This document shows, piece by piece, positions 1-64,000 of a DNA stretch of 64,000 nucleotides. The DNA comes from Vibrio sp. JC009. Lineage in GTDB: Bacteria > Pseudomonadota > Gammaproteobacteria > Enterobacterales > Vibrionaceae. Below the pieces are notes generated by a model that was not told where the DNA came from, searched no databases, and was given only the letters and a program-made list of their open reading frames with translations. Both the position numbers and the translations under genes were made by a program. How positions within the stretch are numbered: position 1 is the stretch's first letter; each line of letters starts with the position of its first letter. The stretch is from contig NZ_CP092106.1 in NCBI RefSeq assembly GCF_029016485.1, positions 1,674,001-1,738,000 of the forward strand. The letters are read 5' to 3'.

Positions 1-700
1 CCACTGTACAGAAACCGATATGCGGCAGGCCAGCCTTCATGGTGCCATCACCCATCTGCTTCACAATAGTAAATGACTCTGAAGTCGCAGCTGGTTTAAT
101 GCCTGGGCCTAAAACGAAAGACGGGTTAATGGTCACCAGCTCCCAACGGTTCTGGGCTTTCTGCATTTCCCAGGCGGCCTGCTCGGCTACGGTTTTTGAG
201 TAGGAATATGGGTTATGTTCAAGCGAGGATGAGCGGTTCCAGTGCTCTTCGGTAAGCGTCTGATTTGGCTTATCCTGCGCATCTTTGTTGTCACCATAAA
301 TTGCAGCACAACTACTGGTCACAACCACACGCTTTACTGATTCGGTACGGTTTGCAGAGCCCAGAACGTTACAGGTGCCTTTCAAAGCAGGATCTACCAA
401 CTCTTTTTGTGGGTCTTTGAAGTCCAGGAAGAATGGAGATGCAGTATGGTAAACCACTTCACAACCTTGCATCGCCTCGTCATAGGAACCTTCTGTCAGA
501 AGATCCGCTTTGAAAAAGGTGATTTCACCTTCGGAATTATCAGCAAGTTCCTGAAGATAACCGACACGATCAGGGCTTGGGTTACGCACCGCCGCGTGAA
601 TGTGCAGGCCATTATCAAGCAGGGTTTTCACCAGCCAACCGGCTACATAGCCGGTTGCACCGGTAACAAGAACAGGGCGAGTTTTGTCTAAATTCAGCAT
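1..700 (-). CDS. NAD-dependent epimerase/dehydratase, dihydroflavonol reductase-like (partial)
   Basis: The reverse strand reads open from an ATG at 700 to the left window edge, so the C-terminal part is missing. The N-terminus shows an extended-SDR Rossmann fold: VLVTGATGYVAGW is the glycine-rich NAD(P)-binding loop, and NPYSYSKTVAEQ about 165 residues in supplies the catalytic YxxxK, with a serine run (VVTSSCAAIYG) before it. NPSFVLGPG follows, typical of the dihydroflavonol 4-reductase/cinnamoyl-CoA reductase-like branch. This branch reduces or epimerises small carbonyl or sugar substrates; the substrate cannot be read from sequence. It is divergent in position from nothing upstream: a 211-bp spacer separates its start from the stop of the next gene on the same strand. 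Confidence 0.85.
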   Translation of the reverse strand, partial: MLNLDKTRPVLVTGATGYVAGWLVKTLLDNGLHIHAAVRNPSPDRVGYLQELADNSEGEITFFKADLLTEGSYDEAMQGCEVVYHTASPFFLDFKDPQKELVDPALKGTCNVLGSANRTESVKRVVVTSSCAAIYGDNKDAQDKPNQTLTEEHWNRSSSLEHNPYSYSKTVAEQAAWEMQKAQNRWELVTINPSFVLGPGIKPAATSESFTIVKQMGDGTMKAGLPHIGFCTV

Positions 701-836
701 TCTAGGCTCCACGTAATGTGTCATTGGTATGCCCATTAGTCTACTGACCTGAATATATTTTACGTAACCCAAAGACGCCAACATATTATCAAATTGTGCC
801 ATTTGAGGATTCAGAAGTGGCGTTTGTGTTTAGCTT

Positions 837-885
837 TTCAAAGTACTCGCTGTACATTCCGGATTTCAGAAGACCCAGCAAATAT
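837..885 (-). repeat. 49-bp stray copy of a segment of the downstream phosphorylase gene
   Basis: Bases 837-885 match 6549-6597, inside the phosphorylase coding sequence, at 48 of 49 positions (the only difference is A at 873 against G at 6585), in the same orientation. In the phosphorylase gene the segment encodes the stretch around LLKSGMYSEYFEE. Here it sits in an intergenic spacer with no matching reading frame around it. It looks like a recombination or repair relic rather than a functional site. Confidence 0.85.
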
Positions 886-911
886 CATAGGCATATCGAC
901 ATCTTCCCCCC

Positions 912-1880
912 CTATTTCGAACGCCTATCCATAAAAAAGACGCTCCCCGGTGTCTCTTTCGCCTTCTTCTTAGTTTCCGCACAGGCATCATTTATCTCCA
1001 CATATTCTTTATAAGCTCCGCGCGATAAATCAACTCCGGCCATGCTGATAGACATCAGGGGAAAGGTGACCTCTTCACCTATACGGTTAACCGAATGAAT
1101 GCATTTTGCTTTCGCATCTTTTGTGGAATAGAACTGTGAGATGCCCTGGTCAAAGTGATGGATAACATCTGCTGCCACTTGATTTGCCTGATCGGAGGGA
1201 ACAACCAGAACAAAATCATCGCCTCCGATATGGCCGATAAAAGCGCTATCGGATTTTGTCGCTTTAACGGCTTTTTGCAGGATGGTGGATGTGTACATGA
1301 TTGCCAGATCCCCCTTAACAAAACCATACCTGTCATTAAAAGCTTTAAAGCTGTCTAAATCCGAATATATGATGCATGCCTCTTCATTTTTCTCTAACGC
1401 AAGGTTAATTCTATTGGCAATACTGTTATTTCCAGGAAGGCCGGTCATAGGATTTGCGTCCAGCGCAGCGCTATAAAGTCTCTTTAGTTCGAGAATGGCT
1501 TTGCGAAGTTTTATATGAGTCTCCACACGAGCCATCACAGTTGGAGGACAAATCGGCTTGGTGATAAAGTCCACCGCTCCTATGTCAAACCCTCTGATCT
1601 CATCTTCAGTCTGATTCATTGCTGTTATAAAAATAACCGGGATATCGCGGGTGGCTTCGTTCTCTTTTAACCGGCGGCAGACCTCATAACCGTCCATTTC
1701 CGGCATCATAATATCCAGCAGAATCAAGTCCGGAGGATTTTCACCGCTGGCGGCCTGAAGTGCTTTTTTTCCGCTTTTAGTGGCAATAACCTCATAGGTG
1801 GATTTCAGCAAATCAGTCAGCACGATCAGATTGTGCTTTTCATCGTCAACAATAAGAATTTTTCCATTACTGTTTATCAT
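912..1880 (-). CDS. Response regulator with degenerate GGDEF domain (GGDDF)
   Basis: The 322-residue protein has an N-terminal receiver domain (acidic pocket D12-D13, phospho-acceptor D56 in LLDIMMPE, T86, K108) followed by a GGDEF-type domain (about 136-320; [20 protein letters not shown]). The active-site signature reads GGDDF (219-223) instead of GG(D/E)EF. The conservative Glu to Asp change at a catalytic position makes c-di-GMP synthesis doubtful; nucleotide binding or a purely regulatory role is possible. The start overlaps the end of the hybrid kinase gene by 14 bp, so the two are very probably translated together and the kinase is the likely phosphodonor. No DNA-binding domain is present. 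Confidence 0.88.
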
Positions 1881-4800
1881 CTCTCCTCCCGGATATCACT
1901 TTTTGCAGTTCGGAAAGCGACTCTTCCGCTAAATCGAAATCAAAGTTACCAATGTGCTTTTTGATGTCATGAAGTAAGCCCTGCCCTTTGCTGTTGTCTA
2001 ACAGCTCTTCAAGATAGGAAGCGGTATCCGCTGCGTTAACGTTCATCTGTTCCAGTTGTGAGCGCAATAATTCAAGCTTAGGGGCAATGAGTTTTGAATC
2101 GACCGGCACAAGCCCGGTCTCCGGATGTTTGTCATCCGCATTAATATCAGAAGCAGGTGCAATCTCGGACAGCTCATCCATTACCTTTTGCAGAGACCGG
2201 GCAAAATCCGGCAGCAGATCGTCATAAGCTTCGCCCGTCCGGTTTTTTAGGGCCAGCTCTAATTGTTGCGCTGATTTCTGTAACGCTTCTGCGCCTATTG
2301 AACCGGCAACCCCTTTAATCGTATGTGATAACCGCCGGGCTAAATCCAGGTTCTGATCTTGCACCGCCTGTCTGATTAACCGGGCATCATCATAATGCTC
2401 ATGGTAGAAATCAATCAGCAGGCTCAGGTAAAGATCAGATTTACCATTTACCCGTCTCAGCCCCGACTCTGTTTTTATTTGTTTAAGCCCGGATAAGAGT
2501 GATAGTGCCTCTCCTTTCATAACTCTTAAATGAGGACTGCCTGTCACCCCGACAAGGCCAGGTGTAACCCACTTAGACAAAGTCTGAATCAGTCTGCCGG
2601 GGTCAATCGGTTTTGCGATGTGATCGTTCATCCCGGCTTCAATACACCTTGCTCGATCCTCAGGCATTGCATTGGCTGTCATGGCGATGATAGGTAAGTC
2701 AGCATATTTTGTGTTTTCCCGAATCGCCTGTGTAGCTTCAATGCCATCCAACTCCGGCATTTGTATGTCCATCAGGATGGCATCGAACTGGTTTTTATCC
2801 AGTATCGCCAGAACTTCCCGGCCATCACCAACCACAGTTACAGCCAGTCCGGCCTGAGTCAGAATTTCCTGCGCAACCTGCTGATTAATTCTGTTGTCTT
2901 CCGCTACCAACACGCGGGCGCCCTGGATGCTTTTTATCTTTTCAATTCTCCAGGCATCTGCCGGGGAATCACTGCTGCTTAGCCCGGATTCGCCTAAAAA
3001 CAGTTCCATGATCACGTCAAGTAACGCTGAGTTGGTCACCGGCTTGGTCACTATCGCGTCAAATATAAACACCTTTTCGTCTTGCTGTACCCGCTCCCGG
3101 TCATAGGCTGCCACCATGATGATGGTCGGTAAATGCTTATGCTTCTGACGGCATTTTATCTGGCTGAGTGTTTCCAGCCCGTCCATTTCCGGCATATCCC
3201 AGTCCATCAGAATCAGTTGAAAAGGATCATGGGCAGGTGATGTATCCAGCATACGCAACGCAGCCTCACCAGAGTCAACGCAGCTCACCCGGAATGCAAA
3301 GGAGTTGAGGATCAGTGCCAAAGCATTGCGTGAACTCTCTGCATCATCCACAACCAGTACTTTAAGCTGATTTAGCTGAGCCAAACTCTGCGGCAGAGAG
3401 GCATGAAGCTGCGCCTGATCCAGTTTAAATACAGCGGTGAAAGCAAAGGTACTTCCGCCACCAGGCATACTGTTTTGCACCCAAATCTGACCATTCATCA
3501 TTTCGGCCAGCTTTTTAGAAATCGCCAGTCCCAGCCCGGTACCGCCAAACCTTCTGGTGGTTGAACTATCGGCCTGGGAAAACAGCTCAAAGAGACCTTC
3601 TGTTTGTTCAGCCGTCATACCAACGCCGGTATCCTGCACCTCAAACCTCACTTCCACTTCATCTGGCGTTTTGGTTACCGGCTTAGTTCGTACAATAATC
3701 TCTCCTTTCTGGGTGAACTTAACCGCATTGGAAGTCAGGTTCAGCAGGATCTGCCCCAGCCGTAGCGGGTCGCCTATCAGATTTGCCGGTAAGTCTGTGT
3801 GGGTTTCAAATACCAGTTCCAGATTCTTCTCGTGGGCTTTAATGGCTATTAAATCGCTTAAGTCCTGCAAAACTTTGTCCAATTTAAACGGAATCGACTC
3901 CATGCTGAGCTTATCCGCTTCAATTTTTGAAAAGTCCAGAATATCGTTCACCAGTCCTAACAGGGACTGCGCGGCCCGGTAGACATTCTGGATATAATCC
4001 CTTTGCTTGGAATTTAAGTCTGTACCTAAGCACAGATGAGACATGCCGATAATGGCATTCATCGGCGTCCGGATTTCATGAGACATATTCGCCAGAAAAT
4101 CGCTCTTTGCCTGTGTGGCAATTTCCGCTTTTCTCCTGGCGCTGTGAAGCGCTGATTCGGCCGCTTTTCGCTGTTGAATCTCATTTGTCAGCCTGCGGTT
4201 CCAGTAAACAAACAGTAAAAGAATCACTAAGATCGGAGTAATAACTTTGAACAATAACGAGTAATCAAATTCACGCACGTATTGCACAGAGACCCAGCGG
4301 TTAAAAATTTCCTGCCGTTTATATTCGGGAATCGCATCCAGTGCTTTTTGGATAATGCCGGCCAGCACAGGTTTGTCCTTATGGATTGCGATGGAAAGCT
4401 CGCTTTTAAATGGTGCTTCACCGGATATTTTCAGACCTAAGCTATGCTCTCTTCCCATAAGGTGACTGACGGCTACCAAAGCACCGATAAAAGCGTCAGC
4501 CTGATTTGCCTCAACAGCCTTAAGTCCCTGCGAGTAGTCTTTCACCGGATGAAGGATCAGATTCGGGTAATCTTGTTTCAGAATATCCTGAATGGCATAG
4601 CCATCAACTATTGCTACCCTTTTCCCGGCTAATGCATCCATTTCGTTGATATAGGGGTAATCGACCTGAGTGATGATTACCATGGGAAAAGTAAGATATG
4701 GCGTGGTGAAGTTCAGGTAAGACTCCCGCTCTGAATTTCGCATCGCTGCCGGTAGGATATCCAGTTCTCTCTTTTTCAGATCATCTATGGTTTCCGGCCA

Positions 4801-5919
4801 GGATTGCGGAGAACCGGATTCAAATTCAATCTGAAGTAAATCCGCAATCAGTGACATATAATCTGAGCTGATACCCCGGTACTTCCCCTGTTTGTCTGCA
4901 TATTCTACCGGAGGGTAATCTCTGTCGTAGCCAATGCGAATCACAGGATTGCTCTTCAGCCACGCTAACTCCTGCGGAGCTAACGCTTTCAGAAAACGGG
5001 CCGAGGCCAATTCTGCGTTTTCAGTCAGGCGCTGACGTTCAGCGGGTTCGGTGGACAACTTAACGACCTGTGACGGTAACCAGCGTTCGAACAGTTTCCG
5101 TTTCTCTTCCAGTGGCATGGTTCTGAGGGCTTTATTCAGAATACTGGCCAGTTCAGGCCAGTCCTTACGCACGCCAAATCGCTGACCATTGGCACCATCG
5201 CCGTAAACTGAGGCCACTTCCAGGTTGGTGATACCGTTTGTTTCCGCTAAGTAAACATTGACCCCTAAACTTCCTACGTAGGCATCCGCTTTGCCCGTTG
5301 CAGCCGCTAAAAGCCCTTCTAAAGGAGTATCAACCATTAAAGGAACGACATCCGGGTGCTCTCTGATAACACGTTTTGATGAGTGGTAGCCGTTCACCAG
5401 CGCAACCCTATGCCCAGATAACTCAGATTCTGAGGAAACAGAACACTTATCACGACAGCGCATAATGACCAGAGGTGTCGGTAAATAGAGGTCGGTAAAA
5501 TTAACAAAGCTTTCCCGCTCAGGCCGGTAAGACATGGTGAGCACCACATCAAGAGATTTTTCTTTTACTCCTTCAACAATCCCGGACCAGGACAAATCCG
5601 GCATGACTTCCATTTCTACATTCATGAGCGTGCTGAAATAGTCGGTGAACTCAAGAGCGATCCCCTGATACCCGCCACCGTCATCTTTAAAACTGTACGG
5701 AGCGAAGCCAGGGTCAACACCAAGACGTATGACCGGATGTGCATCAAGCCACGCCAGTTCTTTTGGGGTTAACTCATTCCGGAAAGCCTGATACCCCTGC
5801 ACTCCGGGCTCTTCCGCGATGGCACTGTTTACCACGCCCGCCAAAGCGATAACAAAGCTTAACAGCACCGCCAGGCAGCGATGCAACAGAAGCCGGTTCC
5901 CTTTCGCTATTTTGCTCAT
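1867..5919 (-). CDS. BvgS/EvgS-type hybrid histidine kinase with two periplasmic binding domains
   Basis: The 1350-residue protein starts with a signal or anchor segment (about 12-36), then two consecutive solute-binding (SBP family 3) modules, about 40-285 and 310-550, each beginning with a PVIRLG or PVIRIG strand. A membrane helix near 555-575 ([19 protein letters not shown]) leads to a HisKA domain (H614 in [11 protein letters not shown]), an ATPase domain ([17 protein letters not shown]), two receivers (D906, D1051) and a C-terminal HPt domain (H1199 in LSHTIKG). The architecture is that of an unorthodox phosphorelay kinase sensing a periplasmic small molecule, probably an amino acid or similar compound by family analogy. 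No PAS domain is obvious between the membrane helix and HisKA. It is co-transcribed with the overlapping regulator gene. Confidence 0.93.
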
Positions 5920-6026
5920 TGATGTCTATCCAATATCTTTATAGATAGTATGGTCAATAATGCGCATAAGTTGGAGGTCAGGCTTAAATATTTCCTACCA
6001 GCCCGCCGCAGTGATAAAGAAAACCA

Positions 6027-6053
6027 CAACGGCCACCGCTATGGTGGCCGTTG
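6027..6053 (-). terminator. Hairpin terminator after the phosphorylase gene
   Basis: An 11-bp perfect stem (CAACGGCCACC with GGTGGCCGTTG, 5-nt loop) lies 25 bp beyond the phosphorylase stop codon. On the reverse strand it is followed by a T-rich tract (TGGTTTTCTTT), so it is a plausible intrinsic terminator for that gene. Confidence 0.7.
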
Positions 6054-6077
6054 TTATTGAACAAAGAGTGAGACAGA

Positions 6078-9000
6078 CTAAAACGTCACAACAAGCTCCG
6101 ATACCATGCCATTTCTCAGGGCAACGGCATCTTCTCCTTTCACTTCAGACATCGTTTTACTCTCACCACCGACAAAAGTCAGCCGGTATTCTTTAACATC
6201 AAACTTATCAAAAGTATTCTCTCTGGAATGGTTCACATAAGTCACCTTAGTGCGACCCAGAAAGTTAAATGATACCTCGTTGTTTTCGTCAAAGAACTCG
6301 GCCGCAAGTGCAGGTTTCAGGTTCAGTGCCAGTTTATCACCATCCATAACAAAGGGTTGGCCACCAAACATCATCAGCGTCCACATATGCAGCATTTCTA
6401 CCGTAGAGCCTGAAAGACGGGCAACAAATCCCTGGCCGTGAACCATAGGATCCGGGTTACATGTCGGCGCAATAAAGGAAGAGTTTTCCAGAATACTTCT
6501 GCCGTAAACCTCCGGATCCATAAAACAGATCAGGTTGGTTTTGATCTCTTCAAAGTACTCGCTGTACATTCCGGATTTCAGAAGGCCCAGCAAATATTTG
6601 TAGTTCATGTGCAGGAAGTTTGACTCGCGCTCAAGCCAGCCTTTGGTAAAGGCGCGGGCACGGCCGATTTCCATGCTCATCTCTTCCAGACATTCACTGG
6701 TTTTAAACTGCCCCAGCTCCTGGTCATAGATTCCCGTTTGCTTAATCTTGTTATAGGAATCCCGGTTTGCCGCCAAATCGCCTGATGTCTTCAGCAGCCT
6801 TGCCGGCGCTTCCAAAAATCGTGGCAGAACGTGAAGTTTAAACGCCTTAACCTTCGCCAGCGGCAGACCATAGTGACCCACTTTTGGCTGATCGTTTTCA
6901 ACAATGGCTTCATGCTTCACCGCTTCATAATATAAGAAGGTTGGCAGGATGCCACCGGACAGCGTCTTCGCCTTTTCGATTCCTGCTTCCAGTTTGGTAA
7001 CCATCTTATCCAGCAGAGCTGCGATATCCGTGACATCTACCTGCTCATCGTTGGATTCAACGGTAAATCTGACCGTTTCTCTGTAGCGCTCTCTTAAAGT
7101 CGAAACCTTATCCCAGTACTCAAAGCCCTGAACGTCGGAATCCAGTACATCCATTACGCTATTCACGTATGAGGTGAACTCTTTTGGCAGCAGCATTGCA
7201 CCCCGGTTTTCTGCCGACGCCTGCAGGAAGCGGATCAGCCTCAGAAGTTCAACGGTTTCCGATACGCCGGAGCCAAACAGACCAGGCAGGCCATTCATCG
7301 CATCGTTCCAGCCCGGTTTGTCAGACTCCATTTCGATACCGATGCCTTCAGGATCCAGCGTGGCAAACTTATTAAAGGCCAGAGTAAACAGCTTGGTAAA
7401 CAGGTTGGTCTTGATGATATTTCCGGATGCATCAAGAGCCCAGTTCGACCCCTTCAGGTCCATGCCAAGCTTTTCGACTTTTTCGTCATCATTATGCAAA
7501 AGGGATCCGTAACGCCTGATGCTGCCCTCTTTTGTAATAACGGTTTTTTCATCTCTGGGCACAACCGTAACCGGGGATGAATAATACTTATAATCAAAGT
7601 TATCAAACAAAAATTCCTGTTTAGTATCAGGATTCACCGCCAGGTAAGACTCCACCAGATCCAGAATATAAGTCCAGTGATCGACCCAGAAACCCTCGCC
7701 AAATGAGGCTTCAATATTCTGCTCAGCGTGTTTGAGGATATCCACCAGCAGGGTCATATCCTCTTTTTCTGATGTAATGCCTTCGTTGGACATTGTGTTG
7801 ATGATAACGCCCGGAGTGAACTTTCCGGAAAGCACTTTTTCCATCACTTCAGGTTTGTTGCTGAAGTTTTCTGCAACCAGGGCTTTCACATCCGCGTTTT
7901 GGTTAAGCTCAAATGTTGAACCGTTAACACCCAGCGGGTTATAGCCATCCAGTTGAATCAGTGAAGCAAACAGCAGTACGTTGAAGTCACCAATTTTTGG
8001 ATTAAATAGCGAATCAACACGGCGGTTCTGGCAAACATCGCGGAAATTACCGTTCCCCTGAGAGTAATACTCAGGAGCAACATTAAAGAAGTTGTAATCC
8101 CGCTCCAGGTCGCCGTGTTTTCTTGAAAAGATATGGTAAACGTGATTTTTGTCTTCAGTTTCAAATACCAGCGGATAGCCGCCTCTCAGAACATTGTCCA
8201 GATAGTTCTGTTTGATATATTCATCAAACACAGGGTTTGCTGTTTTACATTCAACATCTTTTACCAGATCGCTGATAACCAGCTCTGATTCCGCTTGTTT
8301 TAAATCAAAATACTCGTCAGACACCATACCGGATACTTTGGCGTTAAGAAGGTCAACATCCTGCGCGTGACCGATAATGGTTCTTAAAGTAAATGTTTCG
8401 TTAGCGGCTAATTCCACTTCTGCCGGAGAGAAACCCACAGGGATCTTGTTCGCGGTGATCTGCTCTTTGGCATAAAGATTCGCTATTGAGTTCGCGGCAA
8501 ATGAAACCGGCGTTGTCATCGAGTTGTCGTGGCCGAATACCAGAGCGCCGTCAACAATCGGCTTAATCAGCTTCTGGTTTGCAAACGACAGATAGAAGTT
8601 ACCCTTGTCAAGCGTACCGACTTCCGCGCTATCTGAAGTGGTGGATCGCATTTTGAAAAATGGAACCTCTTTGTCCATATTGAAGACATCCATCCAGCTT
8701 CTCATCAGATTGGACATCTCTTTAAACAGTGAGTTAGACGTGCCGTAAGGCAAAATTTGTGAAATACCGTCAAGCAGCTCAAAGCTGCGCGCTTTACCCG
8801 ATAAGTCGGTCACTTCAACCTTTCGCATAATCGCAGCCAGGTTGTCATTTGGAAGACCGAAATAGGTCACTTTAACAAACAGACCTAAATCGCGGTTTTC
8901 CTCAGTGATCTTAAACTGGCCGCGTTTAATGTACATTTTTCTGCTGGTATCCGCCGTTCTCTGCGGACCAAAGAACTCATAAACCTCGCCATCTGTTTTA

Positions 9001-9248
9001 ATAAAGGTTCTGAAGCCAACCCGGCTTACGTTTTGGTAGGCGGTTACAGCAGGCGAAAATTCCAGAATAGGATTTTCCTTGTTCTCAACACCAAAAGAAC
9101 ATAAGCCCTGCCCTCTGTTTACATAAAAAGCCCATAGCGGTACGCCTTTCTTACCAGCCAGACCAGGCAAAAAAGATGAGAATGTTTTCTTTAAATCGTA
9201 ATCATTGATTACGAACTCTTCATTTTCTAAATAGTATTCTTTGTTCAT
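6078..9248 (-). CDS. Clan GH-Q inverting glycoside phosphorylase (GH94-like)
   Basis: The chosen start is the ATG at 9248 (MNKEYYLENEEF, 1056 residues); an upstream in-frame extension to 9401 would run through a perfect palindrome and has no family look. The N-terminal half is a beta-sandwich-like domain, and the second half has the (alpha/alpha)6-barrel features of disaccharide and oligosaccharide phosphorylases: DKPGWNDAMNGLPGLFGSG carries the expected catalytic Asp in a WND motif, and there is a conserved late segment APTCNPDPMVHGQGFVARLS. Length fits the longer beta-oligoglucan phosphorylases (GH94, GH149 or GH161) better than cellobiose phosphorylase (about 810 residues). Such enzymes cleave beta-glucosides with phosphate to a sugar 1-phosphate in the cytoplasm; the linkage specificity is not decidable here. 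It stands alone, with LacI-type operator palindromes upstream and a terminator downstream. Confidence 0.8.
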   Translation of the reverse strand: MNKEYYLENEEFVINDYDLKKTFSSFLPGLAGKKGVPLWAFYVNRGQGLCSFGVENKENPILEFSPAVTAYQNVSRVGFRTFIKTDGEVYEFFGPQRTADTSRKMYIKRGQFKITEENRDLGLFVKVTYFGLPNDNLAAIMRKVEVTDLSGKARSFELLDGISQILPYGTSNSLFKEMSNLMRSWMDVFNMDKEVPFFKMRSTTSDSAEVGTLDKGNFYLSFANQKLIKPIVDGALVFGHDNSMTTPVSFAANSIANLYAKEQITANKIPVGFSPAEVELAANETFTLRTIIGHAQDVDLLNAKVSGMVSDEYFDLKQAESELVISDLVKDVECKTANPVFDEYIKQNYLDNVLRGGYPLVFETEDKNHVYHIFSRKHGDLERDYNFFNVAPEYYSQGNGNFRDVCQNRRVDSLFNPKIGDFNVLLFASLIQLDGYNPLGVNGSTFELNQNADVKALVAENFSNKPEVMEKVLSGKFTPGVIINTMSNEGITSEKEDMTLLVDILKHAEQNIEASFGEGFWVDHWTYILDLVESYLAVNPDTKQEFLFDNFDYKYYSSPVTVVPRDEKTVITKEGSIRRYGSLLHNDDEKVEKLGMDLKGSNWALDASGNIIKTNLFTKLFTLAFNKFATLDPEGIGIEMESDKPGWNDAMNGLPGLFGSGVSETVELLRLIRFLQASAENRGAMLLPKEFTSYVNSVMDVLDSDVQGFEYWDKVSTLRERYRETVRFTVESNDEQVDVTDIAALLDKMVTKLEAGIEKAKTLSGGILPTFLYYEAVKHEAIVENDQPKVGHYGLPLAKVKAFKLHVLPRFLEAPARLLKTSGDLAANRDSYNKIKQTGIYDQELGQFKTSECLEEMSMEIGRARAFTKGWLERESNFLHMNYKYLLGLLKSGMYSEYFEEIKTNLICFMDPEVYGRSILENSSFIAPTCNPDPMVHGQGFVARLSGSTVEMLHMWTLMMFGGQPFVMDGDKLALNLKPALAAEFFDENNEVSFNFLGRTKVTYVNHSRENTFDKFDVKEYRLTFVGGESKTMSEVKGEDAVALRNGMVSELVVTF

Positions 9249-9274
9249 AGTAAGTCCGTTGCCTATCTGCTTCT

Positions 9275-9314
9275 GCACGACAACAAAAGAAAGCGCTTTC
9301 TTTTGTTGTCGTGC
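9275..9314. promoter_or_regulatory. Perfect 40-bp palindrome containing LacI-type operator GAAAGCGCTTTC
   Basis: Bases 9275-9294 are the exact reverse complement of 9295-9314. The centre, GAAAGCGCTTTC (9289-9300), has the form of a LacI/GalR-family operator with a central CpG-type GCGC. The site lies 26 bp upstream of the phosphorylase ATG, in its leader. In RNA it could also fold into a hairpin with a stem of up to 18 bp. No U tract follows on the reverse strand, so it does not look like a terminator. Confidence 0.7.
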
Positions 9315-9515
9315 GAAAGATACACCTAACCCCTGCTTTAAGTCCATTAAAAAATAGAAACCCTGTAGCAAAAGTGTGTCCTTCGACAAGCATAAAAACA
9401 TTTAACCAGATATTTCAGCGAATTATAGGATTCGCCAGATTATAACTTCTGACAACAGCAAACTAGGTATTGACAAAAATCCAGCCACTCATGCCGTAAA
9501 CGTCAAAAATACACA

Positions 9516-9527
9516 GAAAGCGCTTTC
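9516..9527. promoter_or_regulatory. Second LacI-type operator GAAAGCGCTTTC
   Basis: The same 12-bp perfect palindrome as the core of the 9275-9314 site recurs here. The centres are 227 bp apart, a distance suited to repression by DNA looping. It lies upstream of the phosphorylase gene and also upstream of the opposite-strand small gene at 9865, so it could act on either. Confidence 0.6.
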
Positions 9528-9864
9528 ATATCTTATAAAACGAGAAATAAACTTATACAGAAAATGACCAGCCGCAATCCTGAGGCCACAAGTAAAAATC
9601 AGAACCAAGCTCCTGTTTGCACCCCAACGTGACCGGGTTAACCTTTTCCACCTACGCTTACTGATAGTAAGGATTTCGTTTCTGATTTCCTAACTTCTGT
9701 CACATAAAAAGCCCATCAAGCTTATTACATTAGGTTTTAAAACGTTCGGCGATCAAAACTTATTAATATATTTACAGACCGAAATAAAGCTTGTACTAAA
9801 AACTGCAATTTCAGATAAACAAAACAACAGAAATGCAGGGGTTGGTAGTGTGCAAGGAGCAGTT
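9528..9864. other. AT-rich intergenic region, no gene seen
   Basis: This spacer between the second operator palindrome and the small gene at 9865 presumably holds the promoter of the 9865-12318 cluster. I see no convincing reading frame, RNA gene or repeat in it. Confidence 0.5.
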
Positions 9865-10080
9865 ATGAGCAAAGATAAAGTGACCGGATTTACCGTAAGT
9901 TGGGGCAACTCAGAAGGTGGCGATTTACTGTTAAGCCTTGAAGGGTTAAAGAAATACGCGCTGGAAATCAGTAACGAACAGGAGATGGACGCGCTAACCA
10001 GTCAGCTACGCAATCAGCCGTACAGTTACTTTGACAGCGCTGAAAGAAAATTAATTTTTACAACCGAGCCAATTAACTAA
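9865..10080 (+). CDS. Small uncharacterised protein (71 aa)
   Basis: The ATG at 9865 is preceded by a good ribosome-binding site (AAGGAG, 9854-9859), which favours it over the GTG at 9850. The product (MSKDKVTGFTVSWGNSEGGD...) is acidic, soluble and without signal peptide, membrane helix or recognisable motif. It lies 35 bp before the dehydrogenase gene on the same strand and is probably in one operon with it and with the diguanylate cyclase. Function unknown. Confidence 0.6.
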   Translation: MSKDKVTGFTVSWGNSEGGDLLLSLEGLKKYALEISNEQEMDALTSQLRNQPYSYFDSAERKLIFTTEPIN

Positions 10081-10115
10081 TATTAAATAATAAAGCAGAA
10101 ACTAGAGAGGGCTCA

Positions 10116-11147
10116 ATGAAAGCATTGATGTTTTACGACCGCAGGGATATCCGGCTTGAGGATATTCCTGTTCCGTCGTTAAAAGATGACGAAGTATTGA
10201 TCCGGGTAACCGCTGCCGGGCTCAGTCAGTCCCAGATTAGCGAGTTTATTGAAGGCCCCTTCATATTAAACTCAGAACCTCACCCTAAAACCGGTGTCGG
10301 CATCCCTATGATTCCAAGCCAGGAGTATGGCGGAACCATCACAGAAGTCGGAAACGGCGTTTTACAGGATTTAATTGGCAAAACCGTTGCTGTTCTGCCT
10401 CTTATTTATTGCGGCGAATGTGAAGACTGTAAAGCAGGAAATGTCTATTACTGCAAAGAGAAAGCCTATTACGGCCTTGTCGGTGCTCATGGCGGATTCT
10501 GTGAATATTCAGCAGTAAAAGCCGACAATATCATTGAAGTTCATAAGCCTGAACTCCTTACTTTTGTAGAACCCCTTCTGGTGGCAACCCACTCTTACAA
10601 CAGATACAAGCAGGATATTTCAGATAAAAAAGTGCTGATACTTGGCGCCGGAGCGGTGGGAGTATCCTGCGCAGCATTCTGGAAAAAGATGGGGGCTAAA
10701 AGCCTGCATCTGTATGAACATCTGCCTGAGCGTCTGTCTAAAGCCAAAGCATGCGGTATCGACGTGATCGAGAACATGGAAGATATCAGGCAGGAGTACG
10801 ATGTGGTTATCGACGCCGCCGGTAAAGATGCGTTTCATACCACACAGGCCTTTGAGCAGGCTCACTTATTCCTTAAACCAGGAGGCAACGTAATCTTAAT
10901 CGGCACCTACTTCTCACCTCTGGAAGTGCTGCCACTCAATATGCTGGTCAACGAAATCTCTTATGTGCCCTCTTATATGTACGATCTGAAAGATGTTCGT
11001 CTGCTTGAGGAGGTTTTACATGATCTGGATTTTGACTTTGACTCATTGATTAAACGAATAAATTTCGACAATATCGTTCAGGAAGGCTACTATCAGGCAG
11101 AGTTAGACCGAGATACCTTCGTAAGGATTGTGACTAGTGCCGGATAA
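10116..11147 (+). CDS. Medium-chain dehydrogenase (butanediol/threonine dehydrogenase-like) lacking catalytic zinc ligands
   Basis: The 343-residue protein has the MDR fold: GroES-like N-terminal domain, the four-cysteine structural zinc lobe (C99, C102, C105, C113 in CGECEDCKAGNVYYC) and a Rossmann domain (VLILGAGAVGVSCAAFW). The segment ISEFIEGPFILN...HPKTG resembles 2,3-butanediol dehydrogenases. Unusually, the first catalytic zinc ligand, normally Cys in GICGSD, is Ser37 (GLSQSQ), and the second, normally His in GHE, is Gln69 (PSQEYGG); VEPL is kept. Catalytic zinc binding is therefore doubtful; it may act without zinc, as quinone reductase-type MDRs do, or be non-catalytic. Its 3' end overlaps the start of a diguanylate cyclase gene by 11 bp. 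Confidence 0.83.
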   Translation: MKALMFYDRRDIRLEDIPVPSLKDDEVLIRVTAAGLSQSQISEFIEGPFILNSEPHPKTGVGIPMIPSQEYGGTITEVGNGVLQDLIGKTVAVLPLIYCGECEDCKAGNVYYCKEKAYYGLVGAHGGFCEYSAVKADNIIEVHKPELLTFVEPLLVATHSYNRYKQDISDKKVLILGAGAVGVSCAAFWKKMGAKSLHLYEHLPERLSKAKACGIDVIENMEDIRQEYDVVIDAAGKDAFHTTQAFEQAHLFLKPGGNVILIGTYFSPLEVLPLNMLVNEISYVPSYMYDLKDVRLLEEVLHDLDFDFDSLIKRINFDNIVQEGYYQAELDRDTFVRIVTSAG

Positions 11148-12318
11148 ATCCAACCCGATAAATTTGCTGGTAAGTTCCATAAAAGATGTAGAGGTTATTT
11201 CTTTGGGCAGCTCAAAAGAGAGTCTGCCCGAAGACCATCTGGCATTTCCGTTAAAATCCGTAGGCCTCTATTTTGGTATTAAGCCCGGCACCACACCGGA
11301 GCAACAATTTCATATCAGGGAAAAGCTGAACGACTGCATCGTCGCATTAGATCATCACAGTGAACTGGCTCAGAAGTATACTGTGTTAAAGCGTGATTCA
11401 CACAGCCTGCTTGAAGCCTCTGCGCAGAGTAATTTTGAAAGTCAGCTCCTTCAGAATCTGGCCACTTTTTTAGGCAATACCGATCAGTTTGGCGTAGTTA
11501 AAAATGAGCAGGTATTGCTGTCAGAATCACTAAGTGAACATACAGTAAAAATCATCTCTCTTCAGCTCGCCTCCCGGGATGAACACTCAATCCGGGTATC
11601 AACCGGTGAGCTGTACGCCTGCCGATATGAAGGCTATGTGGTTATTGTTGAGCGCAGTAAACCATTATCAGAGACAGAAAAGAAGCATATAAAGCTGACG
11701 CTCAAGTATATTACGCTGCAACAGGCGCAAGCTTCTTTGGATCAGGCAATGAAACTGCTTCTGGATAACTGGAGTGATTCTGACGCTTACATTGCCCATA
11801 GCGTAGAAGTGACTCTGCAAAAGAGCCTGGATAATCTGGTTAAAGAGGCTTCGGTTGATCCGCTCACCCTGGCTTTTAACCGCCGTTACGTTAACCGGCA
11901 TGTAGAGAACCTGAATAAACAGGAAATCCCCTTCTCAGTGATAATTACCGATATCGACCACTTCAAAAAGGTGAACGATACCTTCGGTCACGACGTTGGC
12001 GATCAAATCCTGTGTGAGTTCGTGGATATTATGAACAGGCACAGCCAGCCGGGCGATATCGTAGGCCGCTGGGGTGGCGAAGAATTTATCATGATTCTGC
12101 AAACTGAGTGCTCTGAAGATGCCATTCAAAGAGCAGAAAAGATTCGTAGTGAAATCAGTGTCTATAAGTTCAGTTCCGGCACCGGAATCACAGCAAGTTT
12201 CGGCGTTTCGAATCAGTCTCCGGCCAAAGAAGACTTTATAGAATTGGTACGAGAAGCCGACAAAGCGCTCTACCGGGCGAAGCAAACCGGCCGCAATCGC
12301 GTCGAGCTAAAACAGTAA
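11137..12318 (+). CDS. Diguanylate cyclase (GGEEF)
   Basis: A GTG start at 11137, inside the end of the dehydrogenase gene, is the only start that keeps the full frame, implying translational coupling. The 393-residue protein has an N-terminal region of about 225 residues without recognisable motifs (no membrane helix, so cytoplasmic) and a complete GGDEF domain: DPLTLAFNRR, TDIDHFKKVNDTFGHDVGD and the active site GRWGGEEF (about 310-317). The inhibitory RxxD site is replaced by QPGD, so feedback inhibition by c-di-GMP at a canonical I-site is not expected. It makes c-di-GMP from two GTP. The input is unknown; the N-terminal half or the partner dehydrogenase may supply it. Confidence 0.9.
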   Translation: MPDKSNPINLLVSSIKDVEVISLGSSKESLPEDHLAFPLKSVGLYFGIKPGTTPEQQFHIREKLNDCIVALDHHSELAQKYTVLKRDSHSLLEASAQSNFESQLLQNLATFLGNTDQFGVVKNEQVLLSESLSEHTVKIISLQLASRDEHSIRVSTGELYACRYEGYVVIVERSKPLSETEKKHIKLTLKYITLQQAQASLDQAMKLLLDNWSDSDAYIAHSVEVTLQKSLDNLVKEASVDPLTLAFNRRYVNRHVENLNKQEIPFSVIITDIDHFKKVNDTFGHDVGDQILCEFVDIMNRHSQPGDIVGRWGGEEFIMILQTECSEDAIQRAEKIRSEISVYKFSSGTGITASFGVSNQSPAKEDFIELVREADKALYRAKQTGRNRVELKQ

Positions 12319-12326
12319 TCTCCACT

Positions 12327-12481
12327 GGTTGTACAATGCATGGTTAAATCACAAAAGTTTTAACTCATTCGAAACAACCCCTCCCAGCCTCCCCTTCGAT
12401 GTTACTTCTTCGAAAACCTGGCCTTTCGAGGCTAAGGGGAGGAGCATTCTTTGACCCCTTAAATTGGAGTATAAGAGGCAG
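12327..12481. mobile_element. MITE copy A (truncated, decayed)
   Basis: About 155 bp of the Tn5-end MITE family described at 30430, in the orientation of the copy at 41854. One half is missing; the surviving end (12463-12481) matches the 19-bp outside-end sequence at 15 of 19 positions. It lies between the convergent diguanylate cyclase and hemerythrin-GGDEF-EAL genes. Confidence 0.75.
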
Positions 12482-12504
12482 GCCGATAATGCGGGGAGTT
12501 TCTG

Positions 12505-14802
12505 CTAGTTTTTCTCAGCTATACAAGGGTGAAAGGACTCATTTAACTCCATCAGGTCGAGAATAGGTACAGGCTTACTGTACAAATACCCCTGATAAGA
12601 CAGACAGCCATGCGTTCCCAGATAACTTCTCTGTTTCTGGGTCTCTACCCCTTCAGCAATCACATCGATACCCAGTGCATTCGCCATCAGAATAATGGTT
12701 TTTACAATAGACTGGTCATTAAGGTTAGATTCAAGTTCAGAGACAAAAGAGCGGTCTATTTTTAACTGACTTAGAGGCAGTTGCTTCAGGTACTGAAGCG
12801 AAGAGTAACCGGTGCCAAAGTCATCCAGTGAGAACTGGATCCCCTGCTCTTTTAGCTTCTCCATATGTGAGATGGTGGTTTCCATATCGTCAACCAGCAT
12901 GGTCTCTGTCAGTTCAATCTTAAGCTTGCCTTTCTCAACACCATATTTAGTCATCAGCTCACTGATTTTAAACACAAAATCAGGCTGGCGGAACTGTTTG
13001 TAACTGACGTTAACGGAAAGTGTCAGATGAGATGTAGAGCGGTTTTGCTGCCATTTTTTCAGTTGCTGACAGGCGCTCTCCACCACCCAGTCACCAATTG
13101 GCACAATAAGTCCGGTTTCCTCTGCAAGCGGAATAAAACTGTCGGGACTAATTAGTCCGTCTTCAGGATGGGTCCAGCGGATCAGAGCCTCAGCTCCGGT
13201 AATATTATTATGGGTGTCTATCTGAGGCTGATAATAAAGTTCAAAATGCTTGTTTGTTATGGCTTTTCGCAGCTCAGATTCAAGCCTCAGCCGCTCGGAG
13301 ATCTCCTGCTGCATCATAGGATCATAAAAGCAGGCGGAGTTTTTCCCCGACTGTTTCGCCTGATACATGGCAATATCGGCAAACTTCATCAAATCCAGCG
13401 ATGGTACAGAATTGTCGTTAAACAGCGCCATACCGATACTGGCACTGGAGTTAAACTGCAGATTATTGATTTCGTATGGAACTGAGGTGACACGACGGAT
13501 TTTGTCCGCAACCAGTTCCGTTCTGGATGCGGCTTCTATTTCATCGCTGCTTAAATCAGAAAGAATCACCACAAACTCATCGCCGCCAATACGGGCAAGA
13601 GTATCGCCTTTGCGGATACACTGCTGGATTTTACGGGCGGCCTGTTTAAGCAGAAGGTCGCCATAGTCATGGCCGTGGCTGTCGTTAATGGTTTTAAAGT
13701 TATCGATATCGATAAATAACAGCGCATTGTATTTATCATTACGCTCTCCTACGGCGAGCGAGTGATTAAGCCTGTCCAGAAGTAAACGGCGGTTTGGCAG
13801 CATGGTTAGCGGGTCATAATAAGCAAGCTTAACAATCTTTTGCTCATTTTCTTTCTGCTCGGTGATATCCCGTACAAACCCTTCCAGTTTCTCTGGAACA
13901 CCGTCCTCATTATGAACGATCTGCCCCCGGCACTCTATCCAGCGCAATTCGCCATCGCTCGGGCGCGTGATCTTATACTCCATCCGGTGCTCCTGCCCGG
14001 TTTCGAAGCTTCGCTGAAGCGATGTTTCAAACGGCTCATGATACTGCTCCAGCATGATTGTTCGAAGTGAGTCGGGGCCCGGAGCAACCGTCATTTCCAG
14101 CCCGAATATCTTGTAAATTTGCGGTGACCAGTCGACAGCCCCTTCTTTAGTAAAAGACCAGCTACCAATCTTTGCGTAGTTCATTGCTTCCTGAAGGTGC
14201 TGCTCACTGTCGCTTAACTGCTTAAGTGTTTTATCCCCTGCTTGAATTTCACGCATCAGACGGATGGTATTCGCCGAAAGCGTTTTATAAGCCGCCAGAA
14301 TGATATCTATCGTCTCTTTTGCTGAACCTTGCATCTGTTGCTCAGCCCATAAGCTTGCTTCTTCGATGGACTTGCCTGATTGAAAACCTTCAACCAGAAG
14401 CGCCATTTGCTTATCACTTTCAAGAATATGGGAGGCTAACCAGCTTGCCAGAAAGGACAATAACTCCTCAAGCCACTCCTCCTCGGACTGCTCTGAGGCC
14501 TGAGCTTTTAGATCAACCACACTCTGAATAAATCGGTTGTGACTGTTACGATGTTGTTCGGTGTGCGCATTTTCGGGTAATGAATCCAGCCAGAAACTGT
14601 CTTCGGAGCTAAAGTGATAGGCCGCATAATCGACCAACTCGCCGATCAGAGAATCCAGCTCTACATGGGAGCGCTGCAGCGTAACATAACTGGCAACTTT
14701 ATTAAGGATACTGACAAGGTGCCTGTGCTGCCGGTCAATTTCGGCAACCCCGGTATTAAAATTATCATTCCAGGGGAAAATATCTACATGATTTTCAAGC
14801 AT
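12505..14802 (-). CDS. Hemerythrin-PAS-GGDEF-EAL protein
   Basis: The 765-residue soluble protein begins with a bacteriohemerythrin domain in which all seven expected di-iron ligands are visible: H26, H63, E67, H84, H88, H125 and D130. A PAS domain with PAC segment follows (about 215-315), then GGDEF (DPLTMLPNRR, IDIDNFKTINDSHGHDYGD, IGGDEF) and EAL (AEALIRWTHPEDG, DDFGTGYSSL, IDRSFV, AEGVET). Both c-di-GMP domains keep their signatures, so it may synthesise and degrade c-di-GMP, with oxygen, nitric oxide or redox state read by the di-iron site; net activity cannot be predicted. Hemerythrin-GGDEF proteins responding to oxygen are known in Vibrio cholerae, but this domain order with EAL is not the same protein. 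Confidence 0.92.
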   Translation of the reverse strand: MLENHVDIFPWNDNFNTGVAEIDRQHRHLVSILNKVASYVTLQRSHVELDSLIGELVDYAAYHFSSEDSFWLDSLPENAHTEQHRNSHNRFIQSVVDLKAQASEQSEEEWLEELLSFLASWLASHILESDKQMALLVEGFQSGKSIEEASLWAEQQMQGSAKETIDIILAAYKTLSANTIRLMREIQAGDKTLKQLSDSEQHLQEAMNYAKIGSWSFTKEGAVDWSPQIYKIFGLEMTVAPGPDSLRTIMLEQYHEPFETSLQRSFETGQEHRMEYKITRPSDGELRWIECRGQIVHNEDGVPEKLEGFVRDITEQKENEQKIVKLAYYDPLTMLPNRRLLLDRLNHSLAVGERNDKYNALLFIDIDNFKTINDSHGHDYGDLLLKQAARKIQQCIRKGDTLARIGGDEFVVILSDLSSDEIEAASRTELVADKIRRVTSVPYEINNLQFNSSASIGMALFNDNSVPSLDLMKFADIAMYQAKQSGKNSACFYDPMMQQEISERLRLESELRKAITNKHFELYYQPQIDTHNNITGAEALIRWTHPEDGLISPDSFIPLAEETGLIVPIGDWVVESACQQLKKWQQNRSTSHLTLSVNVSYKQFRQPDFVFKISELMTKYGVEKGKLKIELTETMLVDDMETTISHMEKLKEQGIQFSLDDFGTGYSSLQYLKQLPLSQLKIDRSFVSELESNLNDQSIVKTIILMANALGIDVIAEGVETQKQRSYLGTHGCLSYQGYLYSKPVPILDLMELNESFHPCIAEKN

Positions 14803-15007
14803 TAAAATAAAGCCTTTCTATTTCTTTTACCAATAGCCAACTGGGTGTTTTATTTATTCTATCGATAATACGTCAGAAACTGACAACTTGCTCGTATTCT
14901 TATAAACAAAATGGGATATTTGCCGTTTCTGTTTAGGATAAAGAAGAGAAACGAATGCAACTGAATTGAAAGTGGTGCAGCCCAAGTCAGAACTGCACCC
15001 GAAGTCG

Positions 15008-16891
15008 TTATTTAACTTTAAAGTAAGCGAGTTCGCTCTGCTGCGTTTCAGCAAGCTGAGATAACTCGGAAGAGGCCTGAAGTGTTTGATGCACGGCAGA
15101 AACATTTTGCTGAACCAGGTCGAATGTCTGCGTCGTATTCTTAGAGATCTCTTCAGTCACACTATGCTGCTGCTGAGAAGCCGTGGCAACCAGAGCATTA
15201 ATTTCGGAGATTGATTCAACCGAAGAGGAGATCTCTTCAAACGATGCTTTAATATTGTCAGCCAGATAGACCGACTCTTCGATCAGCTCAACATTTTTCG
15301 CCATATTCTGACTGGCCCGCTCAGACTGATCCTGAAGCTTACCAATAATCTCCTGAATACTGACCGTCGACTCCTGAGTTTTAGACGCCAGATTACGCAC
15401 TTCATCCGCCACTACCGCAAACCCCCGTCCTGCTTCGCCCGCTCTTGCAGCCTCAATTGCGGCGTTTAAAGCCAGCAAATTGGTCTGCTCTGAAATACCG
15501 TTAATCACTTCGGTCACTGAACCGATTTCTACAGCAAACTCTCTGAGCTCTTCCACCAGTGTGGCGGTTTCAGTAACTGAACCATTAATATCAGCATTCA
15601 AAACGATATTCTTCTCAAGTGTGTTCTTACCACTGTTCAGGTTTTCTTTCGCTTTTCTGGTTTCATCTTCTGCCATCACCGCTTTGTTGCTGACTTCGTG
15701 AGAGGTGGTGGACAACTCGTTAATCGCGGTAGAAATCTGCTCTACCTGGCTAAGCTCATTTTGGGCATTTTGCTGCGAAGTATTCATCACCACATTCAGC
15801 TCCTGTGATGCTGAAGAGACGCTCTGCGAAATTCCGTGAGAGTTTTTAATCAGTTCAGAAAGCTGGCCGGAGAAATTAACCAAAGACTTATAAATCCCTG
15901 AATCATCAGCAGAAGCGTTCAGGTTCTGAGTCAGATCCCCTGAAGCCATGTTTTCCATCAGAGAAGCGATTTCTTCCGGAGCACCACCCACAGGTTTTAG
16001 GATCAGCTTATTTACGACGATAAGCAGAACCACAGCGGCAATAGCCAGGCAGACCAAGCCGATAATAAGAGACGCGGTTAACTGCTCATTTGCGCCTTTT
16101 TCAATAACGCTGTCACGGACAAAGTTAGCATAACCCCATTCACTCACCTCAATCTGATCCCAGAAAGCGGTAAAAGCGACGTTCTCTCCGTCAACAACGG
16201 CATCGTATGACAGCTCTGGTGAATCGACACTAAATTGCTTATACAGAGGGCGCTTATCGTAAATACTTTCACCGACATAATCAGGATATGGAGCAAGGAG
16301 AATGGTGCCCCCACTAGTGAACAAAAACATATCTTTGCGCTTGCTAAGCTCACCGAAAATGGTATCGACATACATAGCAGAGAGAACCGCAATATCCTGG
16401 TTCAGCTTATATGCCACACTAACAATTTTTTTACCTGTCGCCGCTGAGTTATAGGGTTCAGATACAAAGAAGGACTTACCGTCACTAAACAGCGCCTTAT
16501 GGTAGGAACGCTTTAGCTGCTTAACGTTTACACCAAGTTTAGCGCCATTTTTAGCGTAAATATCACCGTTCTTTCTGAACAGATAAATACCATCACTATC
16601 CCCTTTTTGAATCAGTGAAAGCGCGCTTAGCTGAGAGGTTGCAGCAGCAGAAAGTGCATCGCCGTTGATGTCAGACTCATTTACCTGAACAGAGGAAAGG
16701 ATTTTTTTATAACTGGTAAACTTTTCCACCAGCTCAGTCTGAATAAGGTGATTTCTCTGACGCAGGATCTCCTTGTTAAGCTCAACACTTTCTGACTTAA
16801 AAGCGTTATAGCTTAAAACGACAAGAGTCGTCGCTATCAGCACTATGATGGCACTGATAGTCCCAATTATCTGAAATTTAAATTTTTGCAT
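15008..16891 (-). CDS. Methyl-accepting chemotaxis protein with periplasmic Cache domain
   Basis: The 627-residue receptor has a first membrane helix (about 8-28), a periplasmic double-Cache-type sensor (about 35-275), a second helix (about 278-300, [20 protein letters not shown]), a HAMP linker beginning at [11 protein letters not shown] and a cytoplasmic signalling domain. The highly conserved hairpin tip [19 protein letters not shown] lies near residue 470. It would control CheA and hence swimming in response to a small ligand, often an amino or organic acid for this sensor fold. No C-terminal CheR pentapeptide is seen (it ends AYFKVK). It is a single gene with its own promoter region upstream. 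Confidence 0.95.
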
Positions 16892-17265
16892 CCGGCAGTA
16901 AACTTCCTATACAAGTGGATCTAATTATTCTCCAGTCTTTGCAGCAACGGTCTGCGACAGACTGGCATGTATGGGGTCCCTACTCACGTTTGGTCTTCCC
17001 GACGTTGTTATATCAATCCCAGCAATAGTGACAAGCTATAAATAACACAACTATCAGTATAAGCCTGCAATACCTTTGAAACGCAAATGTTGTTTTTTAT
17101 TTCGATAGAATTATCACACTATGCGCGGATTATCGGCTAAAAAAGCATCTGCCACTCATAAGTAGTAGTATGAAAAGCGTGAATTCACCTTTATTTATCC
17201 CGGTTTTGTGATGCCTGATTGAATAACTTCAATATTTTGATATACATAGAGATATCCATTAATAC
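16892..17265. other. Intergenic region upstream of the chemoreceptor gene
   Basis: No gene is seen. A segment near 17006-17030 (TATATCAATCCCAGCAATAG) resembles one end of the 161-bp inverted-repeat element at 23107 and may be a decayed half copy. Confidence 0.35.
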
Positions 17266-17293
17266 AAAAAAGCCGACAAATGCCGGCTTTTTT
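17266..17293 (-). terminator. Intrinsic terminator after the outer-membrane barrel gene
   Basis: AAAAAAGCCG pairs with CGGCTTTTTT around a short loop; on the reverse strand it ends in a T run, 27 bp past the stop codon of the 17320-17802 gene. Confidence 0.85.
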
Positions 17294-17319
17294 AATGTTA
17301 ACAACTGGTTAAATTGAAT

Positions 17320-17802
17320 TTATAGAAAATGGAATGTCGCTGTTAGCGTAAACTGTTCAATGTCATCGCGGTCATCCATTTCATAAACACTGTAGCCCGC
17401 GCCGATAGCGATAGGTCCGGCCATAAAGTATTCAACGCCAACACCGTACAGCATATTTGTACCATCATCTTCAAGGGCACCTGTTTCCCAGTTCCAACGA
17501 TGAACACCACCGCGAGCATAAATATGCAGAGGACCAATATCAATGCTTGGACGAACAGCGAAATACACTGAGTCTATATCCGTATCCAGATTTGACGTTA
17601 CTTCGAACGAGCCATGATTGACATAGCCAGCCTCAAGCCCCAGAAATGGCAGCAGCCCTGTGCCAACATAAACTTCGGTTGAGGTAGAATCTTTACCTTC
17701 ATAATTTGACTGACCGACTTTCGCGCCACCATAAATCAGTGCATCCGCTGCTGCAGAACCGGCAAAGCTTGCCAGTGTCAATGCTAATAGTGCCTTTTTC
17801 AT
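17320..17802 (-). CDS. Small outer-membrane beta-barrel protein
   Basis: The 160-residue product has a clear signal peptide (MKKALLALTLASFAGSAAA, cleavage after AxA near residue 19). The mature part has alternating amphipathic strands (GGAKVGQSNY, EVYVGTGLLPFLGLEAGY, SVYFAVRPSIDIGPLHIYARGG), about eight of them, ending in an aromatic-rich strand FTLTATFHFL. This fits the small eight-stranded OmpA/OmpX-like or AcfA-like barrels of Vibrio. Role unknown. It is monocistronic, with its own terminator. Confidence 0.85.
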   Translation of the reverse strand: MKKALLALTLASFAGSAAADALIYGGAKVGQSNYEGKDSTSTEVYVGTGLLPFLGLEAGYVNHGSFEVTSNLDTDIDSVYFAVRPSIDIGPLHIYARGGVHRWNWETGALEDDGTNMLYGVGVEYFMAGPIAIGAGYSVYEMDDRDDIEQFTLTATFHFL

Positions 17803-17896
17803 ACCTTACCTTCTCCGCTTGTAAAAAGGATGTGGCAAAATAATGCCACTAGTCCTGCAATTTGATAGTTCCCTGTAGGCTATACAAGTTTTATGC

Positions 17897-20800
17897 CTAA
17901 CAGGCGTCTATCGCATTTTTTATACGTTTATCTGAAACCGGATAAGGCGTACCCAACTGCTGAGCAAAGTAACTGACTCGCAACTCTTCAATCATCCAGC
18001 GGATCTCTTTAACATTATCCGGCACGACAACTCCCTTAGGAATTTTATTCAGTAACTCTTTGTAGTCTGAATATATCGCTTCAATCTTAAGCATATGCAG
18101 ACGATCACGGTTCGGGTCGATTGGCAGTTTTTCCATCCTTCGCTCAATCGCCTTCATATACCTTAGAATATCCGGGAGTTTTTTCCAGCCGCATTCTGTC
18201 GCAAATCCTTTAAAAATCAAAGCCTCAATCTGTGACTTGATGTCAGAAAGTGCAAATGCCATGGATAAATCGACCCGGCCTTTCAGCTTTTTGTTGATAT
18301 TAAAGGCGGTGGTCAGAATCGTTTCGACCTGTTTAGCGATATCCACAACGGTATCACCCAGCTCGCCACGAACAAACTCTTTAAGCTGCTCAAACTCATC
18401 AGCCTGCCAGACCAGACCGCCCTTTTCTTCAATCAGCTTATCTACCCCGCAGGCAATACAGTCATCAATCAGATCCAACACTTTTCCATAAGGATTAAAG
18501 TAAAGGCCTAACTTAGATTTATTCGGCAGGTTCTGGTGCAGGTATTTGATCGGCGACGGCACGTTAAGCAGAACCAGTCTTCGCTGACCGGCTTTCATCG
18601 CGCTCTGCTGCTCATGCTCGGTTTCATACAGCTTAATTTCAACGCTGTCTTTGGCATCCACAATCGCCGGGTAAGCTTTTACATCAAAGCCGCCCCGCTT
18701 TTGTTTATAGACTTTAGGCAGTTCACCAAAGCTCCAGGTGTGCAGATCCTGCTGCTCAATATCATCATCGGCCACCTTGGAAAGTGTTTCCTGAACCTTA
18801 TCTTTCAGGCTCTCTTTCAGCTCAAAGATATCTTTGTTCTCTTTCAGCTTACGTCTGCGGTGATCCACTGCTCTGAATGTCATCTTCAGATGCTCCGGTA
18901 CCTGCTCTAAGTTCCAGTCTTCACGGAGCACTTCCACACCTGTCATTCTGCGCAACTCTTTTTCTAGCGCATCCAGAAGCGGCGCTTCCATTGGCGTGAC
19001 TCTGGCAAGAAAGGCATCGGCGTAGTTTGGCGCCGGAACAAAATTCCTGCGCAGCGTTTTTGGCAGAGATTTGATCAGGCTGATAACCAATTCCTGACGC
19101 AACCCGGGGATCTGCCAGTCAAAGCCGTTCTGCTCAACCTGATTCAGAATTGGCAGCGGAATATGAACGGTGACACCGTCACTGTCATCGCCCGGCTCAA
19201 ACTGGTAGGAAAGCTTGAGCTTCAACCCGCCCTGATGCCAGAAGTTCGGGTAATCCAGATCCGTAACATGGCTGGCATCGCCTCTGAACAACATCTCTTT
19301 TTCAAAGTTCAGCAGCTCTTTGTTTTGCTGACCGGCCTTTTTCCACCAGGTATCAAAGTGACGGCCGGAAACCACTTCCGTTCCCACACGCTGGTCGTAG
19401 AACTCAAACAGATCTTCATCATCGACCAGAATGTCTCTGCGACGTGACTTATGCTCCAGCTCTTCCACTTCGTTAATGAGCTTCTGATTCTGCTTAAAGA
19501 AGGCGTGTCTGGTTTCCCAGTCACCTTCCACCAGCGCAGAGCGGATAAAGATTTCACGGCTTACCGTCGAATCAATCGGCCCGTAGTTGACCAGCCTCTT
19601 CGGTACCACCGGTATTCCGTAAAGCGTCACCTTCTCATAAGCCATCACCGCCGCGCGCTTTTTCGACCAGTGCGGTTCACTGTAACTGCGTTTGATCAGG
19701 TGACCGGCCAGAGGTTCAATCCACTCCGGCTGAATCTTAGCAACCACACGTCCCCAAAGCTTGGAGGTTTCAACCAGCTCAGCAGAAATCACCCACTTGG
19801 GCTGTTTTTTAAACAGTCCGGAAGCCGGGAAAATATGGAAACGGGCATTACGCGCGCCCTGGTATTCGTTCTTCTCCTGATCTTTCATGCCGATATGCGA
19901 AAGAAGACCAACCAGCAGCGAGCTGTGAATACCGTGATAGCTGCCAGGCTCATCATTGAGCTTGGTTTCCAGTTCACGCATCACCTGATGCAGTTGGAAA
20001 TAGACATCCTGCCATTCCCGCACACGCAGATAGTTCAGATAATCCTGCTTACACTGTTTGCGGAACTGATTGCCGGATAACGCCTTTTGCTGCTTCTGAA
20101 TGTAATCCCAAAGATTTACAAAGGTAATAAAGTCCGATTCCGCATCAAAGAACCTTTTGTGCTTATCATCGGAAGACTGCTGCTTATCCGACGGACGCTC
20201 ACGCGGGTCCTGAATAGAGAGCGCAGAAGCGATAATCATCACCTCTTTCAGACAGCCGTATTTCGGCGCTTCAATCACCATTCTTGCCAGACGCGGGTCA
20301 ATCGGCAGACGTGACAACTTACGGCCAATCGCAGTAAGACGTTTCTTAGGATCTTTCGCTTTGTCATTGATTGCACCCAGCTCATCAAGCAGGCGAACAC
20401 CATCCTGGATATTACGTTTATCCGGCGCTTCTACAAAAGGGAAGGCCTGAATATCGCCAAGGCCCAGTGCCGTCATCTGCAGAATAACCGACGCCAGGTT
20501 GGTTCGCAGTATCTCAGGATCGGTAAACTCAGGGCGGGAAAGAAAATCCTCTTCCGAATAAAGGCGGATACAGATCCCCTCTTCCACACGGCCACAGCGG
20601 CCTTTACGCTGGTTTGCACTGGCCTGAGAAACAGGCTCAATGGGAAGACGCTGTACTTTAGTCCGGTAACTGTAACGGCTGATACGCGCCGTACCCGGGT
20701 CGATAACATATTTAATGCCCGGAACCGTCAGCGAAGTTTCTGCTACGTTGGTTGCCAGCACGATACGACGCCCGGCATGAGGCTGGAAAATCTTGTTCTG

Positions 20801-21832
20801 CTCACCGGCAGAAAGACGCGCGTACAAAGGCACAATCTCGGTATCACGCAGATTACGTTTATGCAGTGCATCGGCGGTATCGCGTATCTCACGCTCACCG
20901 TTCATAAAGATCAGAATATCGCCCAGACCTTCATTGCACAGCTCATCAACGGCTTCAAAGATACCTTCAAGCTGGTCTCTGTCGTCGGCCTCTTCCGAAT
21001 GAAGCGGTCGGTAACGGGTTTCTACCGGATAGGTTCTGCCCGAGACTTCAATAATCGGTGCATTATTAAAATGCTTAGAGAAACGTTCCGGATCGATCGT
21101 TGCTGAGGTGATAATAATTTTAAGGTCGGGTCTGCGCGGCAAAAGCTCTTTCAGATAACCCATAATAAAATCGATGTTCAGCGAGCGTTCGTGCGCTTCA
21201 TCGATAATAATGGTGTCGTACTGATTCAGATATCGGTCGTGCTGAATTTCAGCCAGTAAAATACCGTCTGTCATCAGTTTAATTTGGGTGTTATCGGAAA
21301 TCTGATCGTTAAAACGAACCTTATAACCGACAAAATCGCCCAGCCGGGTCTCCATCTCTTCTGCAATACGGTTTGCCACTGAGCGGGCTGCCAGTCTTCG
21401 CGGCTGAGTGTGACCAATCAGACCATATTTACCCCGGCCCAGCTCTGAGCAGATCTTCGGAAGCTGAGTGGTTTTACCCGAGCCGGTTTCACCGGCAACA
21501 ATCACCACCTGATTTTCATCAATCGCTTTGGCGATATCGTCGCGCTTTTGGCTGACAGGCAGTATTTCCGGGTACTCAATCTTAGGTTTGTTCTGGCTAC
21601 GCTCCTGCACCGCCATCATGGATCTGGCGATATCCATCGCTATTTCATCAAATACCGCACTTCTGGACTTTTCGTTTTTAATTTTACTTGCGCCATTAAT
21701 GCGTTTTTGCAGCCTGAAACGGTCGCGAATCAGGCATTCACGAAGGGCTTTTTTCAGAGTTGCCGGAGAATTGCTGTTTTTTTGTTTTTTATCTGCACCA
21801 GATTTATCGGTGCTCTGCTGAGACATTGTCAA
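17897..21832 (-). CDS. hrpA: ATP-dependent RNA helicase HrpA
   Basis: At 1311 residues the length matches HrpA (about 1300). Visible motifs are Walker A (GETGSGKTTQLPK), motif Ia (TQPRRLAARSVA), the DEAH box (IIIDEAHERSLN), motif III (SATID), and motif VI (QRKGRCGRV), followed by the HA2/OB region and the long HrpA-specific C-terminal extension. The DEAH-box enzyme unwinds RNA with 3'-5' polarity; in E. coli HrpA acts on stalled or collided ribosomes and on fimbrial mRNA processing. The frame also contains a second ATG two codons in (MSQQ), so the precise start may be either. It stands alone. Confidence 0.96.
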   Translation of the reverse strand: MTMSQQSTDKSGADKKQKNSNSPATLKKALRECLIRDRFRLQKRINGASKIKNEKSRSAVFDEIAMDIARSMMAVQERSQNKPKIEYPEILPVSQKRDDIAKAIDENQVVIVAGETGSGKTTQLPKICSELGRGKYGLIGHTQPRRLAARSVANRIAEEMETRLGDFVGYKVRFNDQISDNTQIKLMTDGILLAEIQHDRYLNQYDTIIIDEAHERSLNIDFIMGYLKELLPRRPDLKIIITSATIDPERFSKHFNNAPIIEVSGRTYPVETRYRPLHSEEADDRDQLEGIFEAVDELCNEGLGDILIFMNGEREIRDTADALHKRNLRDTEIVPLYARLSAGEQNKIFQPHAGRRIVLATNVAETSLTVPGIKYVIDPGTARISRYSYRTKVQRLPIEPVSQASANQRKGRCGRVEEGICIRLYSEEDFLSRPEFTDPEILRTNLASVILQMTALGLGDIQAFPFVEAPDKRNIQDGVRLLDELGAINDKAKDPKKRLTAIGRKLSRLPIDPRLARMVIEAPKYGCLKEVMIIASALSIQDPRERPSDKQQSSDDKHKRFFDAESDFITFVNLWDYIQKQQKALSGNQFRKQCKQDYLNYLRVREWQDVYFQLHQVMRELETKLNDEPGSYHGIHSSLLVGLLSHIGMKDQEKNEYQGARNARFHIFPASGLFKKQPKWVISAELVETSKLWGRVVAKIQPEWIEPLAGHLIKRSYSEPHWSKKRAAVMAYEKVTLYGIPVVPKRLVNYGPIDSTVSREIFIRSALVEGDWETRHAFFKQNQKLINEVEELEHKSRRRDILVDDEDLFEFYDQRVGTEVVSGRHFDTWWKKAGQQNKELLNFEKEMLFRGDASHVTDLDYPNFWHQGGLKLKLSYQFEPGDDSDGVTVHIPLPILNQVEQNGFDWQIPGLRQELVISLIKSLPKTLRRNFVPAPNYADAFLARVTPMEAPLLDALEKELRRMTGVEVLREDWNLEQVPEHLKMTFRAVDHRRRKLKENKDIFELKESLKDKVQETLSKVADDDIEQQDLHTWSFGELPKVYKQKRGGFDVKAYPAIVDAKDSVEIKLYETEHEQQSAMKAGQRRLVLLNVPSPIKYLHQNLPNKSKLGLYFNPYGKVLDLIDDCIACGVDKLIEEKGGLVWQADEFEQLKEFVRGELGDTVVDIAKQVETILTTAFNINKKLKGRVDLSMAFALSDIKSQIEALIFKGFATECGWKKLPDILRYMKAIERRMEKLPIDPNRDRLHMLKIEAIYSDYKELLNKIPKGVVVPDNVKEIRWMIEELRVSYFAQQLGTPYPVSDKRIKNAIDAC

Positions 21833-21971
21833 AGCTATACCTTCATAATGAAAAATTGCGGCGATTGTACCACAAGGTCAGTAAATACCTAACTCACAAC
21901 AAAAACACTTAATGTTTTCACCTCTTTGCCGCTAGAATAGGTGAAGCCTAAACAATAAGCAGAAAACAAAC

Positions 21972-22328
21972 GTGAAAGTATCTGAACTTAAATCATTTTT
22001 TGACACCCTGCCCGATGCCAAAGACCCCGATATTGTCACCGGAGAAATCTGGCTTCCTGAGCGTTTGACAGATGCGCAGTTTGACGGCGAAATGGTGCAT
22101 CTGGAATTTGATAACGCACCGGACGAGATAGAGGGTGACGAGGAGGCGCGTGGTTTTGTCGAGCATGAGCTTACAATGATTAAAGATAAGATAGAACAGC
22201 TGATGCTGGAATCTCACGATTCCAAAACCAAGGCTGAAATCTTTCTTAAGCTTTTTGTTATGGGCCACGAAAAAAGCAGCTCAGATATTATTGAAATTCT
22301 GGAAGATCCTGAAAGTTGGGATTCCTAG
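21972..22328 (+). CDS. Uncharacterised acidic protein (118 aa)
   Basis: The frame starts with GTG at 21972 (MKVSELKSFFDTLPDAKDPD...). It is divergent from hrpA and ends 2 bp before the stop of the convergent permease gene. The product is acidic (EIEGDEEARGF, IIEILEDPESWDS), soluble and has no motif I recognise. The frame is unbroken and uses the same codon style as its neighbours, so it is probably a real conserved gene of unknown function. Confidence 0.65.
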   Translation: MKVSELKSFFDTLPDAKDPDIVTGEIWLPERLTDAQFDGEMVHLEFDNAPDEIEGDEEARGFVEHELTMIKDKIEQLMLESHDSKTKAEIFLKLFVMGHEKSSSDIIEILEDPESWDS

Positions 22329-22330
22329 CC

Positions 22331-23053
22331 TCAAATCAATCCATCAATAATCGCAGATGAACCACTTATCAGACACAATGTCAGCGCAAAACGCCGGATC
22401 CACTCCTTAGAAAGCTTATCCACACAAGCGCGTGCTGCCTTATAGCCAAGCCAGGTGGAAGGCAATAACGGCAGGCTGATATACAACTGGTGCAAAGTAA
22501 AATGCCCCATAACCACAAGCACAACAATAGAGATCACTGAGCTAAACAGAAAGAAAGCCGAAAGATTCGCCCGCAAGGTGTTGGCTTCCTGATGTTGAAG
22601 CAGCAGCGCCATCGGCGGGCCGCCTATTCCGGAGCTGGTTCCCATAAAGCCAGACAGCAATCCCGCAAAGGCCATACGTTTCGGGGTCGGTTCTAACTTA
22701 AACGGCAACAGAGAAATTCCAAGAGAGATAAGTACCAAAATTCCAAGCCAAAGCGATAAAACAGAAGCAGAAACCAGACTGATTAATCCGCCCCCCAAAA
22801 TCGAACCCGGAACGCGCCAGATAAGAGCGGCTTTTAACCCTCCCACCGAAATATTCTGGCGATATTTCAGAGTATTAAGCACTGAAACAAAAAAACCGAC
22901 AACACAAATAGGCGCCGGAACATATTCAGGAGATATCTGAAAAAGAATGGGAGCCGCGACAATAGCCAGCCCAAAACCAATAGCACTCTGCACAAATGAC
23001 CCGGCAAAGATCACCGCCATGGCAATGATTATGGTTTGGGAAACTTCTTCCAC
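22331..23053 (-). CDS. TauE/SafE-family membrane permease
   Basis: I place the start at a GTG at 23053 because AGGAG lies 8 nt before it; an upstream ATG at 23122 would fall inside the inverted-repeat element and lacks such a site. The roughly 240-residue product has about eight hydrophobic helices in the two-fold repeat of the TauE/SafE family: AGSFVQSAIGFGLAIVAAPI in the first half and GLLSGFMGTSSGIGGPPMAL in the second. Family members are thought to export sulfite, sulfoacetate or other small organosulfur anions; the substrate here is unknown. Confidence 0.85.
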   Translation of the reverse strand: MEEVSQTIIIAMAVIFAGSFVQSAIGFGLAIVAAPILFQISPEYVPAPICVVGFFVSVLNTLKYRQNISVGGLKAALIWRVPGSILGGGLISLVSASVLSLWLGILVLISLGISLLPFKLEPTPKRMAFAGLLSGFMGTSSGIGGPPMALLLQHQEANTLRANLSAFFLFSSVISIVVLVVMGHFTLHQLYISLPLLPSTWLGYKAARACVDKLSKEWIRRFALTLCLISGSSAIIDGLI

Positions 23054-23106
23054 GCTTTTTGCTCCTGTGTAAATTTGTGTAATGAATAGCTTGGAATTAA
23101 CGTATA

Positions 23107-23267
23107 ATACCAATCCCAGCAATTATCTGTTCATCCTTGCTTGTTAAAATCGCTAATAGCTGCGTTAAAATTTTTGTAATTAGATCCACTAGTTACTGCA
23201 AATTTTGCCTTGCTCTTAGCGATTTTTCCTGCGCAATCACTGAACAGCTAATTACTGGTATTGGTAT
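23107..23267. repeat. 161-bp inverted-repeat element (MITE-like)
   Basis: The 27-bp ends (23107-23133, beginning ATACCAAT, and 23241-23267, ending ATTGGTAT) are inverted copies with three differences. The interior is also imperfectly self-complementary: AAAATCGCTAATAGC near 23146 against the complement of GCTCTTAGCGATTTT near 23212. The whole piece could fold into one long hairpin. No coding capacity. It resembles short dispersed inverted-repeat units; copy number needs the genome. Confidence 0.75.
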
Positions 23268-23299
23268 AAAGCTACAATGTATAAAGTACGCTGTAAAAA

Positions 23300-23758
23300 A
23301 TGAGTTCTATTATGCTTCAGTCAATCACTTCACTGTTCAAACAGTTTTTAGACGGAAATGACCTTTCCGAGTCCAATTTAACTAACCCAAACCTGGCTAT
23401 TGCCGCCCTGCTCTGTGAAGTGGCCGCCGCCGATTATCAGGTAGAAGAGCAAGAGTACAACGCAAAACTGGCGTTAATTCAACACCTGACCGAAATTAGT
23501 AAAGAAGAAGCTGAGTCGCTGCTGACTGAAGCACAGAAGAAAGTGAAAGAATCTGCCTCACTGTATGACTTCACGTCACACCTGCGAGAGCTAAGCCAGG
23601 AGCAACGCTATAACCTGGTCAAAGCCATGTGGGAAGTCGCCAATGCCGACGGGCATATTGACCCGATGGAAGATTCGGTGATCAGGAAAGTGGCAGAGCT
23701 TTTATATGTTGACCACAGTGAGTTTATCCGAGCTAAACTGGAAGTAACTGATAAGTAA
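23300..23758 (+). CDS. TerB-family protein
   Basis: The 152-residue soluble helical protein has the TerB/DjlA-N pattern of two helical repeats with acidic metal-binding positions: LCEVAAADYQVEEQEYNAKL and MWEVANADGHIDPMEDSVIRKV. TerB domains are named from tellurite-resistance operons but occur widely as stress-related, possibly Ca2+-binding modules. No other ter gene is nearby, so tellurite resistance should not be inferred. Translation may start at the ATG at 23300 or at a second in-frame ATG at 23312. Confidence 0.85.
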   Translation: MSSIMLQSITSLFKQFLDGNDLSESNLTNPNLAIAALLCEVAAADYQVEEQEYNAKLALIQHLTEISKEEAESLLTEAQKKVKESASLYDFTSHLRELSQEQRYNLVKAMWEVANADGHIDPMEDSVIRKVAELLYVDHSEFIRAKLEVTDK

Positions 23759-23806
23759 CTGATGCTTATATAAAACCTGTGTAAAAAGCCCAAAGAAGGG
23801 AAAAAG

Positions 23807-24069
23807 TTAACTCTTATACACAAGTTTAAGGAGCCAAAGAATGCTCCTCCCCTTAGCCTCGAAAGGCCGGATTTTCGAAGAAGTAGCATCGAAGGGGAGG
23901 CAGGGAGGGGTTGTTTCTCATGGGTTTAAATTTTGGTGGTCTAACCATGCATGGCATAACCAACCCCCTCTAACTCCCCCTTCTATTAGCTTTATCAACC
24001 AGTTAGGCTTTTTCACTCAAGGGGGAGAACCGTTCTTTGACACGTTAAGCCCATGTTTAAAAAGATAAC
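23807..24069. mobile_element. MITE copy B (263 bp)
   Basis: Full-length relative of the copy at 30430, same orientation and same length. The left end (23807-23825) matches the IS50 outside-end sequence at 17 of 19 positions; the right end is decayed (about 11 of 19). No 9-bp target duplication is visible, so it is an older insertion. Its right end lies 9 bp from the stop of the exonuclease gene. Confidence 0.85.
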
Positions 24070-24077
24070 TAAAGTAT

Positions 24078-24608
24078 TTAAAGCATTTCCAGAGCCAGTT
24101 TAGCCAGATTATACGCATCAACATACCCGGAGTGCTGGCGGCCTTCCCACTCAATCTCTTTCGACTCCTGCGCGGCGCGGTGACCGATTCTTTTATCTTT
24201 AAGACGGTTCTGCATACGGAATATGGTTGCCAGGTTTATAAACTCATTAAAAGGCATCTCAATATCTTTTGCTTTACATTCCAGCTTCAGAATCTGGTCA
24301 TCCCTGCCCCAGGCAGCGTAAATTTTATTCGGGCCGCCAAAGTTCTTCACCATTGACTGAATAACCTCAGCAAGCGGTCTGCCCTGCTTCTGGATTTTTC
24401 TTGGCGTAATACCGGTTAGCTCACTACAGAAAAGCGAGATTTCATCTTTTTCCGGCTTTACGTAATATTGCGCGCGTTTGACGATCTCTTTTTTTGCCAG
24501 ATCAATCTCGGCAAGGCCCACCTCGATGATTTCACCGGTTGTTCCCTTACCATCCACATTCCAGCAACACATTTCCAAATCGAAACAAACGACCCGGTTG
24601 TAATTCAT
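24078..24608 (-). CDS. 3'-5' exonuclease, ERI-1/KapD-like (DEDDh)
   Basis: The 176-residue protein has the DnaQ-fold exonuclease motifs: Exo I VVCFDLEMCCW (Asp-x-Glu), Exo II around YAAWGRDDQILKLE, and Exo III HSGYVDAYNLAKL with the His of the DEDDh type. SELTGITP is typical of the ERI-1/KapD branch. It probably trims single-stranded RNA or DNA in the cytoplasm. Single gene, convergent with the TerB gene across MITE B. Confidence 0.85.
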   Translation of the reverse strand: MNYNRVVCFDLEMCCWNVDGKGTTGEIIEVGLAEIDLAKKEIVKRAQYYVKPEKDEISLFCSELTGITPRKIQKQGRPLAEVIQSMVKNFGGPNKIYAAWGRDDQILKLECKAKDIEMPFNEFINLATIFRMQNRLKDKRIGHRAAQESKEIEWEGRQHSGYVDAYNLAKLALEML

Positions 24609-24733
24609 AGCAAACTCATCGTTAAGAAAAATTAAGACGCGAATTCTAGCGAACTTAAAATCATATTTAAACTCTAGTTCCTCTGAAAAAGTTTCTCACC
24701 TCTGCTATCACAAAGATAAAAATTATTTATATA

Positions 24734-24761
24734 CTTGAAATTTTTCGTGATAATCCCAATT
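24734..24761 (+). promoter_or_regulatory. Possible sigma-32 (heat-shock) promoter
   Basis: CTTGAAA (24734-24740), a 14-nt spacer and CCCAATT (24755-24761) are close to the RpoH consensus CTTGAAA-N13-15-CCCATNT. It lies about 78 bp before the DUF2760 start codon and faces the Hsp70 cluster, which makes the match more believable. Confidence 0.5.
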
Positions 24762-24838
24762 CTATTGGCAGTTATTTATAAATGGTTACATCCGTAAGCT
24801 ATGTATGCTTAGCGGATAGACAAAACAGAGAGCAAAAT

Positions 24839-25471
24839 ATGAATTTTGATATGAGCCTGATTCCGACCACTTTTGACATGCTTCATGGTGGGCTTGCGGC
24901 CTCGTCTCTTTTATTACTTGCAGTAGCAGTATCGCGTAAATCTAAAGTAATCGAAAAAACAGTGGAAAAACCGGTAGAGAAAATTGTAGAAGTAGAAAAG
25001 CCGGTGGAAAAAATCGTTGAAGTTGAAAAGGTTGTAGAAGTAGAGAAAGTTGTTGAGAAAGTCGTTGAAGTTGAATCTAAGCTAAAAACTGCTTCCACAG
25101 ATTCTGCAATGCAGCTTCTTTCTATTTTCCAGAGCGAAGCGCGTTTAATTGATTTCCTTAAAGAAGATCTGGCTGGTTTCTCCGATGAAGAAGTGGGCGC
25201 AGCAGCCCGCGTTATCCACTCAGGCGGCCAGAAGGTGCTTACCGATTATGTGCAGCTTTCTCACGTTCGCACTGAAGATGAAGAGACCCGAATCACTCTT
25301 AATGAAGGATTTAACCCTCAGGCGGTACGTCTGACCGGCAATGTGACCGGCAGCGCGCCATATACCGGCACGCTAATCCACAAAGGCTGGAAAGCCGATA
25401 AAGTGACTCTGCCTAAGCTTGCAGAAAACTATGATGCGTCAGTAATTGCACCGGCGGAGGTAGAGCTGTAA
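24839..25471 (+). CDS. DUF2760 protein with N-terminal membrane segment and VEK repeats
   Basis: Start chosen at MNFDMSLIPTTFD (24839) with AGAGAGC upstream. The 210-residue protein has a hydrophobic segment (about 15-32, GGLAASSLLLLAVAVS), a charged low-complexity repeat of VEK/VEKIVEV units (about 38-80), and a C-terminal domain of DUF2760 type (from about 90, with YTGTLIHKGWKADKVTLP). The repeat would form an extended or helical stalk placing the domain away from the membrane. The stop codon overlaps the next Hsp70 start by one base (TAATG), so it is surely co-translated with it; a co-chaperone or adaptor role is an inference from this context only. Confidence 0.82.
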   Translation: MNFDMSLIPTTFDMLHGGLAASSLLLLAVAVSRKSKVIEKTVEKPVEKIVEVEKPVEKIVEVEKVVEVEKVVEKVVEVESKLKTASTDSAMQLLSIFQSEARLIDFLKEDLAGFSDEEVGAAARVIHSGGQKVLTDYVQLSHVRTEDEETRITLNEGFNPQAVRLTGNVTGSAPYTGTLIHKGWKADKVTLPKLAENYDASVIAPAEVEL

Positions 25472-27339
25472 TGGAAAACCATAACGCAAAATACAGTGTG
25501 GGTATCGACTTAGGTACCACGCACTGCGTACTTTCATACTCAGAACATGGCGAGGAAACTCAGGTTAACACCTTTGCCGTTCCTCAGTTAACCGCTCCGG
25601 GCCAGGTAGAAGAGAAAAGCCAGCTTGGATCTTTCCTTTATCAGCCACATGAACACGAAATGGGCGAAGGTTCACGCACACTACCGTGGACAACAGAACC
25701 AAATGCGCTTGTTGGTGCCATTGCAAGAAACCTTGGCAGCAAAACACCAATGCGCCTTGTGGCCAGTGCAAAATCCTGGCTTTGCCATGGTGGCGTAAAC
25801 CGCAGAGACGCTTTCCTTCCACAGGGCAGCCCTGAAGAAGTGGAAAAAGTGTCACCTCTGCGCGCGACAGAGCTTTATCTTGAGCACCTGAAAGATGCCT
25901 GGAACCATAAAAATCCGGAGCAGAGACTGGAAGATCAGGATATCACCCTTACCGTTCCGGCATCCTTTGACCCGGCAGCGCGCGACCTGACTGCAGAAGC
26001 CGCGCGCAACGTTGGCTTCGCGCACCTGACTCTGCTTGAAGAGCCGCAGGCTGCTCTGTATAGCTGGATCAACAACAGCGACGACCAGTGGCGTAACGAA
26101 GTTGAAGTTGGTGATGTTGTCCTTGTTGTTGATATCGGTGGTGGTACAACCGACCTTTCTCTGGTCGCTGTAACAGAAGAAGACGGCAATCTGAACCTGA
26201 ACCGTGTGGCTGTTGGTGAGCATATTCTTCTGGGCGGTGACAATATGGACCTTGCCCTGGCTTACCGCATTAAAATGAAAATGGCTCAGGAAGGTAAAGA
26301 TCTTCAGCCATGGCAGATTCAGGCGATTACTCAGGCTTGTCGTGATGCAAAAGAAGTGCTGCTTGACGATGCAGACGTTCAGTCCGTGCCAATCGTGATC
26401 CCAAGCCGTGGTTCAAAACTGCTTGGCAGCACACTGAAAACTGACCTGACCAAAGAAGAAGTGCAGCAAACTCTGGTTGACGGCTTCTTCCCTCAGGTAC
26501 AGGTCAGTGAACACCCGATGCAGAGCACGCGTAGCGCTCTTACTCAGATGGGTCTGCCTTACGCGCAGGACGCAGCCATCACCCGTCATATCGCCGCTTT
26601 CCTTTGCAAGCAGTCTGATGCGACTCAGGATGTGTTTGGCGGAATGTTCGGTGAGCAGCAGCCTGTTGACTTTATCAAGCCAACGGCCATCCTGTTTAAC
26701 GGTGGCGTGCTTAAGTCTTCGCTGCTTGAAGAGCGTCTGACTTCTACCATTAACAGCTGGATTACTCAGGCAGAAGGTACAGAAGCGAAAAAACTGTCCG
26801 GTCTGGATCTTGACCTTGCAGTTGCCAACGGTGCGTCTTACTACGGCACGGTGAAAAAAGGCAACGGCGTGCGTATCCGTGGCGGTATTGCAAGCAGCTA
26901 CTATGTGGGCATCGAAAGCTCTATGCCGGCGATTCCTGGTATGGCGCCTCCGATGGAAGCCATCTGTGTTGCGCCGTTCGGTATGGAAGAAGGCTCCAGC
27001 GCTCAGGTGGAAGATAAAGAATTTGGCCTGATTATCGGTCAGCCGGTTCAGTTCCAGTTCTACGGTTCCACCATTCGTCGCGAAGATGAAGCCGGTACAC
27101 ATCTGGATTACTGGAAACCGGAAGAGCTGGAAGAGCTCCCTGAAATTCAGGTTACCCTTCAGGCATCCGAAGGGCGCAATGAAGGTGAAGTGGTTCCGGT
27201 AAAACTGGCTTCTCGCGTAACAGAACTGGGTACCCTCTACCTGGAAGCGGTTGCAACAGATAACGGTCAGAAATGGCATGTTGAATTCGATGTGCGCGAA
27301 AACGCCACAGAAACTGAAGCCGAAACAGCCGAAGCATAA
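25471..27339 (+). CDS. Hsp70-family protein (first of tandem pair)
   Basis: The 622-residue protein has the actin/Hsp70 ATPase signatures: phosphate 1 VGIDLGTTHCVLSYS, phosphate 2 VLVVDIGGGTTDLSLV, the linker-proximal adenosine motif ILFNGGVLKSSLLEERL, and LEEPQAALYSW. Compared with DnaK (638 residues) the ATPase domain carries insertions and the C-terminal part after about residue 480 is short; no classical lid is evident, so substrate binding must differ from DnaK. It is not the dnaK of a dnaK-dnaJ operon. It is translationally coupled to the DUF2760 gene and followed by a hairpin, then by a paralogue. Confidence 0.9.
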   Translation: MENHNAKYSVGIDLGTTHCVLSYSEHGEETQVNTFAVPQLTAPGQVEEKSQLGSFLYQPHEHEMGEGSRTLPWTTEPNALVGAIARNLGSKTPMRLVASAKSWLCHGGVNRRDAFLPQGSPEEVEKVSPLRATELYLEHLKDAWNHKNPEQRLEDQDITLTVPASFDPAARDLTAEAARNVGFAHLTLLEEPQAALYSWINNSDDQWRNEVEVGDVVLVVDIGGGTTDLSLVAVTEEDGNLNLNRVAVGEHILLGGDNMDLALAYRIKMKMAQEGKDLQPWQIQAITQACRDAKEVLLDDADVQSVPIVIPSRGSKLLGSTLKTDLTKEEVQQTLVDGFFPQVQVSEHPMQSTRSALTQMGLPYAQDAAITRHIAAFLCKQSDATQDVFGGMFGEQQPVDFIKPTAILFNGGVLKSSLLEERLTSTINSWITQAEGTEAKKLSGLDLDLAVANGASYYGTVKKGNGVRIRGGIASSYYVGIESSMPAIPGMAPPMEAICVAPFGMEEGSSAQVEDKEFGLIIGQPVQFQFYGSTIRREDEAGTHLDYWKPEELEELPEIQVTLQASEGRNEGEVVPVKLASRVTELGTLYLEAVATDNGQKWHVEFDVRENATETEAETAEA

Positions 27340-27350
27340 ATAAACTCCTA

Positions 27351-27382
27351 TTCAGCGCCTTATCAAAAGGCGCTGAATTTTC
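27351..27382 (+). terminator. Terminator or attenuator between the two Hsp70 genes
   Basis: A perfect 11-bp stem (TTCAGCGCCTT with AAGGCGCTGAA, 5-nt loop) is followed by TTTTCT, 12 bp after the first Hsp70 stop. It would end or reduce transcription into the second gene, which may have its own promoter just after it (TATAATCT at 27383). Confidence 0.75.
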
Positions 27383-27422
27383 TATAATCTCTTGTAGCAC
27401 TTCCCGATTATAAGGACCATAA

Positions 27423-30230
27423 ATGGCCTCTCCTCGCTACTTAGTCGGTATCGACTTAGGAACAACCAATATCGTTGTCGCCTACAGTGAAATTGAAAAA
27501 GATCTGAAAAACGCGCCGGTAACTGTCTTTGAAATAGACCAGCTTATCGGTCCGGGTGAAGTGGTCCGAAAACCCCTGCTGCCCTCTTTTCGTTTTCATC
27601 CGGCTTCGGGACATTTTTCTTCCGCTGATTTGGTTCTTCCCTGGGAGAATCAACCGGTAGAAGGCGATATTCCCTCTGCAATTGTTGGTGAATGGGCGCG
27701 GGAGCTGGGAAGCAAAATTGAAGGCCGCCAGGTATCCAGTGCCAAAAGCTGGCTGTCTCATCAGGGGGTGGACCGTAAGTCCGAAATACTGCCTTGGGTG
27801 GCAGATAATGATGTCGATAAGGTTTCACCGGTACTCGCCACAGCCAGTTATCTGAACCATGTCAGACAGTCATGGAACTACCACAATCCGATTAATGTGC
27901 TGGAAAATCAGGAAGTAGTGATTACAGTTCCGGCTTCCTTTGATGAAAGCGCACGTAAGTTTACTCTTGAAGCGGCAAAACTGGCCGGGCTGGATAAAAT
28001 CCTTCTACTGGAGGAGCCTCAGGCCGTTTGTTACGACTGGTATTCACGCCACTCTGAAAGTGCAAAACAAGAACTTGCGGAAATCCCGTTGGTATTGGTT
28101 TGTGATGTGGGCGGCGGTACCACCGACCTTAGCTTAATCGAAGCCAACATCAACAAGGACGAGCTTTCGCTTAACCGGATCGGCGTGGGCGAGCACCTGA
28201 TGCTGGGGGGTGACAACCTTGACCTGGCACTGGCGCATCTTGCGGAACAAAGGCTGAGCAAAGAGAAAAAACTAAACGCTTCTAATCTGACCAAGCTGAT
28301 TCAGCAAACGCGTAAAGCCAAAGAAAACCTGCTGGCTCCTGACGCACAGGAAAGCGTAAAGATCACTATGCTGGGAAGCGGCTCCCGCTTACTGGGCGGA
28401 ACCAAAAGTATTGCCGTATCCAAAGAGGAAGTTCATAAGATTGCCCTTGATGGCTTCTTCCCTCTGACTGCGCTTGATGAACTGCCCGACAAACGCAAAA
28501 GCGCGGTGGTAGAGTTTGGTCTACCTTATGTTGCCGACCCTGCGGTTTCAAAACATATCGCAGAGTTTTTGCAGCAGCATCAGTCCGTTTCACAAAACGC
28601 GCTTGGCATTACCGACAGCACCCAGCCTGCGGTGCCGGTTGGCCTGCTGCTTAACGGCGGCGTATTTAACAGCGAACTGGTCACAGAGCGTGTGACCAAA
28701 CTGCTGTCCGGCTGGAACAATAACCCGGTATCGGTACTGAGTAACCCTCATCCCGATCTGTCCGTTGCCCTCGGTGCGGTCGCTTTTGCCAAAGCCCGCC
28801 GTGGTGCTCAGCTAAAAATCGGTGGCGGTTCAGCTCGTTCTTATCTTCTGCACCTTCCTGAGAAAAAAGGGCTGGGCAATGCGCTCTGTCTGCTGGCAAA
28901 AGGAACCGAAGAAGGTCAGGAAATTCGTTTAAGTGGCCGTAAGTTCTCATTAACGCTTGGTGAACCGGTGCGCTTTAGTATTCTCACCTCCACGCACGAT
29001 AAACTTACCGACGATAAGGCGGCATTAAACGGCGCGCTGTATAAAGTCGATGCGGATCTGTTTACCCCTCTTCCGCCTTATATCACAACACTTGAAGGAA
29101 GTTCGAACGGTGAACTGCATGCTAACCAGAAAGAACGCGTTGAAGTTCAGCTGGCCTGTAAGCTTTCTGAGGTCGGCACGTTGCAGATTGAGTGTGTCAG
29201 CACAGAGGACGAAGCTCAGCGATGGGCGGTGGAATTTGAAGTTCGCGGCAAACAGGAACTTGCTCAGGAGTCTGAAGCAATTTCTCCGAAGCTGCTAGAG
29301 TCTCTGGAGCTGATTGCTTTCACATTCAGCGGCAATAAAAAATCCGCCGATCCTAAAACCATCAAAACTCTGGTTAAAGAACTGGAACGCCGCCTTGGAA
29401 AACGTGAAGAGTGGGATTTCAAAACCACCCGTCAGATTTTCGATGCGCTGGCAAAAGGCAGAAAACGGAGAAGACGCTCAGAGCAGCATGAGAAAAACTG
29501 GCTAAGGCTGGCCGGTTACTCTCTGCGTCCGGGATTTGGTGACCTGGCTGACGAATGGCGAATGGATCAGGCATGGAACCTTTATCAGCATAACATCCAG
29601 TACAAGAATCATCAGGGCTGGAGTGACTGGTGGGTGTTCTGGCGCAGAGTGTCCGGAGGTCTGAATCAGGAGCAGCAGGAGCAGATCCTCGCTGATATCG
29701 CCAAATATCTGCATCCGGGCTCACTGAGAAATGCCAAAGTAGCAAAAGAGTCTCAGGAACGTGGCTACGAAGCTATGGTCCGCCTGGCCGCTTCGCTTGA
29801 AAATCTGGATGTGGAAGACAAGGTGCTTCTTGCCACCTGGTTTATCAACAAAGCCACCTCTCAGGCGCAACATGCACAGGCACACTGGTGGGCGCTTGGT
29901 CGTCTGGGCTCTCGCCGACTTATGTACGGCAGTCAGCACAGCGTGATCCCAAGAGAGCAGATTGAACACTGGCTTCCGGAACTGATAAAACAGAACTGGA
30001 ATAAAGAGCCGATTATCGGTTTTGCTGCCGTCATGCTCTGCCGTAAAACCGGCGACAGACTGTTTGATGTTTCCGAAGAGTTCAGAGAGCAGGTAATCGA
30101 AAAACTGAAAAGCAGTAAGGTGCCACAGTCCTGGGTTTCACTGGTCACTGAAGTGAAAGAGATGGATGAATCGGAGTCTAAACGCGCCTTTGGTGATGCG
30201 CTGCCGCACGGGCTACATTTGTTGAATTAA
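27423..30230 (+). CDS. Hsp70-family protein with long C-terminal extension (DUF3731-like)
   Basis: The 935-residue protein is paralogous to its neighbour: YLVGIDLGTTNIVVAYS, VCDVGGGTTDLSLIE, LLNGGVFNSELVTERV and LLEEPQAVCYDW are at equivalent positions. After about residue 620 it continues into an extra 300-residue helical region rich in Trp and Arg (KGRKRRRRSEQHEKNWLRL, GWSDWWVFWRRVSGGL, HWWALGRLGSRRLMYGS), which I take to be the DUF3731-type C-terminus. This region replaces the canonical DnaK lid. Good ribosome-binding site AAGGACC before the ATG. Function unknown; tandem atypical Hsp70s with DUF2760 suggest a dedicated chaperone or remodelling unit. Confidence 0.88.
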   Translation: MASPRYLVGIDLGTTNIVVAYSEIEKDLKNAPVTVFEIDQLIGPGEVVRKPLLPSFRFHPASGHFSSADLVLPWENQPVEGDIPSAIVGEWARELGSKIEGRQVSSAKSWLSHQGVDRKSEILPWVADNDVDKVSPVLATASYLNHVRQSWNYHNPINVLENQEVVITVPASFDESARKFTLEAAKLAGLDKILLLEEPQAVCYDWYSRHSESAKQELAEIPLVLVCDVGGGTTDLSLIEANINKDELSLNRIGVGEHLMLGGDNLDLALAHLAEQRLSKEKKLNASNLTKLIQQTRKAKENLLAPDAQESVKITMLGSGSRLLGGTKSIAVSKEEVHKIALDGFFPLTALDELPDKRKSAVVEFGLPYVADPAVSKHIAEFLQQHQSVSQNALGITDSTQPAVPVGLLLNGGVFNSELVTERVTKLLSGWNNNPVSVLSNPHPDLSVALGAVAFAKARRGAQLKIGGGSARSYLLHLPEKKGLGNALCLLAKGTEEGQEIRLSGRKFSLTLGEPVRFSILTSTHDKLTDDKAALNGALYKVDADLFTPLPPYITTLEGSSNGELHANQKERVEVQLACKLSEVGTLQIECVSTEDEAQRWAVEFEVRGKQELAQESEAISPKLLESLELIAFTFSGNKKSADPKTIKTLVKELERRLGKREEWDFKTTRQIFDALAKGRKRRRRSEQHEKNWLRLAGYSLRPGFGDLADEWRMDQAWNLYQHNIQYKNHQGWSDWWVFWRRVSGGLNQEQQEQILADIAKYLHPGSLRNAKVAKESQERGYEAMVRLAASLENLDVEDKVLLATWFINKATSQAQHAQAHWWALGRLGSRRLMYGSQHSVIPREQIEHWLPELIKQNWNKEPIIGFAAVMLCRKTGDRLFDVSEEFREQVIEKLKSSKVPQSWVSLVTEVKEMDESESKRAFGDALPHGLHLLN

Positions 30231-30273
30231 TAAGGCGAAAAACCTTGGTGAATTTACAACACTCTGTGAGTAG

Positions 30274-30407
30274 ATCTCGGATATTGCTTTGCAATTCCGA
30301 GATGACAACGTATATGTCCGCAACGATGACATATGCGACTTTAGCAAAAACCGCAAGCGAAGCAATGCGATCGTCATTCCGGAAATTGCGAAGCTTTTAT
30401 CCGGAAT
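30274..30407. repeat. Two REP-like hairpins after the Hsp70 cluster
   Basis: 30274-30303 forms ATCTCGGA/TCCGAGAT with an inner ATTGC/GCAAT stem; 30376-30407 forms ATTCCGGA/TCCGGAAT. Such dispersed hairpins usually protect or end transcripts. A third, ATTCCCGT-loop-ACGGGAAT type hairpin, lies at 30740-30759 beyond the MITE. Confidence 0.65.
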
Positions 30408-30429
30408 CTGCTGTCTGCGCGCTGTAAGG

Positions 30430-30692
30430 CTGACTCTTATACACAAATTTAAGGAGCCAAAGAATGCTCCTCCCCTTAGCCTCGAAAGGCCGGATTTTCG
30501 AAGAAGTAACATCGAAGGGGAGGCTGGGAGGGGTTGTTTCCTATGGGTTTAAGTTTTGGTGGTTTAACCATGCATGGCATAACCAACCCCCTCTAACTCC
30601 CCCTTCTATTAGCTTTATCAACCAATTAGGCTTTTTCACTCAAGGGGGAGAACCGTTCTCTGGTCACTTTAATATTTGTGTATAAGAGTCAT
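30430..30692. mobile_element. MITE copy C with Tn5-like ends and perfect 9-bp target duplication
   Basis: 263 bp, no transposase. The left end 30430-30448 matches the IS50/Tn5 outside end CTGACTCTTATACACAAGT at 18 of 19 positions; the right end 30674-30692 is its inverted copy with one further difference. Both sides are flanked by GCTGTAAGG (30421-30429 and 30693-30701), the 9-bp duplication typical of IS50-type transposition. The interior holds two stems, CTCCCCTT/AAGGGGAG and CTCCCCCTT/AAGGGGGAG. This is the best-preserved copy and probably the most recent. Confidence 0.93.
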
Positions 30693-30786
30693 GCTGTAAG
30701 GCTAAAGTAACTTGTTAATCTACAACGCGCTTTAGCCAGATTCCCGTTTTCACGGGAATGACGAAAGAGCCCCGCTTTTCTGAATA

Positions 30787-31260
30787 TTATTTCCGATTCC
30801 CAAGCTTCACAGTACCACCAGAATTAAACCAAAGCGCCTCACCCCTTCTGCGACCAACCAGAATCGGGCCATCATCAAAAAACAGAAAGTTCTTCCAGTT
30901 GCGTTTAAACACCGACCACTTGGTTTCAATCACATTGTACTTTTCATAGCAGAAGTAAACCGTAACATCATCCTGCCACTGAATATGCTCAAGCACCAAT
31001 TCCGGCAGCGCCTCATCATCAGATTCCCAGCAATGCATCCAGTCCACTTCCTCGCTCCAGTTTTTGCTGTTGCGCGGCCAGTCTTCTTTTGCCAGTCTGT
31101 CTGCATCCGGGCTGGATGAGCTGATGTTTTCTTTCCAGAACTGAGCTGATCGCGCCTGTGACATTGGCTTAATCAGCTCAAGGTCAGATTCCTCCACCGG
31201 CATGGACTGATGGGTAAAAATCCACTTACGGTTGTATTCATTCAGATCAATATAACTCAT
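30787..31260 (-). CDS. Uncharacterised protein, DUF2947-like
   Basis: The 157-residue protein is Trp-rich and soluble (KWIFTHQSMPVEESDLELI, WKNFLFFDDGPILVGRRRG, ALWFNSGGTVKLG). The sequence style agrees with the DUF2947 family as I remember it, found mostly in Vibrio and relatives; this assignment is from memory and moderate. It precedes nothing obvious on the same strand except the MITE/REP region and lies 67 bp downstream of the RimJ-like gene, with which it could be co-transcribed. Function unknown. Confidence 0.7.
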   Translation of the reverse strand: MSYIDLNEYNRKWIFTHQSMPVEESDLELIKPMSQARSAQFWKENISSSSPDADRLAKEDWPRNSKNWSEEVDWMHCWESDDEALPELVLEHIQWQDDVTVYFCYEKYNVIETKWSVFKRNWKNFLFFDDGPILVGRRRGEALWFNSGGTVKLGNRK

Positions 31261-31327
31261 TTTTTCCTCTGCTATGGCTTAAACCAGCCCTGTTTAACCG
31301 CATCATTAATACATTTTACTCTCTGGA

Positions 31328-31912
31328 TCATTTTCTTTTATCCTGCCATCCGGGATTTACCAGTGCTGTTAGCTTATGATCTTCCCACTGCCCGTTGATA
31401 TGGAGATAATCCTTAGCATACCCTTCCTGCTGGAAGCCAACTGTTCTTAACACGGATTCACTTTTTAGGTTTCTCGGCATATAGCTTGCGGAAATGCGGT
31501 GCATATTCTGCTTTTCAAACATCCAGTTACAGGCGAGTTTCAGCGCCCTGCGCATGATTCCGCGGCCCTGTGCATTCTCATCCAGTGAGTAACCCACATT
31601 ACAGCCGTGCAGCGGAAAGCGGACAATATTGCTAAAAGAGATAGTGCCGAGCATCCTGCCTGAGCCAACTTCGATAATCAGACAGTAAAAACCCAGCGAC
31701 ATTAAATGCAGTTCGTTCAGTTTAATCAGCTTTTTTCGCCAGCCTTCCTCGGTATAAAAACCGTCTTCACGGTCAGGCTCCCAGGGCTTTAAGAACTCAC
31801 GGTTTTTGATGAAATAGTGACTGACCAGTTTTGCATCTTCGGTGGTGGCAAAACGAATCTGAATATCATCAGCAATGATATTTAATCTGTTCAACTCAAG
31901 ATCCCGCCACAT
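31328..31912 (-). CDS. RimJ/RimL-like GNAT acetyltransferase
   Basis: The 194-residue protein has the GNAT fold of ribosomal-protein N-acetyltransferases: LGTISFSNIVRFPLHGCNVGYSL, the acetyl-CoA pyrophosphate loop ENAQGRGIMRRAL (Q-x-x-G-x-G/A type), and the C-terminal NLKSESVLRTVGFQQEGYAKDYL. The similarity and length are those of RimJ, which acetylates the N-terminal Ala of S5 in E. coli; a different protein substrate is possible. Its start overlaps the tyrR stop by one base (TAATG), so it is translated with tyrR. Confidence 0.85.
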   Translation of the reverse strand: MWRDLELNRLNIIADDIQIRFATTEDAKLVSHYFIKNREFLKPWEPDREDGFYTEEGWRKKLIKLNELHLMSLGFYCLIIEVGSGRMLGTISFSNIVRFPLHGCNVGYSLDENAQGRGIMRRALKLACNWMFEKQNMHRISASYMPRNLKSESVLRTVGFQQEGYAKDYLHINGQWEDHKLTALVNPGWQDKRK

Positions 31913-33459
31913 TACTGTTTCCTGATATCGTAATCACGCAGCTTATTGGCAATCGAGGTGTGTGAAACACCCAGACGTTTTGCCAGCTTGCGGCTGGAAG
32001 GGAATGACTGGAAGAGACGATCCAGCACCTTAGCCTCGTACTCTTTCATAATATCGTCCAGCGAACCTTCAAGGTTAATTCCAATAGCGCTGGCAAATGA
32101 AGATTCCACCTTAGGCAACTGGAAATGCTCAATGCTGAGCTCGCTGTCCGTAATGCGGGTCAGCGCTCTTAATACGGCATTGTCCAGCTCCCGGATATTG
32201 CCCGGCCACTGATAATTGGACAGCTCTTCCAAAAGCTTTTCAGAAACTTCCGGCTTATCGATGCCCAGTTGCTGACTGTATTTAGTCAGGAACAGCTCAA
32301 GCAGAGCCGCCACATCACTCGGGCGGTCTCTTAAAGAAGGAATGGTCAGGGTCAGTACATTCAGGCGGTAAAACAGATCTTCCCTGAACTCGTTATTTTC
32401 TGTTAACTGCGCAAGATTCTGCTTAGTGGATGCGATAACGCGTACATCCACATGCATCTCTTTCTCTTCACCAACGCGGCGGAAGGTGCCGTCCTGAAGG
32501 AAGCGCAAAATCTTCATCTGCAGGTGCGGGCTCATTTCACCGATTTCATCGAGGAAAACAGTGCCGCCATCAGCCAGTTCAAAAATACCCTTATGGCCTT
32601 CGTCCTGATTTAGCGCTCCCGGTGCGTTACCGAAGAGTTCGGTTTCTGCCACGTCATCAGGCATAGAAGCGCAGCTAAGAACAAGAAAAGGTTTGTCTGC
32701 ACGAGATGAACGGTTATGACAGGCTCTTGCCAGCATCTCTTTACCCGTCCCGGTCTCGCCTTCTATCAGCAAAGGCTGCTCAAGCATGGAAAGCTTCTTA
32801 GCATGGCTCATCAACGCCTTATGGCGGTTTGATATACCGACAAAGTGGTCAAAGCCCAGCGTGTTATTGTCAGCAAGAAACTCAATCTCGCCACCCTGCT
32901 TAGCAGCGGCGCGGAGTGTAATCAACACGCTGGCAAAAATAGATTCGTTTGAAGATTCGCCCTGAATATAAACCGGCATGATATCCATAACATAATCGAT
33001 ACCTTCGATAACCACGGTTTCACGCTGGCGGACTCTGTCGCCATCAAGCCATTTTGAAAATGCGAAGGTAGAGATCAAAGTGGAGATATTTTCTCCCAGC
33101 AGAGAATCGCTGTCCTTACCAAGCAAAGTTTCAGCGGCGTGGTTTACCTGATCCACCTGGCCTTTAAGGTTAATTGCCAGTACCGGCTCAGGCAGATTAT
33201 CCAGAATTGAAATCAGCTCGTAGTTGTGGCGTTCTGCGGGCATAAACTGAATTTTGCGCACATCGGTTACCCCGGAGATTTTCCGGATCTGAGTCATCAG
33301 TTCACTGAAGGTTTCAAAATCAGTTTCTGGGCAGTTCAGGTAGATAATGCCGACCACATCGATCTCAATACCACGAAGGTCGATGTTCATAGAGGCTAAA
33401 ATATCGAGTAATTCTCTGGTCAGACCCAGACGGTCTTCACATAAAACTTCAAGACGCAC
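31912..33459 (-). CDS. tyrR: Transcriptional regulator TyrR
   Basis: At 515 residues it matches TyrR (513 in E. coli). Order: N-terminal ACT domain (MRLEVLCEDRLGLTRELLD), PAS domain (about 80-190), AAA+ domain with Walker A GETGTGKE and Walker B GGTVFLDEIGEM, and a C-terminal FIS-type helix-turn-helix (RKLAKRLGVSHTSIANKL). The sigma-54 contact loop GAFTGA is degenerate (GNAPGALNQ), as in true TyrR, which works with sigma-70. It regulates aromatic amino acid synthesis and transport with Tyr, Phe or Trp as effectors. The IS-A copy at 33622 now occupies the region upstream of its start, between it and ycjF. Confidence 0.95.
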   Translation of the reverse strand: MRLEVLCEDRLGLTRELLDILASMNIDLRGIEIDVVGIIYLNCPETDFETFSELMTQIRKISGVTDVRKIQFMPAERHNYELISILDNLPEPVLAINLKGQVDQVNHAAETLLGKDSDSLLGENISTLISTFAFSKWLDGDRVRQRETVVIEGIDYVMDIMPVYIQGESSNESIFASVLITLRAAAKQGGEIEFLADNNTLGFDHFVGISNRHKALMSHAKKLSMLEQPLLIEGETGTGKEMLARACHNRSSRADKPFLVLSCASMPDDVAETELFGNAPGALNQDEGHKGIFELADGGTVFLDEIGEMSPHLQMKILRFLQDGTFRRVGEEKEMHVDVRVIASTKQNLAQLTENNEFREDLFYRLNVLTLTIPSLRDRPSDVAALLELFLTKYSQQLGIDKPEVSEKLLEELSNYQWPGNIRELDNAVLRALTRITDSELSIEHFQLPKVESSFASAIGINLEGSLDDIMKEYEAKVLDRLFQSFPSSRKLAKRLGVSHTSIANKLRDYDIRKQ

Positions 33460-33649
33460 GGACAGTCCTTTAAGTGTCAGGAATAATTTACACCCAAGTT
33501 TCTCTTAAGGACTTTGCTGCGTCAAGGTATCACGCGCTATTCGTGAGAATTGGCGCGTAATTGATAAAATAATGACCAAATATTACCGCTAATCTCTCCC
33601 CAGACCACTCGTTCCCATGCTTATATGGACTCCCGGGTGTTGTCAAAAA

Positions 33650-33790
33650 GTTTATTAGAACAGAGGTCAGATGCTTGCTTATATACGGGCTCTAACTGAG
33701 GAGCTACCTCGGCCTCTTCGATGTATTCGCACCTTCATGACTTTATCTCCCGCACGGTAGTTTCTACCTGAGCATGGGCCAGTCTCTTGA
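33650..33790 (-). ncRNA. Candidate bridge RNA (seekRNA) of IS-A copy 1
   Basis: Identical in sequence to the region analysed at 60975-61115: two loops with guide segments for target and donor, downstream of the transposase gene. RNA ends are estimates. Confidence 0.65.
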
Positions 33791-33839
33791 AGGTTGGTCT
33801 TACCTGTTTGTTCTTACGTTCTTTTTGACTAACCTGGTA

Positions 33840-34877
33840 TTAAGCCACAAGTGGTTGTGGCTTATATTCCTCATCACTTTTTATCATGGCAAGAGCCGTT
33901 CTCACCGTTTTATTTGCCAAAGCAATAGCTGCAACTTTTTTGCCTCGCCTTGTGGTCAGATCTTTAAGCCATTGCTCTTTTCCTGTCCGGGCTTCTCGTT
34001 TTTCCAGTTTACACACAACTGTTAAGGCTCCTCGAAAGAGTGCACTACGCAACATGTTGTGACCACACTTTTTAGCGATAGAACCTATTTTCTGTTTACC
34101 ACCACTACTGTGTTGAACGGGTGTTAACCCCAGACAAGCTGAAGCTTCTCTACCCTTACTAAAATGCTCTGCCTGGCCTAACGCTACTTTTAATAAAACT
34201 GAGCATACTGGGCCAACCCCCTCCAGAGCTTGTAACCGCCTGCACACTTTATCTTGCGCTATTGACTGCTGTAGTTGTTGTGTAAAAGCTTCTACTTGCT
34301 CTATCAAATTTATAAACTGCTCATACATCTGACTCAGGCAAGCTCTAAACTGGCCGGTTAATCCGTTATCAGCGTCCTCAAGAACATAAGGAATGGCTTC
34401 TCTCAATGCTTTATCACCTTTAGTGATCGGAATGCCAAACTCCAGTAAATAGGAACGCAGTTGATTACTTATACTTACCTTCTGCCTAACCAGTAGATCT
34501 CGCATATGAACGATGGATTGCTGACACTGCTCTTCAACGGTTGGTATGCGACAGGATTTTATTTGAGATTGCGTAGCTGCGATAGCAATGGCAATAGCGT
34601 CATTGGCATCGGTTTTTTGGCCCTGCCTGAATGCAGCTGCCCGACGTGGGGCAATAGCCTTCACTTCATGCCCTTGCTCTTTAGCATATCGAGCCCAATA
34701 GTTGGTTGTACTGCATGACTCCATTGCTACCAGTGTTGCTTTTTCCCTGGCTAAAAATTCCAGCAGTTTCTTACGGCTCATTTCTCGATTAAAAATAATC
34801 TTGCCATCGAAATTCATCTTACAGACCTGAAAAACACTCTTTGCAAGGTCAATAGCAATAACGGTAGAATATTTCAT
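33840..34877 (-). CDS. IS110-family transposase (IS-A copy 1)
   Basis: The 345-residue protein has the IS110 N-terminal RuvC-like DEDD domain: D10 in AIDLAKSVFQV, the Glu of VAMESC, and the Asp pair in KTDANDA. The C-terminal Transposase_20 domain has LEGVGPVCSVLL (helix-hairpin-helix) and REASACLGLTPVQHSSGGK, which carries the catalytic serine of this family. It recombines DNA through an RNA-guided synaptic complex. The frame is intact, identical to two other copies in the window. Its ribosome-binding site AGGAG lies in GGAGTCCATACAT, an inverted copy of the element terminus. Confidence 0.95.
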   Translation of the reverse strand: MKYSTVIAIDLAKSVFQVCKMNFDGKIIFNREMSRKKLLEFLAREKATLVAMESCSTTNYWARYAKEQGHEVKAIAPRRAAAFRQGQKTDANDAIAIAIAATQSQIKSCRIPTVEEQCQQSIVHMRDLLVRQKVSISNQLRSYLLEFGIPITKGDKALREAIPYVLEDADNGLTGQFRACLSQMYEQFINLIEQVEAFTQQLQQSIAQDKVCRRLQALEGVGPVCSVLLKVALGQAEHFSKGREASACLGLTPVQHSSGGKQKIGSIAKKCGHNMLRSALFRGALTVVCKLEKREARTGKEQWLKDLTTRRGKKVAAIALANKTVRTALAMIKSDEEYKPQPLVA

Positions 34878-34949
34878 GTATGGACTCCTTTTGTAAAAGT
34901 TTGGTCGCTTATTACGCTACTCCTGAGGGAGCCGGGAGTCCATACATCT

Positions 34950-35080
34950 CCGGCGTGGGAATGCATACCAGACCAACATCTTGCTATACAGTGATGGATT
35001 ACAGATGAACCGAATTGGCTGTGCTTTATTCTGAAACTTTAACCGAGATATGCATTCCCACGCTGGAGCGTGGGAACGAG
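34950..35080. repeat. Pair of inverted dispersed palindromes (IS110 landing sites)
   Basis: An intact palindrome is seen at 35055-35076 (TTCCCACGC-TGGA-GCGTGGGAA) with tails ATGCA and CGAG. An inverted second unit at 34950-34974 (right arm GCGTGGGAATGCATACCAGA) is interrupted by IS-A copy 1. It thus shows the empty target of both elements: the loop used by IS-A and, at GGTATGCATTCCC (reverse strand), the tail used by IS-B. Confidence 0.85.
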
Positions 35081-35097
35081 GTATAAGATTGAATTTA

Positions 35098-36123
35098 TTA
35101 AATTTTATCCTTTAAACTTAATACTAAAGTTTTGCGGATTTCACCCAGTCTCACCTGGTTTTCTTTGCGCCATGGAATCGGCCTTAACAACGCCATGGCT
35201 TTCAGACCAAGGCGGGCGGTCAGAATGCCAACGCCGAAGCCCTGCGCTACCCGCGCTGAAACCTTTCCGGCAAGATCCATTGAAAGCAGATCCATACTGG
35301 CATCTGTCGCAATCTCGGTAGCACCGGCTGCGGCCATATTAATCAGCACCAGACGGAACAGTTTTATACGTGACCAGTAACCCAGCTCAACGCCGTAGAT
35401 TTCTCCAAGCTTATCGATAAGCTTAAAGTTACGCCATGCTACCAGCAGTATATCCGCCATCGCCAGAGGACTAACCGCCACTAGCATAGCCGCTTCTGTA
35501 GAAAGCTTGGCAACCAGCTCTTTGGCTTTTTTGTCCTGCTGACTGATAACCATGGCGTCATACATTTCCAAAATTTCGCTGTCGCTGTGTGACGGGTTTA
35601 TGCTGTTTTTCCAGCGGTCTAAGTAAGGGTCTTCTTTCAGGATCCCGCCTTCACTGGCAAGATTTTCACAAAACGCCTGCCCTTTGCCTACGCTGTCACT
35701 GCTAAGCAGCTCCTCACTCTGCTCGTGAACCGAAAAATGATTACGCAGCTTTCTCAGTTTCCACAGCTCTTTTGCAATCGCGCCAATACCTAAACCGGCA
35801 ATAGAGGCACTAAATGCCGCCCAACCCACGGTAAGCCAGTCTGAGGTTTGCAAAGCGGTTGTGACCGTATCCACGGCCTGCCAGCCAACAAGTCCGGTAA
35901 AGGCGGCAAGAAATCCGCTTGCCAGCCACTTTTTCTTACCTGAAGGCCTGATAATGGTTTCCAGCTCCTTTTCGTCCTCTTGCTCCTGCTCATCACTTTC
36001 CGCAATCGCTTCAGGAACAAATTTTTCCTTAGCTTCGAACTGCTGTTTTAATGTCAGATCTTCGGTTTCAATTTCAGCTTTAATCGTTTCATCAAAGACT
36101 TGTTTGGTTTTAAATTCACTCAT
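35098..36123 (-). CDS. ycjF: YcjF inner-membrane protein
   Basis: The 341-residue protein has an acidic cytoplasmic N-terminus, two membrane helices (about 90-110 and 115-140: [20 protein letters not shown] and [20 protein letters not shown]) and a conserved C-terminal helical domain ([28 protein letters not shown]-like end [12 protein letters not shown]). This is the TIGR01620/DUF697 family. The start overlaps the ycjX stop by four bases (ATGA), so the pair is co-translated. In E. coli ycjX-ycjF belong to the phage-shock (RpoH/PspF) neighbourhood ahead of tyrR, the order kept here apart from the IS-A insertion. Confidence 0.92.
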
Positions 36124-37508
36124 TTTAATTTGTCTCCAATTAAATACTGCAGAGCTTTATCAAGCCTTAAATGCGTACATGGCTGATCGGGTTCGGTTTC
36201 CATAGGTCTGAAACTGGTAAATTCAAAGCCTGCTTTCTGCCAGTATTCAATATTTGGCAGCTTTTTAGGTACCTCTCCCGGATACAGGGTAATTGGCTTA
36301 TTATTCAGCATCACGCCCTGAATAGCAGGATTGCTTGTGCCGTTGGATGATACAAACCCAGGCGTCGTGGCCTGAATAGAGGCAATGGTCATACAGCTCA
36401 TATCAATGTTTTCAAATGCGGCGTGCTGCCAGGACGGATGAACCATCTGCTGAAGCAGAGAAGCCAGGTTTGAATGCTGATCCGGCGTAACATGATCGGC
36501 TTTGGTTGCTGCGAACAGAACCTTATCTATTCGCGGCGCAAAGAGACGCCTTAAGATTGAACTCTGGCCGTAACGGAAGCTTTTCATTATCTGCTCAAGA
36601 GCCGATTTCATATCGTTAAATGAGTCGTGTCCCGAGTTTAGCGGTGACAGACAGTCCACAAGCACAATCTGGCGGTCAAAGGTGGAAAAGTAGTCATTAT
36701 AGAAACCTTTCACCACCTGCTTTTTGTACTCTTCGTAGCGCGATTTCAGCATATCGAACACTGAATGCTTTGGCGCTTTGGTTAATGACTCTTCACGGTT
36801 GTTGGTCGGGAAAGGGAAAAACTGCAGCACTGGTGCGCCCTCCAGTTCACCCGGCAGAACAAAACGCCCCGGCTGAACCCAGTGATAACCTTTTTCTTTG
36901 CACTGATGAAGATAATCAGTAAACATGCCGGAAATTTGCTGAAGCTGTTTTTCATCCGCTTCTGCGAGCGGGTCCAGTTTTGTTACTGCTTCAATCCAGC
37001 CTTCGGCTAATTTCTTTCTTGGTCCGGTTAAACGGGCAAACTGCGAGTTACTCCACTCTTCAAAGCTCATTTCCAGCAGAGGCAGGTCCAGCAACCATTC
37101 ACCCGGATAGTCGATAATATCCAGATACAAAGTGGAGGTTTTAGCAATAAAACGCTTAGCTCCTTTTTGCGGCTTGTAGCGGATCGCCAGACGAATTTCA
37201 CTCACATCACGTGTAGGCTCCGGCCAGGATGGAGGAGAATTATGAAGCGACTCAACCGCTTCATCGTAGGCAAAGCGCGGCACCATCAAGTTCTCCTGCG
37301 GCACTCTTCTTGCGCCAATCAGGCGACGGTCACGCGATACCGATAGAAGCGGCAAATTGTCATGCGTAGAGGAAAACAGAAGCTGATTCACCAGTGATGT
37401 AATAAACGCCGTCTTACCCGCCCGCGAAAGCCCGGTCACCGCCAGCCGCAAATGGCTGTCCATCCCGCGATTAATTAGGTCGTTTACTTCTTGGCGAATT
37501 TTTTTCAT
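36120..37508 (-). CDS. ycjX: YcjX P-loop NTPase
   Basis: The 462-residue protein has an N-terminal P-loop ([12 protein letters not shown]), the family-typical [17 protein letters not shown] segment (Walker B/switch region) and [12 protein letters not shown] near the C-terminus. This is DUF463/YcjX, a GTPase-like stress protein with the same length as the E. coli protein (465). It is the first gene of the ycjX-ycjF pair. The biochemical role is not established; link to envelope stress is by neighbourhood and literature on phage-shock genes. Confidence 0.93.
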
Positions 37509-37584
37509 TTATTACCTCATATGATTAGCCGTATTGGGGAGTCTAGGCCCTGGGCCCTGGGATGGAAGTACATTTTACCGCTTT

Positions 37585-37640
37585 CCCAGGGCCTATAGGA
37601 CGAAGTCCGGTGCCCATAGCCCATAGCCCATAGCCCATAG
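37585..37640. repeat. GGAC/GTCC hairpin with four CCCATAG tandem units
   Basis: After GGACGAAGTCC, the heptamer CCCATAG is repeated four times without interruption (37613-37640). A related unit with a GGACAAAGTCC centre and one CCCATAG lies at 55225-55263. Located between the starts of ycjX and the end of the fumarase gene. Confidence 0.8.
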
Positions 37641-37695
37641 TATAAATACAAAAACGGCCAGTAATAAACCGGCCGCAAAGTAAAGTTAAGTAAAC

Positions 37696-39216
37696 CTACC
37701 GTTTGTCAGACGCTTCAGCGATTTTAACCTTCCAGATATCCGGGCCAATCTCATGCGCATTGGCGCCGGTTGAATCAACGGCTACGGTTACCGGCATATC
37801 TTCCACTTCAAACTCGTAGATAGCCTCCATACCCAAATCTTCAAACGCCACAACCCGTGCTTTCTTAATCGCTTTAGACACCAGATACGCAGCGCCGCCC
37901 ACCGCCATCAGATAAACCGCTTTATGCTTTTTGATGGCATCGATGGCAACCGGGCCACGTTCCGCTTTACCTATCATTCCGGTCAGCCCGGTTTTTGTCA
38001 GCATCATCTCGGTAAACTTATCCATACGGGTTGAGGTTGTCGGGCCTGCCGGACCAACCACTTCATCGCGGACCGCATCAACAGGCCCTACGTAGTAGAT
38101 AAACTTGCCTTTAAAGTCGACACCTTCTGGCAGGCCATCGCCATTTTCCAGCATATGTTGAATGCGTTTATGCGCGGCATCGCGACCGGTCAGGATCTTA
38201 CCGGAAAGCAGCAGAGTTTCACCTGTCTTCCAGCTCTCGGCTTCTTCCTTAGTCACCTCATCCAGATTAACCTTACGTGCGGTTGCACCTGCATCCCAGG
38301 CGATATCCGGCCACTCATCAAGGCTAGGCGGAACCAGATCCGCAGGGCCGCTTCCATCCAGGCTAAAGTGAATATGGCGAACCGCGGCGCAGTTTGGAAT
38401 CATACAAACTGGCTTAGATGCGGCGTGAGTCGGTGCTGTCATGATTTTTACATCGACCACTGTCGTCATACCGCCAAGCCCCTGAGCTCCGATACCCAAC
38501 GCATTCACCCGGTTATAAATCTCAAGTCTCAGCTCTTCTTCAAAGTTTGAAGGCCCGCGCTCAATCAGATCCTGAATATCAACCGGCTGCATCAGTGCTT
38601 CTTTTGCCATTACTGCTGCTTTCTCAGCTGTACCACCGATACCAATTCCAAGAACCCCCGGCGGACACCAGCCTGCGCCCAGTGTTGGCATGATTTCTTC
38701 TACCCAGTCGGCAATATTGTCGGAAGGATTTAGCTTAACCATCTTGGTTTTGTTTTCCGAGCCGCCGCCTTTGGCTGCAATAAGGACTTCAACCTTATCA
38801 CCCGGCACCATGTCGATATGAACCACTGCCGGGGTATTGTCTTTGGTGTTAATTCGTTTACCGGCAGGATCCATCAGTACAGAGGCACGCAGCGGGTTAT
38901 CCGGATTGGTGTACGCCTGACGCGTTCCTTCATCCACCATTTCCTGAACCGTCTGGTCGGTTTCCCACTGAACATCCATGCCGATTTTAACAAAGCAGGT
39001 CACTATACCTGTATCCTGACAAATCGGGCGATGCCCTTCTGCACACATCTTAGAGTTGATCAAAATCTGGGCAATGGAATCTTTTGCCGGCTGACTCTTC
39101 TCTTTCTCATAGGCCTTTTCTAACGCTTTAACAAAGTCCAGAGGATGGTAATAAGAGATGTACTGGAGAGCATCAGCAATACTGCTGATGAAGTCTTGCT
39201 TCTTAATAATGGTCAT
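37696..39216 (-). CDS. fumA: Fumarate hydratase, class I (Fe-S)
   Basis: The 506-residue protein fuses the alpha and beta domains of class I fumarase/tartrate dehydratase. Cluster ligand regions are seen in order: PICQDTGIVTCFV, GWCPPGVLGIGIGG-adjacent and CMIPNCAAVRHIHF; the beta domain has LLSGKILTGRDAAHKR and GPTTSTRMDKFTE. It hydrates fumarate to malate with an oxygen-sensitive [4Fe-4S] cluster. Length equals that of Vibrio class I fumarases and is shorter than E. coli FumA (548). Divergent from pabB; single gene. A mesaconase or tartrate activity cannot be excluded. Confidence 0.92.
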   Translation of the reverse strand: MTIIKKQDFISSIADALQYISYYHPLDFVKALEKAYEKEKSQPAKDSIAQILINSKMCAEGHRPICQDTGIVTCFVKIGMDVQWETDQTVQEMVDEGTRQAYTNPDNPLRASVLMDPAGKRINTKDNTPAVVHIDMVPGDKVEVLIAAKGGGSENKTKMVKLNPSDNIADWVEEIMPTLGAGWCPPGVLGIGIGGTAEKAAVMAKEALMQPVDIQDLIERGPSNFEEELRLEIYNRVNALGIGAQGLGGMTTVVDVKIMTAPTHAASKPVCMIPNCAAVRHIHFSLDGSGPADLVPPSLDEWPDIAWDAGATARKVNLDEVTKEEAESWKTGETLLLSGKILTGRDAAHKRIQHMLENGDGLPEGVDFKGKFIYYVGPVDAVRDEVVGPAGPTTSTRMDKFTEMMLTKTGLTGMIGKAERGPVAIDAIKKHKAVYLMAVGGAAYLVSKAIKKARVVAFEDLGMEAIYEFEVEDMPVTVAVDSTGANAHEIGPDIWKVKIAEASDKR

Positions 39217-39315
39217 CGCTTCCCTCTTTTTTTAATTATTGAACTGATTTTATGATACTCTTGCTCGCCACAGCATTCCATTCGCTGTTTTCAGTCTTTG
39301 TCACAGTTTATACAA

Positions 39316-40680
39316 ATGAATAACAATACGTCTCACAAGTTAAATACTCTAAAACTTCCTTACTTTCCGCAACTTGCACAGCAGTTATTTGCACCGATTT
39401 CAGATCAGCCATGGGCAATGTTACTAAAATCCGCATCTGCAACACATCCGGATAGCCGTTTTGACATCCTGGTCGCAAACCCGCTTGTCACCCTGGAAAC
39501 CACAGGTAAAAAGACAAAGATTTCTGAAGGCAGCCAGATAAACTGGTCTGAAGATGACCCGTTTTCTCTTCTGGATCAGCACCTTAATGAAAAGCTTCCT
39601 GAAAGACAACAGGCTGAAGATATTCCTTTTACCGGCGGAGCACTTGGCTATTTCAGTTATGACTTAGGCCGCCGGGTGGAAAAGCTTCCGGAAATCGCAA
39701 AAGCCGATATCGCAATCCCGGAAATGGCTGTGGGCATTTATGACTGGGCACTGATTGTTGACCATAAACTACAGTCGGCGTTTTTTGTTGGCGATAACCT
39801 AAGTGATAACAGACAGTGGCTGGAATCTCAGGCAAAGCAGACAACGAAGCCGTTTGCACTGACATCAGACTGGTCATCAAATATGAGTGAATCTGAGTAT
39901 TCCTATAAGTTTTACGCAATTCAGGAATACCTGCGCTCCGGCGACTGCTATCAGATTAACCTTTCACAAAGATTTTCCGCATCCTACACAGGTAGCGAAT
40001 GGGAAGCCTACAGCAAACTTGAACAGGACAATGAAGCGCCCTTTTCTGCATTTATAAAGATTCCGCAAGCGTCCATTCTCAGCGTATCACCGGAGCGGTT
40101 TATCAGCGTAAACGGGCAGATGGTAGAAACAAAACCCATTAAAGGCACCCGCCCCCGCTCGAGTGACCCTGTCACTGACAAGGCAAATGCTGAAGAGCTG
40201 AAAAACGCACCTAAAGATCAGGCTGAAAACCTGATGATTGTTGACCTGCTGCGCAATGATATCGGACGCGTTGCCAAACCCGGCTCTGTCTCTGTGCCCA
40301 AGCTGTTTGAGATTGAAAGCTTCCCGTCAGTTCATCATTTGGTGAGCACTGTGACAGCGTCACTGGGTGCCGGTTACTCATCTACAGATCTGTTAAGAGC
40401 AGCCTTTCCCGGCGGCTCAATAACCGGCGCGCCTAAAGTCAGAGCCATGGAAATCATTGAAGAACTGGAGCCTCAGCGTCGTTCGGTATATTGTGGAAGC
40501 ATTGGGTATATCAGCCGATGCGGAAAAATGGATACCAGTATCACCATAAGAACTCTGATCGCCTCTGAAAATACGCTATACGCCAGTGCCGGCGGAGCGA
40601 TTGTCGCAGACAGTAAATGTGACGAAGAGTATCAGGAGACCTATCACAAACTCAGTAAGATTCTTCCGGTGCTGCGATGA
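39316..40680 (+). CDS. pabB: Aminodeoxychorismate synthase component I
   Basis: Start taken at the ATG at 39316 (MNNNTSHKLNTLK; 454 residues), not the in-frame TTG upstream. The chorismate-binding domain shows GDCYQINLSQRF, VETKPIKGTRPR (the PIKGT motif that distinguishes PabB), DLLRNDIGRV, FPGGSITGAPKVRAMEII and YCGSIGYI. With PabA it converts chorismate and glutamine to 4-amino-4-deoxychorismate for folate synthesis in the cytoplasm. The stop codon overlaps the start of nudL (ATGA), the same order as in enterobacteria. Confidence 0.95.
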   Translation: MNNNTSHKLNTLKLPYFPQLAQQLFAPISDQPWAMLLKSASATHPDSRFDILVANPLVTLETTGKKTKISEGSQINWSEDDPFSLLDQHLNEKLPERQQAEDIPFTGGALGYFSYDLGRRVEKLPEIAKADIAIPEMAVGIYDWALIVDHKLQSAFFVGDNLSDNRQWLESQAKQTTKPFALTSDWSSNMSESEYSYKFYAIQEYLRSGDCYQINLSQRFSASYTGSEWEAYSKLEQDNEAPFSAFIKIPQASILSVSPERFISVNGQMVETKPIKGTRPRSSDPVTDKANAEELKNAPKDQAENLMIVDLLRNDIGRVAKPGSVSVPKLFEIESFPSVHHLVSTVTASLGAGYSSTDLLRAAFPGGSITGAPKVRAMEIIEELEPQRRSVYCGSIGYISRCGKMDTSITIRTLIASENTLYASAGGAIVADSKCDEEYQETYHKLSKILPVLR

Positions 40681-41264
40681 ACAGTGACGAGTTTATCCGC
40701 AACTTCTCCCTTAACCTGCCTGTGGAGTATCACAGCGAAAGTCTTGAAAGACTTTCCGGGCAAAGCACCGCGCATTTTCGAAAAGCGGCTGTGCTGATTG
40801 GCTGCGTTGAGCGAAATAGCGGCCTGAATATTATTCTTACCCGAAGAGCCCGCCACCTGAGACACCATCCGGGGCAGATCGCCTTTCCCGGAGGCAAGTA
40901 TGAAGAATCCGACCATTCGCTGGAACAAACCGCGATTCGTGAAGCCTGGGAAGAGACCGGAATTCCCGCGCATCAGGTTGAAGTTCTCGGCAAATTGCCT
41001 GAGCTGGTGACCATTTCCCGCTTTAGCGTCACCCCGGTTATCGCCAGAGTCAGCGCAGATTATCAGCCTGTCATTGATAAAAATGAAGTGGACGATCTGT
41101 TTGAGGTCCCGGCCAGCCACCTGCTTAATATTGAGCAACTCTACAGCCAGCGTTTTAACATCCAGGGTATCAACCACAGGGTATTTGCCATTCCATATAA
41201 GCATCATTTTATCTGGGGCGTAACCGCCCAAATCATACAGGCTCTACAACAACAGATAAAATAG
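40677..41264 (+). CDS. nudL: Nudix hydrolase, CoA pyrophosphatase-like NudL
   Basis: The 195-residue protein has a Nudix box GGKYEESDHSLEQTAIREAW followed by EETGI; the REAWEETG core is intact. The flanking LTRRARHLRHHPGQIAFPGG is the UPF0035/CoAse signature of the YeaB (NudL) group, which hydrolyses CoA or its derivatives to phosphopantetheine and 3',5'-ADP in related enzymes. It overlaps pabB by four bases and is certainly co-translated with it. Confidence 0.92.
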   Translation: MNSDEFIRNFSLNLPVEYHSESLERLSGQSTAHFRKAAVLIGCVERNSGLNIILTRRARHLRHHPGQIAFPGGKYEESDHSLEQTAIREAWEETGIPAHQVEVLGKLPELVTISRFSVTPVIARVSADYQPVIDKNEVDDLFEVPASHLLNIEQLYSQRFNIQGINHRVFAIPYKHHFIWGVTAQIIQALQQQIK

Positions 41265-41343
41265 ACACGCCGTACTTTAAATTATCGACGTAGAAGGTAT
41301 ATTAGAGGGGAGTTGGCCCGGCAGATAACCATAACGGTAAATA

Positions 41344-41823
41344 ATGATAACAATCAGAAAAGCGAAACTAAAAGATTACTCGATTCTTATGGATATGAAA
41401 GTGTCCGAAGAGCAGCGCAACTTTGTCACCGGTTTTTCTGAACTGTACCAGAACCGCACGCCTGATCATGACTTTTTTGTTATCAATAACGGCTCTGAGC
41501 TGCTTGGCTTTTTTTTGATAGATAAAGCCTACTCCAAGGAGTACACCTTTACTCAGCAGCGTGAATTAGGGCTGAGAAACTTTATGATTGATGAGAAGCA
41601 TCAGCGTAAAGGTTATGCCGTAGAGGCGCTGAAAAAACTGCTTAATTACCTGTACGGTGCCTATTCAGACTACCGCTCTATCTGCCTTACCGTGAATAAG
41701 AAAAATGAAGCTGCCTATAACTGCTACCTGAAAGCCGGGTTTAAAGACACAGGTGATATTTATCGCGGCGGTGACTTCGGGCCCCAGCATATTCTTAGAA
41801 AGAGACTGGATAGTTTTTCGTAG
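41344..41823 (+). CDS. GNAT-family acetyltransferase
   Basis: The 159-residue protein has a GNAT core: LGFFLIDKAYSKEY strand, the acetyl-CoA loop FMIDEKHQRKGYAVEALKKLL (Q-R-K-G-Y-A), and CLTVNKKNEAAYNCYLKAGF, the usual motif B. The resemblance is to spermidine/spermine or small-amine acetyltransferases (Asn and Tyr positions), but the substrate is not evident. It lies 80 bp after nudL on the same strand and ends just before MITE copy D. Confidence 0.85.
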   Translation: MITIRKAKLKDYSILMDMKVSEEQRNFVTGFSELYQNRTPDHDFFVINNGSELLGFFLIDKAYSKEYTFTQQRELGLRNFMIDEKHQRKGYAVEALKKLLNYLYGAYSDYRSICLTVNKKNEAAYNCYLKAGFKDTGDIYRGGDFGPQHILRKRLDSFS

Positions 41824-41853
41824 TTAAGTTTACACAATATCGAGTTGTGTACT

Positions 41854-42115
41854 GTCACTCTTATGCACAATATTAAAGTGACCAGAGAACGGTTCTCCCC
41901 CTTGAGTTAAAAAGCCTAACTGGTTGATAAAGCTAATAGAAGGGGGAGTTAGAGGGGGTTGGTTATACCATGCATGATTAGACCACCAAAACTTAAGCTC
42001 ATGAGAAACAACCCCTCCCAGCCTCCCCTTCGATGTTACTTATTCGAAAATCCGGCCTTTCGAGGCTAAGGGGAGGAGCATTCTTTGGCTCCTTATACTT
42101 GTGTATAAGAGTCAG
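41854..42115. mobile_element. MITE copy D (262 bp) with an exact Tn5 outside-end match
   Basis: Opposite orientation to the copy at 30430. The right end, 42097-42115, is on the reverse strand identical at all 19 positions to the IS50 outside end. The left end (41854-41872) is partly decayed. No target duplication remains. The element reaches to within 2 bp of the stop codon of the HD-GYP gene. Confidence 0.9.
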
Positions 42116-42117
42116 CT

Positions 42118-43179
42118 TCAGCTCCCTTCCGCCTGCTCTTTTGCATTCCACTCTTCCATAATCGCCATCAACTCGTCCTTCATTTCAATAAAGGCATCGA
42201 CCAGTCTTGGCTCAAAGTGACTGCCTGCTGAGTTCTGAATTTCTTCAAATGCCTTCTCAACCGGCCAGGGCTCTTTGTATGGTCTTCTCATGGTTAGTGC
42301 ATCAAACACATCTGCCAGGGCCACTATCCTTGCGGACTCAGGAATATCGTCACCTTCCAGGCCAAACGGATATCCGCTGCCATCCCATTTTTCATGATGA
42401 TAACGGGCAATTTCGGCTGCCTGCTTAAACAGCGGGGCTTCGCTTCGGTTCAGGATTTTATAACCAATTTCACAGTGGGTTTTCATCACTTCCCACTCAT
42501 CAATATTCAGCTTCCGTGGCGCTTTAAGAATCGAATCTACGATACCGATTTTACCTGTGTCGTGCATAGGGGCGGCAAGTTCCAGTATTTTTGCATCATC
42601 CACATGCCAGTTGACCTTTTTCGCCAGAGCGCCGGCGTAGGCCGCCATACGCCAGATATGAACACCGGTATCGTTGTCGTTATAGTGCCCGGCTTCACCC
42701 AGCATAAAAATCGCAGATTTATGCGACTCATCTAACTCTTTAGTTCGCTTAACCACTTCCCGCTCGATTGCGCGCCTTTGATTAGCAAGCGCAAGATGAT
42801 TGGATACACGAGCCTTAACTATCGCTGCATTCACCGGCTTGGTAATATAATCAACCGCGCCCAGTTTTAGCCCCAGGGTTTCGTCTTCCACCTCTGTCAT
42901 GGCGGTAACAAATATAATAGGAATCGCGGCTGTCTCTTCGTCCGCTTTTAATCTTTTACAGACTTCATGACCATCAATTTCCGGCATCATGACATCGAGC
43001 AGGATCAGATCGGGCTTTTTTAGTTTTGCGATTTTTAACGCAGTCTGTCCGTTTGTTGCAATTCGTACCTGATACTCATCGCTAAGAATCCCCTTTAGTA
43101 CGTCAATATTTTCAGGGGTATCGTCAACAATAAGCAGGTTTTGTTTTTCTGTTAATTCATCCATTTCTTCAGGCGCCAT
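42118..43179 (-). CDS. Response regulator with HD-GYP c-di-GMP phosphodiesterase domain
   Basis: The 353-residue RpfG-like protein has a receiver domain (acidic D19-D20, phospho-acceptor D62, K114) and an HD-GYP domain with the HD pair at H206-D207 (MHDTGKIGI) and HHEKWDGSGYP at 261-271. All diagnostic residues are present, so c-di-GMP hydrolysis to pGpG or GMP is expected. The start overlaps the hybrid kinase gene by 11 bp; the kinase is the obvious phosphodonor. It is the last gene of the binding protein-kinase-regulator operon, and a MITE abuts its stop. Confidence 0.93.
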   Translation of the reverse strand: MAPEEMDELTEKQNLLIVDDTPENIDVLKGILSDEYQVRIATNGQTALKIAKLKKPDLILLDVMMPEIDGHEVCKRLKADEETAAIPIIFVTAMTEVEDETLGLKLGAVDYITKPVNAAIVKARVSNHLALANQRRAIEREVVKRTKELDESHKSAIFMLGEAGHYNDNDTGVHIWRMAAYAGALAKKVNWHVDDAKILELAAPMHDTGKIGIVDSILKAPRKLNIDEWEVMKTHCEIGYKILNRSEAPLFKQAAEIARYHHEKWDGSGYPFGLEGDDIPESARIVALADVFDALTMRRPYKEPWPVEKAFEEIQNSAGSHFEPRLVDAFIEMKDELMAIMEEWNAKEQAEGS

Positions 43180-46100
43180 GCGTTAGCTTTCTGACTTCAG
43201 TCAGAGCAAGTTCAAAATCATACTGACGTATTGACCGGGCAACACTCTCTAGTTGCATCCGGGCCTCGGTATCCATCTGATGTTCTAAAAGCGAATCAAT
43301 CACCTCTTCTGCTTCACCATCAAAGTCTTCAAGCAGAGCTGCCAACCTTTCAAGCATGTTCCGGTATTCCTCATCACTTAACGCCTCCAGCTCCGCTTTC
43401 TGACCGTCCTGAGTCTGTGCAAGGTACTTCTTGATTTCCTTCTCTACCCGGAAAAACTCATCCTCCACCTCTGCCAGCATCAGATTATCTTCTGATTCGC
43501 TATCAACCGCTTTCTCTGTTCCGGCAGCAAGTTTGGCCAGGATCTCCGCACCTATGGTGGCTGCTGTACCTTTTAATGTGTGCAGCAGGCGGGACATTAA
43601 CGCGCGGTCGGCATTTTCCTGGGCAAAGGCTATCTCAGTAATAAAGTTTTCTTCATTTTCCAGATAACGCAAAACAAGCTTTCTGTATTCCTCATCCGAC
43701 AGTTCCATACTAAATTTGGTTCTTTCAACATTTAGCCGGCTCAGAGAGCGCTCATTTATCGGTTCACCGAGCCCGTTAGCACCCTTTTCTTCAACCGGCG
43801 TAGCAAACCATTTAATCAGCTTATTGCGCAGGTTTTCCACATTAATGGGTTTGGCAATATGGTCATTCATACCGCAATCCATCATGGCACTCACTTCATC
43901 ATGCATGGCGTTTGCGGTCATCGCGATAATAGGCAGCTCCAGATAGCCGTCCATCTTACGGATACGTGCGGTGGCTTCGTAGCCATCCATCACCGGCATC
44001 TGAATGTCCATCAAAACACCGTCAAAGTCAGCCGTCTGCAACTTATCAACCGCCTGCTGACCGGTCTCAGCAACAATGGCTTCAATGCCAAACTTAGACA
44101 AGAGCTCTATCGCCACTTCCTGGTTGAAAACATTATCCTCAGCCAGCAGGAGTTTTTTCCCGGCAAGAAGTGAGACATCATGCTCTCTGCTGCTCTCTTT
44201 GCCCTGCTTAGAACCGAACATATCGGTACTTAGACCAAAAGCCTGCCTCAATGTTTTCAGCAAGGTACAAGGTGTTATAGGTTTTGAAAGGATCTGACTT
44301 ACCGACATATCTCTTGCAGAGATAATCTGATCCAGTTCACTGGTGCCGTATGCCGACATCATAATCACAGGCGGAACCTTCAGAGAAGCATTTTCAGCCA
44401 ATGAAGCAAGACAGTCAAAACCCGATGCGCCCGGCATTTTCCAGTCCAGTATGACAGCATCGTACTCCAGATGCGGCGTTTCGCTGTTTAGCTCCTCAAT
44501 CAGCTCAGCGCCATCGGACATGGTGTCATACTTAACATTGAAGTTGTCCAGCATGCGGGTAAAGACATCCAGGCTGCTTTGGCTGTCGTCTACCACCAGC
44601 ACATTTTTGCCTTTTAAGTCTTTGGCCGCTAAAAGCTCAGCGCAGCTTTGCTCCATACTTTTGGCTAACGGGAACTTAGCAGTGAAATAGAAGCGGCTAC
44701 CCGTGCCCTCCTTGCTCGACGCCCAGATATTCCCGCCCATCATGGAAACCAGCCTCTTGCTGATTGACAAGCCAAGCCCGGTACCGCCAAATTTTCTGGT
44801 TGTGGAGCGGTCAGCCTGCTGAAACGGCTGGAACAGATTTGCCATCTGCTCGGTACTCATCCCAATTCCGGTATCTTTTACCTGAAAGGTAATCATGGCT
44901 TCGTCGTTTTGAGTCTTAGCCGTCGCACTGACGATCACTTCACCGGAATGGGTAAACTTAATCGCGTTATTACAAAGGTTAAGCAGGATCTGCTGAAGGC
45001 GCAGCGGGTCACCAACAAGCCAGTTTGGAATATTCTGGTCAATATCAAACAGCAGCTCCAGTCCCTTTTGCTCCGCTTTGATAGTCAGAACATCAGCAAG
45101 GTTTTCAAATGTATCCTGAATAAAGAACTCTTTATTTTCCAGCTCCAGTTTACCGGCTTCGACCTTGGAGATATCCAGAATATCATTGATGATCACCAGC
45201 AGAGATTCCGCCGACCTGTGGATCTTATCCACATAGTTTCTCTGCTTGGCAGACAAATCCGATTGCAGCGCAAGATAAGACATACCGATAATGGCATTCA
45301 TCGGTGTTCGGATCTCATGACTCATGGTGGCAAGAAACTGGCTCTTAGAACTGTTAGCCATCTCGGCCTGTTCTTTAGCACTTTGCAGGTTGGCTTCCAC
45401 TTCCTTCCTCAGCGAGATATCCTGGAACACCGCCACGTGACCATCCAACTCGCCATCTTTATAGATAGGCACCGCATTCACTGATACAGGAAAAGCTTCG
45501 TTGTTCTTTTTGAAAAAGCGCTCATCGTCAGACGCATAGTTATTGGCCTGCTTCATATTGAGCATGATTGGACAATGCTCGCTGTCGACTTCATTTCCAT
45601 CGGCATTATGGTGATGAATCAGCTCGTGAATATCCTGGCCGATAACTTCCTGTTCAGAATAGCCAATTAACTCAAGAGCCTTAGGGTTGATAAAGCTGCA
45701 TTTCCCCTCTCTATCAACCGCATACACACCTTCACCCATGGTATTTGTCAGGCTCTGAAGGAAGCGGTTATTTTCCTGTATGGTAAACTCCATTTCCTTG
45801 CGGCTGGTAATATCGGTCCGGATGGCAAAGTACTGACTCTTATTACCCTCGCTATCCAGAACAGGAACAATGGTGGCTGAAAACCAGCTAAAACCACCAT
45901 TTTTGTTTCTGTTCTTAACCTCTCCATTCCAGATCTCGCCTCTGGCCACCGTTGACCACAGCCCCTGATAAAAATTCTCGGAATGAGCGTCACTTTTAAA
46001 TATTCTGTGATTCTTACCTAACAACTCTTCCCGGCTATAACCGGAAATCTCACAGAACTTATCATTAGCATAAATGATATTTCCTTCGGTATCGGTGGCA

Positions 46101-46981
46101 CTTACGATAGCGTGCTCATCCAGCGCGAATTTCTGCAGTTCGAGATCGCTCGCCAGCTCCTGCAAACGGCGCTTGGAGCGTTCAACCTGACGCAGGCTCA
46201 GATAACTGGTTAACACCACCAAAAGAACAACCACAACAGAAAGAACAGACTGCAAAAGCCGGTACCACTCTTTCTGCTGCTCAGCGCTCTCTTCTAACTG
46301 ATTAACCACCAGCTGACTCTGATAAAACAAGCGGTTGGCATTTTCCATGGAGCGGACAAACAGCTGTGGCAGAGTGATCAGGTAAGTTTTTATCGTCTTA
46401 ATAGACTTAGCGTATTCCTCCACATTCCCTTGATTTCTGAGCTGCTCCCGGTTTCGCAGCAACTCAAGCAACCTGTCCCCTTCCTGCTCAATCTGAGTCA
46501 GCTTTGGTCTCAAGTCGATAATCTCAAGAATGTATTCGCCCTTGCCTTCCGTGCGACGGTATAAAATAGCCCGCCTCATCTTATCCTGACTTTCGATATT
46601 CAGGTGGGTTTCTCGGGTAACCGTTCCCCCCTTTTCCAGCACCACCAGCAGCTCTTTGAGGTCGTCGACCCCTTTTTGCATCTGCTTTCTGATATATCGC
46701 TGGCCTTTGATATTGGAGGTGGTCGCCATCTGATAAAAGGAGGACTCTATCTGCTTCAAATCAAGAACGATAAGCTCACCGATGGTAAGGCGCGCCTGTT
46801 CATTAACGATATCATCGCTTAACTGATTATGTATGCTGGTGAAAAAAGTACTGATAGCGAACAGCGCGCCGAATCCAGCTAAGTAAATAACAGCCTGCAG
46901 ATAGATCCAGAGTGAGCCCTGAGCCCCCTGTGGATTACCCTCTTCTTTTTGCTTCGGTTTAAAAATGAGTTTTTTTAACAT
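43169..46981 (-). CDS. Hybrid histidine kinase with PAS domains, two receivers and HPt
   Basis: The 1270-residue protein has a first membrane helix (about 25-48), a periplasmic helical region (about 50-235) and a second helix (about 240-265, LLQSVLSVVVVLLVVLTSYL). Two PAS domains follow (about 280-400 and 405-530; EISGYSREELLGKNHRIF and GYSEQEVIGQDIHELI), then HisKA (H555 in [11 protein letters not shown]), ATPase (GGTGLGLSISKRL), receivers with D846 and D992, and HPt H1134 (LLHTLKG). Unlike the other kinase at 1867 it has no binding domain of its own; the co-encoded binding protein three bases upstream may supply ligand recognition. Confidence 0.94.
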   Translation of the reverse strand: MLKKLIFKPKQKEEGNPQGAQGSLWIYLQAVIYLAGFGALFAISTFFTSIHNQLSDDIVNEQARLTIGELIVLDLKQIESSFYQMATTSNIKGQRYIRKQMQKGVDDLKELLVVLEKGGTVTRETHLNIESQDKMRRAILYRRTEGKGEYILEIIDLRPKLTQIEQEGDRLLELLRNREQLRNQGNVEEYAKSIKTIKTYLITLPQLFVRSMENANRLFYQSQLVVNQLEESAEQQKEWYRLLQSVLSVVVVLLVVLTSYLSLRQVERSKRRLQELASDLELQKFALDEHAIVSATDTEGNIIYANDKFCEISGYSREELLGKNHRIFKSDAHSENFYQGLWSTVARGEIWNGEVKNRNKNGGFSWFSATIVPVLDSEGNKSQYFAIRTDITSRKEMEFTIQENNRFLQSLTNTMGEGVYAVDREGKCSFINPKALELIGYSEQEVIGQDIHELIHHHNADGNEVDSEHCPIMLNMKQANNYASDDERFFKKNNEAFPVSVNAVPIYKDGELDGHVAVFQDISLRKEVEANLQSAKEQAEMANSSKSQFLATMSHEIRTPMNAIIGMSYLALQSDLSAKQRNYVDKIHRSAESLLVIINDILDISKVEAGKLELENKEFFIQDTFENLADVLTIKAEQKGLELLFDIDQNIPNWLVGDPLRLQQILLNLCNNAIKFTHSGEVIVSATAKTQNDEAMITFQVKDTGIGMSTEQMANLFQPFQQADRSTTRKFGGTGLGLSISKRLVSMMGGNIWASSKEGTGSRFYFTAKFPLAKSMEQSCAELLAAKDLKGKNVLVVDDSQSSLDVFTRMLDNFNVKYDTMSDGAELIEELNSETPHLEYDAVILDWKMPGASGFDCLASLAENASLKVPPVIMMSAYGTSELDQIISARDMSVSQILSKPITPCTLLKTLRQAFGLSTDMFGSKQGKESSREHDVSLLAGKKLLLAEDNVFNQEVAIELLSKFGIEAIVAETGQQAVDKLQTADFDGVLMDIQMPVMDGYEATARIRKMDGYLELPIIAMTANAMHDEVSAMMDCGMNDHIAKPINVENLRNKLIKWFATPVEEKGANGLGEPINERSLSRLNVERTKFSMELSDEEYRKLVLRYLENEENFITEIAFAQENADRALMSRLLHTLKGTAATIGAEILAKLAAGTEKAVDSESEDNLMLAEVEDEFFRVEKEIKKYLAQTQDGQKAELEALSDEEYRNMLERLAALLEDFDGEAEEVIDSLLEHQMDTEARMQLESVARSIRQYDFELALTEVRKLTHGA

Positions 46982-46984
46982 CGT

Positions 46985-47761
46985 TTAGTGACTGTTATCG
47001 ATAAAACCATAGTTTCTGAAAATTTCCTGTCCCTTTTCAGAAGCGGCCAGCTCCATAAAGTAGGCGCTAATCTCAGGATACTTCGAAAAAGTGAGCTGAT
47101 TGAGCAGCAACTTTTTCGGTTTAGCAACGGAAGAATCAAGGTCCAGAATATCCATAAACTCCCGGTTTTCATCGAAAAACGCCGTCGCGCGCCAGTTCAT
47201 AATAACGTCGGCATCGCCTTCTCTTAATGCTTTGTTCAGATTTCTTGAATCCGTAGTCACATAAACCGCGTTTTGCAGAACCTCTGAATAATTGCCCTGT
47301 TTATCCAGGATTTTTTTCGTCTCTCTGCCAATGCTGCCCGTATCAGCATTGCCTATAACAACGGACAAATCGTTGCGGGTAAGCTCATTCAGATCGGACT
47401 TAATTCCAAGCGGGTTTCCTTTTTTAACCAGCATAACGGCCTGGTTATAGCCCACATGAACAAAGTCACCTAAAAGCCCTTCATCTATATGTTTTTCCCG
47501 GTATGAAGCCGAGCCCGGAAGATAAAGGTCACCCTTTTTACTTGAAGCCAGGCTTTTGTAGAGATCTTCAGAGCCGCCCTGGCTGATTAAAATCTCGACA
47601 TTTTTTTCTTTCTCAACAATTTTGGCAATTTCGGTAATCGGGTGAGCCATGGTGATTCCGCAATAAACCAGTAATTGAGGTTTCTGCTCCGGTATCGGGT
47701 CTGATTTCTCGCATGAAGCAAGAAAAGGAATGGTGAGTATAAGACCGAGCAGTTTCTTCAT
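46985..47761 (-). CDS. Periplasmic substrate-binding lipoprotein (ModA/PstS-like) linked to a kinase
   Basis: The 258-residue protein has a lipoprotein signal (LILTIPFLASC, lipidated Cys at 17). The mature part resembles type 2 binding proteins for oxyanions such as molybdate (LLVYCGITMAHPITEIAKI, GDLYLPGSASYREK, VMNWRATAF). No permease or ATPase gene is adjacent; instead the hybrid kinase starts 3 bp after its stop. This suggests a sensory binding protein that reports a small anion or other ligand to the kinase, as LuxP or TorT do for theirs. The ligand is unknown. Confidence 0.85.
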   Translation of the reverse strand: MKKLLGLILTIPFLASCEKSDPIPEQKPQLLVYCGITMAHPITEIAKIVEKEKNVEILISQGGSEDLYKSLASSKKGDLYLPGSASYREKHIDEGLLGDFVHVGYNQAVMLVKKGNPLGIKSDLNELTRNDLSVVIGNADTGSIGRETKKILDKQGNYSEVLQNAVYVTTDSRNLNKALREGDADVIMNWRATAFFDENREFMDILDLDSSVAKPKKLLLNQLTFSKYPEISAYFMELAASEKGQEIFRNYGFIDNSH

Positions 47762-47986
47762 ATTAGTTCCCTGATAAAGCTTACTTTTAATACAATTTCT
47801 TTTACATCATAGCATTTCGTTATTACAAATATACTTTTTGAGTAGTTTGATGATAAACAGTGTGAAAAAATTCACTTATTTTCTGGGTTTATTTTGCAAT
47901 AGCACTTGAAGCTATCTGTTTGACAGGTAATATTGCGGGCTGGATTAAAAAATATTGTAAGACCCTTAACGGAGAATATATCTAAA

Positions 47987-49387
47987 ATGACTTACGCGCC
48001 TGTAACTGACGTATTAAGCGGAAAGTTAGCGGTTGACAGTGAAATCACTGTTCGCGGCTGGATTCGTTCACGTCGTGATTCCAAAGCTGGAATCTCTTTC
48101 CTTGCCATCTATGACGGCTCTTGTTTCGACCCGATTCAGGCCGTGGTCCCAAATGACCTTAATAATTACGATGAAGACGTTCTTAAACTGACAACCGGCT
48201 GCTCTGTTGAAGTAACCGGTAAAATCGTAGAGTCTCCGGCTAAAGGTCAGGACTTCGAACTTGCTGCAACGGCAGTAAAAGTGGTTGGCTGGGTTGAAGA
48301 TGCCGACACTTACCCAATGGCAAAAACACGCCATTCCATTGAATACCTTCGTGAGGTTGCTCACCTGCGCCCGCGCACTAACGTTATCGGTGCAGTTGCA
48401 CGTGTACGTAACTGTCTTTCTCAGGCTATCCACCGCTTCTATCACGAGCAGGGTTATTACTGGGTTTCAGCTCCGCTGATCACAGCTTCTGATGCAGAAG
48501 GTGCCGGTGAAATGTTCCGCGTTTCTACGCTGGATATGGAAAACCTGCCTCGCACTGACAAAGGCGCGGTAGACTACAACGAAGATTTCTTCGGTAAAGA
48601 GACCTTCCTGACGGTATCTGGCCAGCTAAACGCTGAAACTTATGCCTGTGCACTAAGCAAGGTTTACACATTCGGCCCGACTTTCCGTGCAGAAAACTCA
48701 AACACCAGCCGTCACCTGGCGGAATTCTGGATGGTTGAGCCGGAAGTTGCGTTTGCGGATCTGAACGACGTTGCAGGTCTTGCAGAAGACATGCTTAAGT
48801 ACGTATTTAAAGCCGTTCTTGATGAGCGCCGTGATGACCTTGAGTTCTTCGCTCAGCGTATCAACAAAGAAGCGATCACCCGTCTTGAGCAGTTTGTTGA
48901 CTCTGACTTTGCTCAGGTTGACTATACTGATGCAATTCAGATCCTGCTTGATTCAGGCAAAGAGTTCGAATTCCCGGTTGAATGGGGCATCGACATGTCT
49001 TCTGAGCACGAGCGCTACCTTGCTGAAGAACACTTCAAAGCGCCGGTTATCGTGAAGAACTACCCGAAAGACATCAAAGCTTTCTACATGCGTATGAACG
49101 ACGACGGCAAAACTGTTGCGGCTATGGACGTACTGGCACCTGGCATCGGTGAAATCATCGGTGGTTCTCAGCGTGAAGAGCGTCTGGACGTACTGGACAG
49201 CCGTATGCGCGAGATGGGCATCGACCCTGAGCACATGAACTGGTACCGCGACCTGCGCCGCTACGGCACAGTGCCACACTCTGGTTTCGGTCTGGGCTTT
49301 GAGCGTCTGGTATCTTACGTGACCGGTATGGCAAACGTGCGTGACGTAATTCCGTTCCCACGTACGCCAAGAAGTGCGAACTTCTAA
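47987..49387 (+). CDS. asnS: Asparaginyl-tRNA synthetase
   Basis: Start at the ATG at 47987 ([11 protein letters not shown]) gives 466 residues, the E. coli AsnS length; GGAG lies upstream. It has an OB-fold anticodon-binding domain (about 1-110, [19 protein letters not shown]) and a class II catalytic core: motif 2 [17 protein letters not shown] and motif 3 [16 protein letters not shown]. It charges tRNA-Asn with asparagine. An intrinsic terminator follows. Confidence 0.97.
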
Positions 49388-49428
49388 TCAGCTAAAACCA
49401 CATTGTGTCACAGTTGAGTTAATTTATA

Positions 49429-49457
49429 ACAGGTCACCAATTGGTGGCCTGTTTTTT
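49429..49457 (+). terminator. Intrinsic terminator after asnS
   Basis: ACAGGTCACCAA pairs with TTGGTGGCCTGT (one G-U), followed by six T. About 40 bp past the asnS stop. Confidence 0.92.
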
Positions 49458-49722
49458 ATCTGCAAACTGACCTACCATTTACTTGTATTTACCTGCAATG
49501 ACAAGTTAAAAAAATAGATTAATTTTTCAACTTATTTTTAACTTTACTTGGCTATTTTGCTCGATTCTGCTGCCTTTAAGTTGAAGATAACGGATGTTTA
49601 ACTAAAAATTCAGCTCAAGTGCAAAAAAAATCAAGTTTTGCGTAGTTTTACTGTTGTCACTAACCTGTCATAAAGGTATAAAGAGAATACTTGACGATAC
49701 AATTTACATGGATGAATACATT

Positions 49723-50913
49723 ATGTTTGAAAAAGTCGCTGCGGCACCTGCCGACCCTATCATGGGCCTTACTGAAGCATTTAAAAACGATTCACGCGCA
49801 GAGAAAATCAATCTTGGCGCAGGTATTTACAAAGACGAACAAGGTAACACCCCTGTTCTGGCCACGGTAAAAAAAGCAGAAGCAGCACTGGTTGAAAACG
49901 AAACCACCAAATCTTACCTGTCCATCCAGGGTACAGCGGAGTATGGTCTGGCGGTTCAGCAGCTACTGTTCGGCAGTGACGCAGAAATCATTTCAAACAA
50001 GCGCGCTCAGACAGCACACGCTCCGGGCGGTACAGGTGCTCTGCGTGTTGCCGGTGAATTTATTAAGCGTCAGCTTGAAACCAACAGAATCTGGATCAGC
50101 AACCCGACCTGGGCAAACCATAATGCGATTTTCACCGCTGCCGGTCTTGAAACCATTCAGTACAAATACTACAACGCGGAAACGAAAGATAAAGATTTCG
50201 CAGGTATGCTTGCCGACCTTGAAAACGCTCAGGCGGGTGACGTAGTACTGGTACACGGCTGCTGTCATAACCCAACCGGTATCGACCCGACACCTGAAGA
50301 GTGGGAAACACTGGCAAAACTTTGTGCAGACAAAGGCCTGATCCCTCTGTTTGACTTCGCTTATCAGGGCTTTGCAACCGGCGTAGAAGATGATGCTCAG
50401 GGTCTTCGTACTTTCGCAAAATTCAACAAAGAGATGATGGTAGCAAGTTCATTCTCTAAAAACTTCGGTCTGTACAACGAGCGTGTTGGTGCATTTACAC
50501 TGGTTGCTGAAAATCAGGAAGTTGCTGCGACGGCATTCTCTCAGGCTAAATCAATCATTCGTGCGATGTACTCTAACCCACCGGCACACGGTGCAGCGAT
50601 TGTGACTTATGTACTGAACAGCCCTGAGCTTCGCGCTGAGTGGGAAAACGAAGTGGCAGAAATGCGTGACCGTATCAAGCAGATGCGTGAGCTTTTCGTT
50701 GCGACTCTGAAAGATGAAGGCGTAACCAGTGACTTTAGCTTTATCGAGCGTCAGAATGGTATGTTCTCTTTCTCTGGCCTGACGAAAGATCAGGTTGAGA
50801 AGCTAAAAACTGAACACGCAATCTACATCGTTGGTTCAGGCCGTATCAGCGTTGCCGGTATGACTAAAGCAAACATGGGACCACTTTGTAAAGGTATTGC
50901 TGCGGTTCTTTAA
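49723..50913 (+). CDS. aspC: Aromatic/aspartate aminotransferase (AspC-like)
   Basis: Start at [20 protein letters not shown] (49723) gives 396 residues, as in AspC of E. coli. Fold type I PLP enzyme: [12 protein letters not shown], the aspartate of FDFAYQGFA, the PLP-lysine in [15 protein letters not shown] and the substrate-binding Arg near GRISVAG. It interconverts aspartate and 2-oxoglutarate with oxaloacetate and glutamate; TyrB-like activity on aromatic amino acids is possible. The upstream 265 bp are AT-rich and without another gene. Confidence 0.93.
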
Positions 50914-50943
50914 TCGTAAGCTCCCAAACCACCCTCGCGCTCT

Positions 50944-50969
50944 CATTCCCACGCTCCCGCGTGGGAATG
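50944..50969. repeat. Dispersed palindrome carrying IS-B copy 1 at its tail
   Basis: CATTCCCACGC-TCCC-GCGTGGGAATG, 11-bp perfect arms. IS-B begins in the last bases (core TG at 50968-50969). Same repeat family as 35055-35076. Confidence 0.85.
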
Positions 50970-51010
50970 TATATGGACTCCCCCTGTAACACAAGTGGTT
51001 TAAGATAATA

Positions 51011-51166
51011 AGAGTTTATGCAAGTGCACGTATATTCGGTTTCATCATGGGGCGCTACCCCGAACCTTTATGGCTAAATCCACTAACAAGGCTTCTAATC
51101 GCAGTCCAGGCATTTATTGCCTCATTCCCACACAGAGTTTGCCTTGTGTGCTGTGCTAACACTTTA
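51011..51166 (-). ncRNA. Candidate bridge RNA (seekRNA) of IS-B copy 1
   Basis: Identical sequence to the region analysed at 59605-59760. Ends are estimates. Confidence 0.6.
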
Positions 51167-51230
51167 TCTTAATTACTTGCTATTACGCTGGTTTGTCGTT
51201 TGCTCCAAATTCAGCTTTACCTTATTTCAG

Positions 51231-52253
51231 TTAAGCTAACTTAAGCTGGTAAGGCTGTTTTGATTTCAATATGGCACACGCCATCCTGACTATCTTATTC
51301 GCTAGAGCAATAACGACTTTATTCACATGGTTTCTCTCTAACAGAGAGCGTATCCACTGACTAAGTGGATCAGTTTTATCTTTGACATGACTAACTACAG
51401 CTCGGGCACCATGAACGACAAGAGCTCTGAGATAACGATCTCCTCGCTTAGTAATGCCAAGGTTGATATTTCTACCTCCACTTCCTGTATGAGCAGGCAC
51501 TAATCCAATGCTTGCGCTTGCATCCCTACCACACTTATAAGCCGATGCATTTCCTAACCTGGCATACAAAGCACTGCCTGAAATCCATGAAATACCCGGT
51601 AACGAGGCTAAAAGCTTACAATCTTCATTTTGTTTTGCCTGATTGGTAAGAGCTTGAGTGGCATCATCAATTTGGGTATCAAGCGCGAGCAACTGTTCTT
51701 TAAGATTATTTAGAATAAACCGAGCAGCATGGGTTAATTCATTTTCAGCATTTTCCAACTCAAACGGTAGCTGTTTTCTGAGCGAATTGATTCCTATGGG
51801 AAATTTGATGCCATATTCCATCGCAAGCCCCCGGATACGGTTAGCAAGCTGTGTTCGTTGCTTAATATAACCTTCCCGCAGTCTTAGTAAGCAGGCAAGA
51901 TCTTGCTGTTCAACAGTTTTAACCGGAACGAAATGAATATCTGTCCGCTGACTGGCTTCATAAATAGCCAAAGCATCATTGGGATCATTTTTATTTCCCG
52001 AGCGATACTTAGCGGCGATCTGAGCAGGCACGAGTAAGACTTGATGTCCTGCCTGCTGGAACTTTCGACCCCAATAATGAGCCGTTGCACAAGCTTCCAT
52101 ACAAATAACAGCTTTGGGGTGCTTAGCCACCATTGAAATTAACTTTGATTGAGATACTTTTTGATTAGATGAAAGCTTTCCGTGCTTATTAATTATCGCA
52201 ACTTGAATAACAGTCTTAGCAAGGTCGATAGAAATAGTGATATTCTTGTTCAT
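51231..52253 (-). CDS. IS110-family transposase (IS-B copy 1)
   Basis: The 340-residue protein has the DEDD domain (SIDLAKTVIQVAI, ICMEACATAHYW, GNKNDPNDALAIY) and the Transposase_20 domain (LASLPGISWISGSALY, RDASASIGLVPAHTGSGGR with the serine of the family). It is clearly different from IS-A transposase (same family, low identity) but with the same layout. Intact and identical to the copy at 58518. Confidence 0.95.
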   Translation of the reverse strand: MNKNITISIDLAKTVIQVAIINKHGKLSSNQKVSQSKLISMVAKHPKAVICMEACATAHYWGRKFQQAGHQVLLVPAQIAAKYRSGNKNDPNDALAIYEASQRTDIHFVPVKTVEQQDLACLLRLREGYIKQRTQLANRIRGLAMEYGIKFPIGINSLRKQLPFELENAENELTHAARFILNNLKEQLLALDTQIDDATQALTNQAKQNEDCKLLASLPGISWISGSALYARLGNASAYKCGRDASASIGLVPAHTGSGGRNINLGITKRGDRYLRALVVHGARAVVSHVKDKTDPLSQWIRSLLERNHVNKVVIALANKIVRMACAILKSKQPYQLKLA

Positions 52254-52424
52254 GGCATGGGCTCCTTTTTAGTTGACACTCTTACCTTAGCCGATATTTT
52301 CGACGAAGGTGAGGGAGTCCATGCCATTGCATACCAAACTCAAAGATACCGGAAATCGTCCAATGTTTCCGGTATTTGTTTCTTCCTATCAAACGAAAAA
52401 ACAACCTATTTACAACCTTAGATC

Positions 52425-52564
52425 CTAACTCTTATACACAAGTTTAAGGAGCCAAAGAATGCTCCTCCCCTTAGTCTCGAAAGGCCGGATTTTCGAAGAA
52501 GTCACATCGAAGGGGAGGCTGGGAGGGGTTGTTTCTCATGGGTTTAAGTTTTGGTGGTTTAACT
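52425..52564. mobile_element. MITE copy E (left half only)
   Basis: About 140 bp of the MITE. The left end 52425-52443 matches the IS50 outside end at 18 of 19 positions. Similarity stops at about 52564, 45 bp before the DUF294 start codon, so the right half has been lost or replaced by that gene's promoter region. Confidence 0.85.
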
Positions 52565-52608
52565 AATGGTGTACTATAGCTAAGTCTTTGGTTACAGGTG
52601 AATCCTAA

Positions 52609-54495
52609 ATGGATGTAGAATTATTAGAAATTAAAAACTTTATCGCTCAGTACCCGCCATTTTCTGAAATGCCGGAAGAAGCGCTGGAACATATCACTAA
52701 ACAAGTCGAAATCTCCTATTTCCGGGCAGATACGCCGATAATTCATTTCGGTGATCATATCCATGATTTGTATATGGTTCGCAGTGGCGTGGTTGAGATA
52801 CTGCGACGTAGCGGTGAGCTTTATAACCGCCTGGATGAAGGCGACATCTTTGGTCAGATGGGGCTGATGACCAACAACAAAGTCCGCTTCCCGGCCAAAG
52901 CAACGGAAGATACCCTGCTCTACTGTATCCCTGAAGAGCTGTTTCATGAACTTTACGACAACTACGACAACTTTGCCGATTTCGTTGAAGTAGAAAATAA
53001 CGTTCGCTTAAGGCAGGCCATATCCAATAATAACGAAGCCAACGATCTGACCACTTCTAAAGTCACAACCCTTATTACCAAAGAGCCAATCAGCATAACG
53101 ACGACTGAGTCCATTCAGAATGCGGCCAGAAAAATGGCCGATGAAGGCGTATCCAGCCTGATAGTGATGGCCCCGGAACAGGAAGACGAAGAAGAAGATC
53201 AGAACCAGATTGCCGGTATTGTCACCGACCGTGATCTTTGTACCCGCGTTCTTGCAGAAGGGTTAGACCTGACCACGCCAGTTTCAGATGTGATGACCTA
53301 TGAAGTTATCCCGCTGGATCATAACGCCTATGTCTACGAAGCCATGCTAACCATGCTCAGATACAATGTGAACCACCTTCCTATTATTAAGGGTGGCGTT
53401 CCCATTGGTGTTATCGAGACCGCCGATATCGTTCGTTACGAATCGCAGAACTCGCTGCTACTGGTTAACACCATATTCCAGCAGACCACAATTGAAGAAC
53501 TTAAAGCGGTTTCTCAGCAGGTTCGGGACAGTTTTGTCCGTCTTGTTAACGAAGATGCCAACTCGCATATGGTCGGTACCGCTATGTCTGTTATCGGCCG
53601 AAGTTTTAAACAGCGGATTATTGAACTTGCTGAAGAAAAGCTTGGCGTGCCTCCGGTGCCTTACTGTTTTCTGGCGCTTGGATCCATGGCGCGCGATGAG
53701 CAGATTCTGGTTACCGATCAGGACAATGCGATTATCCTTGATGAAAGTTATAACGAAGAAAAGCACGGCGAGTACTTTTCTAAACTGGCGAAATTTGTCT
53801 GTGACGGCTTAGATGAGTGCGGGTACCGCTACTGCACCGGCGACATTATGGCCACCAACCCGATGTGGCGCATGACCCGAAGAGAATGGGAAGAGTGCTT
53901 CTCAGACTGGATTGACAACCCGAATCCGAAAGCCCTGTTGAATGCGTCTATCTTTTTCGATCTGGACGGCATTCACGGCCGCCTGAAATGGGCTGAGCAG
54001 CTTAACAGCTTTATCGTCCGCAGAGCCCGCAAGAACAACCGCTTCCTGGCATGTCTTGCCCGGAATGCGCTAAACCGCACTCCGCCACTGGGCTTTTTCA
54101 AAAGCTTTGTGATGGAAAAAGATGGTCAGCACAAAAACTCCATTAACCTGAAACGCCGGGGTACCGCTCCGCTGGCTGATCTTATCCGCGTTCACGCCCT
54201 GGCGGTGGGCTCACAGTCGCAAAACTCCTTTGAAAGGCTGGATGATATTGAAGAGGCCGGCATTCTTCCTAAGGGACGCGCGCAGGACCTGCGTGATGCG
54301 ATGGAGTTTGTTTCTATGGTACGTATCCGCCATCAGGCGATTGATGTGGAAAGCGGGATTGACCCGGATAACAATATCGAACCGGACAACATCTCAGACT
54401 TTGAACGCAGAAACCTGAAAGATGCCTTCCAGATCCTGAGTAATGCACAGAACTTCCTTAAGTTCCGCTATCAGGCAAGTAACAGTTTTAAATAG
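52609..54495 (+). CDS. cNMP-binding/CBS/DUF294 nucleotidyltransferase-like protein
   Basis: The 628-residue cytoplasmic protein has a cyclic-nucleotide-binding domain (about 15-125, VRSGVVEILRRSGELYNRLDEGDIFGQMGLM), a CBS pair (about 155-290, MADEGVSSLIVM, VTDRDLCTRVL, HLPIIKGGVPIGVIE), a DUF294 nucleotidyltransferase-like domain with LGSMARDEQILVTDQDNAII (GSxxR...DxD) and the DUF294_C domain. Such proteins are predicted signal-transducing nucleotidyltransferases, often near acetate transporter genes; no actP is seen here. The next gene starts 10 bp after its stop. The target is unknown. Confidence 0.92.
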   Translation: MDVELLEIKNFIAQYPPFSEMPEEALEHITKQVEISYFRADTPIIHFGDHIHDLYMVRSGVVEILRRSGELYNRLDEGDIFGQMGLMTNNKVRFPAKATEDTLLYCIPEELFHELYDNYDNFADFVEVENNVRLRQAISNNNEANDLTTSKVTTLITKEPISITTTESIQNAARKMADEGVSSLIVMAPEQEDEEEDQNQIAGIVTDRDLCTRVLAEGLDLTTPVSDVMTYEVIPLDHNAYVYEAMLTMLRYNVNHLPIIKGGVPIGVIETADIVRYESQNSLLLVNTIFQQTTIEELKAVSQQVRDSFVRLVNEDANSHMVGTAMSVIGRSFKQRIIELAEEKLGVPPVPYCFLALGSMARDEQILVTDQDNAIILDESYNEEKHGEYFSKLAKFVCDGLDECGYRYCTGDIMATNPMWRMTRREWEECFSDWIDNPNPKALLNASIFFDLDGIHGRLKWAEQLNSFIVRRARKNNRFLACLARNALNRTPPLGFFKSFVMEKDGQHKNSINLKRRGTAPLADLIRVHALAVGSQSQNSFERLDDIEEAGILPKGRAQDLRDAMEFVSMVRIRHQAIDVESGIDPDNNIEPDNISDFERRNLKDAFQILSNAQNFLKFRYQASNSFK

Positions 54496-54505
54496 CAGGC
54501 CGGCG

Positions 54506-55219
54506 ATGTTTTTTAAAAAGAGCAACAATTGTAACTGGCCTGAGTATTACCATCAGGCGCCTTCGCGGGTGAAAGATCAGAGGCTTCTGAGCTTTTTTGA
54601 GCAGGGCATTTTTTCTCCGGAAACCCCGCTCTCCCAGATTCGCTTTGTAGCGCTGGACTTTGAAACCACAGGGCTGGATCCGGACAAAGACGACATTATC
54701 AGTATCGGCCTGGTGCCATTTACCCTAAACCGGATTTATCTTAACCAGGCTAAACACTGGATTGTCAGTCCAAGCCAGCCGCTTGAGGAAGAATCTGTGA
54801 TTATCCACGGCATCACTCACAGCGATATTGTGGACGCGCCCGATCTGACCCGCATCCTTGAACAGGTACTTGAGTCACTCGCAGGACATGTCGTGGTGGC
54901 GCATTTTCGTAAGATTGAGCGCAACTTTCTGGATAAAGCGTTAAAAGAGAGAATCGGCGAAGGTATGCTGTTTCCGATTGTCGATACCATGGAAGTGGAA
55001 GCGGAAATTCAGAAAAAGCGGACTCAGGGAATTGTTAACCGTTTAAAAGGTACAAGGCCGCTTTCTGTCAGGTTAGCCAAAAGTCGTGCACGATACGGAT
55101 TGCCGGTTTATTCAGCCCACCACGCGCTTACCGACGCGATTGCTACAGCGGAACTTTTGCAGGCGCAGATTTCGCATCATTATTCGGATATGGATCCGAT
55201 TAGTAAGTTTTGGAAGTGA
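54506..55219 (+). CDS. DnaQ-like 3'-5' exonuclease
   Basis: Start at ATG 54506 (MFFKKSNNCNWPEYYHQAPSR), 237 residues. Motifs: Exo I FVALDFETTGLDP, Exo II VVVAHFRKIERNFLD, Exo III HHALTDAIATAELL, the DEDDh pattern of DNA polymerase III epsilon-like nucleases. It lacks a polymerase-binding tail of DnaQ type, so it is a stand-alone nuclease. Coupling to the DUF294 gene is conserved in many gammaproteobacteria as far as I know. Confidence 0.9.
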   Translation: MFFKKSNNCNWPEYYHQAPSRVKDQRLLSFFEQGIFSPETPLSQIRFVALDFETTGLDPDKDDIISIGLVPFTLNRIYLNQAKHWIVSPSQPLEEESVIIHGITHSDIVDAPDLTRILEQVLESLAGHVVVAHFRKIERNFLDKALKERIGEGMLFPIVDTMEVEAEIQKKRTQGIVNRLKGTRPLSVRLAKSRARYGLPVYSAHHALTDAIATAELLQAQISHHYSDMDPISKFWK

Positions 55220-55224
55220 AGAGC

Positions 55225-55263
55225 GGGTTATGGGGAATAGGACAAAGTCCGTCCCCATAGCCC
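55225..55263. terminator. Hairpin between convergent exonuclease and BCCT genes
   Basis: GGGTTATGGGGA pairs with TCCCCATAGCCC around an inner GGAC/GTCC, a bidirectional terminator candidate. Its core matches the repeat at 37585-37640. Confidence 0.6.
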
Positions 55264-55270
55264 GAAAAAC

Positions 55271-56845
55271 CTACTCCCTCGGCTCCGTCGTAAGCCCCAT
55301 AAGTAGGCTAATACACATCAATATCATAACAATCGTAAACGGAAGCGCCGTAACGATTACCCCCGCCTGAAGTGCCTGTAGCGCTTCTGCGCCACCGACA
55401 TACAGAAGTACGCCAGCGATTGCGCCTTCAATAACCGCCCAGAATACGCGTTGCGGTACCGGGTTATCGATTTTGCCGCCTGCGGTAATGTTATCAATAA
55501 CCAGAGAGCCGGAGTCTGAAGAGGTCACAAAAAACACCATGATCAGAACAATGGATAACAGCGAAATCACGCTGCTAAGCGGAAGCGAATCGTAAAGATG
55601 GAAAAGAGCCAGGCTGACATCCCCTAACCCGTTTGCGCCAAGTTCACCGACCTTATTAAACACCTGATCAATGGCAATACCACCAAAAGTGGACATCCAG
55701 AGAATAGTGACCAGAGTCGGAACGATAATGACAGCCACCACAAACTCACGGACTGTACGGCCTTTAGAAACACGTGCGATAAACATACCGACAAATGGCG
55801 ACCATGAAATCCACCAGGCCCAGTAGAATACTGTCCAGCCGTGCATCCAGAGCTCATCTTCACGGCCATATGGGTTACTCAGCGCGACAAAGTTCTCGAT
55901 ATAGCCAAGCGTTGTTTCCATCATATAGTGAGGCGCAGTATCTATGGTTACTGCGATCACGAAAAACAGCAGTGCCGCAGCAACGATAATATTGATATTA
56001 CTGATTAGCTTCACGCCGCCTTCGATACCACGATATACAGAATAAGTTGCCAGCAGGGTAACAAATACGATGATCACCATCTGGGTCATCAGACCGCCAT
56101 CGGTGCCAAATACATAGTTGATACCACTGGTTACCTGCTGAGCGCCCAGACCAAGCGAAGGCGCAAGGCCAAAGATGGTGGCGACAACCGCCATAATATC
56201 GATAACGTGGCCAAACCAACCCCAGGCTCTGTCACCAAGGATCGGATAGAAGATAGAACGAATAGAGAGTGGCAGACCTTTATTATAAGCAAAGAACGCA
56301 AGTGCCAGTGCTACCACCGCATACATTGCCCAGGCGTTAAAGCCCCAGTGATAAACCGTCGCGCCAAGCGCAACACGGATCGCTTCTTGGCTATTGGCTT
56401 CCACATTAAGCGGTGTTTCATACCAGCCGGTAAAATAAGCCAGCGGCTCAGCTACGCCCCAGAAAAGCAGCCCGATCCCCATACCGGCGGCAAACAGCAT
56501 CGCCATCCAGGAAAGATTAGAGTGCTCAGGCCTGCAGTCCGTGCCACCGATACGAATTTTGCCATACGGAGAAAGCACCAGACCAATACAGAACAGCAGA
56601 AAGATGTTCCCCGACCACATAAACAGCTCATCAAACTGGTTGATGATACCCCATTTGATGCTATCCAGCGCCGATTTCGCCGTTCCCGGATCCATCACAA
56701 CCAGTGCAATCAAGATCAGCACCATAATCCCGGCACTAAGCCCGAATACAGGGTTATGAACATCAAAACCCCACTTCTGTACGTTATCCTGACCAACCTG
56801 ATAATCGGTACTGTCGATACTGTACTTATCAATTCCTTTTGTCAT
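55271..56845 (-). CDS. BCCT-family glycine betaine/choline-type transporter
   Basis: The 524-residue protein has about 12 membrane helices and the BCCT signatures GMGIGLLFWGVAEP and FYWAWWISWSPFVGMFIARVSKG (tryptophan box of helix 8). VTSSDSGSLVIDNITAGG, a late motif of the family, is also intact. It takes up quaternary amines such as glycine betaine, choline or carnitine with Na+ or H+ and probably serves osmoprotection in a marine cell; the exact substrate is not decidable. The C-terminus is short, without a long osmosensory tail. Confidence 0.93.
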   Translation of the reverse strand: MTKGIDKYSIDSTDYQVGQDNVQKWGFDVHNPVFGLSAGIMVLILIALVVMDPGTAKSALDSIKWGIINQFDELFMWSGNIFLLFCIGLVLSPYGKIRIGGTDCRPEHSNLSWMAMLFAAGMGIGLLFWGVAEPLAYFTGWYETPLNVEANSQEAIRVALGATVYHWGFNAWAMYAVVALALAFFAYNKGLPLSIRSIFYPILGDRAWGWFGHVIDIMAVVATIFGLAPSLGLGAQQVTSGINYVFGTDGGLMTQMVIIVFVTLLATYSVYRGIEGGVKLISNINIIVAAALLFFVIAVTIDTAPHYMMETTLGYIENFVALSNPYGREDELWMHGWTVFYWAWWISWSPFVGMFIARVSKGRTVREFVVAVIIVPTLVTILWMSTFGGIAIDQVFNKVGELGANGLGDVSLALFHLYDSLPLSSVISLLSIVLIMVFFVTSSDSGSLVIDNITAGGKIDNPVPQRVFWAVIEGAIAGVLLYVGGAEALQALQAGVIVTALPFTIVMILMCISLLMGLTTEPRE

Positions 56846-56995
56846 AGTTTCTGCCTAAATCTGTAGATACTAAGAATATGCTAGCACTTATGTAACTAAA
56901 TTTCAGGGGAAGATGAGGAAATGGGGGAATAATGAAAGAAAAACACAAAACACCTCGTTCCCATGCTTATATGGACTCCCGGGTGTTGTCAAAAA

Positions 56996-57136
56996 GTTTA
57001 TTAGAACAGAGGTCAGATGCTTGCTTATATACGGGCTCTAACTGAGGAGCTACCTCGGCCTCTTCGATGTATTCGCACCTTCATGACTTTATCTCCCGCA
57101 CGGTAGTTTCTACCTGAGCATGGGCCAGTCTCTTGA
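56996..57136 (-). ncRNA. Candidate bridge RNA (seekRNA) of IS-A copy 2
   Basis: Same sequence as analysed at 60975-61115. Ends are estimates. Confidence 0.65.
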
Positions 57137-57185
57137 AGGTTGGTCTTACCTGTTTGTTCTTACGTTCTTTTTGACTAACCTGGTA

Positions 57186-58223
57186 TTAAGCCACAAGTGG
57201 TTGTGGCTTATATTCCTCATCACTTTTTATCATGGCAAGAGCCGTTCTCACCGTTTTATTTGCCAAAGCAATAGCTGCAACTTTTTTGCCTCGCCTTGTG
57301 GTCAGATCTTTAAGCCATTGCTCTTTTCCTGTCCGGGCTTCTCGTTTTTCCAGTTTACACACAACTGTTAAGGCTCCTCGAAAGAGTGCACTACGCAACA
57401 TGTTGTGACCACACTTTTTAGCGATAGAACCTATTTTCTGTTTACCACCACTACTGTGTTGAACGGGTGTTAACCCCAGACAAGCTGAAGCTTCTCTACC
57501 CTTACTAAAATGCTCTGCCTGGCCTAACGCTACTTTTAATAAAACTGAGCATACTGGGCCAACCCCCTCCAGAGCTTGTAACCGCCTGCACACTTTATCT
57601 TGCGCTATTGACTGCTGTAGTTGTTGTGTAAAAGCTTCTACTTGCTCTATCAAATTTATAAACTGCTCATACATCTGACTCAGGCAAGCTCTAAACTGGC
57701 CGGTTAATCCGTTATCAGCGTCCTCAAGAACATAAGGAATGGCTTCTCTCAATGCTTTATCACCTTTAGTGATCGGAATGCCAAACTCCAGTAAATAGGA
57801 ACGCAGTTGATTACTTATACTTACCTTCTGCCTAACCAGTAGATCTCGCATATGAACGATGGATTGCTGACACTGCTCTTCAACGGTTGGTATGCGACAG
57901 GATTTTATTTGAGATTGCGTAGCTGCGATAGCAATGGCAATAGCGTCATTGGCATCGGTTTTTTGGCCCTGCCTGAATGCAGCTGCCCGACGTGGGGCAA
58001 TAGCCTTCACTTCATGCCCTTGCTCTTTAGCATATCGAGCCCAATAGTTGGTTGTACTGCATGACTCCATTGCTACCAGTGTTGCTTTTTCCCTGGCTAA
58101 AAATTCCAGCAGTTTCTTACGGCTCATTTCTCGATTAAAAATAATCTTGCCATCGAAATTCATCTTACAGACCTGAAAAACACTCTTTGCAAGGTCAATA
58201 GCAATAACGGTAGAATATTTCAT
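57186..58223 (-). CDS. IS110-family transposase (IS-A copy 2)
   Basis: Same 345-residue protein as at 33840-34877, without change. Intact frames and identical sequence in three copies point to recent activity. Confidence 0.95.
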   Translation of the reverse strand: MKYSTVIAIDLAKSVFQVCKMNFDGKIIFNREMSRKKLLEFLAREKATLVAMESCSTTNYWARYAKEQGHEVKAIAPRRAAAFRQGQKTDANDAIAIAIAATQSQIKSCRIPTVEEQCQQSIVHMRDLLVRQKVSISNQLRSYLLEFGIPITKGDKALREAIPYVLEDADNGLTGQFRACLSQMYEQFINLIEQVEAFTQQLQQSIAQDKVCRRLQALEGVGPVCSVLLKVALGQAEHFSKGREASACLGLTPVQHSSGGKQKIGSIAKKCGHNMLRSALFRGALTVVCKLEKREARTGKEQWLKDLTTRRGKKVAAIALANKTVRTALAMIKSDEEYKPQPLVA

Positions 58224-58517
58224 GTATGGACTCCTTTTGTAAAAGTTTGGTCGCTTATTACGCTACTCCTGAGGGAGCCGGGAGTCCATACATCTCCAGC
58301 GTGGGAATGCATATCGGAGTTAATTTAATCACTTAAACTCTAACGCGAACCGTGTCCTGAATTAACTTAAAACACCTTTAAATCAAAAGGTTAAAGAGCA
58401 TAAGATTAAGCGAAGTGGATGATTACGGTGAATCTGGTATGCAATGGCATGGACTCCCTCACCTTCGTCGAAAATATCGGCTAAGGTAAGAGTGTCAACT
58501 AAAAAGGAGCCCATGCC

Positions 58518-59540
58518 ATGAACAAGAATATCACTATTTCTATCGACCTTGCTAAGACTGTTATTCAAGTTGCGATAATTAATAAGCACGGAAAGCTTTC
58601 ATCTAATCAAAAAGTATCTCAATCAAAGTTAATTTCAATGGTGGCTAAGCACCCCAAAGCTGTTATTTGTATGGAAGCTTGTGCAACGGCTCATTATTGG
58701 GGTCGAAAGTTCCAGCAGGCAGGACATCAAGTCTTACTCGTGCCTGCTCAGATCGCCGCTAAGTATCGCTCGGGAAATAAAAATGATCCCAATGATGCTT
58801 TGGCTATTTATGAAGCCAGTCAGCGGACAGATATTCATTTCGTTCCGGTTAAAACTGTTGAACAGCAAGATCTTGCCTGCTTACTAAGACTGCGGGAAGG
58901 TTATATTAAGCAACGAACACAGCTTGCTAACCGTATCCGGGGGCTTGCGATGGAATATGGCATCAAATTTCCCATAGGAATCAATTCGCTCAGAAAACAG
59001 CTACCGTTTGAGTTGGAAAATGCTGAAAATGAATTAACCCATGCTGCTCGGTTTATTCTAAATAATCTTAAAGAACAGTTGCTCGCGCTTGATACCCAAA
59101 TTGATGATGCCACTCAAGCTCTTACCAATCAGGCAAAACAAAATGAAGATTGTAAGCTTTTAGCCTCGTTACCGGGTATTTCATGGATTTCAGGCAGTGC
59201 TTTGTATGCCAGGTTAGGAAATGCATCGGCTTATAAGTGTGGTAGGGATGCAAGCGCAAGCATTGGATTAGTGCCTGCTCATACAGGAAGTGGAGGTAGA
59301 AATATCAACCTTGGCATTACTAAGCGAGGAGATCGTTATCTCAGAGCTCTTGTCGTTCATGGTGCCCGAGCTGTAGTTAGTCATGTCAAAGATAAAACTG
59401 ATCCACTTAGTCAGTGGATACGCTCTCTGTTAGAGAGAAACCATGTGAATAAAGTCGTTATTGCTCTAGCGAATAAGATAGTCAGGATGGCGTGTGCCAT
59501 ATTGAAATCAAAACAGCCTTACCAGCTTAAGTTAGCTTAA
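58518..59540 (+). CDS. IS110-family transposase (IS-B copy 2)
   Basis: Same 340-residue protein as at 51231-52253. AGGAG 7 nt before the ATG lies in GGAGCCCATGCC, an inverted near-copy (11 of 12) of the element's left terminus GGCATGGACTCC (58446-58457). Confidence 0.95.
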   Translation: MNKNITISIDLAKTVIQVAIINKHGKLSSNQKVSQSKLISMVAKHPKAVICMEACATAHYWGRKFQQAGHQVLLVPAQIAAKYRSGNKNDPNDALAIYEASQRTDIHFVPVKTVEQQDLACLLRLREGYIKQRTQLANRIRGLAMEYGIKFPIGINSLRKQLPFELENAENELTHAARFILNNLKEQLLALDTQIDDATQALTNQAKQNEDCKLLASLPGISWISGSALYARLGNASAYKCGRDASASIGLVPAHTGSGGRNINLGITKRGDRYLRALVVHGARAVVSHVKDKTDPLSQWIRSLLERNHVNKVVIALANKIVRMACAILKSKQPYQLKLA

Positions 59541-59604
59541 CTGAAATAAGGTAAAGCTGAATTTGGAGCAAACGACAAACCAGCGTAATAGCAAGTAATT
59601 AAGA

Positions 59605-59760
59605 TAAAGTGTTAGCACAGCACACAAGGCAAACTCTGTGTGGGAATGAGGCAATAAATGCCTGGACTGCGATTAGAAGCCTTGTTAGTGGATTTAGCCA
59701 TAAAGGTTCGGGGTAGCGCCCCATGATGAAACCGAATATACGTGCACTTGCATAAACTCT
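59605..59760 (+). ncRNA. Candidate bridge RNA (seekRNA) of IS-B copy 2
   Basis: Loop 1: GTGGGAATG (59640-59648) is the exact reverse complement of the right target with core, CA-TTCCCAC; a GGCA/TGCC hairpin; then CTGGACTGCG (59662-59671) resembling the left target with core CTGGTATG-CA at 7 of 10. Loop 2: GCCAT (59697-59701) complements the left IS end ATGGC; ATATAC (59736-59741) equals the right IS end ATATA plus the first core base. The order is the same as in IS-A. RNA ends are estimates. Confidence 0.65.
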
Positions 59761-59887
59761 TATTATCTTAAACCACTTGTGTTACAGGGGGAGTCCATAT
59801 ACATTCCCACGCAGGAGATGTATGGACTCCCGGCTCCCTCAGGAGTAGCGTAATAAGCGACCAAACTTTTACAAAAGGAGTCCATAC

Positions 59888-60925
59888 ATGAAATATTCTA
59901 CCGTTATTGCTATTGACCTTGCAAAGAGTGTTTTTCAGGTCTGTAAGATGAATTTCGATGGCAAGATTATTTTTAATCGAGAAATGAGCCGTAAGAAACT
60001 GCTGGAATTTTTAGCCAGGGAAAAAGCAACACTGGTAGCAATGGAGTCATGCAGTACAACCAACTATTGGGCTCGATATGCTAAAGAGCAAGGGCATGAA
60101 GTGAAGGCTATTGCCCCACGTCGGGCAGCTGCATTCAGGCAGGGCCAAAAAACCGATGCCAATGACGCTATTGCCATTGCTATCGCAGCTACGCAATCTC
60201 AAATAAAATCCTGTCGCATACCAACCGTTGAAGAGCAGTGTCAGCAATCCATCGTTCATATGCGAGATCTACTGGTTAGGCAGAAGGTAAGTATAAGTAA
60301 TCAACTGCGTTCCTATTTACTGGAGTTTGGCATTCCGATCACTAAAGGTGATAAAGCATTGAGAGAAGCCATTCCTTATGTTCTTGAGGACGCTGATAAC
60401 GGATTAACCGGCCAGTTTAGAGCTTGCCTGAGTCAGATGTATGAGCAGTTTATAAATTTGATAGAGCAAGTAGAAGCTTTTACACAACAACTACAGCAGT
60501 CAATAGCGCAAGATAAAGTGTGCAGGCGGTTACAAGCTCTGGAGGGGGTTGGCCCAGTATGCTCAGTTTTATTAAAAGTAGCGTTAGGCCAGGCAGAGCA
60601 TTTTAGTAAGGGTAGAGAAGCTTCAGCTTGTCTGGGGTTAACACCCGTTCAACACAGTAGTGGTGGTAAACAGAAAATAGGTTCTATCGCTAAAAAGTGT
60701 GGTCACAACATGTTGCGTAGTGCACTCTTTCGAGGAGCCTTAACAGTTGTGTGTAAACTGGAAAAACGAGAAGCCCGGACAGGAAAAGAGCAATGGCTTA
60801 AAGATCTGACCACAAGGCGAGGCAAAAAAGTTGCAGCTATTGCTTTGGCAAATAAAACGGTGAGAACGGCTCTTGCCATGATAAAAAGTGATGAGGAATA
60901 TAAGCCACAACCACTTGTGGCTTAA
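59888..60925 (+). CDS. IS110-family transposase (IS-A copy 3)
   Basis: Same 345-residue protein as the other IS-A copies. The leader contains 13-bp inverted repeats, 59818-59830 and 59877-59889; the second includes the ribosome-binding site and start codon. Confidence 0.95.
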   Translation: MKYSTVIAIDLAKSVFQVCKMNFDGKIIFNREMSRKKLLEFLAREKATLVAMESCSTTNYWARYAKEQGHEVKAIAPRRAAAFRQGQKTDANDAIAIAIAATQSQIKSCRIPTVEEQCQQSIVHMRDLLVRQKVSISNQLRSYLLEFGIPITKGDKALREAIPYVLEDADNGLTGQFRACLSQMYEQFINLIEQVEAFTQQLQQSIAQDKVCRRLQALEGVGPVCSVLLKVALGQAEHFSKGREASACLGLTPVQHSSGGKQKIGSIAKKCGHNMLRSALFRGALTVVCKLEKREARTGKEQWLKDLTTRRGKKVAAIALANKTVRTALAMIKSDEEYKPQPLVA

Positions 60926-60974
60926 TACCAGGTTAGTCAAAAAGAACGTAAGAACAAACAGGTAAGACCAACCT

Positions 60975-61115
60975 TCAAGAGACTGGCCCATGCTCAGGTA
61001 GAAACTACCGTGCGGGAGATAAAGTCATGAAGGTGCGAATACATCGAAGAGGCCGAGGTAGCTCCTCAGTTAGAGCCCGTATATAAGCAAGCATCTGACC
61101 TCTGTTCTAATAAAC
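60975..61115 (+). ncRNA. Candidate bridge RNA (seekRNA) of IS-A copy 3
   Basis: Loop 1: CCCATGCT (60987-60994) is the exact reverse complement of the right target AG-CATGGG; hairpin GGTAG-AAA-CTACC; then GCGGGAG (61012-61018) equals the left target GCNGG-AG at all fixed positions. Loop 2: ATACATC (61039-61045) is the reverse complement of the left IS end G-ATGTAT; ATATAAG (61081-61087) equals the right IS end ATATA-AG. Both loops have the same topology: 5' guide for core plus right half, 3' guide for left half plus core. RNA ends are estimates. Confidence 0.7.
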
Positions 61116-61182
61116 TTTTTGACAACACCCGGGAGTCCATATAAGCATGGGAACGAGAGGCTGTACACTAACGGTACTTTTT

Positions 61183-61253
61183 GGGAAAGCCTTCCAACAA
61201 ACACTTTCCCAGGAACCAGGGCCCAATAACCCTGGTCCCCTCCCGCAACGGGA
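61183..61253. repeat. Three adjacent hairpins
   Basis: GGGAAAG/CTTTCCC (61183-61210), ACCAGGG/CCCTGGT (61215-61236) and TCCCG/CGGGA (61241-61253) stand in a row after the stop of the reverse-strand gene at 61255. They may act as its terminator; no long T run is present. Confidence 0.55.
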
Positions 61254-61254
61254 A

Positions 61255-61626
61255 TTAGCAAGCCTTATAGATAACCTTATTACCCGCAAGCTGCTCTTTA
61301 ACTACAAGGTTTTCTTCCAGAAGCTTCTTCAGCGCACCTGTCGCCCAGGATGCTGCTTTTGCGTCTTCCTGACCCGCTTCAAGGCCGATACCTTTAGGGT
61401 TGATACCTTCAGCATTCTTAGCAACGATATCCAGTACCTGCTGCTGCTTTGGAGTCAGAGATACTTCTGCTTTTTTCGCTACTGATTCAACTTTCTCTGC
61501 AACCACTTTTTCAGCTACCGCAGCAGTTTTCTTTTCTGCCTGTGGAGTAACCAGTTTAGTGCCAACAGTTAATTTCAGACGCTTTTGCAGTTTCATCTGC
61601 ACTTTACGTTTATGAGCAAGTCTCAT
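61255..61626 (-). CDS. Small basic protein with winged-helix-like C-terminus
   Basis: The 123-residue protein starts with a basic segment (MRLAHKRKVQMKLQKRLKL), has an Ala/Lys/Glu-rich linker (AAVAEKVVAEKVESVAKKAE) and a C-terminal region LTPKQQQVLDIVAKNAEG...SWATGALKKLLEENLVVKE that looks like a winged helix-turn-helix of MarR type. AAGGA about 11 nt before the first ATG supports this start. It may bind nucleic acid. I do not recognise a named gene. Confidence 0.75.
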   Translation of the reverse strand: MRLAHKRKVQMKLQKRLKLTVGTKLVTPQAEKKTAAVAEKVVAEKVESVAKKAEVSLTPKQQQVLDIVAKNAEGINPKGIGLEAGQEDAKAASWATGALKKLLEENLVVKEQLAGNKVIYKAC

Positions 61627-61742
61627 TTAATTTGATTCCTTCATTTGCCGCACTCATAGCAGCACTTAAAAATACAAAGCGCGTTTTATACCAAAATTTG
61701 GGAAGGATTTGTAGTTATTGAGGGAAATATAAACATAAAAAA

Positions 61743-62396
61743 TCAATACAACGGCATCTCATCCGCTACAAACGGATTACTGGCTCTTTCCCGGCCAAAA
61801 GTCGAAGAAGGCCCGTGTCCCGGTACAAACTCAACATCGTTGCCCAGAGGCCAGAGTTTAGTTTTAATTGAATCAATCAGCGTATTAAAGTCGCCTTTCG
61901 GGAAATCGGTACGGCCGATACCGCCGTTAAACAGAACGTCACCGACAAACGCCAGTTTTGCTTCTTCGCTGTAGAAAACAACGTGACCCGGCGTGTGGCC
62001 CGGCGTGTGAATTACCTTCATTGACTGATTGCCGAAAGTCACTTCATCTCCCTCAACCAGCCACTGGTTTGGCTCAAATGCAGTAGTCAGAGGAAAACCA
62101 AACATCTGGCTCTGCCCTTCCAGGCCCTGCAGCCAGAAGTTGTCGTCTTTATGCGGGCCAACGATTTGTGCGCTTTCCATTTCTGCCAGACGTTCCGTAC
62201 CGCCAACATGGTCAAGGTGACCATGAGTCAGCAAAAGGGTTTCGACTTCAACACCGAGCTCTTTAATGAGTGCAGAAAGCTGCTTTTCATCACCACCCGG
62301 ATCGATAACCACACCTTTCATGGTCTCATCACACCAGACGATAGAACAGTTTTGCGCAAATGAAGTAACGGGAACGACTTTGTATTTTAAACTCAT
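61743..62396 (-). CDS. ycbL: Metallo-beta-lactamase-fold hydrolase YcbL (glyoxalase II-like)
   Basis: The 217-residue protein has the metal-binding motif THGHLDHVGG, the downstream His of HTPGHTPGH, Asp of FVGDVLF and the C-terminal VPGHGP. Length and order next to ycbK and ycbB match YcbL of E. coli and Salmonella, a type II glyoxalase that hydrolyses S-lactoylglutathione. Cytoplasmic. Same strand as ycbK and ycbB. Confidence 0.93.
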   Translation of the reverse strand: MSLKYKVVPVTSFAQNCSIVWCDETMKGVVIDPGGDEKQLSALIKELGVEVETLLLTHGHLDHVGGTERLAEMESAQIVGPHKDDNFWLQGLEGQSQMFGFPLTTAFEPNQWLVEGDEVTFGNQSMKVIHTPGHTPGHVVFYSEEAKLAFVGDVLFNGGIGRTDFPKGDFNTLIDSIKTKLWPLGNDVEFVPGHGPSSTFGRERASNPFVADEMPLY

Positions 62397-62455
62397 AACT
62401 TTGCTCGGGTTATTTTTGAAGAGAGAAGACTATGACATCAGAGACCAAACAAGTA

Positions 62456-62478
62456 AAGGGGCGCATTTAGCGCCCCTT
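62456..62478 (-). terminator. Hairpin after ycbK
   Basis: AAGGGGCGC pairs with GCGCCCCTT around 5 nt, 19 bp beyond the ycbK stop on the reverse strand. The T run that follows is short (TTTACTT). Confidence 0.6.
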
Positions 62479-62496
62479 CAATGAATCAGTATTAAA

Positions 62497-63045
62497 TTAC
62501 CAGAACCTTACACGACCGGTATCAATATGAACAAAGTTACTTTTCTCATAATAGCCCACACCGCCCGCTTTCTGCGCCAGTGCGACTTTTTGCACCTTCT
62601 TTAAGTCAACACCCGGGATACGGAAGTCGATGGCTTTACCGCGCATATGCATGCTCTTCTTTGCTACACCGCCTGATTTAGCTGCCAGCATTTCATTAGT
62701 CGCCGGAGAGCGGTAGCCTGAGATAATCTGAATTTCAGCAGTGGTGCCAAGCTGGTTTCTGATATTGTCTAACTGAACCAGAAGACGTTTATCGATAGGG
62801 AATACTTCGTTGCGACGGAAATCTCTGCAAAGGCGTGCAATATCGTCCAGCGCTTCTTCAACGAAATTTTCGCCATCGAAAAAGCAGGTTTTTAGTCTTT
62901 CACCGGTATGCAGGTTATTAAGACTGATTTCGCGAGGGATCATCTGGCTTTTATCCACTGATGATGCCAATACAATACTTGGGGCGATTGATGCTAAAGC
63001 TACACTTCCTGTTGTAAGCTTTAAGAAGTTACGTCTGCTCAGCAT
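62497..63045 (-). CDS. ycbK: YcbK, Tat-exported M15-like peptidase domain protein (DUF882)
   Basis: The 182-residue protein has a Tat signal (SRRNFLKLTTGSVALASIAP) with cleavage near ALASS. The mature part shows peptidase M15/DUF882 features: GYRSPATNEMLAAKS, SMHMRGKAIDFRI with HxxxxxxD zinc-type residues and NFVHIDTGRVRFW. It probably acts on the peptidoglycan peptide in the periplasm; activity of the family is not firmly shown. Length equals the E. coli protein (182). Gene order ycbB-ycbK-ycbL is conserved. Confidence 0.93.
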   Translation of the reverse strand: MLSRRNFLKLTTGSVALASIAPSIVLASSVDKSQMIPREISLNNLHTGERLKTCFFDGENFVEEALDDIARLCRDFRRNEVFPIDKRLLVQLDNIRNQLGTTAEIQIISGYRSPATNEMLAAKSGGVAKKSMHMRGKAIDFRIPGVDLKKVQKVALAQKAGGVGYYEKSNFVHIDTGRVRFW

Positions 63046-63150
63046 GAGTACACAACCTTTTAAGTTACAAATCTGTCAGGAATAAAAGGTATAGTATATT
63101 ATTTAACCAGTCAACAATTAGTTGGTCATTTACAACCACTTTTTTACAAC

Positions 63151-64000
63151 TTATTGATAGTTCGATAAAATAACTGAGAAATCTTCTTTATTATTTAGCT
63201 CACCTTTTCGCATATCATACTCGTATACATCTTTGCGATAATTTATATAGCCCGATTGATACCAGGCAGTCTGATAAATAATGGATACCGGGATAGACTT
63301 TTTCATAGGGATCGACACTTTTTCATTGCTCTCTTTCACCTCAATAAGGTCGGATTTGATTCCCTGAGTCTCCAGAAGAATGCTGGCAAACTTCTCTGCA
63401 TGCTGAATCCTGATACAGCCGGAGCTGTAAGTTCTGGTGTCGGTATCAAACAGGTATTTTGAAGGAGTGTCGTGCAGATAGATCGCATGATTATTTGGCG
63501 TATTAAATTTGTAATACCCCAGCGCATTACGCGCCCCCGCATCCTGACGAACCTGATAGGGAAAGTAGGTATCCTCGGTATAGTTTTGCCACTCTATGGT
63601 GGTGGGGTCGACTTCCTCACCGTCATAACCATTTTTCAGAATCTTAAAATGGAAGTTCTCAAGGTATGTCAGGTCATGTTGTATCTTAGGGAGCAGATCT
63701 TCATAGAAAATTTTTTTCGGCACATTCCAGGTTGGATTCACCACCATAGAATAAAGCCGGATATTCATTATTGGTGTTTTGCGCTCCTGTTGTCCCACAA
63801 TCACTTTGGCGCTGAACACAGGTTCGCCTTCATGCCAGTAAGAAAGATTAAACCCCGGTACATTCACCACAATAAGCGAGTCACGTTTCTTTGGTACCAG
63901 CCGGGCCCTTTCTGCATTGATTGCCAGCGATCTCAGCCTGTCCTCAAGCGGGAAATTAAGCCAGCCCAGCGTATTTTCGCCAATGATCCCGTCCACTTTT
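63151..64000 (-). CDS. ycbB: L,D-transpeptidase YcbB/LdtD (partial, C-terminal part)
   Basis: The frame is open to the right window edge; only the C-terminal 282 or so residues are visible. They contain the end of a peptidoglycan-binding region (DGIIGENTLGWLN), the YkuD catalytic domain with a capping insertion, and the catalytic motif IYLHDTPSKYLF...SSGCIRIQ with the nucleophilic cysteine. LdtD makes 3-3 cross-links between meso-diaminopimelate residues in the periplasm, bypassing penicillin-binding transpeptidases. Followed by ycbK and ycbL on the same strand. Confidence 0.93.
   Translation of the reverse strand, partial: KVDGIIGENTLGWLNFPLEDRLRSLAINAERARLVPKKRDSLIVVNVPGFNLSYWHEGEPVFSAKVIVGQQERKTPIMNIRLYSMVVNPTWNVPKKIFYEDLLPKIQHDLTYLENFHFKILKNGYDGEEVDPTTIEWQNYTEDTYFPYQVRQDAGARNALGYYKFNTPNNHAIYLHDTPSKYLFDTDTRTYSSGCIRIQHAEKFASILLETQGIKSDLIEVKESNEKVSIPMKKSIPVSIIYQTAWYQSGYINYRKDVYEYDMRKGELNNKEDFSVILSNYQ

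Follow-up and report, generated by a model that had tools for sequence, protein, structure and literature searches.

How does an insertion sequence that recurs at one kind of site in a bacterial genome find that site? The 64,000-nucleotide stretch analysed here (the window) carries three copies of such an element, IS-A, and the whole genome holds nine full copies with common ends and 100% (rounded) identity. The copy described below occupies 59818–61145 on the plus strand (59818–61143 plus one AG core); the other two window copies lie on the minus strand, L008 at 56954–58314 and L007 at 33605–34967, each span being a repeat arm that takes in a few flanking bases. IS-A is an IS1111-type element. 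Its transposase/recombinase (59888–60925, +; 345 aa, inside the IS1111 range of 330–350 aa) is of the DEDD type, matches PF01548 (1e-16) and PF02371 (4e-16), and contains GLTPVQHSSG, an instance of the GL-P----S(T)G motif that the accessible portion of PMC11187229 gives as an IS1111 family trait of the C-terminal domain. The left subterminal inverted repeat (STIR; TATGGACTCCCGG, 59821–59833, +) forms a 13-bp inverted match to the right one (CCGGGAGTCCATA, 61129–61141, +), within the 7–17 bp reported for IS1111 elements (PMC11208160), and nine of nine copies follow the IS1111 habit of one target in one orientation. From the stop codon to the right STIR runs a 203-nt non-coding region (NCR; 60926–61128, +). 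This long region lies downstream of tnp, so IS-A departs from the upstream RNA of IS110 elements proper (IS621-like).

We consider it very probable that this 3′ non-coding end encodes an IS1111-type bridge/seek RNA that aims insertion at a REP. That reading draws on complementarity, most of the predicted stems, the parallel change of guides and targets, and the insertion sites themselves; transcription and processing of the RNA, protein binding, circle formation and strand exchange would proceed as in published IS1111/IS110 work.

The initial annotation had picked out four guide segments in this 3′ end, and all four are present. The right target guide (RTG; CCCATGCT, 60987–60994, +) is antisense to AG-CATGGG, with 8/8 bases complementary, and the left target guide (LTG; GCGGGAG, 61012–61018, +) is the sense of GCNGG-AG; in a predicted first internal loop the two would flank hairpin P3, GGTAG-AAA-CTACC (GGTAGAAACTACC, 60997–61009, +). 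A predicted second loop would hold the left donor guide (LDG; ATACATC, 61039–61045, +), antisense to the left end G-ATGTAT, and the right donor guide (RDG; ATATAAG, 61081–61087, +), the sense of the right end ATATA-AG. At the left junction, GCAGG-AG (left target and core, 59811–59817, +; core 59816–59817) is followed by ATGTATGG; at the right junction, ATATA is followed by AG-CATGGG (core and right target, the rest of the REP, 61144–61151, +; core 61144–61145). The three window insertions do share the AG core, as first proposed. This core is complete in the RTG, LTG and RDG; the proposal that all four guides contain it falls short for the LDG, which has one of the two core bases and is followed by G where T would be needed for core pairing. 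By analogy with published systems, the guide RNA would be bound by the DEDD transposase, loop one would pair with the REP repeat and loop two with the excised circle where its ends are joined, and recombination between these two DNAs would take place at their common AG core.

In IS-A the top-strand match precedes the bottom-strand match in the 5′-to-3′ direction, as in IS1111 seekRNA. CCCATGCT arose in 319 of 200,000 mononucleotide shuffles of the NCR, and together with an at least 6/7 match to GCGGGAG 18–39 nt downstream in 4 of 200,000, in shuffles that do not preserve dinucleotides and for segments that had been picked by a reader. An Rfam scan of 56500–61500 returned no family up to E 1, and a promoter scan of 59700–61260 gave 2 sites against 1.9 expected.

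All nine IS-A copies have AG-CATGGGAACGAG (AG-CATGGG) as their right flank, in one orientation. On the left, eight copies have GCNGG (N = A, A, A, T, G, T, C, T) and L009 has GGAGG; core and right half are thus the same in every copy, and the positions that differ are −3 and −4 on the left. The genome-wide rule GCNGG-AG-CATGGG, suggested at the outset, holds on the right in 9/9 copies and on the left in 8/9. The variable N, which sits under a G of the LTG and is itself G in only one of nine copies, had been called the only guide mismatch; genome-wide, L009 also departs, at position −4, so a mismatch is tolerated there too.

In its uninterrupted form, the IS-A site corresponds to the loop region within a palindromic repeat, GGTATGCATTCCCACGCNGGAGC(A/G)TGGGAACGAG, which we call REP-like by analogy. 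Searching the genome by pattern gave 75 intact repeats (backwards control, 0), a census that excludes pattern-departing copies, five of which also carry AG-CATGGG. The 75 comprise 31 GCNGG-AG-CGTGGG, 27 GCNGG-AG-CATGGG, 13 GGNGG-AC-CATGGG, 3 GGNGG-AC-CGTGGG and 1 GTNGG-AG-CGTGGG. IS-A occupies AG-CATGGG repeats 9/0, compared with 27/48 among the intact pattern-matched repeats (Fisher p = 2.6e-4). Within AG-core repeats, A versus G at the base separating CATGGG from CGTGGG is 9/0 for IS-A and 27/32 for intact repeats (p = 0.0025); for AG versus AC core alone, the IS-A preference is not significant (p = 0.20). The separating base, A, lies under the RTG. Only 27 of the 75 intact repeats carry AG-CATGGG, yet all IS-A copies are there; hence the choice follows the guide-covered base. 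As a separate observation, these 75 pattern-matched intact repeats occur in a genome with no match at E 1e-3 to a Y1 (RAYT-type, PF01797) transposase, the type sought as REP partner.

Guide–target covariation was measured in two sets of homologues. The transposase had matches in 100 of the 196 genomes searched, own genome included. Set 1 held 115 loci, including 30 loci plus 60 further places among the transposase matches listed; 20 were dropped (element truncated, or STIR missed by the TGGA/TAGA rule), and the 95 with both ends yielded 63 distinct NCRs in 37 groups at 85% similarity, with the duplicate IS-A copies L012, L026, L027 and L058 merged by identical NCR. Set 2 began with 108 further loci (4 plasmid, 80 from named genomes, 24 from viral contigs) under the same rules; 47 were dropped, L152 included, 61 were kept, and removal of five near-copies of set 1 left 43 groups, filtered against set 1 at 85% NCR similarity so that remoter kinship remains. 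A contig scan with the single IS-A protein matched 7 stretches, with no relative among them; one with alignment A2 led to 80 loci. Element ends were found automatically and sometimes wrongly: the counts retain L170, whose true ends differ from those used, and L225, L233 and L249, which look doubtful.

For the RTG, the 10 nt of right flank from the core were reverse-complemented and the best ungapped match in the element's own NCR was compared with that in the others; for the LTG, 8 nt of left flank were used in sense, with own and swapped NCRs compared over 10,000 permutations. In set 1 (37 groups), the RTG scored 7.81/10 in own NCRs versus 6.63 swapped (z 9.2) and the LTG 6.78/8 versus 5.83 (z 9.1), each with 0/10,000 permutations as high. 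Wrong-strand controls gave z 0.1 (left flank) and −0.3 (right flank), and flanks 16, 30 and 50 nt further out gave z 0.8, 0.7 and 0.3. The RDG, in sense, reached z 2.2, 6.6 and 7.0 at 6, 7 and 8 nt, versus 1.4, 1.1 and 2.2 on the opposite strand; the LDG, in antisense, reached 2.5, 3.5 and 2.3 at 7, 8 and 9 nt, and is the guide with the weakest comparative support among the four. Set 2 (43 groups) gave z 10.8 for the RTG, 12.3 for the LTG, 8.0 for the RDG and 4.0 for the LDG (donor guides at 8 nt), with controls at 1.8 (sense right), −0.2 (antisense left) and 0.9 (far flank). In both sets the guide shifts along with the target, which bears out the initial reading of these segments as RNA guides.

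Across relatives, the predicted guides change with the target, though some groups do not fit. In set 1, 23 of the 37 groups score at least 8/10 for the RTG, nine score 7 and five score 6, the last falling under the swapped mean. For several, L067, L070, L120 and L137 among them, a best guide match falls elsewhere than in the expected loop, and the order of all four guides, taken from unconstrained best matches, is kept in only 9/37 groups.

The same region has a predicted fold in which the guides are exposed. We drew six helices by hand on a MAFFT alignment of 14 NCRs and compared them with 500 shuffles, comparisons that are inflated by the close kinship of about half of the 14. Stem P1 (CCTTCA, 60972–60977, with TGAAGG, 61028–61033, +) is paired in 98.8% of cells, with double changes in 4/6 pairs. 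P4 (GGC/GCC, 61051–61077, +) encloses hairpin P5 (GAGG, 61055–61058, with CCTC, 61064–61067); they are paired in 94.6% and 87.5% of cells, with double changes in both. P6 is paired and nearly invariant, and a double change was never seen in it. P2 (GACT, 60981–60984, with AGTC, 61023–61026, +) is weak, at 51.8% paired in the MAFFT alignment, and P3 reaches 62.5%; arms picked by eye gave 0.82 versus 0.52 swapped for P2 and 0.82 versus 0.54 for P3. The weakness of these two stems is due in part to alignment offsets visible in L001. Overall, 82.7% of cells are paired, versus 69.9% in shuffled and 30–40% in slid alignments; double-change pairs number 16 versus 8.6, and the covariation score is 0.384 versus 0.156, with 0/500 shuffles as high on any of these three and slid controls far lower. 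Further pair types, one of five measures, number 30 versus 25.2, a value reached by 11/500 shuffles.

The loops proposed from a single sequence held up across the 14 homologues: stems surround the guides, and RNAalifold, unprompted, recovered P1, P4 and P6 and left all four guides unpaired. On a first, wider NCR alignment, RNAalifold gave nothing informative. When the IS-A RNA is folded alone, its two target guides partly pair; they are partly complementary because the REP is palindromic. Taken together, the predicted structure has covarying stems on either side of the internal loops in which the guides lie, with excellent support for P1, good for P4 and P5, and weak for P2 and P3.

Close relatives of IS-A appear to have been reprogrammed naturally. 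A target loop of 36–37 nt between like P2 arms is found in IS-A, in its nearest relative, Vibrio ouci L152 (70% identical), and in Pseudoalteromonas L148 and L149 (61% identical to IS-A). Read by eye, V. ouci L152 has RTG GCAACGCT for AG-CGTTGC and LTG GCCAAG for GCCAAG, and Pseudoalteromonas L149 has RTG TAGGGTCT for AG-ACCCTA and LTG TCAACAG for TCAACAG; in both, again by eye, the scaffold is retained and the guides are rewritten for the target. The fit is uneven elsewhere: L148 has the guide of L149, yet its right target matches at 7/10; Oleispira L153 keeps CCGTGCC with a mismatched guide core; and in Bowmanella L154 the right guide is a misfit (6/10, elsewhere in the NCR) and the left matches at 7/8. 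Four further loci, L074, L096, L097 and L098, have one identical NCR and differing cores (CG, TG, AG, CA), and after the core comes a stretch that ends in GGGG; this is a relaxed-core relative. Loci L121–L125 and L131–L136 lie at TAACGA / GC-C... sites, which we take to resemble integron attC. We likened them to the IS1111-attC group, which appears in the reference list of PMC11187229; their targets and guides differ from those of IS-A.

Could the transposase itself read the REP hairpin, by shape or sequence, with the NCR matches incidental or a relic of an earlier insertion? IS-A's own genome leaves room for this account, since all 32 uninterrupted GGAGCATGGG 10-mer sites are REP-like (27 among the 75, five variants) and the 10-mer therefore cannot separate REP shape from guide sequence. 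Relatives at other sites, however, have guides fitted to their own targets, and the fit is confined to the strand sense that was predicted; within REPs the nine copies chose CATGGG and never CGTGGG, even though repeats of either kind are palindromic. We regard direct reading of the hairpin as very unlikely. Agreement between guide and target might instead come from shared descent of the flanks, a concern raised by permutations that treat groups as exchangeable when related groups with like targets exist (L067 and L068, for instance) and by a filter between sets that acts at 85% NCR similarity only. Yet the opposite strand of the same flanks stays at z −0.3 and 0.1 in set 1 and 1.8 and −0.2 in set 2, and like targets raise the swapped scores, which makes the own-versus-swapped test conservative. 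The probability that relatedness explains the agreement is, in our judgement, negligible.

A conserved RNA could also serve mainly to regulate transposase expression, target matching being secondary. The model would be ISPpu9, whose downstream sense sRNA Ssr9 and upstream antisense sRNA Asr9 are said to regulate tnp in the text available of PMC8450116. A regulatory role gives no reason to expect a retained scaffold with loops that vary according to insertion site, and as the main role of the IS-A RNA we find it very improbable; regulatory and targeting roles are not mutually exclusive.

An insertion-guiding RNA, the account we favour, places IS-A beside elements already described. As far as the accessible text of PMC11187229 goes, seekRNAs are established for IS1111, with the NCR usually downstream and the top-strand match 5′ of the bottom-strand match, and ISEc11 has been retargeted by altering guides together with donor flanks. 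IS-A resembles ISEc11, ISPa11, ISKpn4 and ISPst6 from that partial source in its NCR downstream of tnp, its transposase of 330–350 aa, its STIRs and its order of matches, and ISPa11 likewise targets a REP; it differs from all four in element, guides and REP sequence, and its RNA is predicted from sequence. The guide order is the one that the same text calls reversed between the IS1111 and IS110 families. Like the IS110 bridge RNA (IS621; PMC11208160), the IS-A RNA would have target and donor guides on two loops around a core dinucleotide, complete in three of the four IS-A guides; the IS110 group has its RNA in the left (5′) end and STIRs of 2–3 bp, whereas IS-A has its predicted RNA in the right end and STIRs of 13 bp. 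REPs are reported as IS110 targets in the available part of PMC1525189. There and in the available part of PMC8450116, ISPpu9, ISPpu10 and ISPa11 have copies at a fixed point in REPs, as IS-A does, and ISPpu9 has an AG direct repeat comparable to the AG core; those are Pseudomonas REPs, whereas in the present case the REP is also entered at a different point by a second element, IS-B. In a literature search of a limited collection and set of terms, IS-A was not named in the titles or abstract openings found. The match of guide order and place to published IS1111 seekRNA is convincing, and makes IS-A a further example of an established RNA-guided transposon type.

The left end of IS-A has another feature. 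A third, RE-oriented copy of the left-end sequence (GGAGTCCATACAT, 59877–59889, +) covers both the start codon of tnp and its ribosome-binding site, and in the predicted mRNA fold it pairs over 13 bp with the left end at 59818–59830 (−34 kcal/mol, z −3.0). Own-versus-swapped comparison of this repeat gave z 6.4 in the 37 groups (reversed control z 1.3) and z 3.8 in the second set (reversed control z 3.7); a similar third repeat is present in some relatives, and its generality is mixed. TTGACA can be read in the IS-A right end, and joining the ends as in a circle would place a −10-like TAAGAT at a distance of 17 nt. Tentatively, and with some doubt, we suggest that the start-codon hairpin couples the transposase to the circle. 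In a read-through mRNA the third repeat would pair with the left end and shut translation of the transposase; junction-started transcripts would begin inside the left end, lose part of the arm and be translated. If this reading is true, both the transposase and, through it, the use made of the guide RNA would depend on the circle. For ISPpu9, the accessible text of PMC8450116 reports that 5′-UTR structure also controls the transposase. A second possibility, raised just as tentatively, is that IS-A has left departure scars. Two REPs, L010 (G000:C2:1830818-1830843) and L011 (C1:150886-150911), both read GCGGG-AG-ATGTATGG-GAACGAG, in which 8 bases from the start of the IS-A left end are joined to the right target at the common ATGG; with at most one mismatch, the pattern occurs only at these two places. 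They look like scars of departed IS-A copies, or a REP variant.

IS-B, also an IS1111-type element, has two window copies (58429–59817 and 50954–52342) among sixteen, inserted at TATG-C(A/G)-TTCCCACG, the foot of IS-A's REP, with CA on the right side in 14 copies and CG in 2. Its NCR holds GTGGGAATG, 9/9 antisense to CATTCCCAC and thus an exact right-target guide; the left guide fits less well by eye (GGACTG-CG vs GGTATG-CA). IS-A copies L001 and L004 sit in a REP also occupied by IS-B. Elsewhere in the genome, one place among the matches listed (L090, G000:C1:1100460-1103285) is a third IS1111-type element, with a transposase 43% identical. The window also contains a dispersed repeat of ~140–250 nt at five places (23803–24039, 30426–30662, 41869–42116, 52421–52657 and 12326–12481), in both orientations and with 66–95% similarity, depending on pair and length.

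For an uncharacterised IS1111 element, raw sequence can reveal the target, and comparative evidence is by itself enough to check it. With two elements at two points of one REP, these repeats are a shared landing pad. The IS-A clade, in which RNA scaffold and transposase are alike and guides and targets differ, forms a natural reprogramming series, from which one can learn at which guide positions reading is strict.
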